39,733 nt of DNA from a virus, in IMG/VR virus record IMGVR_UViG_3300025413_000060, positions 1 to 39,733 of that record. One strand, 5' to 3'. The position numbers and the translations under genes are program-made. Below the pieces are notes generated by a model that did not search any database, was not told the origin of the DNA, and saw only the letters and a list, made by a program, of their open reading frames with translations. Within the stretch, counting starts at the first letter, position 1, and each line of letters begins with the position of its first letter. Of the stretch, positions 1 to 39,733 are shown in pieces.

Positions 1-103
1 TCTTTTTGGTTACTTTACTATGACGAGAAGTCTTCCCTATATAGTTCATATGCACAACCTTATCATCGGCTAACTTAGCTACAAACTCAAATACGTGTTG
101 CAT
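1..103 (-). CDS. hypothetical protein, N-terminal part, runs off the left edge
   Basis: The leftward frame opens with ATG at 101-103 and stays open to the edge, giving 34 residues that start MQHVFEFVAK. It lies 11 bases past the end of the next upstream leftward gene, so it is probably the next member of the same operon. The visible part has no motif I recognise; it is basic near the truncation (GKTSRHSKVTKK). Function unknown. Confidence 0.55.
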   Translation of the reverse strand, partial: MQHVFEFVAKLADDKVVHMNYIGKTSRHSKVTKK

Positions 104-114
104 GAGTAAATATT

Positions 115-369
115 TTATGTTTTACTTGATAACATTGCATGAAGATCTGTATTAGTGTACAGCAAGTAAAAAGAAACAATTTTAGTAACAGCTTCTTCTA
201 CAGACACTTCTTTACCTAACGTCATTTCATGCATTATATTACCATCATATTCAGGTATGCACCAAAATATAAAACTGGCTGAATCAGGTATCCAAACAAA
301 TCCTTTTTTAGAAGGATAGTCTTTTATTTTTTCTTCTACTAATTCTTCTACTGCTATAGCATTATCCAT
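115..369 (-). CDS. hypothetical protein, 84 aa
   Basis: A complete leftward ORF of 84 residues. The N-terminal half is acidic (VEELVEEKIKD) and the middle is aromatic (FVWIPDSASFIFWCIPEYDG). It has no signal peptide, membrane segment or recognisable motif. It sits 9 bases downstream of the GroES-like gene and is probably co-transcribed with it. Function unknown. Confidence 0.65.
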   Translation of the reverse strand: MDNAIAVEELVEEKIKDYPSKKGFVWIPDSASFIFWCIPEYDGNIMHEMTLGKEVSVEEAVTKIVSFYLLYTNTDLHAMLSSKT

Positions 370-378
370 AAAATATTT

Positions 379-759
379 TTAATGCTGAGGAATAACCGGT
401 ACCAGATCTTTGGCAATTATTGCACGTTCCTGGTATACAAGATAACCTACACCATTGAGTGCTATGGTGGCCTCAAATTGATTAGGGTATACATACACTA
501 TGTCCCCGGGCACAATGGTCTTTACATCGGCACCTACTGATTTTACAATAGCCCTCTCAAGGCCATTTCCTTTCAGTTCTTTCTTTATCTTCTCATCCAT
601 GATGATCAGACTTTCCTTCTCTTCTTCCATAATAGGAAGAACCAGTGCACGACCCCCAAGTACACCAATACTTACGTCAGTATTGTATGCCTCTTGTGTC
701 TTTTTCATTTCTGCTTTGATGTCAGCTTTTTCTTGTGCTGATACTCCGATATCTATCAT
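379..759 (-). CDS. GroES-like co-chaperonin
   Basis: A 126-residue protein whose last ~90 residues follow the Cpn10/GroES pattern: GGRALVLPI (GroES has GDRVLVKP), an acidic mobile-loop region ending LIIMDEK, then IVKSVGADV, VPGDIVYVYP and YLVYQERAIIAKDLV, matching the family's GEV.AVG, VGDRVLF and Y.ILRE.DILA strands. It carries about 30 extra N-terminal residues. Phage GroES homologues such as T4 Gp31 pair with host GroEL to fold capsid proteins, so a virion-assembly role is likely by analogy. No GroEL is present in the window. It lies within a leftward run of closely spaced genes. The family call is good; the role is inferred. Confidence 0.85.
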   Translation of the reverse strand: MIDIGVSAQEKADIKAEMKKTQEAYNTDVSIGVLGGRALVLPIMEEEKESLIIMDEKIKKELKGNGLERAIVKSVGADVKTIVPGDIVYVYPNQFEATIALNGVGYLVYQERAIIAKDLVPVIPQH

Positions 760-771
760 ATAGTTAATTGT

Positions 772-1056
772 TTAATCCATTTGATGAATTTCTCCCATAT
801 CTGTTAATTCACCCAGATTAGGGTTAAGCTCTGCCCACAATGAGAACTCTTCGGCAGTTATCTCTTTCCAGTTAACGAGATTAATCTTTCCCCACTTTTG
901 ATTAGGGTCATTGAGATTAGTATTGTGAATATATTGGAAAGGATGCATAGCAATACATTTTCCAATTAATGATCCTGACCTGGTACCATAAAGAATCCAG
1001 TAGAACTTTGTGGGTGTCTGTGTTAAGACTGTGCTGCCGGTTTGAAACGTATCCAT
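772..1056 (-). CDS. hypothetical protein, 94 aa
   Basis: A leftward ORF of 94 residues, rich in Trp, Asn and Thr (FYWILYGTRSG, NQKWGKINLVNWKEI). It has no membrane segment and I recognise no family. The start lies about 23 bases downstream of a Bacteroidota-type -7 box (TACCTTTG on the minus strand), so it may be the first gene of a transcript that includes the GroES-like gene 12 bases further on. Function unknown. Confidence 0.6.
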   Translation of the reverse strand: MDTFQTGSTVLTQTPTKFYWILYGTRSGSLIGKCIAMHPFQYIHNTNLNDPNQKWGKINLVNWKEITAEEFSLWAELNPNLGELTDMGEIHQMD

Positions 1057-1078
1057 TATGTAGTTGTTATATTTCTAA

Positions 1079-1139
1079 CAAAGGTAGTGAGAATTATCAT
1101 ACTTGGTTAGGATTTCTAAAATATTTTCTAACAAAGTTA
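1079..1139 (-). promoter_or_regulatory. tandem leftward -7 boxes (TAnnTTTG)
   Basis: Read on the minus strand, TAACTTTG (1132-1139) and TACCTTTG (1079-1086) both match the Bacteroidota -7 consensus TAnnTTTG, and both are followed by TTAGAAA. Neither has a clear -33 TTTG. The second lies just upstream of the gene ending at 1056, with a leader that contains AACTACATA. Confidence 0.5.
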
Positions 1140-1140
1140 G

Positions 1141-1575
1141 TTAGCACATAGCTTCAGGGTATTGTTCTATTTCTTTCCATTCTATTTCTGCACAGGGAGG
1201 AGATAGTCTTAGTGTTATAGAGATATCAATATATGCAGTATCATTGATCTGTAGGGCCCAGGATTCCCGGCCATGGGGTGTAAACTCTTTTGGTGCATCT
1301 AAAGAATCAGGATACACTACTGGTACGTATCCCATTTCTGTTGCTACCTTAATAGGATGAAAGTAGATAAGCTTTGCGTTGGTAGCTTCTTTCATCTCAA
1401 GCAGCATATCAAGAGGATCACCTGCACTACTTACCCATGGTATCAAAACAATATCCATATCATTTAGAAGACTACCATGAAGGCAAGCAGCATATCCATG
1501 TTTTATTGCTATCTGCCTCAAGGTGCTATACCAAGTAGCATAAACTACTGGATTAGGATTATAATTTTTTTGCAT
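1141..1575 (-). CDS. nucleotidyltransferase-like conserved phage protein
   Basis: A 144-residue protein with HGSLLNDMDIVLIPW near residues 33-47, which fits the GS-x(n)-D-x-D active-site pattern of nucleotidyltransferases (two acidic residues after a GS pair). Downstream, the stretch PHGRESWALQINDTAYIDISI fits the conserved C-terminal part of a small phage family I know with the same HGS...D.D..PW and PHGR.W...YID.S features. Those proteins are usually annotated as hypothetical or nucleotidyltransferase-like. The substrate is unknown and the enzymatic role is inferred from the motif only. A hairpin terminator separates it from the next upstream leftward gene. Confidence 0.6.
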   Translation of the reverse strand: MQKNYNPNPVVYATWYSTLRQIAIKHGYAACLHGSLLNDMDIVLIPWVSSAGDPLDMLLEMKEATNAKLIYFHPIKVATEMGYVPVVYPDSLDAPKEFTPHGRESWALQINDTAYIDISITLRLSPPCAEIEWKEIEQYPEAMC

Positions 1576-1585
1576 AGATTATATT

Positions 1586-1620
1586 TAAAAAGGGTGCCGT
1601 TATTAGTGACACCCTTTTAT
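1586..1620 (-). terminator. intrinsic terminator for the leftward gene 1639-1953
   Basis: The stem AAAGGGTG / CACCCTTT has a 13-base loop and is followed on the minus strand by a run of Ts. It lies directly after the stop codon of the gene at 1639-1953. An A/T run on each side could let it work in both directions. Confidence 0.7.
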
Positions 1621-1638
1621 TGATCAATGTTTTTTTTC

Positions 1639-1953
1639 TTACCCTTGTTGCTCAGTACCAGGAGCAGCGTGAGGGATAGCTGCAGTAAGACCTGCTACTG
1701 CATTTTTAATAGTAACAAGAGCTTCATCTTGTTCTGCAGCACTCATACCTGCACCTTGTACATATGCAGAAATGTTTTGTGTAGCAGTGTTGATCTCACT
1801 TGCCAATTGCTGAAAATCAGTTAACTGTGCCATAATGCTATTGTGATTTTTATTGGTTACATGTATAAGATAATTAACTTTAGCAATGAAAACAAGAAAC
1901 AAAATTGGACTAATGATAACTCCAAACTTTATCAAAATATAAAATGTAGACAT
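1639..1953 (-). CDS. membrane-anchored small protein, Ala/Gln-rich C-terminus
   Basis: I place the start at the ATG ending at 1953 (MSTFYILIKFG), giving 104 residues. An upstream in-frame ATG at 1980 would lie ahead of the transcription start implied by the promoter at 1978-2008. Residues ~4-25 form one hydrophobic membrane segment. The rest is predicted soluble and helical, with ASEINTATQNISAYVQGAGM and an Ala-rich tail ending PGTEQQG. One membrane helix plus a helical tail could suit a holin or spanin-like protein, but nothing specific supports that. It is the first gene leftward of the divergent control region. Confidence 0.6.
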   Translation of the reverse strand: MSTFYILIKFGVIISPILFLVFIAKVNYLIHVTNKNHNSIMAQLTDFQQLASEINTATQNISAYVQGAGMSAAEQDEALVTIKNAVAGLTAAIPHAAPGTEQQG

Positions 1954-1977
1954 TGCTATGTAGTTAGGTTTTCCTAA

Positions 1978-2008
1978 CAAAAGTAATTACTTTTTATCTT
2001 AGTTCAAA
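1978..2008 (-). promoter_or_regulatory. leftward Bacteroidota-type promoter
   Basis: On the minus strand, TTTG (complement of 2005-2008) is separated by 19 bases from TACTTTTG (complement of 1978-1985). This fits the Bacteroidota -33/-7 consensus in sequence and spacing. Transcription would start near 1971, 18 bases ahead of the ATG at 1953. Confidence 0.75.
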
Positions 2009-2044
2009 ATTTTTTGCCCCTATTTACTCATCAAGGTAAACACT

Positions 2045-2226
2045 CCCCCTATAGGTATCCACATATAAATATCCCCCCTACATGACCCCAATAATTTAAC
2101 CCCCGGTATTTGATGAGTGTATTATTATGGATAATTTTATATACAAAATTTTACACGTGTGTTATTAGGGTAGCCAGTCTCAGTCTTCATCCCCCTACTC
2201 ACTTTCGGCTTGAGGGCTTCCCCCTA
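2045..2226. promoter_or_regulatory. divergent control region with two pairs of CCCCCTA repeats
   Basis: CCCCCTA occurs at 2045-2051, 2074-2080, 2191-2197 and 2220-2226. Within each pair the copies are exactly 29 bases apart, and the pairs are 146 bases apart. The repeats sit between the leftward and rightward gene blocks in otherwise AT-rich DNA. They may bind a regulator or polymerase; which one is unknown. Confidence 0.5.
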
Positions 2227-2287
2227 CTAAACAACAAGCTTTGATATTATGAATTTAGTACGAATCGAAAACGGAGGTGAAAATTCA

Positions 2288-2542
2288 ATGCAATTGGTAG
2301 ATTTCATGAAAGCTGCCGAACTTACTGAGCTTCGCTTCAGTAAGTCCAAAGACCCACAAAAGACCACACAATGGGTATCCACTCCCTTCGGTCGTGTCTT
2401 CCTGTCGGCTAAGACTGATGTCTCCGACATCAAAACACTGGTCGTGTTTGAGAATGACGGGTCTACCGACCCTGAGCTGAAAGGCTCACTTTGGATTGGT
2501 TCACCATCTGCTATCGCAGGTACAGTGATTAAACTGTCATAA
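2288..2542 (+). CDS. small, probably highly expressed early protein, 84 aa
   Basis: The start is ATG 2288 (MQLVDFMKAAELTELRF). GGAGGTG at 2273-2279 lies 8 bases upstream, a strong Shine-Dalgarno site that decides this start over the in-frame ATG at 2249. The 84-residue product contains FGRVFLSAKTD and ends GTVIKLS; I cannot assign a family. Codon choice is richer in C and G than in most neighbours (CGC TTC, TCC, GAC). With the SD site, the position first to the right of the divergent region and the hairpins after the stop, this points to high early expression. Function unknown. Confidence 0.75.
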   Translation: MQLVDFMKAAELTELRFSKSKDPQKTTQWVSTPFGRVFLSAKTDVSDIKTLVVFENDGSTDPELKGSLWIGSPSAIAGTVIKLS

Positions 2543-2580
2543 GACAGTTTAATAAGTAAGGGGCTAACGCCCCCTTACTT
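2531..2580 (+). terminator. two hairpins after the early gene
   Basis: AAACTGTC/GACAGTTT (2531-2550) overlaps the stop codon, and AAGTAAGGGG/CCCCTTACTT (2554-2580) has a 7-base loop. The second is very stable but lacks a T run, so it may terminate poorly or act as an RNA-stability or processing element. Confidence 0.6.
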
Positions 2581-2750
2581 TACCTATTCAACGGTTATTC
2601 TTATTCCAATCCAAATCACAGTATACTTGTATCTAACACATACAGGTATACTTTAATGCATCATAACCTGTTTCCCAAGGACAGGCAGTATTACAACTGA
2701 ATGCAGAGGGGAGATAAACAATATTCTTAAACAATCTAAACATAGACAAA

Positions 2751-2900
2751 ATGAAAGCATATCTCTTATTACAGACACTGGAAAGCTTTAACCGTAAGAT
2801 GTCAGAGCTCAATAAAGCTCTTGATATGAAACTTATCTCTATAGATGAGTACATCGCTCAAAGGAATGATCTTGAGGCAAAGCTTCCTAAAATAGATTAA
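2751..2900 (+). CDS. small helical protein, 49 aa
   Basis: An ORF of 49 residues from ATG 2751 (MKAYLLLQTLESFNRKMSEL) to TAA 2898-2900, preceded by the A-rich leader AGACAAA. The sequence is amphipathic and helical with charged heptad-like spacing (SELNKALDMKLISIDEYIAQ). It has no membrane segment. Function unknown; its size and heptads suggest an oligomerising or binding peptide, which is inference. Confidence 0.5.
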   Translation: MKAYLLLQTLESFNRKMSELNKALDMKLISIDEYIAQRNDLEAKLPKID

Positions 2901-3260
2901 TACATCACACACTGATAATCAATGGGTTACATCTGTAGCTCATTGGTTATTTGTTTGTGTTCTCAATGCAGTTATACATAGTTGTTTACTGTAATGTATT
3001 GAAAAGTATTGTTTTTGACCCTATGTGGAAACAACTTTTTACGTCTGAGTTAGATTTTCTCTCAACAGATAATAAATAGTTGTTATACATAACTGCATTG
3101 AAATGCAAACATATGGTGTGAGAAGGGTATATGGGGTCTGTACATACAAGGCTTTTATGTCTTTTTGACCATTTCGGTGTTTTTCTTGTTTTTGGACCTG
3201 TGAACTTGTCCATTGATTACCTTTATTTCATCACATTTAATCACTCTCTTATAGTCCGTT
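2901..3260 (+). other. 360-base non-coding stretch with long-range inverted repeat
   Basis: I find no convincing gene here. There is a 13-base perfect inverted repeat, TCAATGCAGTTAT (2963-2975) with ATAACTGCATTGA (3089-3101), around a 113-base spacer. TTATACATA recurs as a direct repeat beside both arms. A smaller hairpin AATCAATG/CATTGGTT lies at 2919-2948. It may be a structured leader for the gene at 3261. Confidence 0.45.
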
Positions 3261-3557
3261 ATGAATCAGCAATGTAGTACTGCTTTACCGGTTCTTCCAT
3301 CTACCTCTGATGGTCATTCTTCTAATCCTTCTGTTCTTTCTGTTCATCTTGTTGATATCAATGATTGTTATGGTTCCTATATGGAGGCCTTGTATCATAT
3401 GGATCAGCAGGGGGTTCGTCATCTTGGGTGGCTTAATGGTGGTATTGACATTCCTGACCATTATTGCTTTAGGATGATATACAAGAATTGGTCAGGTTCT
3501 TCTTGTCTTTTTGTTGATCCTATCTATAGGGTTTCTTATTCTGTTGATATGGGTTAA
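3261..3557 (+). CDS. hypothetical protein, 98 aa
   Basis: An ORF of 98 residues from ATG 3261. Codon use is markedly T-rich (TCT, GGT, CTT, GTT), unlike the A-rich genes further right, which suggests a different expression class or origin. The N-terminus is Ser/Pro-rich. The C-terminal half (YHMDQQGVRHLGWLNGGIDI, FRMIYKNWSG) looks folded. No family recognised. An RNA hairpin region follows it. Confidence 0.55.
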   Translation: MNQQCSTALPVLPSTSDGHSSNPSVLSVHLVDINDCYGSYMEALYHMDQQGVRHLGWLNGGIDIPDHYCFRMIYKNWSGSSCLFVDPIYRVSYSVDMG

Positions 3558-3590
3558 TTGATGTTACCTTGATGTAGTGAAGTAACTATT

Positions 3591-3721
3591 GGCAATAATC
3601 GTATTTTAGCATTGCCGGGTTGCATGTAAATCCAGATTTATTCGGTAAGTCATGCCATTACCCTGATACAGGAGTATCTGAGATGCCATCGTTGGAGATC
3701 GTCTCGCCTGTGTCAGGGTAA
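3591..3721 (+). other. structured intergenic region
   Basis: A GGCAAT/ATTGCC hairpin lies just after 3590. A 15-base stem pairs TTACCCTGATACAGG (3658-3672) with CCTGTGTCAGGGTAA (3707-3721), with one G-U pair; its 34-base loop holds further short pairings. CAGGGTAAAA-CCG recurs near 3713-3726 and 3765-3777. It sits in the leader of the gene at 3795. Confidence 0.5.
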
Positions 3722-3794
3722 AAACCGGTAATTCTTTTCATATTTTCACAATTTCATTTTCTCACAGGGTAAAACCGCCAACTTTCTTTTCTTT

Positions 3795-3980
3795 ATGCAA
3801 AAGTTATTACAATTTGTTCTCTTTGCACTTTCTATAGGTGTTTCTATTGCTTATCTTGAGCAGGTTATAAAATCTATCATTGATAAGAAAGAATCTAACT
3901 ACATCAGAGCTGGCTTCCTTTCTCTTCTTCTTGTTGCCTTATGGTCATTATTTTATCTTGTTAACCTTGGACCATTGTAA
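3795..3980 (+). CDS. small two-helix membrane protein, 61 aa
   Basis: A 61-residue protein with two hydrophobic segments, residues ~4-20 (LLQFVLFALSIGVSIAY) and ~41-58 (GFLSLLLVALWSLFYLV), joined by a charged loop (IKSIIDKKESNYIR). It has holin-like size and topology but no specific family match. It follows a structured leader and shares T-rich codons with the gene at 3261. Confidence 0.6.
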   Translation: MQKLLQFVLFALSIGVSIAYLEQVIKSIIDKKESNYIRAGFLSLLLVALWSLFYLVNLGPL

Positions 3981-4025
3981 CTATTGTTATACTTTATTTT
4001 CCTAAATGCTAAAAACTTAACAACT

Positions 4026-4172
4026 ATGTGGATAGAATTGAATCAAGAAATCCAAGATCTGCTCAAACAGAAAAAAGAACTCGAGCAACTTAAACAAGAA
4101 TGTTTCCAGTTAACTACAGATGTACCTAATTGGGATATGATGGAAGAAACAGATATTTCTTTTAAACTTTAA
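4026..4172 (+). CDS. small coiled-coil protein, 48 aa
   Basis: I choose ATG 4026 (MWIELNQEIQDLLKQKKELE) over an in-frame ATG at 3984, because the 42 bases between translate to residues unlike the rest and the leader before 4026 is A-rich. Residues ~3-32 form a coiled-coil helix (IQDLLKQKKELEQLKQE). The C-terminus is acidic. Function unknown. Confidence 0.5.
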   Translation: MWIELNQEIQDLLKQKKELEQLKQECFQLTTDVPNWDMMEETDISFKL

Positions 4173-4200
4173 TTATTTAACTTTTAAAATCTAAAACAAA

Positions 4201-4359
4201 ATGAATCAGATCTTCAAATTTCAGTTCAAAACAACCAAAAGCAAGAACTCTCTACTAAAAGAGTTCACCGGCACATGGCAGGAAATGGATATGTACTATC
4301 CTTCTGTTATTATTGCAACTGTAACACCTGTAGAGGAGGAGGAGTTAGAATTAGCATGA
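4201..4359 (+). CDS. hypothetical protein, 52 aa
   Basis: An ORF from ATG 4201 (MNQIFKFQFKTTKSKNSLLK) to TGA 4357-4359, with the A-rich leader CTAAAACAAA and an acidic end (VEEEELELA). Its stop overlaps the next start as ATGA (4356-4359), which signals translational coupling. The product has a basic first third and an acidic tail. Function unknown. Confidence 0.6.
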   Translation: MNQIFKFQFKTTKSKNSLLKEFTGTWQEMDMYYPSVIIATVTPVEEEELELA

Positions 4360-4682
4360 GCTACATATCAGAGAATTTCCACAAATTCGTACCAAAGTTT
4401 GGTAAATACAGTAATGGTCGTATAGCATTGTCATACAATGAACTATCGGATGATCCGGAACTTGCAGCAGCAGGTTACATGGAACCAGCTTGTACTGCTA
4501 CCATTAATCTACCACATATAGAGCTTGCAGATGATGAAGTAATCATAAAAGATTACTCAGAAAATGAAGGTTTGTATGCTTGTATGGTAAAAGCTGGTCA
4601 CATATCTCCTATGATAAGAGAAGAAGGATCAGGTTTTATCACTGCTCCAGTAGTAAAATTATTATTGCAAATACCAAAATAA
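4356..4682 (+). CDS. hypothetical protein, 108 aa
   Basis: The start is ATG 4356 (MSYISENFHKFVPKFGKYSN), inside the ATGA overlap with the previous gene, rather than an upstream frame-mate at 4275 that would run fully inside that gene. The product has 108 residues with alternating hydrophobic pattern (RIALSYNELSDDPELAAAGY, CTATINLPHIEL, PVVKLLLQI) that looks like a small beta-rich domain. No family recognised. Confidence 0.65.
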   Translation: MSYISENFHKFVPKFGKYSNGRIALSYNELSDDPELAAAGYMEPACTATINLPHIELADDEVIIKDYSENEGLYACMVKAGHISPMIREEGSGFITAPVVKLLLQIPK

Positions 4683-4695
4683 ATTCGTACATTTG
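4664..4695 (+). promoter_or_regulatory. rightward Bacteroidota-type promoter
   Basis: ATTG (4664-4667, one mismatch to TTTG) is 20 bases ahead of TACATTTG (4688-4695), a full TAnnTTTG -7 match. Transcription would start near 4702, almost exactly where the structured leader at 4701 begins. Confidence 0.55.
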
Positions 4696-4700
4696 TATTG

Positions 4701-4809
4701 CTTATCAATACGAGTTCCAATGAAGTTATCACAACATCAAAATAAAGCACTACACACAGATGCAGTCCCGTCTCAACTCGGTATTGATAAGCCTTCTGTG
4801 TGTGGTGCT
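4701..4809 (+). ncRNA. structured mRNA leader with interleaved long stems
   Basis: CTTATCAATACGAGTT (4701-4716) pairs with 4775-4791 (one bulged G). AGCACTACACACAGA (4746-4760) pairs with 4795-4809 (one G-U pair). The arms alternate 5'A-5'B-3'A-3'B, so both can form together only as a pseudoknot, or else as alternative states. The element lies between a promoter and the endonuclease start at 4821. Confidence 0.6.
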
Positions 4810-4824
4810 ATATCTATGTTATGA
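4720..4824 (+). CDS. possible leader peptide, 34 aa
   Basis: ATG 4720 opens 34 codons (MKLSQHQNKALHTDAVPSQL, ending AISML) that run through both stems of the structured leader. The stop TGA 4822-4824 overlaps the endonuclease start as ATGA. Ribosomes translating it would melt the stems, so it could couple leader translation to endonuclease expression. The peptide has no motif. The evidence is placement only. Confidence 0.4.
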   Translation: MKLSQHQNKALHTDAVPSQLGIDKPSVCGAISML

Positions 4825-5375
4825 AAGAGATAAAACTACGAGGAGATAAAGGTTGCGGTAAGTCAATAAAGGTTAGCGATGAAGATTTTGAGTATCTAAA
4901 CCGTTTTAAATGGTATCCTCATTCTGGTAAATATACTACTTATGCATATGCTTCCTATCACAAAGATAGAATGATGTATCATTTAATAATGCATAGAGTT
5001 GTAATGAAAGTAACTGATCCAAAAGTTCAAATAGATCATATAGATGGAGATGGTTTAAACAATCAACGAAGTAACCTTCGAGAAGCTACCAATAGTGAAA
5101 ATAATATGAATAAGCGGAAAGGAAAAAGGTCACATAGATCAAAGTACAAAGGTGTTTCTTATTCCATGTTTAGAAGTGGTACAAACACTACAAATGATAA
5201 AATAAGATATTGGAGAGCTTCTTGTAAAAAAGGTAATATTAGCTATCATAAACTATTTAAAACAGAAATAGAAGCTGCACTACAGTATAATAAGTGGGCA
5301 AAAGAATTACATGGTGAGTTTGCAAGATTAAACGACATACCTGTTTGTAAACTATTGTTAACTGAAAAATCGTAA
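4821..5375 (+). CDS. HNH homing endonuclease with AP2 DNA-binding domain
   Basis: A 184-residue protein starting MKEIKLRGDKG at the ATGA overlap. The first half carries the HNH fold: MHRVVMKVTDPKVQIDHIDG, then NNQRSNLREATNSENNMNK (the His-Asp-His and Asn of the metal site). The C-terminal half is an AP2 domain: SKYKGVSY, YWRASC, then TEIEAALQYNKWAKELHGEF, close to the family end EAA.AYN..A...GEFA.LN. Proteins of this kind are mobile, free-standing endonucleases of phages. The flanking genes look intact, and no group I intron core is visible here, so it seems to have inserted between genes. Confidence 0.85.
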   Translation: MKEIKLRGDKGCGKSIKVSDEDFEYLNRFKWYPHSGKYTTYAYASYHKDRMMYHLIMHRVVMKVTDPKVQIDHIDGDGLNNQRSNLREATNSENNMNKRKGKRSHRSKYKGVSYSMFRSGTNTTNDKIRYWRASCKKGNISYHKLFKTEIEAALQYNKWAKELHGEFARLNDIPVCKLLLTEKS

Positions 5376-5379
5376 TACG

Positions 5380-5727
5380 ATGAACAAAAATAACTTTGCG
5401 ACATTTATAGTTCTTCTTTGTCTGGTCCTGACTATAGGATTAGATTGGTCAGCATATTTTGTATGCCATAATCCTAACCTGCATCCTGATAAATTCTGGA
5501 TGTTGGCTTTTTGTAGTGCAATGACCATTGGTGTCGCACTCATCAACTTCATATACTTTGAAATGACTGATCTTCGGATTAGTCGCACCAGAGTAAAACT
5601 GGCATTAAGGTGTTTCGCTTCCTATTTTACCAAGGCATCATTAAAAGACCAGGGTAATTTGCTTCGCTCATTTTTATATGCCTGTGAAGCATCACATTAT
5701 TTCTTTTTAAGAAGTTTTCACCTATGA
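5380..5727 (+). CDS. membrane protein, 115 aa
   Basis: From ATG 5380. Hydrophobic segments lie at residues ~7-28 (ATFIVLLCLVLTIGLDWSAYF) and ~41-60 (MLAFCSAMTIGVALINFIYF). The C-terminal half is basic and aromatic and probably cytoplasmic. The start follows the endonuclease stop by four bases, and its end overlaps the next start by four bases. Function unknown; it belongs to a run of small membrane proteins. Confidence 0.55.
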   Translation: MNKNNFATFIVLLCLVLTIGLDWSAYFVCHNPNLHPDKFWMLAFCSAMTIGVALINFIYFEMTDLRISRTRVKLALRCFASYFTKASLKDQGNLLRSFLYACEASHYFFLRSFHL

Positions 5728-5939
5728 GAGTGAGTCAATATAATTGGAACTGGTGGTTTGTATTATCAACCATCAGTTTCATTTTATTGGTAGAGCTCAG
5801 TGGATTTCTGCCGGTAAAACTTACGAAAACTCAGGATAGCATCCTTACAATATGCTGGATAGTATGGGTATTGCAATTTCTTCCTTGCCTGTACATCGGA
5901 ATGAAATCAGAAGAAAACAACCAAAAACAAGAACAATGA
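5724..5939 (+). CDS. small membrane protein, 71 aa
   Basis: From ATG 5724, overlapping the previous stop as ATGA. It has two membrane segments, residues ~11-30 (WFVLSTISFILLVELSGFLP) and ~40-60 (ILTICWIVWVLQFLPCLYIG), and a polar tail (KSEENNQKQEQ). The stop again overlaps the next start as ATGA. Function unknown. Confidence 0.6.
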   Translation: MRVSQYNWNWWFVLSTISFILLVELSGFLPVKLTKTQDSILTICWIVWVLQFLPCLYIGMKSEENNQKQEQ

Positions 5940-6298
5940 CTTATAATATTTTGTTCAAATATTGTGTACACTTGCTCCAACACTGGGGTAAGTTAGTGCA
6001 CATGTCCTACGAAGAGATTAATATTTGGATCTTCGTCATTATCGAGCCAATGGTATTCTTGATAATGCTGCTTACAATTATATACCAATTTTCTAAAATA
6101 TCAGTTAAAGACAACCGTATTGGTTACGCCCAAGCCCTTACCGACTGCCAAGACTTCGCAGAGTGGTGTAGTATGAACGGGTGGGTTTATGTAGATTTTA
6201 AGGTAATGTGGGTTAATCCAAAGTCGGGTTTAGAGCCATCAACCACCAACCTTTTCGCATTATTCATTCAAGAGAAATCTAAAACTAAGGAACAATGA
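5936..6298 (+). CDS. single-pass membrane protein, 120 aa
   Basis: The start is ATG 5936 (MTYNILFKYCVHLLQHWGKL) in the ATGA overlap, rather than an upstream frame-mate at 5852 inside the previous gene. One membrane helix spans residues ~29-51 (NIWIFVIIEPMVFLIMLLTI). The C-terminal 65 residues are a soluble Trp/Cys-containing domain (CQDFAEWCSMNGWVYVDFKV). It overlaps the next start by four bases. Function unknown. Confidence 0.6.
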   Translation: MTYNILFKYCVHLLQHWGKLVHMSYEEINIWIFVIIEPMVFLIMLLTIIYQFSKISVKDNRIGYAQALTDCQDFAEWCSMNGWVYVDFKVMWVNPKSGLEPSTTNLFALFIQEKSKTKEQ

Positions 6299-6522
6299 TA
6301 CAGGAAATAACAACAGAACAGGTTGTTTGCGATAACTGTAAACGGGTAATAAAATTCGGTGCAGATTGGTCATTTTTCAAAAAGGGTGATGCACAAGACT
6401 GGATAGACAACGAAGAAGATAGCATGAAGGTAATAGATGGAAAGCACATCTGTTTCGGCTGCATAATCTATGATGATGAAATGAACCCATCAATTGACCC
6501 AACGCGAACAATCACACTTTAA
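6295..6522 (+). CDS. zinc-ribbon-like small protein, 75 aa
   Basis: From ATG 6295 (ATGA overlap). Two Cys pairs, VCDNCK near residues 11-15 and CFGC near 53-56, flank a 37-residue middle and could bind one zinc. The sequence between (FGADWSFFKKGDAQDW) is aromatic. No specific family recognised; a nucleic-acid or protein adaptor role is only a guess. Confidence 0.6.
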   Translation: MIQEITTEQVVCDNCKRVIKFGADWSFFKKGDAQDWIDNEEDSMKVIDGKHICFGCIIYDDEMNPSIDPTRTITL

Positions 6523-6559
6523 AACAGAACAATGATACACGTAACAAAAACTTTTAAAA

Positions 6560-6694
6560 ATGAATACTCAGAAAGTAGAACAACTCGCAAAGGAATACAA
6601 GGCCGACCCTAATTGTTGACCTGCTCTGTGGATTGAAGGCAAGGGCTTAACGGTAAATGAGGAATTGTTATTCCTATCTCTGGTAAGGCAATAA
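6560..6694 (+). pseudogene. small gene interrupted by an in-frame TGA
   Basis: ATG 6560 opens MNTQKVEQLAKEYKADPNC, then TGA at 6617-6619, then the same frame continues with PALWIEGKGLTVNEELLFLS to TAA 6692-6694. Both halves look protein-like and together form one ~44-residue product. TGA acts as a normal stop in neighbouring ATGA overlaps, so I favour a nonsense mutation in a small gene over recoding. The rest of 6695-6793 shows no gene. Confidence 0.45.
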
Positions 6695-6793
6695 CTCCCA
6701 TTCCCCTTACGTTGGATGCGATTCAACGCTAACCGCACATAATCTTTTAACTCCCCTTGGTGCAACGATAAACATAAGTTAAAACAAAATAAA

Positions 6794-7057
6794 ATGGGCT
6801 ACTATATTAATGAAGATAGTCGTGGGCTACCTTTAGGTCTCACAGCAGAAGACAAGATCAGATCACTTGTTGCAGATGGTGCCACCCGGGTATCAGGTGA
6901 TGAGTTTATACCTAACCTGATATGTATAGTGCACAATCCTGAATTTGGTGCTGCTGGCTACTGTTACAATGAACGTGAATATCAGGATTGGAAGTATCCT
7001 GATGGCAGGAAAAAGACCTGGTTACAGTATGAACATGCTGAGAAGTTAGCTAAATAA
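6794..7057 (+). CDS. conserved phage-type hypothetical protein, 87 aa
   Basis: From ATG 6794 with leader AAAACAAAATAAA. The 87-residue sequence starts MGYYINEDSRGLPLGLTAED and includes HNPEFGAAGYCYNEREYQDW. This layout (MGYYI..., AVVHNP.FGAAGY..N..E...F) resembles small proteins found in many phages; their role is not known to me. No membrane segment. Confidence 0.7.
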   Translation: MGYYINEDSRGLPLGLTAEDKIRSLVADGATRVSGDEFIPNLICIVHNPEFGAAGYCYNEREYQDWKYPDGRKKTWLQYEHAEKLAK

Positions 7058-7093
7058 TATTACTTTTAATTTTTAATCTTAAAACTACAAACA

Positions 7094-7378
7094 ATGTTAC
7101 AACAACCAGTTACTGCAAAATTAGTAGAAGTTCCTAATGAAGGGTTTGTCTCACTTATAGGTGAAGAAGTACTGATTTTTTGTTTTAATTACTTTTACTA
7201 TGGTAAATTAGTAGGAGTAAATACAACTTGTATAAAACTTGAAAAAGTTTATCAGGTATTTGAAACAGGAACTTTTTCAGATAGTAACTTTAAAGATGCT
7301 CAAAAATTATCTGATGAGTGGTATGTACAGTTATCTGCAATAGAATCATTTGGTAAATCATTTAAGACAACTTTGTAA
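7094..7378 (+). CDS. hypothetical protein, 94 aa
   Basis: From ATG 7094, leader ACTACAAACA. It looks beta-rich with EVLIFCFNYFYYGKLVGVNT and CIKLEKVYQVFETGTFSDSN, a pattern common in small Sm-like or SH3-like phage proteins, but I cannot assign it. It ends two bases before the ATG that opens the repeat tract. Confidence 0.6.
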   Translation: MLQQPVTAKLVEVPNEGFVSLIGEEVLIFCFNYFYYGKLVGVNTTCIKLEKVYQVFETGTFSDSNFKDAQKLSDEWYVQLSAIESFGKSFKTTL

Positions 7379-7380
7379 TT

Positions 7381-7548
7381 ATGATAACATCTCATTTAAA
7401 AAAACTAAATAGGGCAGGGTCAAGGTCAGGGTCAGGGTCATGGTCAAGGTCATGGTCATGGTCAAGGTCAGGGTTATGGTCAGGGTCATGGTCAAGGTCA
7501 GGGTTATGGTCATGGTCAGGGTCAGGGTCATGGTCAAGGTCAGTATAA
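7381..7548 (+). CDS. possible 55-aa Ser-dipeptide repeat protein
   Basis: ATG 7381 lies two bases after the previous stop and opens [12 protein letters not shown] followed by serine alternating with Gly, Arg or Trp to TAA 7546. The coding status is uncertain. All three forward frames of the repeat are open, and the frame giving Gly-Gln/His/Tyr dipeptides shows more conservative variation but has no start codon. A terminator follows the stop closely. Confidence 0.3.
7418..7543 (+). repeat. 21-unit GGTCAN hexamer tandem repeat
   Basis: There are 21 uninterrupted 6-base units GGTCA(A/G/T), two of them changed to GGTTAT, totalling 126 bases. The variable base is always the last of the unit. A five-unit block (ending GGTTAT GGTCAG GGTCAT) recurs 30 bases later, which indicates secondary duplication by slippage. 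Confidence 0.95.
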
Positions 7549-7555
7549 TAGATTA

Positions 7556-7592
7556 CACACTCTAGTTAGGTAACTAGCTAGAGTGTTTTTTT
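7556..7592 (+). terminator. intrinsic terminator
   Basis: The stem ACACTCTAGTTA / TAACTAGCTAGAGTGT, with a short loop and two unpaired bases, is followed by TTTTTTT (7586-7592). It lies after the repeat tract and separates it from the tRNA region. Confidence 0.85.
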
Positions 7593-7762
7593 AAATTGGG
7601 CCCGTTTTGGAATTGATTTCAGTGTAAGGGTTACTACACAAGTAGAGGTACATGTATCCTCTTTAATATCATATGAAACAATAAACGCAAAAGTAGAACT
7701 TTCTACTTGGACAATCGAAGATGCTTTGGCATTTGTAGATCGTGAGTTTGCTATAGCAGCAT
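7579..7762 (+). other. possible gene remnant without start codon
   Basis: From 7609 one frame reads like a protein (VEVHVSSLISYETINAKVEL, then WTIEDALAFVDREFAIAA) to TAA 7760-7762. There is no ATG in frame, and a stop at 7576-7578 lies upstream. It is either the 3' end of a gene cut by the terminator and repeat region or a chance open frame. Confidence 0.3.
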
Positions 7763-8037
7763 AATTCACTCCGGGGGTAAGCATATGTACCTTGCAACAG
7801 AAATGCCTACAGGGGTGACAGGTTAGAACCTCTTTTAACCAATTCTAAGACCAGGTAGATTACCAGTATAAGTTCCCACATATACGTAACTGGATATTTG
7901 TTAGTGTAGAAATACTAACTAAACTTGTGATAAAATGTAGTAATTGCTGCAAGGAAAGACGGGAGAGTCGGTGCTCCCCGGGTCCACTAACTAATTGATT
8001 ATCAATCAGTTATGGCAACCTGGAAAGACAGGTAAAT

Positions 8038-8112
8038 GCTCCGGTAGCTCAATGGAAGAGCATCAGATTTCTAATCTGAGGGTTACAGGTTCGACCCCTG
8101 TTCGGGGTACCA
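8038..8112 (+). tRNA. tRNA-Arg (anticodon UCU)
   Basis: A full cloverleaf: acceptor GCTCCGG/TCGGGGT (three G-U pairs), D arm GCTC-AATGGAA-GAGC, anticodon arm TCAGA-TTTCTAA-TCTGA with TCT at positions 34-36, T arm ACAGG-TTCGACC-CCTGT, discriminator A and encoded CCA (8110-8112). It reads AGA codons, which are common in the genes of this window. Confidence 0.92.
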
Positions 8113-8250
8113 CTGCCTCTGGCCAAGGATCGTAGATAGGAAAGTCTGGTTAAGGTGGATAGTATCCACTACCAGCCACTAAACCTCTGAATCGTAAGTC
8201 AGCTTTTGGAAATAGGGTGTCACCAAAGGTCTTAAAAAAAGAACCCAATT

Positions 8251-8321
8251 AGTTCCATAGTGTAACGGTAGCACAACTCTCTTTGACAGAGTTAGATCTT
8301 GTTCAAATCAAGATGGAACTA
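8251..8321 (+). tRNA. tRNA-Gln (anticodon UUG)
   Basis: Acceptor AGTTCCA/TGGAACT, D arm GTGT-AACGGTA-GCAC, anticodon arm ACTCT-CTTTGAC-AGAGT with TTG as anticodon, T arm TCTTG-TTCAAAT-CAAGA, discriminator A. CCA is not encoded (ACAA follows). The T loop TTCAAAT is standard. It reads CAA codons. Confidence 0.9.
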
Positions 8322-8328
8322 CAAAAAA

Positions 8329-8418
8329 TATCAGATATAGAAACAGGCAATTGGCAAGATCGGGTAGTTAGGAACAATACTACGTGGGTATAACGTGAAT
8401 CTGAATGTTCCTCTGATA
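8329..8418 (+). ncRNA. candidate small structured RNA
   Basis: The outer stem TATCAGA (8329-8335)/TCTGATA (8412-8418) encloses GGAACA (8371-8376)/TGTTCC (8406-8411), which encloses TACGT/ACGT. A further small stem GCAATTGGC lies near 8347-8355. The layout is a branched ~90-nt RNA between tRNA-Gln and the terminator. Confidence 0.4.
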
Positions 8419-8456
8419 CTTTTAAATTATTACAGCCTATGCCGGTTGTATTCGCC

Positions 8457-8510
8457 ACCTGGAGCAGCAGTAAAGAGTGATTCACTTTACTGCCTCCAGG
8501 TATTTTTATT
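8457..8510 (+). terminator. strong intrinsic terminator of the tRNA region
   Basis: ACCTGGAG-CAG-CAGTAAAG pairs with CTTTACTG-C-CTCCAGGT around a 9-base loop, followed by ATTTTTATTT. Sixteen base pairs with a small internal loop. Confidence 0.92.
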
Positions 8511-8537
8511 TAGTAACTTTTAACCAAAAAAAACTAT

Positions 8538-9356
8538 ATGAAAAAAACAGTACAGATAATAACAATTCCTTTAGATAAAGAAGGGTGGAATAAAGACGAT
8601 ATAATACTATGCGTTGATGCTGCAATGTCAAATTCTGAAAATATAGGAACTTTGGAAATAGCAAGATATGACTATCCTGCACAAAATCCTTATTGGGAAG
8701 CACAACAACTACTGGTTCTTAGTAATGATGAGCCTAATCCAAATCATTCTGTTTTAGTAAGTAATGTAAAAGATGATTTTGAAAAATTAGGATTACCTAT
8801 AAATAAAGGATACATAAACATTGTTGCTTCATATCCACAGTTACCCAATACTCTACCAATATCCAAAGAAACAGTACAGGCATGGATAAATAGTGGTACA
8901 CCTGTAGAGGGTAGTGTTCTAATTAATACAGAATGTCCATATCCTGGCAATAATTGTACATGTGTAGGTAAATGTAAAGCTGCGACCAATAAACCTAAAC
9001 TTGACCCTCAAGGTAATTTACTATTAGAGTTTGCAGAAGAAATATATCCAGTAGAAGAAGCAATATTACAGGCTCTCGAAGAAAATCATTTACCTATAGA
9101 TGATGATTTTGCTGAGAGAAATGTAGCAGGAGCAATATTTGGTGCTGAATGGCAAAAAGAACAAAACAAACCATCTATTCCTACTGATGAAGAAATAGAA
9201 CAAAAAGCACATAACGAATATCCTTATGGTTACACTAATTCAATTGGTAGTTATGATAGAAGTCGTTATGAAACAAAGAAAGAATCTTATATTTTGGGTT
9301 ACAAACAAGCATTAAAAGATTTAGGTCACATAAAAAATACAGACAATATTTCATAA
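8538..9356 (+). CDS. hypothetical protein with Cys cluster, 272 aa
   Basis: From ATG 8538, leader CCAAAAAAAACTAT. Residues 1-110 are acidic and mixed. A Cys cluster CPYPGNNCTCVGKC (Cys 133, 140, 142, 146) may bind metal. The C-terminal third holds AGAIFGAEWQKEQNK and ILGYKQALKDLGH, motifs that recur in many phage proteins of unknown role. It is flanked by terminators on both sides, so it is probably a single-gene transcript. Function unknown. Confidence 0.7.
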   Translation: MKKTVQIITIPLDKEGWNKDDIILCVDAAMSNSENIGTLEIARYDYPAQNPYWEAQQLLVLSNDEPNPNHSVLVSNVKDDFEKLGLPINKGYINIVASYPQLPNTLPISKETVQAWINSGTPVEGSVLINTECPYPGNNCTCVGKCKAATNKPKLDPQGNLLLEFAEEIYPVEEAILQALEENHLPIDDDFAERNVAGAIFGAEWQKEQNKPSIPTDEEIEQKAHNEYPYGYTNSIGSYDRSRYETKKESYILGYKQALKDLGHIKNTDNIS

Positions 9357-9379
9357 TAAGTTTTTAGCATGGAATATAC

Positions 9380-9410
9380 GCTGGTCTGTTCTCAGGCCGG
9401 CTTTTTTTTA
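9380..9410 (+). terminator. intrinsic terminator
   Basis: GCTGGTCTG/CAGGCCGGC with a TTCT loop (two G-U pairs), followed by a run of eight to nine Ts. Confidence 0.85.
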
Positions 9411-9438
9411 TTAACTTTATAAAAAAAAACACAATATT

Positions 9439-9666
9439 ATGAGTGGATTAATACCGGTAATAGCATTGTTAGTAATGGCAATTTTTGGTTATACTATGGG
9501 CCGTAAAGATGGTCGGAAAGGTTATACTGAACTATTAAGTAAATTTAATAATCTTCAGAGTATTCACAATGAGCTTCTGAAAACAAAATGGACAATTCCT
9601 GTTTCTGAAAAAGAAAATATTACTGATACAGGATATTGGGAAGCAGAAAAAGATTTTAAAGATTAA
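9439..9666 (+). CDS. membrane-anchored small protein, 75 aa
   Basis: From ATG 9439. Residues 4-20 (LIPVIALLVMAIFGYTM) form one membrane anchor, followed by a basic stop (GRKDGRKG) and a helical, charged cytoplasmic part (FNNLQSIHNELLKTKW). Function unknown; the topology is clear. Confidence 0.6.
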   Translation: MSGLIPVIALLVMAIFGYTMGRKDGRKGYTELLSKFNNLQSIHNELLKTKWTIPVSEKENITDTGYWEAEKDFKD

Positions 9667-9670
9667 TACC

Positions 9671-9910
9671 ATGAGAGCAAAAGAATGGGTACAACAGAAT
9701 TGCCCTCACTTGACTTATCAAAAAGTAAAAACAAGTAAAGAAGGTTCTTTTATGATACACGTTTATCATTGTATAATGGATGGTGAAGATGTATTTGCAA
9801 AAACACCAATTAGTGAATATAACGCATGGGTACAAGCAAAAAATATTATTCAAGGTAAAAGTGTATCAGAATGTCAAATATTACTTTCACAAAAAGAAAA
9901 GCAGAAATAA
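9671..9910 (+). CDS. hypothetical protein, 79 aa
   Basis: From ATG 9671, four bases after the previous stop. Contains CPHLTYQKVKTSKEGSFMIH and YHCIMDGEDVFAKTPISEYN; mixed alpha/beta in appearance, with no motif. It overlaps the next frame by 40 bases, so one of the two ends may be misplaced. Function unknown. Confidence 0.5.
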   Translation: MRAKEWVQQNCPHLTYQKVKTSKEGSFMIHVYHCIMDGEDVFAKTPISEYNAWVQAKNIIQGKSVSECQILLSQKEKQK

Positions 9911-10056
9911 TAGATATTGCCAAGGAAGAGTGGAATAAAATGTACCCTCAAGGTGATCTTATCACAATGACTCAAAGAGAAAGAGATTTCTCTTGGGAAC
10001 ATTGGTTAAGAGCATGGCAACTTGCAGAAAAGAGATTTAAAGATACAGCAATGTGA
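9871..10056 (+). CDS. hypothetical protein, 61 aa
   Basis: From ATG 9871 inside the previous gene. Basic, helical sequence with SWEHWLRAWQLAEKRFKDTA at the end, similar in style to the AW..A/GAEW..E motifs of other small phage proteins here. Followed by a terminator. Start uncertain. Confidence 0.5.
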   Translation: MSNITFTKRKAEIIDIAKEEWNKMYPQGDLITMTQRERDFSWEHWLRAWQLAEKRFKDTAM

Positions 10057-10082
10057 GGGTTGTTGATTGTGAGAAAGAAAGG

Positions 10083-10110
10083 CCGGGTGTAACAACCCGG
10101 TCTTTTATTT
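10083..10110 (+). terminator. intrinsic terminator
   Basis: CCGGGT-GTAACA-ACCCGG followed by TCTTTTATTTT. Compact six-base-pair GC stem. Confidence 0.9.
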
Positions 10111-10132
10111 TAAAGTTACTTAAACTAAAGAA

Positions 10133-10735
10133 ATGGCAGATTATATAAACAGACTGAACAGAAGTTCAGTAATGCACATGGTTCTTAAAGATGACATAAA
10201 ACGCTTTTTTGTCTATTGGCAGCTTATGAAAGTTTCTTTGGAGTGTCTTCGTACATCCGATACACTTAAAGAATGGGCAACAATTGCTAAAGCCAATAAG
10301 GATAAATCTTTTGTAGATTACCGGGTACTTGCATCTGATCAGCAACGTAGCCTTGATGCTATGATACTCAAGATGAAAACAACTATGGATACCGATACCT
10401 GGAACGTAGTTATGAATCATCTGACAAGTGAACAGATGCAAGAGATGAATTTATTACTTAACGAGCTTACAGAACTTAATGAGCATGCAATTGAGGCCAT
10501 CACAACTAATGTAAAACAAGCTAAAGTAAATGCCCAAATACCACTTAATGATCCTACAGAAGATACTACCGATATGGTAGAGATGGATAGAGCTATCCTC
10601 AGTTGCATTTATCCTGCAGAAAATGGCGACATGTATGACAGAGGTGAGGTATATGCAGCACTCAAGATTCTTTACAAGAAAATGAAAACAGATCATGCAA
10701 ATAATCAGGCAGAAAACGAAAACTCTGGTGACTAG
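10133..10735 (+). CDS. helical hypothetical protein, 200 aa
   Basis: From ATG 10133. Almost entirely alpha-helical and Met-rich in the middle (SEQMQEMNLLLNELTELNEH). It begins basic (MADYINRLNRSSVMHMVLKD) and ends acidic (NNQAENENSGD). No membrane segment or motif recognised. A GTG-started small gene overlaps its last eight bases. Function unknown. Confidence 0.7.
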   Translation: MADYINRLNRSSVMHMVLKDDIKRFFVYWQLMKVSLECLRTSDTLKEWATIAKANKDKSFVDYRVLASDQQRSLDAMILKMKTTMDTDTWNVVMNHLTSEQMQEMNLLLNELTELNEHAIEAITTNVKQAKVNAQIPLNDPTEDTTDMVEMDRAILSCIYPAENGDMYDRGEVYAALKILYKKMKTDHANNQAENENSGD

Positions 10736-10874
10736 GGATAATGGAAACATTGGTGCATATCCAAATAACTATCTGAGGTGGCATAATTTGAACTTTTGTG
10801 AGCCTTATGATAAAAACAACCCACCTAAGTATAAATCATTTAACAAACAATTTAATTGCGAACTAATAAAATAA
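10728..10874 (+). CDS. small protein with GTG start, 48 aa
   Basis: The frame from GTG 10728 to TAA 10872-10874 encodes TRDNGNIGAYPNNYLRWHNL and then FCEPYDKNNPPKYKSFNKQF. There is no ATG in frame. The composition (Asn, Tyr, Pro, Trp) looks like a real protein. The GTG overlaps the previous stop by eight bases, as expected for coupling. This gap would otherwise be empty. Confidence 0.45.
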   Translation: MTRDNGNIGAYPNNYLRWHNLNFCEPYDKNNPPKYKSFNKQFNCELIK

Positions 10875-10880
10875 AATAAC

Positions 10881-11129
10881 ATGGAACAAGAAAAAAAAGA
10901 ACTTCTCTCCTTACAAGAATTATTAGAAATAAACAAAAATGCAAAGGAACGAAGAAAATTAAAAAACTGGAACTCTACTGTAGACAGTATTACACGTAAT
11001 TTAGAACTCAATAGTAATTTGGCATGGAGTGAAAGTGAATTAGAAGATGATCAGGTGCAAGAATTAATAGAGAAAGGGTTTAAAGTAGATTTTTCATCTC
11101 CTAATAATTGTCATAAAATTACCTGGTAA
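10881..11129 (+). CDS. helical hypothetical protein, 82 aa
   Basis: From ATG 10881 with an A-rich leader. Residues 1-30 are a highly charged helix (EQEKKELLSLQELLEINKNA). The C-terminal part is acidic then polar (EDDQVQELIEKGFKVDFSSP). No family recognised. It is the last gene before the structured RNA region. Confidence 0.6.
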   Translation: MEQEKKELLSLQELLEINKNAKERRKLKNWNSTVDSITRNLELNSNLAWSESELEDDQVQELIEKGFKVDFSSPNNCHKITW

Positions 11130-11183
11130 TAGTATAAGAAATAAACAATTATCTTATAAGAGTAAATTAAATATCAAAAACTA

Positions 11184-11214
11184 TTTGAATTTTCCAAGAA
11201 GGGTAGTATTTTTG
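11184..11214 (+). promoter_or_regulatory. consensus Bacteroidota promoter
   Basis: TTTG (11184-11187), 19 bases, TATTTTTG (11207-11214): both boxes and the spacing match the Bacteroidota -33/-7 consensus. Transcription would start near 11221, five bases ahead of the first long stem of the RNA region. Confidence 0.75.
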
Positions 11215-11220
11215 TAGTAC

Positions 11221-11562
11221 TATATGGAGACCGTGGAAAGTTCCAGTAGTAAAAAGTAACTTTAAGATAAAAACGAGGATATTAAATTATCCGGATTCCC
11301 CACTGTCAACCTCTTCCACGGTCTCCTGACAGATGGGGTTTTCTCATTTAAAATAGTTCGAGTCTGTGGGACGTAAGCTGATCCAAAGTGAGGGTGTAGT
11401 ATTGCACCAGAATATCCTTTAAATGTCAGACCGGTTTTTTCATGACTTATAAACCACTGACAGCCAAAACGGGTGACGGGAGAGTGGCTCCGGAGCAAAT
11501 CAGGTAGGATGTTTAAGTTACTTCCTGACACAGGGGCAGGGGTGACTTAAGTTTTCCTACCA
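11221..11562 (+). ncRNA. candidate ~340-nt structured RNA
   Basis: The 470-base gap 11130-11599 has no gene but dense pairing. GGAGACCGTGGAA (11226-11238) pairs perfectly with 11314-11326. CCCCACTGTCA (11298-11308) pairs with 11327-11338 (one bulged A) and is followed by TTTT. These two stems interleave, so they are alternatives or a pseudoknot. Further stems: GGATA/TATCC at 11278-11292, TGTCAG..GGTTT/AAACC..CTGACA around 11423-11463, and GGTAGGA..TTAAGT/ACTTAA..TCCTACC at 11503-11561. It has its own promoter. No class recognised. Confidence 0.6.
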
Positions 11563-11599
11563 TCCAAGTTCTAAAAAAGTTCTCCAAAGCAAAATCAAA

Positions 11600-12091
11600 A
11601 TGCAATTTCACAAGAAAGGACAAGCAAAGAATGATAACTTAAAATTAGACCGTAATAAGAAAGTACCTTATGGTAAACATCAAGGTAAGACTGTAGATTG
11701 GTTACTTTCTAATGATAAAAGTTATTGTAATTGGTTAGATAAGGAAGGATTATGGGAGAAATGGGATTTGTACGAGGGTAAAAAACCTAAACCTAAACCT
11801 CAGCACTCAAAACCTTTTGTTCCTAACTCAAAAGAAGTTTATACAGATCCTCCTCCTTGGGAAGATGGCCATACTACAACATCAAAACCTGTAGCAGATA
11901 AACTTAATAAATTTGTAACAGAGAACGATGATGTATTAATAGGCTTAATGGAAGTACCTGTACCACCTGTAGAGAATAAGTGGATAGAAGAAGCAAAAAA
12001 ATTATTTGAATCCATTTATAGAGAGAAAGAATTAACCAAGGAGCTGAAAGAAAGAATAGAGGACATATTGTACATGCCTATAGAAAATTAA
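11600..12091 (+). CDS. DUF3820-like protein, 163 aa
   Basis: Residues ~19-52 (KKVPYGKHQGKTVDWLLSND, then SYCNWLDKEG) follow the DUF3820 pattern MPFGK.KGK...W......YL.WL found in exonuclease C-termini and phage proteins. A Pro/Lys linker (KKPKPKPQHSKPF) follows, then a helical acidic C-terminus. The DUF3820 role is thought to involve DNA metabolism but is not settled. Next gene starts five bases on. Confidence 0.6.
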   Translation: MQFHKKGQAKNDNLKLDRNKKVPYGKHQGKTVDWLLSNDKSYCNWLDKEGLWEKWDLYEGKKPKPKPQHSKPFVPNSKEVYTDPPPWEDGHTTTSKPVADKLNKFVTENDDVLIGLMEVPVPPVENKWIEEAKKLFESIYREKELTKELKERIEDILYMPIEN

Positions 12092-12096
12092 AACTT

Positions 12097-12291
12097 ATGA
12101 ATAACTACAGAACATTTATTCGTACTTGGTGGAAGAAAGATGCTAAGGGTAAGTTAGTTCCTGCTCTTGGTAGAAAGACACCTGTAAGAAACAATCTTAG
12201 CATAGAAGAAGCCCGGAAAATGTGTACAGAATACAACAATCAAAATGATCCGAGACCGTTTGGTCGTAAAATGGAATTTGAATCTTATTAA
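12097..12291 (+). CDS. hypothetical protein, 64 aa
   Basis: From ATG 12097. Basic, Trp/Arg-rich (TFIRTWWKKDAKGKLVPALG) with a helix IEEARKMCTEYNNQN; the style matches small DNA-adapting phage proteins with the phrase RTWW..., but no family is assigned. Function unknown. Confidence 0.6.
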   Translation: MNNYRTFIRTWWKKDAKGKLVPALGRKTPVRNNLSIEEARKMCTEYNNQNDPRPFGRKMEFESY

Positions 12292-12303
12292 AACAAATTA
12301 AAA

Positions 12304-12828
12304 ATGGAGAATCCAAAGTATAAAATAGGAGATAAAGTAGTACCAATAACAAAGACTGCAGGAGTAATAAAATTTTCAGATTGTGCTATATGGGAAACAG
12401 CTTGTGATACTAGTCAAAATTATCTGTATGTAGTAGCAATAAATTCAAGTTATTACACTTGCAATAACTCAAATAAAACAACATCGGGTAATCTTTATAA
12501 TGAAGCTGATCTTATGTATTACGTAGAACCAGTAGCAACACCTGTAGCAGATATTACTCCTCAAGGTAAAACAGTAGCAGAAGAGGCACAATCACTTGTA
12601 TATGGTGACCGTGAGAAAGACTACGGTAAGACATCAGATAACTTTGCTGATATTGCTAAAGGTTGGGAAGTAATCTTTAAAACAAAGATCACATCGGAAC
12701 AAGTTGGTTTAGCAATGAGCTGGTTAAAGATATGCCGAGCCAATCAGGATAATTGTGAAAAAAGAGACTCGATAGTTGATTGCATTGGTTATATGCTCTG
12801 TATAGAAAAAATCAAAAAAGGTTTATAA
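12304..12828 (+). CDS. DUF6378-like protein with N-terminal beta domain, 174 aa
   Basis: Residues 1-80 look like a small KOW/SH3-type beta domain (KYKIGDKVVPITKTAG). Residues ~93-172 match the phage DUF6378 pattern: AEEAQSLVYGDREKDYGKTS, DNFADIAKGWEVIF, ITSEQVGLAMSWLKICRANQ, RDSIVDCIGYMLCIEK (family E....GDR...YG...NF...A.LW, D..LVD.AGY). The family is common beside nucleotide-pool and replication genes of phages; its activity is not established. The two-part layout is notable. Confidence 0.65.
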   Translation: MENPKYKIGDKVVPITKTAGVIKFSDCAIWETACDTSQNYLYVVAINSSYYTCNNSNKTTSGNLYNEADLMYYVEPVATPVADITPQGKTVAEEAQSLVYGDREKDYGKTSDNFADIAKGWEVIFKTKITSEQVGLAMSWLKICRANQDNCEKRDSIVDCIGYMLCIEKIKKGL

Positions 12829-12858
12829 ATTTTTACTCACAATCAAAAATTCAAAAAC

Positions 12859-13203
12859 ATGAGACTAAAAAGAAACAAAGTAGGAGGAATCCTCGTTATG
12901 GCAGGTATTGAAATTATGGGCACAGCTTATAGTCCTGTACCAAAACCTCGAGCCAGCCGGGAATTTATTAGTCAGGTTTATGCAAGACCAACCGGCCAAC
13001 AAAGATGGTTTGCATCTGAAGCTCGTAAGAAAGAAATTCTTATAAATCTTCAGAATGCAAAAAGAGATGTTAGGGCAAAAGCTGCAACATTTTATATTGA
13101 CAGAAATACTAAAGTGACAGGTATTACTGCTAAGGAAAAACTTATTGTTCATAGTATGAAGCTGATGTCACAAATAGCTGACTGCAAAAATTGTAAAGCA
13201 TGA
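12859..13203 (+). CDS. basic hypothetical protein, 114 aa
   Basis: From ATG 12859 with A-rich leader. An alternative in-frame ATG at 12898 has AGGAGG 13 bases upstream, so a 101-residue form is possible. Strongly basic, helical C-terminal two-thirds (NLQNAKRDVRAKAATFYIDR) ending CKNCKA. It overlaps the next start as ATGA. Function unknown. Confidence 0.6.
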   Translation: MRLKRNKVGGILVMAGIEIMGTAYSPVPKPRASREFISQVYARPTGQQRWFASEARKKEILINLQNAKRDVRAKAATFYIDRNTKVTGITAKEKLIVHSMKLMSQIADCKNCKA

Positions 13204-13418
13204 AGACGAATTTTATTATCAACGGGAAGATACAACTGGTGTTAGTTCCTTCTAATGACCGGGAAAAAGAACTGTTAAAGGAGCTGTGTCAACAACCTGT
13301 AGACATGCAAATGTTTACTAAGCTACAGGTAGGTTTAGATAGCTTTGCAGATGCAATAATTGTAACAACTTCTGCCCCTAAACAAGAAAAGAAATCTGAG
13401 ATAATTATAGAAGTTTAA
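13200..13418 (+). CDS. hypothetical protein, 72 aa
   Basis: From ATG 13200 (ATGA overlap). Beta-alpha pattern: MKTNFIINGKIQLVLVPSND then a helix KELLKELCQQPVDM and a basic tail (KQEKKSEIIIEV). I recognise no family, though the INGKIQLVL..... opening is seen in other small phage proteins. Function unknown. Confidence 0.6.
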   Translation: MKTNFIINGKIQLVLVPSNDREKELLKELCQQPVDMQMFTKLQVGLDSFADAIIVTTSAPKQEKKSEIIIEV

Positions 13419-13443
13419 GATGTAACTTTTAAATAAATAGTTT

Positions 13444-13548
13444 ATGAATACTAACGACCTGAAATTTGAGAGAGTTTATGTATTCTAGTACATTAAAAAA
13501 TGATGGTGGCTGAACAAAAAGCAATAGATAAATTAAGAAGTTTATGAT
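13444..13548 (+). other. two micro-ORFs ahead of the polymerase gene
   Basis: ATG 13444 gives MNTNDLKFERVYVF (stop 13486-13488); ATG 13501 gives MMVAEQKAIDKLRSL and its TGA (13546-13548) overlaps the polymerase ATG as ATGA. The box TAACTTTT, seen ahead of several real genes here, lies 13 bases before the first. They may be small genes or leader peptides; the evidence is placement only. Confidence 0.3.
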
Positions 13549-15088
13549 AACACAACCTAAGATATGGTTCATAGGACCAGTAGCAGAGTATTCAGATGCT
13601 GTACAATATAGTACAATAGAAGAGTGTTATAACTATCTGAAAGACAAGATGGAAATTGGTGAGGATATTGAGACAACTTATAAATTTCCTAAAAATACTT
13701 ATAAAAATGAACAGGTATATTCTCCAGGACTTGATCCATATCTTAGTAAAGTTGTGATGTTACAATTAGGTACTAAAGAACAAGTATTTGTAATTGATAC
13801 CAGATCAGTAGATATCTCAATTTTATTACCATTATGGGGAAATAAGGAAAGATTATGGATTGGTCATAACCTTAAATTTGAGGTAAAGCATTTGTTACAT
13901 AACTATGGCATAATACATCATAAGATTTATGACACAATGCTTGTTGAACAAAATTTAACTAATGGTCTTAGTCTTGGTTATTCTTTAGAAAAACTAGCCG
14001 GTAGGTATTTAGGTATTAAACCAGTAGAAAAGCAAAAAGATCTTTTTGTAGAAGAGGATGAAGATGCAGAATATATAGACAAATCAATTCGTATGGGCTT
14101 TCTTACTATTGGTTCAAAACCATTTACAGAAGAACAGATTTTATATGGTGCTGATGATATTACATATCCTATAGAGATTAAAAAAAAACAAGCTTTAGGG
14201 TATAATGGTTATAAACCTGTACAGGTAAATAATATTGAAAATGAATTTTGTCTTGTATTAGCTGATATAGAACTAAAAGGTATGACATTTGACCAAGAAC
14301 AATGGTTAAAAACATATGAAGAAAATTTAGTAATATACCAGAAAAGAAAAGAAAAACTTGACAAATGGGTAGTAGATAACTTTAAAGAAGACATAAAATT
14401 CTGCTCTGTTCCGGATCTTTTTAATACCAATATACAGTGTACTATAGAGTGGTCTAGTAGTAACCAGGTAATTGTTTTAATGAAAAAACTTGGTTATTGT
14501 CCACAAGAAAAAAGTAAAAGTACTGGTTATGTTGAATATACAGTAGGTGCTAAAGCTCTATTAAAACTATTACCAAGTAAGTACAAAGAAATGTACATGG
14601 ATGATAAAGAAACAGATATTGTAGATCCTAAAAATGATCTTATACTTAACTATCTTTTATTTAAAACATCTGAACAATCTTGTACAACATTTGGTAAAGA
14701 TTTTCTAAAGTATGTTCATCCAATAACTGGTAGATTACATAGTTCTTATCGGCAAATACTTAATACTGGTAGAATGTGTGTAGATGTAGACACTCTCATA
14801 GATACTAATATAGGTTATATACGAATAGGAAATTTGATACCAACTATTGAAGGTGTACTAGAATACCCAGAAGGTATAAAAGCTAAAACACATACTGGGA
14901 AGTATCACCCTATAACACATGGGATAAATAAAGGTGTGGAGGAAATGTACAGAGTAACACTGGAGTCAGGACATGAGATAATTTGCACCATGAATCATAA
15001 ATTCTTAACAGAAAAAGGTTGGTATAGTCTGAAAGAAATAGTATCTTCGCCTACAGAATATACCATACTGTATGATGAAAGTTACTGA
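13544..15088 (+). CDS. DNA polymerase I (family A), N-extein plus N-terminal split intein
   Basis: A 514-residue protein. Residues 1-411 are the 3'-5' exonuclease domain (exo I Asp41-Ile-Glu43; exo II GHNLKFEVKHLL; exo III YGADDITYP) and the start of the polymerase domain, ending LNTGRM. Residues 412-514 are an N-terminal intein: Cys412 (VDVDTLIDTNIGYIRIGNLI, block A) and GHEIICTMNHKFLTEKGW (block B, TxxH). The frame stops at 15088, and the partner half starts at 16037. Splicing in trans would join TGRM to SSKNPNLQNIP, restoring the family sequence TGR.SS.NPNLQNIP. No 5'-3' exonuclease domain. The stop overlaps the next ORF by 17 bases. Confidence 0.93.
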   Translation: MITQPKIWFIGPVAEYSDAVQYSTIEECYNYLKDKMEIGEDIETTYKFPKNTYKNEQVYSPGLDPYLSKVVMLQLGTKEQVFVIDTRSVDISILLPLWGNKERLWIGHNLKFEVKHLLHNYGIIHHKIYDTMLVEQNLTNGLSLGYSLEKLAGRYLGIKPVEKQKDLFVEEDEDAEYIDKSIRMGFLTIGSKPFTEEQILYGADDITYPIEIKKKQALGYNGYKPVQVNNIENEFCLVLADIELKGMTFDQEQWLKTYEENLVIYQKRKEKLDKWVVDNFKEDIKFCSVPDLFNTNIQCTIEWSSSNQVIVLMKKLGYCPQEKSKSTGYVEYTVGAKALLKLLPSKYKEMYMDDKETDIVDPKNDLILNYLLFKTSEQSCTTFGKDFLKYVHPITGRLHSSYRQILNTGRMCVDVDTLIDTNIGYIRIGNLIPTIEGVLEYPEGIKAKTHTGKYHPITHGINKGVEEMYRVTLESGHEIICTMNHKFLTEKGWYSLKEIVSSPTEYTILYDESY

Positions 15089-16058
15089 GTATCCGGAAAT
15101 AGAATACTATAAAGGAAAAACCATAAAAGAAGATGGTAAAGAGTGTCGAAGGACATACCTGACTAAGGAGTTTATAGACAAGACCTATATACAACTAGGT
15201 ATGTCCTTCGATCAAATTAAAGAGTACTATAGAATATCATACAAGATATTCTACTACTCCTATAAAAAATGGTATACGGTACAAGACAGAAAGAAAATAG
15301 GAGGAGGTAAGATAGCAATAAGTCAAAGAAATAGAAACTCTAATAGGTTCAATGCAGGAAAACCAAAACAGGTAATACCGAAAGATATTCTATTAAATTA
15401 TATAGAAAAGAAATACTCTATAGAGAAAATGGCATGTCTGCAAAAAGTAGCTCCCCAAACAGTAAAAAAGAACCTAGAGTACTATGAAATAACCAAAGAT
15501 ATTGTAAAGTATGGAGTAGACTATGAAAGAGTAATAACAGCTAAGGCAATAGATGAAATACTAGGTACTAATATAATGAAGGGTATAGAAAAAGCAAATA
15601 CTGACATACTATCTCCAGAAGTAGAGCAAATGTTAGAAGATATAAATATAGCTCAACTAAGACTAAATCAATTAATATTAACACTAAAGAAAACCAGACT
15701 CTGTATAATGGGAAGGTTCTCTAGAAGAGGACTAGCACCAAGTAAAACATATAAGCTACCTACTAGTCAAACAAATAAACTGGCGTATGACATCCTAGAA
15801 GAACTGGAGTATGAAGCAGAGTGTGAATATCAAATAGAAAATAAATTCTACGACTTCCGTATAATAGATACAAATATTCTAATAGAAATAGATGCAGAAG
15901 GATATCATAGAACAGAGGCACAGATAAGTAACGATGTATATAAAACAGAGTTGGCTAGAAAAAAAGGATACAAAATACTAAGGGTAGTGACAAGTAAAAA
16001 TGATAAACGAGTAACACTAAAAAGAAAAATAGAGACATGTATAAAGCAGCTAAAATAG
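15072..16058 (+). CDS. Vsr-like (EDxHD-type) homing endonuclease between split-intein halves
   Basis: A 328-residue basic protein. The N-terminal two-thirds hold helix-turn-helix-like repeats (QLGMSFDQIKEYYRISYKIF; EKKYSIEKMACLQKVAPQTV). The C-terminal ~85 residues resemble Vsr/DUF559 nucleases: ECEYQIENKFYDFRIID, then LIEIDAEGYHRTEAQISNDV, KTELARKKGYKILRVV, with the acidic and His residues of the EDxHD metal site. It overlaps the upstream half by 17 bases and the downstream half by 22 and lies in another frame, so it is a free-standing protein. This arrangement matches the 'fractured genes' described with this endonuclease family (I-Bth0305I type). Confidence 0.85.
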   Translation: MMKVTEYPEIEYYKGKTIKEDGKECRRTYLTKEFIDKTYIQLGMSFDQIKEYYRISYKIFYYSYKKWYTVQDRKKIGGGKIAISQRNRNSNRFNAGKPKQVIPKDILLNYIEKKYSIEKMACLQKVAPQTVKKNLEYYEITKDIVKYGVDYERVITAKAIDEILGTNIMKGIEKANTDILSPEVEQMLEDINIAQLRLNQLILTLKKTRLCIMGRFSRRGLAPSKTYKLPTSQTNKLAYDILEELEYEAECEYQIENKFYDFRIIDTNILIEIDAEGYHRTEAQISNDVYKTELARKKGYKILRVVTSKNDKRVTLKRKIETCIKQLK

Positions 16059-17095
16059 CCAAAATAGAGAAAATGGGCAAAAGGGTAGTGGCTGATATAA
16101 CTGTAGAAAATGATCATTCCTATATAGGCAATGGAATAGTGTGCCATAACAGTAGTAAAAATCCAAATCTTCAAAATATCCCTGCTGATGTAAATTACAG
16201 AAAGGCATTTGTTGCACCTGAAGGTTATTCTTTACTTAATGCCGATTATAGTTCACAAGAATCAAGAGTACTTGCAGAGGTATCTGGTGATGCTGCTATG
16301 ATCAGTTTTTTTAATGATGGACACCCAATACATGGAGAAGACTACCATAGTTTTACTGCTACCAAGATGTTCTCTTTAATGAGAAATGAACCGGATCTTA
16401 TAGTATCTAAAAAAACACATCCGGAAGAAAGGAATGCTGCTAAAAGTATCTCATTTAAAATTGCATACGGTGGTTCTGCTTATACTTTGAAAGATGATTT
16501 TGGTGTAGAAGAAGAAGTAGCACAAGAGTTTATTGATAGCTATATGAAAGCTTTTCCTGCATTAGATAATTATTTTAAATCCGGAAGAGAAAAAGCTGTA
16601 AAAAAAGGCTATGTAGACATTATACCAGATAGGAGATATTGGGAACCAGATTTTAAAAAAATGAAAGAACTTGTTGAAAAAGCCTGGTCATTTTATCCTA
16701 GTAATTATAAAGATCTTTCACAGGAAGCAAAACAAGAAGTAAAAGAAAAAATCAATAAAGAACATCCAGAGATAAAAAAATATTGGAGTGAATATTTTTC
16801 CCTTAAAGGTAGCTTAGAAAGATGTAGTCAAAATTATCCTATACAAGGTTTAAGTGGATCACAAACAAAAATGGCCGGTGTATTATTTAGACGATACCAA
16901 TTAGAAAATAATCTAAGAGATACTGTATATCTTACATCACTTGTCCATGATGAGTGTCTTGCAGAAACTAAAGAAGAATTTGCAGAACAAGGACTAAAAT
17001 TACTAGAGGAAAAGATGATTGAAGGTGCTAATTTATTTTGCAAAAATGTAAAAATGGGGGCATCTGGAAATGTCTGTATTTACTGGTCACACTAG
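16037..17095 (+). CDS. DNA polymerase I (family A), C-terminal split intein plus C-extein
   Basis: Residues 1-38 are a C-terminal intein: VVADITVENDHSYIGNGI (block F) and VCHN ending at Asn38 (block G), followed by Ser39 as +1 nucleophile. Residues 39-352 are the polymerase palm and fingers: motif A LLNADYSSQESRVLAEVSGD, motif B RNAAKSISFKIAYG (Arg, Lys, Phe, Tyr-Gly of the O helix), motif C LVHDEC. Residues after motif B contain an insertion rich in Lys/Glu. The ligated enzyme would be 725 residues (411+314). The gene is useless without its partner at 13544. Confidence 0.93.
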   Translation: MYKAAKIAKIEKMGKRVVADITVENDHSYIGNGIVCHNSSKNPNLQNIPADVNYRKAFVAPEGYSLLNADYSSQESRVLAEVSGDAAMISFFNDGHPIHGEDYHSFTATKMFSLMRNEPDLIVSKKTHPEERNAAKSISFKIAYGGSAYTLKDDFGVEEEVAQEFIDSYMKAFPALDNYFKSGREKAVKKGYVDIIPDRRYWEPDFKKMKELVEKAWSFYPSNYKDLSQEAKQEVKEKINKEHPEIKKYWSEYFSLKGSLERCSQNYPIQGLSGSQTKMAGVLFRRYQLENNLRDTVYLTSLVHDECLAETKEEFAEQGLKLLEEKMIEGANLFCKNVKMGASGNVCIYWSH

Positions 17096-17159
17096 TAAAA
17101 AATAGTACAAAATGTCTTTATTTTAAGAAACATTTTTCGTAAATTTATAAACTCGTTTT

Positions 17160-17633
17160 ATGGTAAATTTACCGCAGTTTAACAACATTAAAGCTTTCTT
17201 AAAGAACAATCCTGATGGTGGTTACGAGGACTGGCACAAACAATACAGACCAGTTCGACAGAAGAAGGCAGAAGACGATTATCCCGAAGCGTTTCAAGAA
17301 TGGTGGTGCACATTTCCGGCAAGTATGAACTTCATGTTCAAAGGTCGAAAGTTTATCGGCACTAGAGGTCTGAGAGACAAGAAAGAAGAAACCTTCAAAG
17401 CATATAACGAGGCAAAAAAAGCAGCAGGATTTACTGATGAAGAAATGCTGTATTGCCTCAAGGTAGAAATAGAGTTGAGGAAGGTAGCAAGTTACAACCA
17501 TAAAGATCCTAAGTACAATGACTTTCAATACATGAAAGCAACTGTTGCTTATCTTAATGGTGGTAAGTTTAAGTATTACAAAGATGAGGAGTTAAAGGAG
17601 CTTTCAGATGATATAGAATCAAACAGTGCATAA
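17160..17633 (+). CDS. hypothetical protein upstream of DnaB, possible helicase loader
   Basis: A 157-residue basic protein containing PEAFQEWWCTFPASMNFMFK and GRKFIGTRGLRDKKEETFKA, then helices DEEMLYCLKVEIELRKVASY and YMKATVAYLNGGKF. The layout (FxxWW..FP... then A...YL..G.FK) resembles phage replication-initiation or helicase-loader proteins that sit before dnaB. Its stop overlaps the dnaB start (TAATG), consistent with coupled production. The loader role is inference from context. Confidence 0.6.
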   Translation: MVNLPQFNNIKAFLKNNPDGGYEDWHKQYRPVRQKKAEDDYPEAFQEWWCTFPASMNFMFKGRKFIGTRGLRDKKEETFKAYNEAKKAAGFTDEEMLYCLKVEIELRKVASYNHKDPKYNDFQYMKATVAYLNGGKFKYYKDEELKELSDDIESNSA

Positions 17634-18079
17634 TGAGTTTATCGGAACAATTACATAAGGAGATTGAGAATGGCAGAAATGGCAAAGCTGGTATCATACC
17701 TGTAGAGTATAATAGAGTTGGTGATTATATTGAGATTGCCAAGAATACTACTTATGTTGTTGGTGGTGAGACTTCTTGTTTTACTGGTGAGCAACTTATC
17801 CATACAGAAAAAGGTGTTTTACCAATATCGGAAATAAAAATTGGTGATAAAGTACTTTCTTATAACGTAAATAAAAAAATAAATGAATATAAGATAGTTA
17901 CAAATACTGTTACAAATCCGACACATGTTGATAAATTACTTTGTATAAAAATGAAAGATGGTACAGTTATTAAAGTAACTGAAAATCATGAATTTTTTAC
18001 TGGGGAAAAGTTTGTGAAAATCAAAGATTTATTACTATCTTTGCAACATGAAACAATGGAAAAGAGTACCGGGTTATAG
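17633..18079 (+). CDS. DnaB-like replicative helicase, N-extein plus N-terminal split intein
   Basis: A 148-residue protein. Residues 1-48 are the start of a RecA-like helicase core ending TTYVVGGETS, the first half of the Walker A loop. Residues 49-148 are an N-terminal intein: Cys49 in CFTGEQLIHTEKGVLPISEI (block A), then GTVIKVTENHEFFTGEKF (block B, TENH). The partner is at 18575. Splicing in trans would give GGETS-SGKSTLAQD, i.e. the Walker A GETSSGKS. The N-terminal DnaB domain is absent. The end overlaps the HNH ORF by 32 bases. Confidence 0.92.
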   Translation: MSLSEQLHKEIENGRNGKAGIIPVEYNRVGDYIEIAKNTTYVVGGETSCFTGEQLIHTEKGVLPISEIKIGDKVLSYNVNKKINEYKIVTNTVTNPTHVDKLLCIKMKDGTVIKVTENHEFFTGEKFVKIKDLLLSLQHETMEKSTGL

Positions 18080-18593
18080 TAAATATGAGGCAAGTATTGA
18101 CGGTGAAATAAAAACTTTCAATTGGAAAAATAAAGGAATTGAAAAAATAATGAAACCTGCATTAGACAATTGTGGTTATTTAAGAACTGTTCTTTATAAT
18201 GATGATGGAATTGCAAAAACGGTAAAAGTTCATAGAATAATAGCAATGACTTTTATTGATAACCCGGAAAACAAATCTCAAGTTAATCATATCAATCACA
18301 TAAGATCAGATAACAGAGTACATAATTTAGAATGGTGTACAAATAGTGAAAATCAGAAATGGTCATACACTTGTAGAAGAAGAAATATAACAGGTGAAAG
18401 AAATCCTCACACTAATTTAAAAGATGAAGATGTGATACAGATGAGAAAGTTGTGGAAACATGGTAGAAAAAACAAGTATGATGAGAACGGTCAGTTGTGT
18501 ATGACAAGAAAAGAACTTGCTGACACGTTTGGAACTACAGTTGATGTTGTTAAAAATATAATACAAAAAAGAACATGGAAGCATCTGTTATAA
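18048..18593 (+). CDS. NUMOD4-HNH homing endonuclease between split-intein halves
   Basis: A 181-residue protein. Residues ~3-25 (QWKRVPGYSKYEASIDGEIK) form a NUMOD4 motif. HNH follows: VHRIIAMTFIDNPENKSQVN, HINHIRSDNRVHNLEWCTNS. The C-terminal part (KDEDVIQMRKLWKHG; TRKELADTFGTTVDVVKNII) is a helix-turn-helix DNA-binding end. It overlaps the upstream helicase half by 32 bases and the downstream half by 19, in a different frame. It is unrelated to the endonuclease in the polymerase gene, although its placement is the same. Confidence 0.9.
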   Translation: MKQWKRVPGYSKYEASIDGEIKTFNWKNKGIEKIMKPALDNCGYLRTVLYNDDGIAKTVKVHRIIAMTFIDNPENKSQVNHINHIRSDNRVHNLEWCTNSENQKWSYTCRRRNITGERNPHTNLKDEDVIQMRKLWKHGRKNKYDENGQLCMTRKELADTFGTTVDVVKNIIQKRTWKHLL

Positions 18594-19681
18594 ATCTTAA
18601 AGATATTGTTTCATTTGAAGAAATTCCTTATGAAACAACATATGATATATCAGTAGAAGATAATAACAACTTCTATTTGGCAACACAAAAAGATCCAATA
18701 TTAGTACACAACTCAGGTAAATCTACATTGGCCCAGGATATGTTTATGATCCGTCCTATTGAGTGGTATCTGAAGAATAAGAATGATGACATCAAGTTGT
18801 CTATCATCCTATTCGGCATGGAGCGTAAAATGTACCAATATAGTGCAAGGTGGTTAGCAAGAAAGATATTTACAGAACAGGGTATTCCTATTCCTCCAAA
18901 GAAAGTATTAAGTAGACACAAGAATTTTAAAATGACCGACCAGGAATACATGCTGGTAAAGGAACACTACAAAATACTTGATGAGTGGGAAAAAGATAAT
19001 CTTCTTGTTGCATTTGAAGGTAGTAAGAATCCTTCTGGTATATCAATGTACCTTGAGCAGTTTGCAAGAAAGCATGGAACTATTATAGACAAGGATAAGA
19101 ATGACAAATCAATGGAAAACATATTGGCAGGTAGACAGTATGTACCAAATCATCCTAATCATATTGTCCTTGTAATAGTTGACCATATTGGTATACTTTC
19201 ACCTGAGAAAGATTTAGATAAATCTAAAGGTCAAATAGATAAGTTCAGCAAAGTAATGAGAGAAGCTCGTGATGTTTATGGTTTCTCTCCAGTTATTGTA
19301 CAACAGTTAAACAGAAGTTTATCAGATGTTACAAGATTAAAACTTGGTGATCTTGCTCCAAAACTAAGTGACTTTGCTGATTCATCTCAGACACAACATG
19401 ATGCAGATGTAGTACTTGCTTTATTTGAGCCGTACAGACATATAGTAGGTGACCTTGATGGGCATAAAGAGAATGGTTATGCACTAAAAGGTTTTAGAGA
19501 TGAACATTTCAAAACTTACTACAGATCATTACACATTTTAAAAAACTCCTTTGGTACAAGTGGTGTACAGTTTCCTATGGCATTACATCCAGAGTATGGA
19601 ATATTTGCAACACTCCCTCGCATAAAAGAAACTAAGGATACTATATATGAACAAGTAACATCAGGAGCTTATTTTCTCTAA
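18575..19681 (+). CDS. DnaB-like replicative helicase, C-terminal split intein plus C-extein
   Basis: Residues 1-46 are a C-terminal intein: TTYDISVEDNNNFYLATQ (block F) and ILVHN ending at Asn46, with Ser47 as +1. Residues 47-368 complete the helicase: SGKSTLAQD (rest of Walker A), LSIILFGMERK, VLVIVDHIGIL (Walker B), PVIVQQLNR (motif with Gln and Asn), and DADVVLALFEPYRH. It ends in a tail ITEKD-less KETKDTIYEQVTSGAYFL. The ligated protein would be 370 residues, a DnaB C-terminal ATPase core only. Confidence 0.92.
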   Translation: MEASVINLKDIVSFEEIPYETTYDISVEDNNNFYLATQKDPILVHNSGKSTLAQDMFMIRPIEWYLKNKNDDIKLSIILFGMERKMYQYSARWLARKIFTEQGIPIPPKKVLSRHKNFKMTDQEYMLVKEHYKILDEWEKDNLLVAFEGSKNPSGISMYLEQFARKHGTIIDKDKNDKSMENILAGRQYVPNHPNHIVLVIVDHIGILSPEKDLDKSKGQIDKFSKVMREARDVYGFSPVIVQQLNRSLSDVTRLKLGDLAPKLSDFADSSQTQHDADVVLALFEPYRHIVGDLDGHKENGYALKGFRDEHFKTYYRSLHILKNSFGTSGVQFPMALHPEYGIFATLPRIKETKDTIYEQVTSGAYFL

Positions 19682-19700
19682 CAATAAAAAACAAAACAAA

Positions 19701-20069
19701 ATGGAAATAAAAATAGAAGATTATTTATCTTCAGATGATATTAAACAGATAGCTATAGATGAGGTTAAAAAACATGTTAAAAATTCTATAGGAGAAGTAT
19801 CAGTATCATCAGATAGGGGTTTAGTACTAATAAAAACACTGGCTAAAACACTAGCTAAAGATGGTATACAAGAACTTATTCCTGATTTTAAAGACTTATT
19901 AAGTCAACATATAGAATCTACTATAAAAGAAATAAAATTATCAGAGTTTTTTGCTCATTCTTATGGTTGGCAAAGTACAGGCAATAAAGTATTAAATGAA
20001 GTACTTTCTAATAATAAGTCATTATTAGATGCTAAGGTAAAAGAAATTTTTAAACCATATGATAAATAA
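19701..20069 (+). CDS. hypothetical protein, 122 aa
   Basis: From ATG 19701 with leader AAAACAAAACAAA. Helical and Lys-rich; residues ~40-70 hold two near-repeats LIKTLAKTLAKDGIQEL. Contains HSYGWQSTGNKVLNEVLSNN. No membrane segment or known motif. It follows dnaB in the same direction and may be part of the replication operon. Function unknown. Confidence 0.6.
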   Translation: MEIKIEDYLSSDDIKQIAIDEVKKHVKNSIGEVSVSSDRGLVLIKTLAKTLAKDGIQELIPDFKDLLSQHIESTIKEIKLSEFFAHSYGWQSTGNKVLNEVLSNNKSLLDAKVKEIFKPYDK

Positions 20070-20075
20070 ACTAAA

Positions 20076-20237
20076 ATGGATTACAAAGAAGAGAAAAGAG
20101 TAAGTGAAGCTGTTAATACAATAGATTGGCTTAAAGATAGAGTAGAAGAACTTGAAGCAGAAAATGAAAAACTTAACCAGCTAAATGATGACCTTGAGTA
20201 CCAAATAGGTGTACTTAGAGGTACAGAACAACCGTAA
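20076..20237 (+). CDS. small coiled-coil protein, 53 aa
   Basis: From ATG 20076 (leader ACTAAA) to TAA 20235-20237. Residues ~16-46 form a clear coiled coil (IDWLKDRVEELEAENEKLNQ then LNDDLEYQIG). Acidic overall. It fills the gap between the flanking genes. Function unknown. Confidence 0.6.
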   Translation: MDYKEEKRVSEAVNTIDWLKDRVEELEAENEKLNQLNDDLEYQIGVLRGTEQP

Positions 20238-20253
20238 CCAATTAATCAATTAT

Positions 20254-20970
20254 ATGAGTACAGAAAAAGGTACAGGGCAGAAAGAGTCACCTGTATTAGA
20301 GAGGACGTTTTACAGTAAAATTGCAATCGTTGGACCTACTGGTACCGGAAAGTCATATTTGTCTAAAACAGTAGACAGAGAAACTACTGGTTACATCAAT
20401 ATGGAAAGGAAACCATTGCCGTTTAAAGATGGTGGACCGTTTAAGCATATGGGTATGCCAAAGAATTGGCCATCATTCAAGGCTAATCTTGAGAAGTATG
20501 GAGCAGATCCTACCATTAAGAGAATAATCATTGATAGTCAAACAATGGCATTCAATAGCTTGAATAAGGAAATGTCTGTAAACTTTACTGGTTTTGATAT
20601 CTACAAGAATTACAATCGTCAGGTGTATGAGTACATTGAAATTCTCAAGAACATTGAGAAAGACATTATTGTATTCTCACATGATGAATGGCTCAAGGTA
20701 GAAGGTGAAGGCAAGAAAAGAATGATGTCAGTACATGGCAAGGAGTTCGAGTCAAAATTAGAGCAACATTTTACTACTGTTCTCTATACAGGAAGCAGAA
20801 TGAAAGATGGTAAACCACAGTATTTTCTTCGCACATTTGAACAAGATACAACAACAAAGGTACCTGAAGGCATGTTCCCGGATAAAAATGGAGATAACCT
20901 GTTAGAAATACCAAACGATGGTAAGTACATTTTTGATTGTACTGAAGCTTACTATTCTATTCAAAAATAA
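20254..20970 (+). CDS. AAA-family phage nucleotide-binding protein (Sak4-like)
   Basis: I choose ATG 20254 (MSTEKGTGQK), since an upstream frame-mate at 20209 would lie inside the coiled-coil gene. A 238-residue P-loop ATPase: Walker A GPTGTGKS (residues 27-34), Walker B RIIIDS (90-95), then DIIVFSHDEWL as a sensor strand. The size and order fit AAA_24/Sak4-type phage annealing-recombination ATPases (RecA-like core without DNA-binding domains). The next gene encodes a putative SSB, the usual partner of Sak4. Such a pair also occurs in crAss-like phages. Recombination role inferred. Confidence 0.75.
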   Translation: MSTEKGTGQKESPVLERTFYSKIAIVGPTGTGKSYLSKTVDRETTGYINMERKPLPFKDGGPFKHMGMPKNWPSFKANLEKYGADPTIKRIIIDSQTMAFNSLNKEMSVNFTGFDIYKNYNRQVYEYIEILKNIEKDIIVFSHDEWLKVEGEGKKRMMSVHGKEFESKLEQHFTTVLYTGSRMKDGKPQYFLRTFEQDTTTKVPEGMFPDKNGDNLLEIPNDGKYIFDCTEAYYSIQK

Positions 20971-21001
20971 GTATCAATTTTAATTACGTAAAACAAAAAG
21001 T

Positions 21002-21919
21002 ATGGAATTACACAAGAGTACAGGTACCGGTAAGAAAGATCTATATACCGGTATTGCAAGCATGAGAGTTATTGCTGTTAATCCTACAAAGGAAGAGATG
21101 GTAGAAATGTTAGGTTATGACCTGAAGGAAGATGCAAAAGATCAGGTTTATGAAGGTAAGACAGAAAAAGGTGACGATTTTGTTACCCTTCGTTTTTGGT
21201 TGGAAGCAGATACTCCAGAAAAGCAGAAATTCAACACTCGTTTCCGTTTAGTAAATAAACCTGTAGTGTCTGAGGGTAGTGGTAAGAAGCAGTGGGTAAA
21301 CCAGGTAGCAGGTTCTACATGGGTAGATAGTGAAGAGAATTTACCTAGTTGGTTTACAGACTTCCGTGACAAGAATGGTAACCTTATTACTAAAGATGAT
21401 AATGGTGAGCTTACTGGTAAGAGGAAAGTACGTGAAGCAATACAAGGTGAAGCTAATCTTTATAACTTTCTACGCTCATGGTTTGGCAAAGTAAGTTTCT
21501 TCTCTGAAAGGACTAACATACTGTTAGACATCAATAAGATGTTCAGAAACTTTGACAAGTTTGTAGATAATGAGTTTCGTTCTCAGTTGAGGGCAGGTGA
21601 TGATGCAATGACAACTAATGTAGTAGCTCTTGCTTATGTAGACATTTCTGAGAAAGAGGGAGAAACCAAAATGTACCAAAAGTTATATGGTGAGTTCTTG
21701 GGACAGTGGCAAATGAAGAAAATCAACTTTGCACTATCTTCTAACAACTGGGAAATGGATAAAGGTCTCAAGAAATGGAAAGAACAGCTTGAAGGTAAGC
21801 ATGGTTGTGATGGTGCTTTTACACTTACAATGTTGCAACCATTTGATCCAAATAACTATCAGCAAGCAAGTGATGAAATAATCACTGAAGTAACAAATGC
21901 TGATGATATAGATTTCTAG
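21002..21919 (+). CDS. putative single-stranded DNA-binding protein, 305 aa
   Basis: A 305-residue, Lys/Asp/Asn-rich protein: MELHKSTGTGKKDLYTGIAS, then FVTLRFWLEADTPEKQKFNT and RFRLVNKPVVSEGSGKKQWV (beta-rich, OB-like), with an acidic C-terminus ending SDEIITEVTNADDIDF. An acidic C-terminal tail is typical of SSBs that recruit partners. The location after a Sak4-like ATPase and before a terminator fits. I have no motif that proves the fold, so the call rests on context, the tail and resemblance to crAss-like SSBs. Confidence 0.6.
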   Translation: MELHKSTGTGKKDLYTGIASMRVIAVNPTKEEMVEMLGYDLKEDAKDQVYEGKTEKGDDFVTLRFWLEADTPEKQKFNTRFRLVNKPVVSEGSGKKQWVNQVAGSTWVDSEENLPSWFTDFRDKNGNLITKDDNGELTGKRKVREAIQGEANLYNFLRSWFGKVSFFSERTNILLDINKMFRNFDKFVDNEFRSQLRAGDDAMTTNVVALAYVDISEKEGETKMYQKLYGEFLGQWQMKKINFALSSNNWEMDKGLKKWKEQLEGKHGCDGAFTLTMLQPFDPNNYQQASDEIITEVTNADDIDF

Positions 21920-21933
21920 TTAAGTTCACAACC

Positions 21934-21966
21934 TATAGGAGAGGTGTAAAAACCTCTCCTATTTTT
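21934..21966 (+). terminator. strong intrinsic terminator
   Basis: ATAGGAGAGGT-GTAAAA-ACCTCTCCTAT followed by TTTTT. Eleven base pairs. Confidence 0.95.
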
Positions 21967-21972
21967 AATCTT

Positions 21973-22209
21973 ATGGCAACAAAATTAGTAGTTAAAAACT
22001 GTATAGAATGTCCTTTTGGTGTATCAGATGAAGATCCTGAACTGCCCCAAATGGTTTGTTCAGAAATACACAGGCAAAAAATTGAGTGGAAAGACAAAGA
22101 TGGGTTTGATGACATTTATCCTACAGGTTATATTCCTTCTATTTGTCCATTAATAAAACAATCAATAATTATAGAAATTGATGAAAAAGTTAATATGTAT
22201 CCTTGGTGA
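21973..22209 (+). CDS. Cys-rich small protein, 78 aa
   Basis: From ATG 21973 directly after the terminator. CIECPFG near residues 11-17, a lone Cys in MVCSEIHR and SICPLI near the end suggest a one-zinc site. The rest is acidic (DEDPELPQ). Overlaps the next gene by 29 bases. Function unknown. Confidence 0.6.
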   Translation: MATKLVVKNCIECPFGVSDEDPELPQMVCSEIHRQKIEWKDKDGFDDIYPTGYIPSICPLIKQSIIIEIDEKVNMYPW

Positions 22210-22765
22210 CAATTCAATAATAGAAGAAGAAACAGGAGATGTTGTGATATATGGAGATGATGTTACACCTGAAGTACTGTCTAATGTTGTAAAGATGTAC
22301 AATCAAGGTAAAAACATAACTGAGATAGGCCAATATCTTCTTGACGAAGAATTGTGTACGCAGGATGAAAGAGAGTTTATTATAGAAAATATCAACAATT
22401 ACATAAGTATGGAAAATCAAAATCAGAACAACCAGTTCCCAAACAACCTAGATCAGGTAACACCTGAAGCAACAGAAGTAAGTACAGTAATGACAGGAAC
22501 TTTTATTAATCCAGAACCTGTTAAAAAGAAGAATTATCAACGTAGAATGACAGATGGTAAATCAACTGCGTTCAAACCTCAGAGCACTGATGACTTTATC
22601 AAGGTAATGCAGGAAAAGATCGAGATGGCCAGGATGCTGGATGCAGTAATCCTGCCGGAAATACCGGGCTCTATGACTAAGGGTAACCGTGACATCATGG
22701 TAGAGTTCCAAAAAGAACATGCAGCTATGGTAGTTAAATACATGCAGAAAATCCAACAGGCATAA
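22181..22765 (+). CDS. hypothetical protein, 194 aa
   Basis: Start ATG 22181 (MKKLICILGDNSIIEEETGD), 29 bases inside the previous gene. Residues 1-75 are acidic and helical. Residues ~76-130 are a low-complexity Asn/Gln/Thr/Pro linker (MENQNQNNQFPNNLDQVTPE). The C-terminal 65 residues are a helical domain (DDFIKVMQEKIEMARMLDAV; EFQKEHAAMVVKYMQKIQQA). An internal ATG at residue 77 could start a shorter form. Function unknown. Confidence 0.6.
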   Translation: MKKLICILGDNSIIEEETGDVVIYGDDVTPEVLSNVVKMYNQGKNITEIGQYLLDEELCTQDEREFIIENINNYISMENQNQNNQFPNNLDQVTPEATEVSTVMTGTFINPEPVKKKNYQRRMTDGKSTAFKPQSTDDFIKVMQEKIEMARMLDAVILPEIPGSMTKGNRDIMVEFQKEHAAMVVKYMQKIQQA

Positions 22766-22766
22766 T

Positions 22767-22940
22767 ATGCAGCTAACAAAAGAACAATATGATCAGATGG
22801 CTCGGGAAATAACCCGGGCCTCTGTTTCTGTATGGGGTAATGAGCTACTAGGTTGTGAAGATGGCATCAAACTTGATGACCTCTGGCCAATATTGGATAA
22901 GTACTTAAAAGCAGAAGAAGATGGCAAAGTATCTGATTGA
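22767..22940 (+). CDS. small acidic protein, 57 aa
   Basis: ATG 22767 lies one base after the preceding stop; TGA at 22938-22940, overlapping the next start by 20 bases. Sequence MQLTKEQYDQMAREITRASV, then WGNELLGCEDGIKLDDLWPI. Acidic and helical; no motif. Its composition and tight spacing support a real gene. Confidence 0.55.
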   Translation: MQLTKEQYDQMAREITRASVSVWGNELLGCEDGIKLDDLWPILDKYLKAEEDGKVSD

Positions 22941-23358
22941 AGTAGAAGTTAATGAAGATAAACTCCGTAGATCAAAAGGCATAGATGTAGGAGAAGAAAA
23001 TGAGTATGAGCAAAGTATAGAGACTCTTATTATACAAGAAATGGGTTGGGTTGATGATTCAGGTATTTATGTCAGAAAAATAAGAGAGATATCTGCAAAA
23101 GAAGATATTAAAACAGTATGGGATTTTGTAACTGCTTATTTTCCTAACTATTACAATAGTGATTTGATTGCTCTTGCTAATGATTTACAAAAAATAATTG
23201 ACGAAGAAGCAGAGCCAGAAAGTGATGCTCATGATTATTTTGTCAATGAATGTAATGAGAATATGGTAACAGCAAAAGAGCACTATGAAGAAACCCATCG
23301 AAGAATCTATGAAATGGCTATTGGTGGATATTTACAATCACTAAAAAATAACGGTTAA
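22921..23358 (+). CDS. acidic hypothetical protein, 145 aa
   Basis: From ATG 22921. Highly acidic with ELVEVNEDKLRR-like opening (YLIEVEVNEDKLRRSKGIDV) and a DFVTAYFPNYYNSDLIALAN helix-rich middle. The last residues overlap the next start by one base (TAATG). No family recognised. Confidence 0.6.
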   Translation: MAKYLIEVEVNEDKLRRSKGIDVGEENEYEQSIETLIIQEMGWVDDSGIYVRKIREISAKEDIKTVWDFVTAYFPNYYNSDLIALANDLQKIIDEEAEPESDAHDYFVNECNENMVTAKEHYEETHRRIYEMAIGGYLQSLKNNG

Positions 23359-23630
23359 TGAAAGTATATCATGAAATAGATGTTGATGGTTTGAGCACAG
23401 TTCTTGCAGAGGAAACATGGAAACAAGAAACAGCTAATACTACAGATGAAGACCTGTATGACATAGTTGCTAATGGTTCAGGTGAAGTTAAAAAAGAAGT
23501 AAAAGGTTTTTGGGCAAGTGAGTTCTTTAATTTAAAGGAAGCTTATCTTTATCTAATTGCACACTACAAAAAACCTCAAGATGGAATTAGCGAAGAAAGA
23601 GGAACTGATCAGCAAGGAGTTTCTATTTAG
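23358..23630 (+). CDS. hypothetical protein, 90 aa
   Basis: From ATG 23358 (TAATG overlap). Sequence MKVYHEIDVDGLSTVLAEET and then DLYDIVANGSGEVKKEVKGF; acidic, no motif. Its last 50 bases overlap the primase start, so the end may be translated with the primase leader. Function unknown. Confidence 0.55.
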   Translation: MKVYHEIDVDGLSTVLAEETWKQETANTTDEDLYDIVANGSGEVKKEVKGFWASEFFNLKEAYLYLIAHYKKPQDGISEERGTDQQGVSI

Positions 23631-24567
23631 TAGAATTTCTGACTACGATGTTTACAAATATTACACTGGTGATTTTACTATTGGACAAGTAAGAAAGAGT
23701 CCGTTTCGTAAAGATAATAATCCTTCTTTTAGTATCTATATGAAAAATGGTAAACTGCAACATAATGACTTTGCGGATGACCGGTATAGAGGTGATTGTA
23801 TTGATCTTGTACAGCAGTTGTTTAACCTTGATACAAAGAAAGCAACACAAAAGATTGCCAAAGACTTTGGCATAGCTGAAGGAAAGGATGAATCAGCAAG
23901 AATAACATCACAATACACTAAGCCATTTATAGACCAAAAGAGACATGCTTTTATACAGGTAAGTACTAGAGCTTGGAATAAAGCAGATGCAGCCTATTGG
24001 GGACAGTTTGGTATCACTAAGGAACAGTTGAAAGAAGAACAAGTCTATCCATTAAAAGAATTGTTTCTTAATAGGATAAGACAAGGCATAGATAAAGATG
24101 AGATAGTTTATGCATACAGATATACAGAAGGTTTCAAGATCTATTTTCCAAATAGAGAGAAAACTAAGAAATGGTTGAGTAATATTCCATTAGTGGTTGT
24201 AGAGAATCAGCAAGTAATAGATGATGCACAACTTTTATTAATTGTTAAAAGCAAGAAAGACCGGCTTACTCTTTCTAATCTACTTACCGGTATACCAATC
24301 ATATCAGTACAAAATGAATCAATAGCAGCATATACAGAACAGTTTGTAGAAAGATTGAAAGGTAAGAAAGTGTATATATCTTATGATTCAGATACTGCCG
24401 GCAAGAAAGCATCCATTAAAATTACACAGGAGTTTGGTTATTATCATATTAATGTGCCGGATGTATATGTAGAGAGAGATAAAATAAAAGACTGGTCTGA
24501 CCTTTATAAAGAATACGGCCCAACTCCAATTATAGAACACTTTACACTTAAAGGTTTAATCAAATAA
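23581..24567 (+). CDS. DnaG-type DNA primase (TOPRIM)
   Basis: I choose ATG 23581 (MELAKKEELISKEFLFSRIS), the first well-placed start. Residues ~20-100 are a primase-like N-terminal region without zinc cysteines (SPFRKDNNPSFSIYMKNGKL, DFADDRYRGDCIDLVQQLFN), where the zinc finger is replaced, as in many phage primases. The TOPRIM domain is LLLIVKSKKDRLTLSNL (glutamates of the usual VEGExD replaced by Lys), then VYISYDSDTAGKKASIKI (the DxD motif). It makes RNA primers for DnaB-PolA replication. The altered first TOPRIM motif is a variant I have also seen as KSxKD in phage primases; its catalytic effect is unknown. Confidence 0.85.
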   Translation: MELAKKEELISKEFLFSRISDYDVYKYYTGDFTIGQVRKSPFRKDNNPSFSIYMKNGKLQHNDFADDRYRGDCIDLVQQLFNLDTKKATQKIAKDFGIAEGKDESARITSQYTKPFIDQKRHAFIQVSTRAWNKADAAYWGQFGITKEQLKEEQVYPLKELFLNRIRQGIDKDEIVYAYRYTEGFKIYFPNREKTKKWLSNIPLVVVENQQVIDDAQLLLIVKSKKDRLTLSNLLTGIPIISVQNESIAAYTEQFVERLKGKKVYISYDSDTAGKKASIKITQEFGYYHINVPDVYVERDKIKDWSDLYKEYGPTPIIEHFTLKGLIK

Positions 24568-24572
24568 TAAAA

Positions 24573-24755
24573 ATGGAAAAGAAGAAGTATAACCTTGGAT
24601 ACAACAGGTACATGAATCAAGTAATTGTTTACAGCACTCCCCAAGATGCTGAAAGAGGCAGTTCCTGGTGGAGGGTTGTTGAAGTACATACACTTGAAGA
24701 TGCTAAAAAACAATTTTTGCAGGAATACCGGGAAGCTCATACAGAAAACGAATAG
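24573..24755 (+). CDS. hypothetical protein, 60 aa
   Basis: From ATG 24573. Mixed small protein: MEKKKYNLGYNRYMNQVIVY, then WWRVVEVHTLEDAKKQFLQE. The VEVHTLEDAKKQF stretch resembles short domains that add a helix after a beta strand. Function unknown. Confidence 0.55.
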   Translation: MEKKKYNLGYNRYMNQVIVYSTPQDAERGSSWWRVVEVHTLEDAKKQFLQEYREAHTENE

Positions 24756-24757
24756 TT

Positions 24758-24994
24758 ATGAGTATAGATAAAATTGTATGGGTATGTGATACCTGCGGCT
24801 CCACTGATGTAGAAGAGAAAGTGTGGAGAAAATGTAATAGTGCAATATGTTCAGGTATGGGAGAGGCTTACTATGAAGATAGCTGGTGTTGTGACTGCGA
24901 GAACAACTGTAATATAATATCGCAAGAAGAATATGATAATACTACCAATAGTGCTAATAATGTAAACGAGGAAAAGAATGATAAAGATAGATGA
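24758..24994 (+). CDS. zinc-ribbon small protein, 78 aa
   Basis: From ATG 24758. Cys pairs WVCDTCGSTDVEEKVW (CxxC near residues 9-12), CNSAIC and SWCCDCENNC form enough Cys for one or two zinc sites. Acidic, Asn-rich tail. Likely a small zinc-binding adaptor; partner unknown. Confidence 0.65.
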   Translation: MSIDKIVWVCDTCGSTDVEEKVWRKCNSAICSGMGEAYYEDSWCCDCENNCNIISQEEYDNTTNSANNVNEEKNDKDR

Positions 24995-25184
24995 GGATAT
25001 GGAAATGTTTGAGGAAGATAGTGAAGATAAGTTTGCAGTAGATATTCCTCATGTAGGTAGAATAGATAGTGGAGAATGGACAAATTTGGCAACATTCAAA
25101 ACTAAGAAAGAGGCAATTGCTTGGGCAATGGAGAAGTTAGGGGCAGATTCTGAAGGACGTATCTGCGTAATTAGTTCATTTTAA
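24978..25184 (+). CDS. hypothetical protein, 68 aa
   Basis: From ATG 24978, 17 bases inside the previous gene. Opens with an acidic stretch (DEDMEMFEEDSEDK), then a beta-alpha unit WTNLATFKTKKEAIAWAMEK and a short C-terminal strand (GRICVISSF). The last half resembles small beta-alpha domains found in many phage proteins. Function unknown. Confidence 0.55.
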   Translation: MIKIDEDMEMFEEDSEDKFAVDIPHVGRIDSGEWTNLATFKTKKEAIAWAMEKLGADSEGRICVISSF

Positions 25185-25196
25185 TAAATAAAAATT

Positions 25197-25519
25197 ATGG
25201 AAACTACAGCAGTAGCAGCAATAGCAGAAGTACAATCAACTAAAGAGTTTTTGAAAGCAGTACCGGTACCCGCAATAACGAGCTATTATAAACCAATCTC
25301 ACATAGTCAACTAATGGACTTGACATTAGAGAGCATAGATAAGTGTGGATTCTTATTAAGAAGTGAGCATTATACCCAAAATGCAGGTGGTATGAAAGCT
25401 AATGGTAAATACCATCTTGATTACGGCAATGATCCAGATATGTCAATAATGATAGCATGGCAGAATAGCTATAATAAGACATTGAGTATGAAGTTTGCAA
25501 TTGGGGGCCACGTTTTCAT
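25197..25519 (+). CDS. DUF932-like protein, exon 1 (107 codons plus two bases)
   Basis: METTAVAAIAEVQSTKEFLK to FAIGGHVF, then the group I intron begins inside the next codon. The order PISHSQLMDLTLESIDKCGF, RSEHYTQNAGGMK, NDPDMSIMIAWQNSYNKTLS, MKFAIGGHVF matches DUF932 (PISH.EL...V...L...G, EHYGL..DG, NS.DKS...G.AVG..VFVC.N). The split product would resume ICENGMVKGDIGAFKSKHQG from exon 2 and total 247 residues. The ORF as it stands reads on to a TGA in the intron (25521). DUF932 is common in phages and plasmids; its activity is unknown. Confidence 0.8.
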
Positions 25520-26831
25520 TTGATTTGCAAGTGACCTTATACAGTAATGTATATTGAATAACCCTGTTAATTGCTGGAAACCTAAGTCGAGAGATATGGC
25601 AATCAGCATCCAAGCCTTGTACAATAACAAGGAAGGTTCAGAGACTATCGAAACTACAACTGAAATATGTTGGAAAGGAGTAGAGTACGCTTCAAGTGAA
25701 GTGGAAATGCAGGGGGTCCAGAAATGGATCGTGATATAGTCCGATCTTAATAGAAATATTAAGCTATTATGTGTTTTTATTTGTATTAATGGTATAGTTT
25801 TCATATCTTTGTTGTATGAAAAGTTTTATCAAAACAAATTGTGTAAGTTTAAAGAAAGAGGATAAATATAGTAGCGGTATCTATAAAATTTATCATGAAC
25901 TATTTCCTACAAAAATATATGTAGGAAGCACTGTTAGAAACTCAAATTCATCAGGTTTTATCCGTAGATGGGGACGGCATTTTACAGATTTATCTAAGGA
26001 CAAACACGGTAATCAAAAATTACAAAGGATTGTAAATAAATACGGTATATCAGGTTTGAAATTTGAGATAATAGAAATAGTTCAAGATAATAATAATGTC
26101 ATTCAAAGAGAGCAGTATTGGATAGATCTTCTTCAACCTTATTATAACATTTGCAAAAAAGCAGGATCAACTCTTGGAGTAAAAACAAGTGTTGAAAATG
26201 TAATCAAAATGAGCAGAGCAATTGAACAATTCAGTTTATCTGGAAAGTTCATAGCTTCTTTTATTAATGTACAAGATGCATTTAGAAAAACTGGAGTTAA
26301 TGCAAGTTTAATTAGACAAGCATGTGACAGACAATTTAAAGAAAAAAGTTCTCAAGCTGGAAATTTTCAATGGAAGTTTAAAGATTCATTATTTCCAATT
26401 TCTGTATATCAAAAAGGAACTTCTTTTAAATTAACATGTTACACTAAAAATGGAAAGTTTTACAAAAATTTTTCATCTATATTAGAAGCTGCAGTAGAAC
26501 TTGATATACCGGTAGGAAATATATCAAAACATCTAAAAGATAATAGATCAGGTATTTGTTATGGGTATGTTTTTAAAAGATATCTTGAGTCTAACATACC
26601 AAAAAAGATTACTGTAAAACGTCACCACAAAATGCAATGTAAAGTGTTAATATGTGATATTTCTACAGGTGCTTTTTTTGAGTATACTTCTTTTAACAAA
26701 GTAGATCAATCTATTATTAGTAAATGCACTCTTTCAAAAATGATAAAAGATAATAAGTTTGAAAAATTACACAAGAATAAATACAAAATACACATAGTGC
26801 CTTATGAATAACGAACATAAGGGAACTAATG
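25520..26831 (+). ncRNA. group I intron
   Basis: A 1312-base intron. GGTTCAGAGACTAT (25635-25648) and GATATAGTCC (25733-25742) are the R and S elements that form P7 (GACTAT/ATAGTC). P1: TCATTTG (25516-25522) pairs with CAAGTGA (25528-25534) around a 5-base loop, placing a U-G pair at exon base 25519. The intron ends in G26831. With these sites the host reading frame is restored exactly (VF-I-CENGMVKG). The endonuclease ORF lies in the loop after P7. Confidence 0.88.
25816..26811 (+). CDS. intron-encoded GIY-YIG homing endonuclease
   Basis: A 331-residue protein. GIY-YIG nuclease domain at residues ~20-115: SGIYKIYHELFPTKIYVGST (GIY and YVG), Arg in SGFIRRWGRH, Glu in QREQYWIDLLQPYYNICKKA (Glu and Asn). 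The C-terminal two-thirds hold NUMOD/IENR-type DNA-binding repeats, e.g. FSLSGKFIASFINVQDAFRK and KNGKFYKNFSSILEAAVELD. It lies inside the group I intron and would spread it into intron-less copies of the host gene. Confidence 0.92.
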   Translation: MKSFIKTNCVSLKKEDKYSSGIYKIYHELFPTKIYVGSTVRNSNSSGFIRRWGRHFTDLSKDKHGNQKLQRIVNKYGISGLKFEIIEIVQDNNNVIQREQYWIDLLQPYYNICKKAGSTLGVKTSVENVIKMSRAIEQFSLSGKFIASFINVQDAFRKTGVNASLIRQACDRQFKEKSSQAGNFQWKFKDSLFPISVYQKGTSFKLTCYTKNGKFYKNFSSILEAAVELDIPVGNISKHLKDNRSGICYGYVFKRYLESNIPKKITVKRHHKMQCKVLICDISTGAFFEYTSFNKVDQSIISKCTLSKMIKDNKFEKLHKNKYKIHIVPYE

Positions 26832-27252
26832 TTGCGAAAATGGAATGGTGAAAGGGGATATTGGTGCATTTAAAAGCAAACATCAGGGAGATATACAGGT
26901 AGTAACACCTAAGATACTAACTGAGTATATATCTAATGCCGGAGAAACTTTTGAGAAGATGTTAATAGAGAAGAAGAGAATGATGGAGATAGAAGTAAGC
27001 AAGAAGACTACTGCAGAGCTATTGGGAAGGATGTATATTGAAGAAGGTATCATCACCAGTACACAGTTGAATATAATTAAGAATGAGTTAAAGACTCCTA
27101 CGTTTAATTATGGTCATCCTGATAGTTTGTGGGAGTTGTATAATTATACAACTTTCTCGCTTAAGAGTGCAAATCCTACATACTGGCTCCAGCAGCAGAT
27201 TGATAACCACCAGTTCTTTACACAGGAATATGGTATAGCAGAAACGGTATAA
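26832..27252 (+). CDS. DUF932-like protein, exon 2
   Basis: Exon 2 starts at 26832 (second splice site after G26831), completes codon ATT, then reads CENGMVKGDIGAFKSKHQGD and continues to TAA 27250-27252. The remaining part is helical (EYISNAGETFEKMLIEKKRM; TTAELLGRMYIEEGIITSTQ) and ends YWLQQQIDNHQFFTQEYGIA. Its in-frame ATG at 26845 is not the true start; a free-standing exon would lack the DUF932 N-terminus. A terminator follows. Confidence 0.8.
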
Positions 27253-27268
27253 TCATTATTAACTTATA

Positions 27269-27300
27269 AATAGGGGAATTAATTGTTCCCCTATTTTATT
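27269..27300 (+). terminator. intrinsic terminator
   Basis: ATAGGGGAA-TTAATTG-TTCCCCTAT followed by TTTATTT, just after the DUF932-like gene. Confidence 0.9.
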
Positions 27301-27314
27301 TAAAACAAAGAACA

Positions 27315-27866
27315 ATGGGAAAAATCAGTCAGTCTGCAGCAGAAATGGCAGCACATAAAATAGCAGCACCTCTTTTTGTAAAGATAAAAGAGTTAGAAAA
27401 GCAATTAAGTGATTATGTAATTGAGATATATCTTAAAGATGTACCTGTAGAAGTAAAAAAGATAAATGAAACACATCCTGTTTATATAGAGAAAACAAGA
27501 GATTGCTATGTAACAGGGCAAGGTTTAAGTTCTCCATATTATATAAACTTTGCTAAAGAACAACCTGCTTCAAATGGTTATAGACCAACTATAACACTTA
27601 CTGCAAAAGAAGCTGAAAAAGTAGTTAAGTTAAAGGATCAAATTGAAGATCTTCAAAAGAAGTACAAAAATACAAAACAAGAAATAGAGAATACTTTACT
27701 TACTCTTGGTACTCATAAGAAGATAGGAGAAGTAATGCCAAATGCTTTACGTTTCTTACCTGAAACAAAGCAAAATACCCAGGATCTCGTAGTTCAGATA
27801 CAATCTGTAGTAGATAAGGTAAACTGTCTGATTACTAATGAAGACAAATGTGTAGATAAATTATAA
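27315..27866 (+). CDS. hypothetical helical protein, 183 aa
   Basis: From ATG 27315. The N-terminus MGKISQSAAEMAAHKIAAPL is followed by a charged helix and a middle part YVTGQGLSSPYYINFAKEQP. A long helix (EKVVKLKDQIEDLQKKYKNT) forms a coiled coil. This layout occurs in small phage proteins of unknown role. It lies before the UDG gene by five bases, so they are co-transcribed. Confidence 0.65.
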   Translation: MGKISQSAAEMAAHKIAAPLFVKIKELEKQLSDYVIEIYLKDVPVEVKKINETHPVYIEKTRDCYVTGQGLSSPYYINFAKEQPASNGYRPTITLTAKEAEKVVKLKDQIEDLQKKYKNTKQEIENTLLTLGTHKKIGEVMPNALRFLPETKQNTQDLVVQIQSVVDKVNCLITNEDKCVDKL

Positions 27867-27871
27867 GTATT

Positions 27872-28708
27872 ATGCAAGTAACAGATAAGATTCGCTCACA
27901 AATGGGCTCTTGGGTTGAGCTTTTTACACCATTTATTCAGTCGGAGCAATGGGATAAGATTTTTACTACGTTGAAGACCTTGAGCATGAACAAGAGGATA
28001 GTTATTCCAAAGTCGCCGGACGTGTTTAAGTCTTTTGAGTTATGTGACCGGCAAAAGGTGAAAGCTGTAATCATACTCATGGATCCGTATCCTTCTACTA
28101 CAAAAGAAGGAGAAATTATAGCAGATGGTGTACCAATGTCTTGTAAAGGTAAGAGCAGATTACAACCAACACTGGAACAGTGGTATGGTGGCATAGAAGA
28201 AGATTGTGGCGGTACAGGTGAATCAGTTATAGGTTTTATCCCAGATATGGATAGAAGCGGTGATATTGATTTCCTGCTTACTGAAGAAGGTGTACTATTA
28301 TTAAACAGTTGTTTAACTTGTGAGTTAAATAAACCTGGCTCACATGTGGAATTATGGACACCTTTTATGAAATTTTTCATTGAGGAAATAGTGAATAATT
28401 ACTATAAGGGTTTACCTATAGTATTGTGTGGTGCACAAGCACAGAAGCTGGAAAAGTTTATCAATCCAATGTTACACTATGTAAAAAAGATTGAGCACCC
28501 GGTAGCTGCCAGTTACAGCAATAGAGTATGGGATCATCAAGGTGTATTTAAATGGATTAACAATATTTTATCAGCCAATAATGGTGCAGATTATGTTATC
28601 CGTTGGTACAGAACTGTAGAAGAATGTAAAACACAATGCGAAAAACCAAAATCATTGAACACAAACAAAGAACCACTGAAAAGTGCAGAGGAACTTGGCT
28701 TACCTTGA
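27872..28708 (+). CDS. divergent uracil-DNA glycosylase-like protein, 278 aa
   Basis: A 278-residue protein that follows family-1 UDG in order: VKAVIILMDPYPSTTKEGEI (motif GQDPYHG altered to MDPYPST at residues 70-75), IADGVPMSC (ADGLAFSV), VLLLNSCLTC (LLLN..LTV), GSHVELWTPF (..H...W..F), GLPIVLCGAQAQKLE (WGA.A), EHPVAASYSN (HPSPLS). The catalytic Asp is kept (Asp71), His67-equivalent is missing (Pro). Such UDG-like genes are conserved in crAss-like phages. It may remove uracil or act as a scaffold; which is unknown. Confidence 0.75.
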   Translation: MQVTDKIRSQMGSWVELFTPFIQSEQWDKIFTTLKTLSMNKRIVIPKSPDVFKSFELCDRQKVKAVIILMDPYPSTTKEGEIIADGVPMSCKGKSRLQPTLEQWYGGIEEDCGGTGESVIGFIPDMDRSGDIDFLLTEEGVLLLNSCLTCELNKPGSHVELWTPFMKFFIEEIVNNYYKGLPIVLCGAQAQKLEKFINPMLHYVKKIEHPVAASYSNRVWDHQGVFKWINNILSANNGADYVIRWYRTVEECKTQCEKPKSLNTNKEPLKSAEELGLP

Positions 28709-28836
28709 AGGGATTAAGTCATTTACCAGAAAAGCAAATAGATAAACTGATAAAAGAAGAACCGGAGATAACTGTAAAAGGTTATCTCCTTTTTCTTTTT
28801 GAGATTAATGACATTAAAAACAGTAACAATGATTGA
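28636..28836 (+). CDS. possible 66-aa protein overlapping a terminator
   Basis: ATG 28636 within the UDG tail; basic N-terminal part MRKTKIIEHKQRTTEKCRGT, then helix-rich end. A strong terminator (28764-28800) lies inside its last third, and the end overlaps the next start by eight bases. It may be real for 28636-28760 or chance. Weak support. Confidence 0.3.
   Translation: MRKTKIIEHKQRTTEKCRGTWLTLKGLSHLPEKQIDKLIKEEPEITVKGYLLFLFEINDIKNSNND
28764..28800 (+). terminator. strong intrinsic terminator
   Basis: GGAGATAAC-TGTAAAAG-GTTATCTCC followed by TTTTTCTTTTT. Nine base pairs. Confidence 0.92.
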
Positions 28837-29059
28837 GATAGATGAAAAAGATTACAGTAGTACAAAATGGTTTAGAGGAAGATATGAAGATAGTGCCGGT
28901 AATGAGTGGGGATTTTCTTTAGTAGTTGATTATGATAACCCTTTTGAAAATCCAAGAATAGATGAAATACAATGGTATGACGAGTGCCCTGGTGTAGATG
29001 ATAAAAGCAATACAGCTATTGAATTACAAATAAAAGATGTTTTTTATGCAAGACAATAA
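28829..29059 (+). CDS. hypothetical protein, 76 aa
   Basis: From ATG 28829 (MIEIDEKDYSSTKWFRGRYE), after the terminator. Acidic, beta-rich (EWGFSLVVDYDNPFENPRID). No family recognised. The end overlaps the next gene's start by 14 bases. Confidence 0.6.
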   Translation: MIEIDEKDYSSTKWFRGRYEDSAGNEWGFSLVVDYDNPFENPRIDEIQWYDECPGVDDKSNTAIELQIKDVFYARQ

Positions 29060-29507
29060 AAAAATGACCATTGATGACTTTGAAAAGAAGTATACACTGG
29101 TAAAGAACCACCTTGATGAGCATGCATCTTTTGATGGGTGTATGTTTGAGACACATGGTGAAGAACTTGAGTATGTACTTGAACAAGTAAAAGGAAATAA
29201 AGTATGGACAGTTATTGATTGTAGTGGTTGGTATGGTATAACAGCAGGTTATCACTGGGTAAATCGTTTAGGATATTTAATTACCGAAGAAAGTTGGATG
29301 GATGATAGTGAAGAATATGTTATATCTAATGAAGGACCAGTAAATGATTGGTTTTTTGATCTTAGTGTAAAAGAGCAGAAAAGTTTGTTTCCTGATTTAA
29401 AAATAGATGATTGCAAAGACCTTGAGGATCAGCTTGAAGATGCATGGCATGACAACTGTGTTGATGAGAAAGAAGAAATTATGGAAAAATTTAAAACCGA
29501 TAAATAA
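29046..29507 (+). CDS. acidic hypothetical protein, 153 aa
   Basis: ATG 29046 (MQDNKKMTIDDFEKKYTLVK) is preferred over 29037; ATG 29064 (MTIDDF) is another candidate. The product is acidic with EYVLEQVKGNKVWTVIDCSG and GWYGITAGYHWVNRLGYLIT. The pattern VWTVID.. .... YH.VNR.GYLIT is reminiscent of phage proteins of unknown function. The stop overlaps the next start (TAATG). Confidence 0.65.
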   Translation: MQDNKKMTIDDFEKKYTLVKNHLDEHASFDGCMFETHGEELEYVLEQVKGNKVWTVIDCSGWYGITAGYHWVNRLGYLITEESWMDDSEEYVISNEGPVNDWFFDLSVKEQKSLFPDLKIDDCKDLEDQLEDAWHDNCVDEKEEIMEKFKTDK

Positions 29508-29668
29508 TGAAACAAGAAATCGAAAAGAAGATCAAGTATTGGACAGCACAAGAAAGAAAGTTTATGAAGTTGTTTATACAAGATAACAAAAGATCTACCA
29601 GAGATCAGGTAATCAAGATACAAGAAAGATTAGCAGTTTACGAAGAAATTTTAACACTAATAAAGTAA
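29507..29668 (+). CDS. small basic helical protein, 53 aa
   Basis: ATG 29507 overlaps the previous stop as TAATG; stop TAA 29666-29668. Sequence MKQEIEKKIKYWTAQERKFM then IKIQERLAVYEEILTLIK: two amphipathic helices. Tight spacing on both sides supports a real gene. Function unknown. Confidence 0.6.
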   Translation: MKQEIEKKIKYWTAQERKFMKLFIQDNKRSTRDQVIKIQERLAVYEEILTLIK

Positions 29669-29670
29669 GT

Positions 29671-30336
29671 ATGGCAAAGACAGTTTGTATAGAATGTAAA
29701 CAGATAATGCAATGGGATGAAGAAACCCGTGAGATTATTATAGAAAAGCATCGTCATATCAATGTTGAGTATACGTGGTGGGACTTTGTGTATGAAAGTT
29801 GGGAAGAGAAGTTATTATCAATGGGTTTTGATATAACAGATACTGAGTTAGTTGATGAAAGAAAATATGATAAAGAAACCGGTAAATGGAAATCTACCGG
29901 TAAGAAAGTATCAAGAAAGGTTACTAACATTCAATTTTCTGGTTTCTGGTCTCAAGGTGATGGTGCATCTTTTACAGGTACTGTAGATTTTATAGTATGG
30001 TTAGAATATAAAAATGATCCAAAGTATGCAAGGATCTTAAAGTTAATGAAGAGTGGTGTCATATATAATGTTGCAAATATAAAACGTGATAGATGGCATA
30101 ACTACGTACATGAGAATACAACATCTTTATATACAGAATGGTATTTTGACAAACCCAATATTCAAAGTTTGCTAGATAAAATAGAAGCAGAATGTTTTCA
30201 ACATCACCGGGAACTAAATAAAGAGTTGTATAGAGATTTGGAAAATGAGTATGAACATCTTACAAGTGACGAACAAGTAAGAGATACTTTAGAAATTAAT
30301 GAATACGAATTTGATAACCAAGGTAACATGATGTAA
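29671..30336 (+). CDS. conserved phage protein with SQGDGASF motif, 221 aa
   Basis: A 221-residue protein, two bases after the previous stop. CIECKQ at residues 6-11 opens it. The conserved part is IQFSGFWSQGDGASFTGTVD, a motif I have seen in many phage hypothetical proteins. The C-terminus is helical and acidic (LYRDLENEYEHLTSDEQVRD; INEYEFDNQGN). The role is unknown. Confidence 0.7.
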   Translation: MAKTVCIECKQIMQWDEETREIIIEKHRHINVEYTWWDFVYESWEEKLLSMGFDITDTELVDERKYDKETGKWKSTGKKVSRKVTNIQFSGFWSQGDGASFTGTVDFIVWLEYKNDPKYARILKLMKSGVIYNVANIKRDRWHNYVHENTTSLYTEWYFDKPNIQSLLDKIEAECFQHHRELNKELYRDLENEYEHLTSDEQVRDTLEINEYEFDNQGNMM

Positions 30337-30338
30337 TT

Positions 30339-31340
30339 ATGAGCACAGAAACAAAAACAAAAAGAGTAAAGAAGGTATTTAGCAACATGTATGATATTGC
30401 ACACATCTTTGCTAATGAACCAGGTAGAGATTGTAAGTTTGGTAATGGGTTTGTAGAAAATAATGTTATATATAGTTATAATTATCACTTTCCTATAGCT
30501 AAAAGATATATAGATAAGAAAGGTAAGGTAACTATCTTCTTTACATTAGATACTTATAGTAACACAACTGCAAAGCATATTAGAAATGTAAGTGCTGCTA
30601 CTAAGCATCTTGATAGGCTGTATATGTATAATGTACCTAGATATGATGAAACTAATCACGGTAATAACATTAGCTATTGGATAGGTAAGATAAAAGAGTG
30701 TCTACAAAAAGCATCTAAAGCAAGAGAAAATAAAAGTTGGATAATATCTGAAGCACATGGTCATGTACAAAAGTTACAGAAGTACATGGAGTTCTTTAAA
30801 CTTAAAGCAGATAAAGAAATAAAGAAAGTTGTAGCTGATGCTTTAGATGATAAATGGCAGAGAGAAATAGAGGAGTACAACAAGAAGAAAGCAGAGAAAG
30901 AAGCTGATCCTTTTATAGAAGAGAAAAGGGAAAAAGCAAGGTTAGCAAGGGAAAAAGCTGAACTCAAGAAAAATGCAGAACAAATAGTAAAGTGGAGAAA
31001 CTTTGAAGTTAATTCCCCTTACCTGGAAGTAAGTAAAAGAATGAGATGGAGCAGTACATACAGAAACCTACCAGATCTTCTTAGATACGACCTTATGAAA
31101 GAAAGGGTGCAAACATCACAAAGAGTTGAGATACCGGTAGAAGCAGCTAAGAAATTCTACAGATACATACAGGTAATTCTTGCTAAAGGTGGATGTAACT
31201 CAGAGGAATGCTGTAACTATAAACTGTTGGACCTTTATAATGTAACAGAAGTGACTGAAGAACGTATCAAAGTGGGTTGCCATACCATTAGAATGGATGA
31301 AGTAAATAACATGGCTAGAAGTCTTGGGTGGATTAAATAA
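30339..31340 (+). CDS. conserved phage protein, 333 aa
   Basis: From ATG 30339, two bases after the previous stop. N-terminal residues ~40-100 (YSYNYHFPIAKRYIDKKGKV, TIFFTLDTYSNTTAKHIRNV) resemble DUF8033-like phage proteins, with HFPIA.RY and T..YS..T..H. Residues ~150-215 are a Lys/Glu coiled-coil helix (EKREKARLAREKAELKKNAE). The C-terminus carries CNSEECC and a CHTIRMDEVNNMARSLGW end. Function unknown. Confidence 0.65.
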   Translation: MSTETKTKRVKKVFSNMYDIAHIFANEPGRDCKFGNGFVENNVIYSYNYHFPIAKRYIDKKGKVTIFFTLDTYSNTTAKHIRNVSAATKHLDRLYMYNVPRYDETNHGNNISYWIGKIKECLQKASKARENKSWIISEAHGHVQKLQKYMEFFKLKADKEIKKVVADALDDKWQREIEEYNKKKAEKEADPFIEEKREKARLAREKAELKKNAEQIVKWRNFEVNSPYLEVSKRMRWSSTYRNLPDLLRYDLMKERVQTSQRVEIPVEAAKKFYRYIQVILAKGGCNSEECCNYKLLDLYNVTEVTEERIKVGCHTIRMDEVNNMARSLGWIK

Positions 31341-31363
31341 TAATCTGTTCAAAAACTGACTGC

Positions 31364-31511
31364 TTATAAATTCTTTGAAACCTGTAGCCACAAAGGGTTT
31401 CAGACTAAAAACGTATACTGCACTATATTGGTAGCACTACCTACCGCAAGAGTGTTTAGTACACCAATAGTCTGAAAACCAATACAGGCAAGGGTTTCAA
31501 AGGATTTATAG
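31364..31511 (+). ncRNA. 148-nt extended hairpin RNA element
   Basis: The arms pair along almost their whole length: 31364-31382 with 31493-31511 (19 pairs, two G-U), TGTA (31383-31386) with 31483-31486, GGTTTCAGACTA (31396-31407) with 31468-31480 (one bulged A), ATTGGT (31427-31432) with 31463-31468 (sharing its last base with the previous stem), and CACT/AGTG (31435-31454) around a loop holding CGCAAG. It lies between a conserved phage gene and the RepL-like gene. Confidence 0.65.
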
Positions 31512-31557
31512 TATGTCAGAAAATGTACAAAAATACAGAACATAAATATGTACAAAA

Positions 31558-32103
31558 ATGGATGAAAAGTTGGTTAATATAGAAGAATGTGGTAAATTTG
31601 TACAAAATCTGACAGAAATGAGTAGGAAATTACCACCAATAGATGAGAGTAAGTTAGTTACCAATCCTTTTGCACAAGAACTGATAGTAGAAGCTACTAA
31701 AGTAATGGATGAAGGGATCCTAATAAAAGATGAGGATGGTGTAATGCTACCTGCTCACCATTTTGTAGAAAGACAAAAAGCTACAAAGTTATACCACTAT
31801 CCAGGAAGCAAGGAAAAAGCAATGGAGTTGTCATCTGGTGCACTTAGAATGCTTGTATACATGGCATACACAATGGAGGGATCTAAAGACTGGTTAAGGG
31901 TAACACCAGAGACATACCAAAAGAAGTCAGAGAAAGGCAGTAGAAATACGTACAAAAGAGCTATTGATGAGTTGATAACACAGGGTTACATCACTCCCAC
32001 TATTTACAAGTATACTTATTGGGTAAATCCAATACTAATGTTTGCCGGCAGTAGAATAAAAAAGTATCCTACTAAAGTAAAAGTTAAAAACATAAAAGAT
32101 TAA
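31558..32103 (+). CDS. RepL-like winged-helix protein (first copy)
   Basis: A 181-residue protein. Residues ~90-170 follow the RepL plasmid-initiator pattern: LSSGALRMLVYMAYTMEGSK, GSRNTYKRAIDELITQGYIT, YTYWVNPILMFAGSRIK. In plasmids RepL binds an origin; in crAss-like phages homologues are common and probably act as replication or transcription regulators. The structured element 31364-31511 lies upstream. A second copy lies at 33890. Confidence 0.75.
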   Translation: MDEKLVNIEECGKFVQNLTEMSRKLPPIDESKLVTNPFAQELIVEATKVMDEGILIKDEDGVMLPAHHFVERQKATKLYHYPGSKEKAMELSSGALRMLVYMAYTMEGSKDWLRVTPETYQKKSEKGSRNTYKRAIDELITQGYITPTIYKYTYWVNPILMFAGSRIKKYPTKVKVKNIKD

Positions 32104-32108
32104 AGCTA

Positions 32109-32396
32109 ATGATAAGCAATAAAAAGAAGTTAGCATTATTAGAACTCCCTGAAACAAAGGGAGTTCTATTTGATGCTTTAGTTACTTTTGTAGGAGAAGC
32201 AAGAGGTGAGGAGGTTGATGAGATACACCTTGCAAATATGGCAGAAGCTATAATGGTATCTTTAAAGAGACAGTATCAACCTATAGTACAAAGTAATCCT
32301 AAGCAAATTGATCTTGAGGATAGTATAGAGGAAATCCAATCACACCCGGATTATAAAAATATAAAGGATGGTAAAGAATTTACAAATGATAAATAG
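32109..32396 (+). CDS. hypothetical protein, 95 aa
   Basis: From ATG 32109, five bases after the RepL-like gene. Sequence MISNKKKLALLELPETKGVL, FDALVTFVGEARGEEVDEIH; acidic and helical; no motif. Probably part of the same transcript. Function unknown. Confidence 0.6.
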   Translation: MISNKKKLALLELPETKGVLFDALVTFVGEARGEEVDEIHLANMAEAIMVSLKRQYQPIVQSNPKQIDLEDSIEEIQSHPDYKNIKDGKEFTNDK

Positions 32397-32407
32397 ACTT
32401 AATTAAA

Positions 32408-32659
32408 ATGCAACAGAACAAAATAACAACAGCTATTGCTGTAGAGTATCTATCAAAAGCTTTGAAAGAAGATCCTGGATATTGGGAATCATGGAAAGCA
32501 AATATTGCAATGTGTATTTATGATCAATATGTAAAAGAGATACCAAAATCTTTAGAAGAAGTATCTCACTACGATATAATACAAATTGCAAACACAGGAG
32601 CAGATAACTTTCTTAAATTGTTAACAGCAGAAAAAACAACAGAGAGTGAGCAAAGCTAA
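32408..32659 (+). CDS. hypothetical protein, 83 aa
   Basis: From ATG 32408. It follows the pattern seen in other small phage proteins: VEYLSKALKEDPGYWESWKA, NIAMCIYDQY..., HYDIIQIANTGADNFLKLLT. The W..NIA....D and .IAN..A..FL..L motifs are familiar from phage hypothetical proteins. The last 14 bases overlap the nuclease gene. Confidence 0.65.
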   Translation: MQQNKITTAIAVEYLSKALKEDPGYWESWKANIAMCIYDQYVKEIPKSLEEVSHYDIIQIANTGADNFLKLLTAEKTTESEQS

Positions 32660-33254
32660 AAAAGAACAGCAGTATTATAACGGAATACAAATTGATAGTA
32701 TTGAGGAACAAATGGCTGTTATGTACTTTGAGGAGCTTATAGAAGCTGGATATGTAAAAAGTATAGAAAGAGCTGAGACATTTTTATTATCTGAAAAAGT
32801 GCAAAATAAATACACTCAGTTAGTAGAAATGAAAACAAAAATCAAACAAGTTGAAAAGAATCAGGTACTTCTTGAAGAACATGTTTATACTCCTGAGTTT
32901 AAAGTTAATTGGACAGAAAAAGCATTGTATATTCTTATGACTAACATGGGACAATACAATACAAAAATTACCCAGCCTTTTATGGGAAACTATCCTGATT
33001 TAGATAATTTAACCTCTTACATAGAGGTAAAACCAAACTTTGATCATCACAATATGACAAGGTTGTTTAAGATTAACCAAAAGTGGATGTATCAAGAGCA
33101 CAATGAATTTGTAAATCTGGTACAACCTCATAAACTATTTGAAGAAACCTTTACTCCAACTGCTTATTTAAAAACTGCTACCGGTAAGCAAAGAGTAATT
33201 CATTGGAAGGTGAGAACATTAGAAGAATATTTAGACACTTTAACAAATCAATAA
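32646..33254 (+). CDS. predicted PD-(D/E)XK endonuclease, GTG start, 202 aa
   Basis: The GTG at 32646 is needed: the N-terminal YYNGIQIDSIEEQMAVMYFE is the start of the nuclease pattern (Y.G..FDS..E) and no ATG precedes it. Then VYTPEFKVNWTEKALYILMT and YIEVKPNF give the acidic PE...EVK residues of PD-(D/E)XK nucleases, as in DUF1064-type phage nucleases (Y.G..FDS, YTPDF, EVKG). The C-terminal part (KLFEETFTPTAYLKTATGKQ) is unassigned. DNA processing or Holliday-junction cleavage is inferred. Confidence 0.65.
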   Translation: MSKAKKEQQYYNGIQIDSIEEQMAVMYFEELIEAGYVKSIERAETFLLSEKVQNKYTQLVEMKTKIKQVEKNQVLLEEHVYTPEFKVNWTEKALYILMTNMGQYNTKITQPFMGNYPDLDNLTSYIEVKPNFDHHNMTRLFKINQKWMYQEHNEFVNLVQPHKLFEETFTPTAYLKTATGKQRVIHWKVRTLEEYLDTLTNQ

Positions 33255-33634
33255 TGAAAAAACAGATAGCAGACATCAAAGCATTTCAAACAGCATTTGA
33301 ATGCAATGTGCTCCCGGTACCAACAATGCCGGCAAAACCAATTCAACATCTTCGTGAAAGATTACTACAAGAGGAACTTGATGAATTAAAAGTAGCAAAT
33401 ATTGATGGTGATATTGTAGAAGTAGCAGATGCTTTGGTTGATATTATGTATGTACTGTTAGGTACGGCATGTGAATACGGTCTTATAGACAAGATGGAAG
33501 AGATGTGGGATCTGGTACACGCATCTAACATGAGTAAACTGGACGAGAATGGAAGACCTATTCGTAGGGAGGACGGTAAAATAATAAAGCCTCCTACTTA
33601 TGTAAAGGTAGATCTTAAACCTCTTTTCTTATAA
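33254..33634 (+). CDS. MazG-like nucleotide pyrophosphohydrolase
   Basis: I choose ATG 33254 in the TAATG overlap. A 126-residue all-alpha protein: LRERLLQEELDELKVANIDG (EELxE), VEVADALVDIMYVLLGTACE (EVADALVDxxYV, EXXD metal ligands), then VHASNMSKLDENGRPIRRED and GKIIKPPTYV, typical for phage MazG/PRA-PH-like enzymes. It hydrolyses nucleoside triphosphates to monophosphates; in phages it may reshape nucleotide pools or (p)ppGpp. Confidence 0.85.
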   Translation: MKKQIADIKAFQTAFECNVLPVPTMPAKPIQHLRERLLQEELDELKVANIDGDIVEVADALVDIMYVLLGTACEYGLIDKMEEMWDLVHASNMSKLDENGRPIRREDGKIIKPPTYVKVDLKPLFL

Positions 33635-33694
33635 AGGTGGTAAAGTTATAGAATAGATATAGTGGAATAAGCCACTGGTAAGGCTTTGCGTACT

Positions 33695-33801
33695 AAATAA
33701 CTATCTCTCAAAATAGTTAAAGGGTGTCTACAGAATAGTTAGGTACATTCTTAACTATTTTCAGGGATAGTTATTTTATTTTTACTATCTCTCAAAATAG
33801 T
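33695..33801 (+). repeat. three operator-like sites with inverted and direct copies
   Basis: ACTATCTCTCAAAATAGT occurs at 33700-33717 and again at 33784-33801 (84 bases apart). The inverted partner ACTATTTTCAGGGATAGT lies at 33754-33771. The first and second form a 26-base inverted repeat (33695-33720 with 33751-33776, two mismatches). Each box is itself ACTAT-N8-ATAGT. The second is followed by TTTTATTTTT, so the pair could also act as a terminator. It precedes the second RepL-like gene by 88 bases. Confidence 0.65.
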
Positions 33802-33889
33802 ACAAACATAAAAATAATAGTGTAGTACCGTAAATAAAATGTGCTAATAAAAATATAAATTAGTACCTTAGCGTAAAATATATACACTA

Positions 33890-34426
33890 ATGGACAGGAA
33901 ACCGTTTTTAAAACAAATAAGAGTGGATAATGTAGATGCAATAACTAAACATGGTGAACATTATACAGCACAAAAAAAGTTTCAAATAGTAGAGGAAGAC
34001 AATGCTAAATTTTTACTGATGTTTCACCATATATCAGCATTCATGAATGGTTTAGATAGTCTTGTTGATGTTAAACTAATGAATTGGATATCTGACAATA
34101 TGAATTACAATGACAGTATCATAATACTAGATAAGTACTACAAACAGAAAGCAGCAGAGTATGTAGGATTTAGCTATTCGGCAGTTGAAAAATCAATTAG
34201 TTCTTTAACAGCAAAAGGGTTTTTAGTTAAGCACAACTGCAAAAGATGTGCAAGGTATCATGTAAACCCATCTTATATATGGTATGGAGATAAAGCTGTA
34301 AGAGATGGTAAATTAAAATTTGTATTGGAACTAATGCAATACCAAGATCTTCCAGATAGAGAACAAGAAATATTAGATGACATAGAAAGAGCATCTGAAC
34401 ATTACAAAAACCAACAAAAAAAATAA
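33890..34426 (+). CDS. RepL-like winged-helix protein (second copy)
   Basis: A 178-residue protein with a RepL-type winged-helix order: FLLMFHHISAFMNGLDSLVD, YVGFSYSAVEKSISSLTAKG, FLVKHNCKRCARYHVNPSYI, WYGD. CKRC adds two Cys. Residues 1-40 are unique. The helix-turn-helix residues AEYVGFSYSAVEKSISSL fit a DNA-binding recognition helix. It lies directly downstream of the triple site, so it probably binds there as initiator or autoregulator; inferred. Confidence 0.7.
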   Translation: MDRKPFLKQIRVDNVDAITKHGEHYTAQKKFQIVEEDNAKFLLMFHHISAFMNGLDSLVDVKLMNWISDNMNYNDSIIILDKYYKQKAAEYVGFSYSAVEKSISSLTAKGFLVKHNCKRCARYHVNPSYIWYGDKAVRDGKLKFVLELMQYQDLPDREQEILDDIERASEHYKNQQKK

Positions 34427-34429
34427 ATA

Positions 34430-35515
34430 ATGGAACTACAAGCAAGAGTAGAGAGTACACAGTTATCTGAGAAACAATATCGTGGTTTAAAAGATAGATT
34501 GTCATATAGTTCTATAAAGCTATTTGATAATGATAGAAAAAGATTTTTTCACGAAGCTATTCTTGGAGAACCAAAAAAAGAAACAGAATCAGCATCTACC
34601 TTGATGGGTAGTCTGGTGCATTGTTTATTGGCAGGGCAACCATTTGATGAAAAATTTCATATGATCAGCGTGGTCGAACCTAAAGGTCAACTAAAAGAGT
34701 TGGTTGATGCATTGTTTAGACGTACTCTTAAAAGTATGGTTGATGGTGTAGTTACTGAGAAGTTTGAGATATTGTTTACAGATGCAGTGCAAGAAGTAAA
34801 GTATGATGTTACCGGTAAAGAAGTAGCATTTAAAGGCAAAGACCTTGATAAGATAGTAGGTATGTTTGAGGGTGATGCTGAGATCTATTATAAAGAGTTA
34901 CTGCAGACTATAGGTAAATCAGTAGTAACTGTAAACCTTGTTACAAAAGCAGAGCAGATAGTACAAAAGCTACAGGGACATTCGTACACGTATGAATATG
35001 CAAATGCTCGTAGTGCTCAAGGTATTGATGTATTTAATGAACTAACTATTCTTTTCGAGATAGACGGTGTACCGTACAAGTCAATGCTTGACAAGGTAAT
35101 TGTTAACCATGATGCAAAAACTATTGAATTGCTTGACTGGAAGACATCATGGGACAATGAGGAGCCACAAAGAGCATATCTGAAATTTGGGTATTATCTA
35201 CAAGCCCCATTGTATGACTATGCATTGAGTCAATGGGCAAAAGAACATGGCCTGGAAAATTACACAATTGTACCAATGAAGTACATTTTCTGTGATACAT
35301 CAGGTTTTGCTGATCCTGTAGTTCTTGCATTATCTCAAGATGATTTGATTGCCGGTTGGAACGGTTTCAAACTTAGGGGATATGAATACAGAGGTTTAAA
35401 AGAGTTGATGAGTGACATTGCCTGGCACGTTGATACGGGCAATTGGGCAACTTCAAAGGCAATTTATGAAGCCAATGGACACCTGCAGCTCGCATTAGAT
35501 TACGAGCAAAAATAG
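34430..35515 (+). CDS. PD-(D/E)XK nuclease (RecB-like)
   Basis: A 361-residue protein. LSYSSIKLFDNDRKRFFHEA opens (the S.S....F....P..F pattern), then TLMGSLVHCLLAG (GSLVH), later YKSMLDKVIVNHDAKTIELL and DWKTSWDNEE (the D...D-x(n)-DWKT core), followed by FGYYLQAPLYDYALSQWAKE (Y..QAPLY). This is a RecB/Cas4-type nuclease fold used for exonuclease or recombination. It is translated after the RepL-like gene (three bases). Confidence 0.85.
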   Translation: MELQARVESTQLSEKQYRGLKDRLSYSSIKLFDNDRKRFFHEAILGEPKKETESASTLMGSLVHCLLAGQPFDEKFHMISVVEPKGQLKELVDALFRRTLKSMVDGVVTEKFEILFTDAVQEVKYDVTGKEVAFKGKDLDKIVGMFEGDAEIYYKELLQTIGKSVVTVNLVTKAEQIVQKLQGHSYTYEYANARSAQGIDVFNELTILFEIDGVPYKSMLDKVIVNHDAKTIELLDWKTSWDNEEPQRAYLKFGYYLQAPLYDYALSQWAKEHGLENYTIVPMKYIFCDTSGFADPVVLALSQDDLIAGWNGFKLRGYEYRGLKELMSDIAWHVDTGNWATSKAIYEANGHLQLALDYEQK

Positions 35516-35655
35516 ATGTTAATTAACTTGTAGAAAATGGTTAAGTTATTTACCTTTACAGAGTAATAAAACTACTGCCATAGTTATACAAGATATTAAA
35601 TACTCCTTTGGGGTGACGGATGGCAGTCCTGATCCTCAGAGGAGTTTTTCATTTT

Positions 35656-36195
35656 ATGCAAGAAGAAATATGGAAACCTATAGCAGGTTATGAAGGTTAT
35701 TATGAAGTGAGTAATCTTGGAAGAGTAAAATCTTTATTTTTTACACAAAATTCTAGATGGGGGAAAGATACAATTAAAGTAAAAAAAGAGAAAATTAGAA
35801 AAAATGTATTAAATCCTGTAAACGGTTATTATTGTTTAACTATAACAAAAGATAAAAAATTTAAAGGTTATGCTATTCATAGATTAGTTGCAATAGCATT
35901 TATTCCTAATCCTGAAAACAAAAAAGAGGTTAATCACATAGATGGTAATAAATTAAATAATTCTGTCACTAATTTAGAATGGGTAACTGCTAAAGAAAAT
36001 ACACACCATTCTATAAATACAGGACTTAATCATGGCTTAACTGTTATTAGATTAAAAGCCATAGAAGCAAGAATAATGAAAAATAAAGGATATAAATCAA
36101 TTCAAATACAACGTGAATTAAATATATCAAAATCTGCACTTTGTAGAATATTAAATAATAAAACACATATTGATTATGGCAAAAACAACAAGTAA
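35656..36195 (+). CDS. NUMOD4-HNH homing endonuclease overlapping recA
   Basis: ATG 35656 (MQEEIWKPIAGYEGYYEVSN) gives 179 residues. NUMOD4 (EIWKPIAGYEGYYEVSNLGR), HNH (HRLVAIAFIPNPENKKEVNH, IDGNKLNNSVTNLEWVT) and a helix-turn-helix end (YKSIQIQRELNISKSALCRI). Its stop overlaps the recA start by 20 bases. In the fractured genes nearby the endonuclease overlaps the downstream part by 19 and 22 bases, so the style is shared. The recA N-terminus looks complete, so this endonuclease is probably free-standing. The 140 bases before it hold a stem ACTCCT/AGGAGT. Confidence 0.85.
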   Translation: MQEEIWKPIAGYEGYYEVSNLGRVKSLFFTQNSRWGKDTIKVKKEKIRKNVLNPVNGYYCLTITKDKKFKGYAIHRLVAIAFIPNPENKKEVNHIDGNKLNNSVTNLEWVTAKENTHHSINTGLNHGLTVIRLKAIEARIMKNKGYKSIQIQRELNISKSALCRILNNKTHIDYGKNNK

Positions 36196-37162
36196 ACCAA
36201 TTGAAGAACAAGACAAGTTTACAGAAACAATTAAAAAATTAGAAGCCCGTTATGGAGTTGGAACTATCATTCATGGTAAAGATGTGATACAAAACTTTGA
36301 AGTAGTACCAACAGGATCATTGACACTTGATGTTGCCATAGGTCTTGGTGGTAATCCTGTAGGTAAATTGATTGAGATATTTGGCCCGGAGAGTTCCGGT
36401 AAGTCAACTATGTGTCTGCATATGACAGCCGGTTTTCAAAAGCTTGGTGGTGAATGTTTACTTATTGATTTTGAGCATTCTTATGATAAAGCATATGCTA
36501 CTACACTTGGTGTAGATGTAGATAAGCTAACCATTATCCAGCCAGATTGTCTTGAGGATGGTTATAATATCATTGAGACTTTGATCAGAACAGGTAAGGT
36601 AAGGTTTGTGATCATTGACTCACATACTGCAGGTATGACCAAAAAAGTTATTGAAGGTGAAACCGGCGATGCTACTGTAGCTTCTCAGGCTAGAATCAAT
36701 AGCCAAGCTCTTGGTAAGATTAAACCACTTTTGATGCCAAATAGGTGCACCATGATAGGTGTATCACAGCTTCGTGCTGATATTGGTGGTTACGGTGGCG
36801 ATAAACCTACCGGCGGCAATGCATGGAAGTTCTACAGTGATATCAGGTACAAGGTATTCAAGATCAATGACAAGGCAAATGAGTCAAATAAGACTACTGT
36901 AGAGGTCATCAAGAATAAGTGTGCACCACCATTTGGCAAGGCCGAGTTTAGCATTAACTGGGGTACCGGTGTAGACCGCCAAAAAGAACTGATCGACTTT
37001 GCTACGGAGCTTGGCTTCATCAAGGTAGGTGGTTCATGGTTTACTATAGGTGAAACTAAACTGCAAGGTATGGATAAAGTCAAAGAATTTCTTAATGACA
37101 ATCCGGAATATAGTGCAGACCTTGAGGCAAAGGTAATAGAGAAAATAAAAGGAGGCAAGTAA
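36176..37162 (+). CDS. recA: RecA-family recombinase
   Basis: ATG 36176 (MAKTTSKPIEEQDKFTETIK) gives 328 residues. Walker A GPESSGKST (residues 70-78), LIDFEHSYDKAYA (LIDxEH), VIIDSHTAGMT (Walker B), then CTMIGVSQLRADIGGYGGDK (L2/N-Q region) and GGNAWKFYSDIRYKV (the GG.ALKFY..). It lacks nothing essential that I can see, though it is shorter at the C-terminus than bacterial RecA. It would promote strand exchange. The start lies inside the upstream endonuclease, which probably limits its expression. Followed by an overlapping gene (TAATG). Confidence 0.93.
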   Translation: MAKTTSKPIEEQDKFTETIKKLEARYGVGTIIHGKDVIQNFEVVPTGSLTLDVAIGLGGNPVGKLIEIFGPESSGKSTMCLHMTAGFQKLGGECLLIDFEHSYDKAYATTLGVDVDKLTIIQPDCLEDGYNIIETLIRTGKVRFVIIDSHTAGMTKKVIEGETGDATVASQARINSQALGKIKPLLMPNRCTMIGVSQLRADIGGYGGDKPTGGNAWKFYSDIRYKVFKINDKANESNKTTVEVIKNKCAPPFGKAEFSINWGTGVDRQKELIDFATELGFIKVGGSWFTIGETKLQGMDKVKEFLNDNPEYSADLEAKVIEKIKGGK

Positions 37163-37605
37163 TGACAGAAGAGCATGAGAAGAAAAAGAAGGAGTCAAGA
37201 CTCAGTGGTCTCTATGCTCAACGACATAAATTGAATGAAAGACTTGTGAAGTTGGGTAAAGACAAAGATAAAATCGAGTCTGAGATTAAGAATACAAATG
37301 AAAAGCTTGTAGGTGTTAACAAGGGGATAGGACACCTTGAGAACAGAGATGTGTTGTTGACAACTCACTTTATTGCCAGGTATACACAACGAATAGGACC
37401 GGCAACTGAAGATGAAATGAGAGAGCGTATTTTGACCCCACAGCTTTTGAATATGATCCATACACTGGGTAATGGCACGTATCCGGTAGAGGAATTTATG
37501 GTAAGAGTTGAGGATAATAAGTTGATTACAATTTATCGAAATGAGACAAAAGAAAATAAAACACAACGTACTAGAGTCAATATGAAAAAAATCAAGAAAT
37601 GGTAG
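37162..37605 (+). CDS. coiled-coil protein after recA, 147 aa
   Basis: ATG 37162 overlaps the recA stop. Residues 1-62 are a long charged coiled coil (SRLSGLYAQRHKLNERLVKL; KDKIESEIKNTNEKLVGVNK). The C-terminal 80 residues form a small alpha/beta domain (HFIARYTQRIGPATEDEMRE, NKLITIYRNE). The second part resembles a short conserved domain often seen after a coiled coil in phage proteins. Coupling to recA suggests a helper in recombination; unproven. Confidence 0.65.
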   Translation: MTEEHEKKKKESRLSGLYAQRHKLNERLVKLGKDKDKIESEIKNTNEKLVGVNKGIGHLENRDVLLTTHFIARYTQRIGPATEDEMRERILTPQLLNMIHTLGNGTYPVEEFMVRVEDNKLITIYRNETKENKTQRTRVNMKKIKKW

Positions 37606-37623
37606 ACATTAATAAATCAAAAT

Positions 37624-38124
37624 ATGTATGAGTTTACCGGAAAAATAATCAAAGTAACACCTATTGTAAATGTTACAGGTAAGTTTAAAGAAAAGTGCAC
37701 ATTTATTGTTGAAGACGGTACTAAGAAAATTGCATTTGTTCTATTTGATGATTCAATTTACACAATTCTTAAACCTCTGGAAATAGGAGATCAAGTAAAA
37801 GTAACATTTAATGTAAAATCATTAGAGTTTTCTGGATCATGGGTTACAAATTGTTATCCTATTAAAGTTGAGAAAATAACAAATAATTCTAATAGCAATA
37901 ACAATAGTAGCAATAACAATTCAAATAATTGGAGAAGTAAAGCAAACGCAAAAAATGCCAGTTTAAAAAATCCTTACTTTCCATTATTTACCTCTAAAGA
38001 AGCAGGTAAAAGAATTTATAGAGAATTGTGTAAAAAACATCATCCTGATGTACCAGGTGGTAGTCATGAAAAAATGCAAGAAATTAATAAATATTATGAC
38101 ATGTTTAGTAAACTACACAAATGA
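37624..38124 (+). CDS. DUF3127-J-domain fusion protein, 166 aa
   Basis: Residues 1-85 form an OB-like DUF3127 domain: MYEFTGKIIKVTPIVNVTGK, then KIAFVLFDDSIYTILKPLEI, GDQVKVTFNVKSLEFSGSWV (family G.I..V.P.., F....D.....K.F.V..G......G.W.T). Residues ~87-102 are an Asn/Ser linker. Residues ~118-165 form a J domain: RIYRELCKKHHPDVPGG with HPD at 140-142 and MQEINKYYDMFS. DUF3127 is Bacteroidota-linked. A J domain would recruit DnaK-type chaperone to whatever the OB domain binds. No full-length DnaJ features. Confidence 0.8.
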   Translation: MYEFTGKIIKVTPIVNVTGKFKEKCTFIVEDGTKKIAFVLFDDSIYTILKPLEIGDQVKVTFNVKSLEFSGSWVTNCYPIKVEKITNNSNSNNNSSNNNSNNWRSKANAKNASLKNPYFPLFTSKEAGKRIYRELCKKHHPDVPGGSHEKMQEINKYYDMFSKLHK

Positions 38125-38489
38125 AACGAACACCTTTAAAACGTAAGCCGGGACCAATAGGTAAACCAAATAAAATAAAAAGAAAACCACCAACTGCAGA
38201 AAAGTTGGAAGCTGATAGGAAGCAAAGTGAAAAAGACAGAGAGTTCTACAATAAGATTTGGCAGAGCAGACCACACAGATGTGTGGTTTGCAATGTCAGT
38301 CTTGGTAGTGAGATGCGAACAGCTTATATGGACCATTTGCTTGATAAAGCAATTTACCCAGAGCTCAGGTACGAAGAAGAAAACATTGCAATTGTTTGCA
38401 TGGATGACCATGGTTGTAAGACAAATAAATTTCCTAAACCGAAGCACCAAGAATTGATTAATATTGCAAAAGCAAAATTTCTAACATGA
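38121..38489 (+). CDS. NinG-like HNH protein
   Basis: ATG 38121 (ATGA overlap) gives 122 residues. A basic Lys/Arg-Pro N-terminus (MKRTPLKRKPGPIGKPNKIK), then CVVCNVSLGS, a His in MDHLLDKAIYPELRYEEENI and CMDDHGCKTN: an HNH/zinc-finger arrangement like lambda NinG/Rap-type recombination nucleases (C..C, H..H.YP.L.....N). It would act on branched DNA intermediates. The overlap with the J-domain fusion and the next gene shows a compact operon. Confidence 0.75.
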   Translation: MKRTPLKRKPGPIGKPNKIKRKPPTAEKLEADRKQSEKDREFYNKIWQSRPHRCVVCNVSLGSEMRTAYMDHLLDKAIYPELRYEEENIAIVCMDDHGCKTNKFPKPKHQELINIAKAKFLT

Positions 38490-38818
38490 TAACAAAAACG
38501 TCACACCCAAAAAGCTTTGAACTTTTCAAAGCATATGTAAAAACAAAAGCTGCAATAGTAAGCTCAAAACAGATACCTGGTGAATTAATGGATAATATTG
38601 TTAATGACAATATGATAACTCTGTCGTTAGCCAACTGGTCACGAGATTTGTATGACTTCTTTGATGCTCAAGGTATTGTAGTTTCAGTATGGAATCCCGG
38701 CCAAGGTTGGAAGTACAGAGTTGCGGATGGTTTTCCTATAGAAAGTTCTGCAGCAAGTAGAAAAGAGGCAGAAATAACAGCATTTACTGAAGCATTTAAT
38801 AGGTTAGAAAAGAAATAA
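38486..38818 (+). CDS. hypothetical protein, 110 aa
   Basis: ATG 38486 (ATGA overlap). Sequence MITKTSHPKSFELFKAYVKT, then NWSRDLYDFFDAQGIVVSVW and NPGQGWKYRVADGFPIESSA, ending EAEITAFTEAFNRLEKK. The last part resembles a repeat unit found in many phage and Bacteroidota proteins with R.EAE..AF..AF..LE. Function unknown. Confidence 0.65.
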   Translation: MITKTSHPKSFELFKAYVKTKAAIVSSKQIPGELMDNIVNDNMITLSLANWSRDLYDFFDAQGIVVSVWNPGQGWKYRVADGFPIESSAASRKEAEITAFTEAFNRLEKK

Positions 38819-38834
38819 TATGTATCTTTGATAC

Positions 38835-39599
38835 ATGTTAAAATTTCTTGAAACAGGTCACAAATATGAGTCAGTCACACCCGATGGACGAAAGTGGTTG
38901 GGTGTGACTACTCTAATTTCTCATTATAAAGTACCATTTGATTCATCTATTGTCTACAAAAATGTAGCAGATCCTAGTTCAAAATGGTATGGAATGAATC
39001 CAAGTGAGGTTCTTCGTATCTGGGAAAATGAAAAAAATAGAAGTACTACAGTAGGTTCACACTTTCATAAAAAAATGGAAGATGCTGAAGTAAATCCTAA
39101 ATCTACTTATTATATTAAAGAAGGCTGGAAATATGCAGGTAACCAAGTATTAGAACCAGGAGTATACCCAGAGCATTTTATCTATAATGCTAAATACAGT
39201 ATTTGTGGACAAGCGGATAGAGTAGAATGCACACCTCAAGGTACCGTAAACATAGGTGACTACAAAACAAATAAGAAACTGGAAACAGCCGGTTTCCGGG
39301 GGAAGAAGATGTTAGCTCCTATACAACACCTGAATGACTGCCATTTAAGCCACTACGCCCTGCAAATGAGCCTTTACATGTGGATGATCTTGCAGCACAA
39401 CCCTTTGTTGTCTCCAGGTGTTATGACCATTTATCATATCAAGTTTAAGGTGGCTAACCAGGATAGTAATGGATACCCTATTATTGCTAAAGATAAAAAT
39501 GGGGATTATGAACATGAATCCATAACCCCCATTGTTGTTCCTTACCTTGAGAAGGAAGTAATTTCTATCCTTACTGCTCTTCCGGTGCACCCTCAATAG
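38835..39599 (+). CDS. PD-(D/E)XK nuclease (second RecB-like)
   Basis: A 254-residue protein: MLKFLETGHKYESVTPDGRK (opening of phage exonucleases), STTVGSHFHKKMEDAEVN (GS.xH), PEHFIYNAKYSICGQADRVE (E...Y......GQ.D), VNIGDYKTNKKLETAGFRGK (I.DYKT), LSHYALQMSLYMWMI (Y.LQ..LY). The family is distinct from the nuclease at 34430 in size and opening but shares the D-EXK core. Likely a phage exonuclease or recombination nuclease. Its end overlaps the convergent leftward gene by 29 bases. Confidence 0.85.
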   Translation: MLKFLETGHKYESVTPDGRKWLGVTTLISHYKVPFDSSIVYKNVADPSSKWYGMNPSEVLRIWENEKNRSTTVGSHFHKKMEDAEVNPKSTYYIKEGWKYAGNQVLEPGVYPEHFIYNAKYSICGQADRVECTPQGTVNIGDYKTNKKLETAGFRGKKMLAPIQHLNDCHLSHYALQMSLYMWMILQHNPLLSPGVMTIYHIKFKVANQDSNGYPIIAKDKNGDYEHESITPIVVPYLEKEVISILTALPVHPQ

Positions 39600-39733
39600 A
39601 TGAACCTTCTTCAGGCATAATTTCAGTAGCAACACCATCTGTAACAGCTTTTTCAAGAACATCGTTCATTGTCTGCTGCAATTGTGCAATACCCAGTGTT
39701 TGTTGTGCCTCAACAATTTTAGACTGGAACTGT
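39571..39733 (-). CDS. C-terminal part of a leftward gene, cut at the right edge
   Basis: The minus-strand frame is open from the edge to TAA (complement of 39571-39573). It reads KIVEAQQTLGIAQLQQTMND, VLEKAVTDGVATEIMPEEGS and ends GAPEEQ: a helical, Gln/Glu-rich tail with a Pro/Glu/Ser end. It converges with and overlaps the nuclease gene by 29 bases. Probably the first-seen gene of an opposite-direction module (structural or transcription block in related phages); inferred. Confidence 0.6.
   Translation of the reverse strand, partial: QFQSKIVEAQQTLGIAQLQQTMNDVLEKAVTDGVATEIMPEEGSSIEGAPEEQ

What the first reader, a model, noticed from the sequence alone, without database searches (positions are those of the whole stretch)
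13544..17095. Split-intein DNA polymerase with its endonuclease in between
The family A polymerase is encoded as two proteins, each ending or starting in half an intein (Cys412 block A/B in the first; block F/G ending HN-Ser in the second). The insertion point is the highly conserved TGRM/SSKNPNLQNIP junction, so trans-splicing must work for the phage to have a polymerase. This is the 'fractured gene' arrangement reported for inteins with Vsr-like endonucleases, here in a phage PolA.
Basis: partly seen in the sequence, partly recalled or inferred. Interest (0 to 1): 0.85.

Follow-up and report, generated by a model that had tools for sequence, protein, structure and literature searches.

The report
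Split-intein DNA polymerase in a phage
A freshwater phage encodes its DNA polymerase as two proteins that should be stitched together by a self-splicing "split intein", with a homing-endonuclease gene between them, and the next gene (the replicative helicase) is broken in the same way; relatives without these inserts show that they are mobile, and the arrangement itself is of a known kind.

Summary
ORFs 13544-15088 and 16037-17095 encode a family A polymerase broken at TGRM/SSKNPNLQNIP. IntN (103 aa, from Cys412) and IntC (38 aa, ending HN before Ser) carry intein motifs; an endonuclease ORF (15072-16058) overlaps both. Five viral contigs with 97% identical PolA lack the insert, their exteins meeting exactly at the predicted junction (411+314=725 aa). 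Two other contigs carry the identical arrangement; a fourth (78% identical exteins) carries IntC plus endonuclease, and its sisters are empty. All 22 classifiable inteins at this site in other phage contigs are contiguous; only this lineage is split. It recurs in seven more contigs, and cassette dS of 0-0.1 against extein dS of 1.1 shows recent horizontal movement. The kind is known ("fractured genes", Dassa 2009, not readable here; STP4-a UvsW; MIJ3 PolB). The Vsr-like label for the PolA endonuclease has weak support. Trans-splicing is inferred from sequence. It is a new member of a known kind, made more interesting by the tandem arrangement and the population evidence for mobility.

The parts
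13544..14776 (+). PolA N-extein, 411 aa (3'-5' exonuclease and first part of the polymerase domain, ends ...NTGRM)
   Evidence: Pfam DNA_pol_A_exo1 E 5.8e-16; phrog_17 DNA polymerase; collinear with intact 725-aa PolA in L004-L007 and L012
14777..15085 (+). PolA IntN, 103 aa, starts Cys412; block B T-x-N-H (TMNH); stop codon 15086-15088
   Evidence: TIGR01445 intein_Nterm E 1e-8 above cut-off; same fold family as gp41-1 and Spl DnaX inteins, E 1e-10 to 1e-11
15072..16058 (+). Endonuclease ORF between the halves, 328 aa; C-terminal nuclease-like domain with E-x-D-x4-Y-H-x7-N-D-x2-K; overlaps IntN by 17 nt and IntC by 22 nt
   Evidence: MTES_1575 E 4.4e-6 (below cut-off), DUF559 E 0.01; phrog_503 E 1.6e-7; motif conserved in L008; dN/dS about 0.2 against L008
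16037..16150 (+). PolA IntC, 38 aa, ends ...GNGIVCHN
   Evidence: TIGR01443 intein_Cterm E 6.4e-7 above cut-off; 79% identical in L008
16151..17095 (+). PolA C-extein, 314 aa, starts Ser+1 (SSKNPNLQNIP), polymerase motifs DYSSQESR, RNAAKSISFKIAYG, VHDE
   Evidence: Pfam DNA_pol_A E 2.5e-48; alignment of relatives
17633..17776 (+). Helicase N-extein, 48 aa, ends ...GGETS (first part of Walker A)
   Evidence: joined with the C-extein in intein-free alleles L034-L036 and L005
17777..18076 (+). Helicase IntN, 100 aa
   Evidence: TIGR01445 E 2.6e-7 above cut-off
18036..18050 (+). TATCTTTG-N4-ATG: candidate Bacteroidota promoter -7 element four bases before the HNH start, inside the IntN coding sequence
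   Evidence: consensus and TSS spacing from PMC6847099
18048..18593 (+). NUMOD4-HNH homing endonuclease, 181 aa, between the helicase halves
   Evidence: HNH_3 E 2.5e-9 and NUMOD4 E 5.5e-7, both above cut-off; phrog_59 HNH E 8e-41
18575..18712 (+). Helicase IntC, 46 aa, ends ...ILVHN
   Evidence: TIGR01443 E 2.2e-5 above cut-off; 98% identical in L031, L032, L037, L038, L053 and L060
18713..19681 (+). Helicase C-extein, 322 aa, starts SGKST (rest of Walker A)
   Evidence: DnaB_C E 4e-9

Best explanation
A mobile split-intein cassette sits in the phage's polA. The N-half (411 aa + 103-aa IntN) and C-half (38-aa IntC + 314 aa) are translated separately. IntN and IntC associate, splice themselves out in the class 1 way (Cys1, block B TxxH, terminal His-Asn, Ser+1), and ligate a 725-aa family A polymerase. 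The ORF between them encodes a homing endonuclease, which most likely cuts intein-free polA alleles so that repair copies the whole cassette (IntN-endonuclease-IntC). A second, independent cassette of the same design, with a NUMOD4-HNH nuclease, interrupts the P-loop of the adjacent DnaB-like helicase. Shown: anatomy, intein motifs, empty alleles, presence/absence polymorphism, horizontal movement of the helicase cassette. Inferred: trans-splicing, endonuclease activity, homing.
For: Curated intein N and C models over cut-off on both pairs of halves. Exteins exactly contiguous in five 97%-identical PolA alleles. Helicase alleles 99.7% identical but intein-free. Flank changes at the joints: helicase +1 is Ser in the window and Ala in its 99.7% sister; L008 has 9-10 differences in the first 32 nt of the C-extein against 47-52 in the other 910 (Fisher p 1e-4 and 7e-6 against two empty sisters), as expected from co-conversion. 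Cassette dS 0.06 (HNH), 0.12 (IntN) and 0 (IntC) between L031 and L032, while their helicase C-exteins have dS 1.1. Purifying selection on endonucleases and IntC. The related same-site inteins L077, L099 and L105 are contiguous. STP4-a UvsW shows the same three overlapping ORFs. No intron RNA found.
Against: No protein data. The PolA endonuclease is only weakly assignable, and its single-sequence structure model was useless (pLDDT 38). Evidence for movement of the PolA cassette (one diverged second allele) is thinner than for the helicase cassette. Flank divergence at the joints could also arise from selection on cut-site or splice-site residues.
Confidence: 0.9

Rival explanations
1. The two polymerase halves work as associating subunits without splicing, like genes split by a homing endonuclease with no working intein.
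For: Phage enzymes encoded by two genes after insertion of a free-standing endonuclease are reported, e.g. Aeh1 nrdA split by mobE (PMC3653736).
Against: All intein catalytic motifs are intact and score above curated cut-offs. IntC stays 79% identical to that of the 78%-identical polymerase L008. In the helicase the break falls inside the Walker A loop, where unspliced halves cannot form an ATP site.
Confidence: 0.05
2. It is really one contiguous intein with an internal endonuclease, broken by sequencing error or rejoined by programmed frameshifting.
For: Both intein halves share a frame, the endonuclease is +1 of them at both loci, and the ORFs overlap.
Against: Identical in three contigs from different assemblies, and the IntC/endonuclease overlap is kept in diverged L008; the helicase case has the same structure in five further contigs that cover the whole element. 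In STP4-a UvsW the frame relation is different. No canonical slippery site was seen by eye.
Confidence: 0.03
3. The insert is a group I intron or another RNA element removed before translation.
For: Such introns interrupt phage polymerase genes, including those of crAss-like phages (PMC7886860).
Against: No Rfam match in 11000-20000 up to E 1; the interrupting ends are coding and are intein halves.
Confidence: 0.01

Closest known systems
Fractured genes with split inteins and free-standing endonucleases (Dassa et al. 2009, doi 10.1093/nar/gkp095; text not held, known from memory and from citing papers)
   Same: Conserved DNA-replication enzyme broken by a split intein with a free-standing endonuclease gene between the halves, in phages
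   Different: I could not check whether polA is among the loci they listed; here two adjacent genes are fractured, with nucleases of different families, and near-identical empty alleles are available
Salmonella phage STP4-a UvsW (KJ000058, locus L028)
   Same: N-half+IntN, endonuclease, IntC+C-half as three overlapping ORFs; its intein aligns with both window inteins (E 6e-14 and 3e-15)
   Different: Different host enzyme; its endonuclease has no usable similarity to the PolA one and matches TnsA-like N and NUMOD3 weakly
Pseudomonas phage MIJ3 DNA polymerase split intein (PMC6892783)
   Same: A phage DNA polymerase gene split by an intein with an HNH endonuclease ORF between the halves
   Different: Family B polymerase
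Contiguous inteins at the same PolA site in other phage contigs (L077, L099, L105 and others)
   Same: Same insertion point TGR[LMF]/SSxxPNLQNIP; homologous intein (32-38% identity, E 3e-23 to 5e-27)
   Different: One continuous reading frame, so cis-splicing; some with internal nuclease, some minimal
gp41-1 split intein
   Same: IntN about 90-100 aa, IntC about 37 aa, Cys1, Ser+1 (table in PMC11766414); sequence match E 1e-10
   Different: Different host protein; sequence only distantly alike

Membership tests
Fractured genes (split intein + free-standing endonuclease) | Conserved enzyme gene broken in two by a split intein | tested here: met
   exact joint shown by empty alleles
Fractured genes (split intein + free-standing endonuclease) | Separate endonuclease ORF between the halves | tested here: met
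   ORF 15072-16058 with its own start and stop, not fused to either half; nuclease assignment weak for PolA, firm for the helicase HNH
Fractured genes (split intein + free-standing endonuclease) | Trans-splicing of the halves | not testable with these tools
   Needs protein expression
Class 1 inteins (Hint fold) | Cys1, block B TxxH, C-terminal His-Asn, Ser/Thr/Cys+1 | tested here: met
   Cys412; TMNH; CHN then Ser
Vsr-like / EDxHD homing endonucleases | Sequence or fold membership of the Vsr-like nuclease family | tested here: inconclusive
   MTES_1575 E 4e-6 below its cut-off; no PDB relative; no Vsr match; structure model pLDDT 38
Homing (mobile) element | Presence/absence at one exact site with movement between divergent hosts | tested here: met
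   Helicase cassette. PolA cassette: presence/absence at the exact site met, movement suggestive only
Homing (mobile) element | Endonuclease cuts the empty allele | not testable with these tools
   Needs purified enzyme
Family A DNA polymerase | Exonuclease and polymerase domains in one product after splicing | tested here: met
   DNA_pol_A_exo1 on the N-half, DNA_pol_A on the C-half; intact 725-aa alleles

The most novel reading that the evidence does not exclude
Two unrelated mobile split-intein cassettes have independently fractured adjacent genes of one phage replisome (polymerase and helicase), so replication waits on two separate protein trans-splicing reactions. The helicase cassette's nuclease also carries its own leaderless host-type promoter inside the intein coding sequence.
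Probability: 0.5. Interest if true: 0.6.

Novelty: new member of a known kind. Interest (0 to 1): 0.5.

Why it matters
The case comes with what most fractured genes lack: nearly identical natural alleles with and without the insert, at two neighbouring sites. That makes homing of split-intein cassettes and the step from contiguous to split intein directly testable. It also supplies two split inteins from one genome (about 22% alike over the 83 residues that align), which must work side by side and may be useful orthogonal protein-ligation tools.

Tried and rejected
AlphaFold of the PolA endonuclease without an alignment: pLDDT 38, not interpreted. Wider searches for the endonuclease found only L008 and the identical contigs. 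Charge segregation of split inteins: the PolA pair is acidic IntN/basic IntC (-6/+2), unlike contiguous same-site inteins (IntN 0 to +15, IntC -1 to -8), but the helicase pair (+1/-7) is not, so it is not used as proof. In one search the third sequence was mistyped by me and is ignored; repeat it with the true sequences. The promoter motif was first taken for a homing-endonuclease hallmark; a wider scan showed it before many gene types in viral contigs, so it is a general host-type signal. Elevated differences upstream of the PolA joint in the window were only weakly significant (p 0.001 against L012, 0.04 against L005). Dassa 2009 and Carvajal-Vallejos 2012 are not held.

Full report
What is there. 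Three overlapping ORFs run 13544-15088, 15072-16058 and 16037-17095. The first has a DNA_pol_A exonuclease domain and ends in an intein N-terminal half that starts at Cys412. The third begins with an intein C-terminal half and continues as DNA_pol_A. Both intein models score above curated cut-offs. Joined, the intein matches solved inteins, including gp41-1 (E 1e-10).

The joint is proved by natural alleles. In contigs L004-L007 and L012 the polymerase is 97% identical, and N-extein residue 411 is followed directly by C-extein residue 1, giving 725 aa. Two contigs from other metagenomes are identical to the window, insert included (L002, L003). L008, with a 78% identical C-extein, carries IntC (79%) and the endonuclease (62% over 202 aa), while its 94%-identical sisters L009 and L010 are empty. 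This excludes a sequencing artefact.

A second case lies next door. ORFs 17633-18079, 18048-18593 and 18575-19681 are a DnaB-like helicase N-piece with IntN, a NUMOD4-HNH nuclease, and IntC with the rest of the helicase. The break is inside the Walker A loop (GGETS / SGKST), so neither half alone can form an ATP site. Twenty-four fetched contigs have the helicase without the insert; three of these are 99.7% identical to the window over the C-extein. Seven other contigs carry the same split intein (L031, L032, L033, L037, L038, L053, L060; L033 is cut off and shows only IntC), besides the two identical ones.

Mobility. L031 and L032 have helicase C-exteins at dS 1.1, but HNH, IntN and IntC at dS 0.06, 0.12 and 0. 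The cassette has therefore moved recently between diverged hosts. The empty sister L034 has Ala where splicing needs Ser+1, and the window has Ser. In L008 the first 32 nt after the insert carry 9-10 differences from its empty sisters against 47-52 in the other 910 nt. Both fit co-conversion during homing, though selection on those few bases is not excluded. The two cassettes are independent: L008 has the PolA one beside a different, empty helicase.

Origin of the split. A pattern for His-Asn followed by the PolA motif found 32 viral contigs and no match among 84,980 species' genomes. Three are this lineage and are split. Of the other 29, 22 show both joints in one open frame, that is, contiguous inteins; 7 are cut off by the contig end. 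The window intein groups with contiguous L077, L099 and L105 (84/92 support, not firm). The split form was thus probably derived by insertion of an endonuclease gene into a contiguous intein at the usual loop; this is inference.

Is it the only polymerase? No second PolA lies in the record, and the family B polymerase of sister phages has no match in it. The record is a 39.7-kb linear fragment, so this is support, not proof. At the same locus, relatives with 94% identical flanking DNA carry a family B polymerase instead. That resembles the A/B switching reported for crAss-like phages (PMC7886860).

Nuclease. Between the window and L008 the PolA endonuclease is under purifying selection (dN/dS about 0.2) and keeps an E-x-D...YH...ND-x2-K motif. 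Its family is uncertain: MTES_1575 and DUF559 are weak hits, phrog_503 has no known function, and no solved relative was found. 'Vsr-like' is plausible but not established. The helicase HNH is firm.

Expression. Most genes in the window lack a Shine-Dalgarno sequence, as in Bacteroidota (PMC6847099). TATCTTTG, fitting the Bacteroidota -7 element, stands exactly 4 nt before the ATG of the helicase HNH gene. Reported start sites lie 4-5 nt after that element, so a leaderless mRNA is predicted. In 604 kb of loci from this family, some of it overlapping, this spacing occurs before 8 distinct ORFs, 7 of them homing endonucleases; the other spacings from 0 to 12 total 3. In viral contigs at large the signal precedes many gene types. 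The PolA endonuclease lacks it and is probably translated by coupling.

Verdict. The arrangement is real and of a known kind. I could not read Dassa 2009 to see whether polA was among its loci. What adds interest is the tandem of two cassettes and the population-level evidence for their movement.

Noticed in passing
window 18036, 25804, 38823; L031:312, L034:2822, L052:2585, L107:1183-1503: TAHHTTTG exactly 4 nt before ATG (predicted leaderless Bacteroidota-type promoter); in this phage family 7 of 8 such ORFs are homing endonucleases, other spacings almost empty. In viral contigs at large it precedes many gene types.
   Followed up: partly
L034:1577-4584 against window 13465-17169: Near-sibling phages carry a family B polymerase in place of PolA at the same locus with 94% identical upstream DNA; in L034 and L036 it is itself interrupted by a GIY-YIG ORF at its DVx..YPN motif, with no Rfam intron found.
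   Followed up: partly
window 25816-26811 and 35620-36195: Two more homing endonucleases: a GIY-YIG/NUMOD1 gene, and a NUMOD4-HNH gene overlapping the start of recA; four endonuclease genes in about 40 kb.
   Followed up: no
L071:697-3849: The sibling 108-kb record has a contiguous LAGLIDADG intein in a large-terminase-like gene; its N-terminal part is most like Leptolyngbya phage Lbo-JY46 (42%) and, distantly, Cellulophaga phages.
   Followed up: no
L025:2768-6046: Gut phage DP SC_6_H4_2017 PolA has a contiguous intein containing an HNH-like domain about five residues upstream of the window's site, and an HNH gene directly after the polymerase gene.
   Followed up: no
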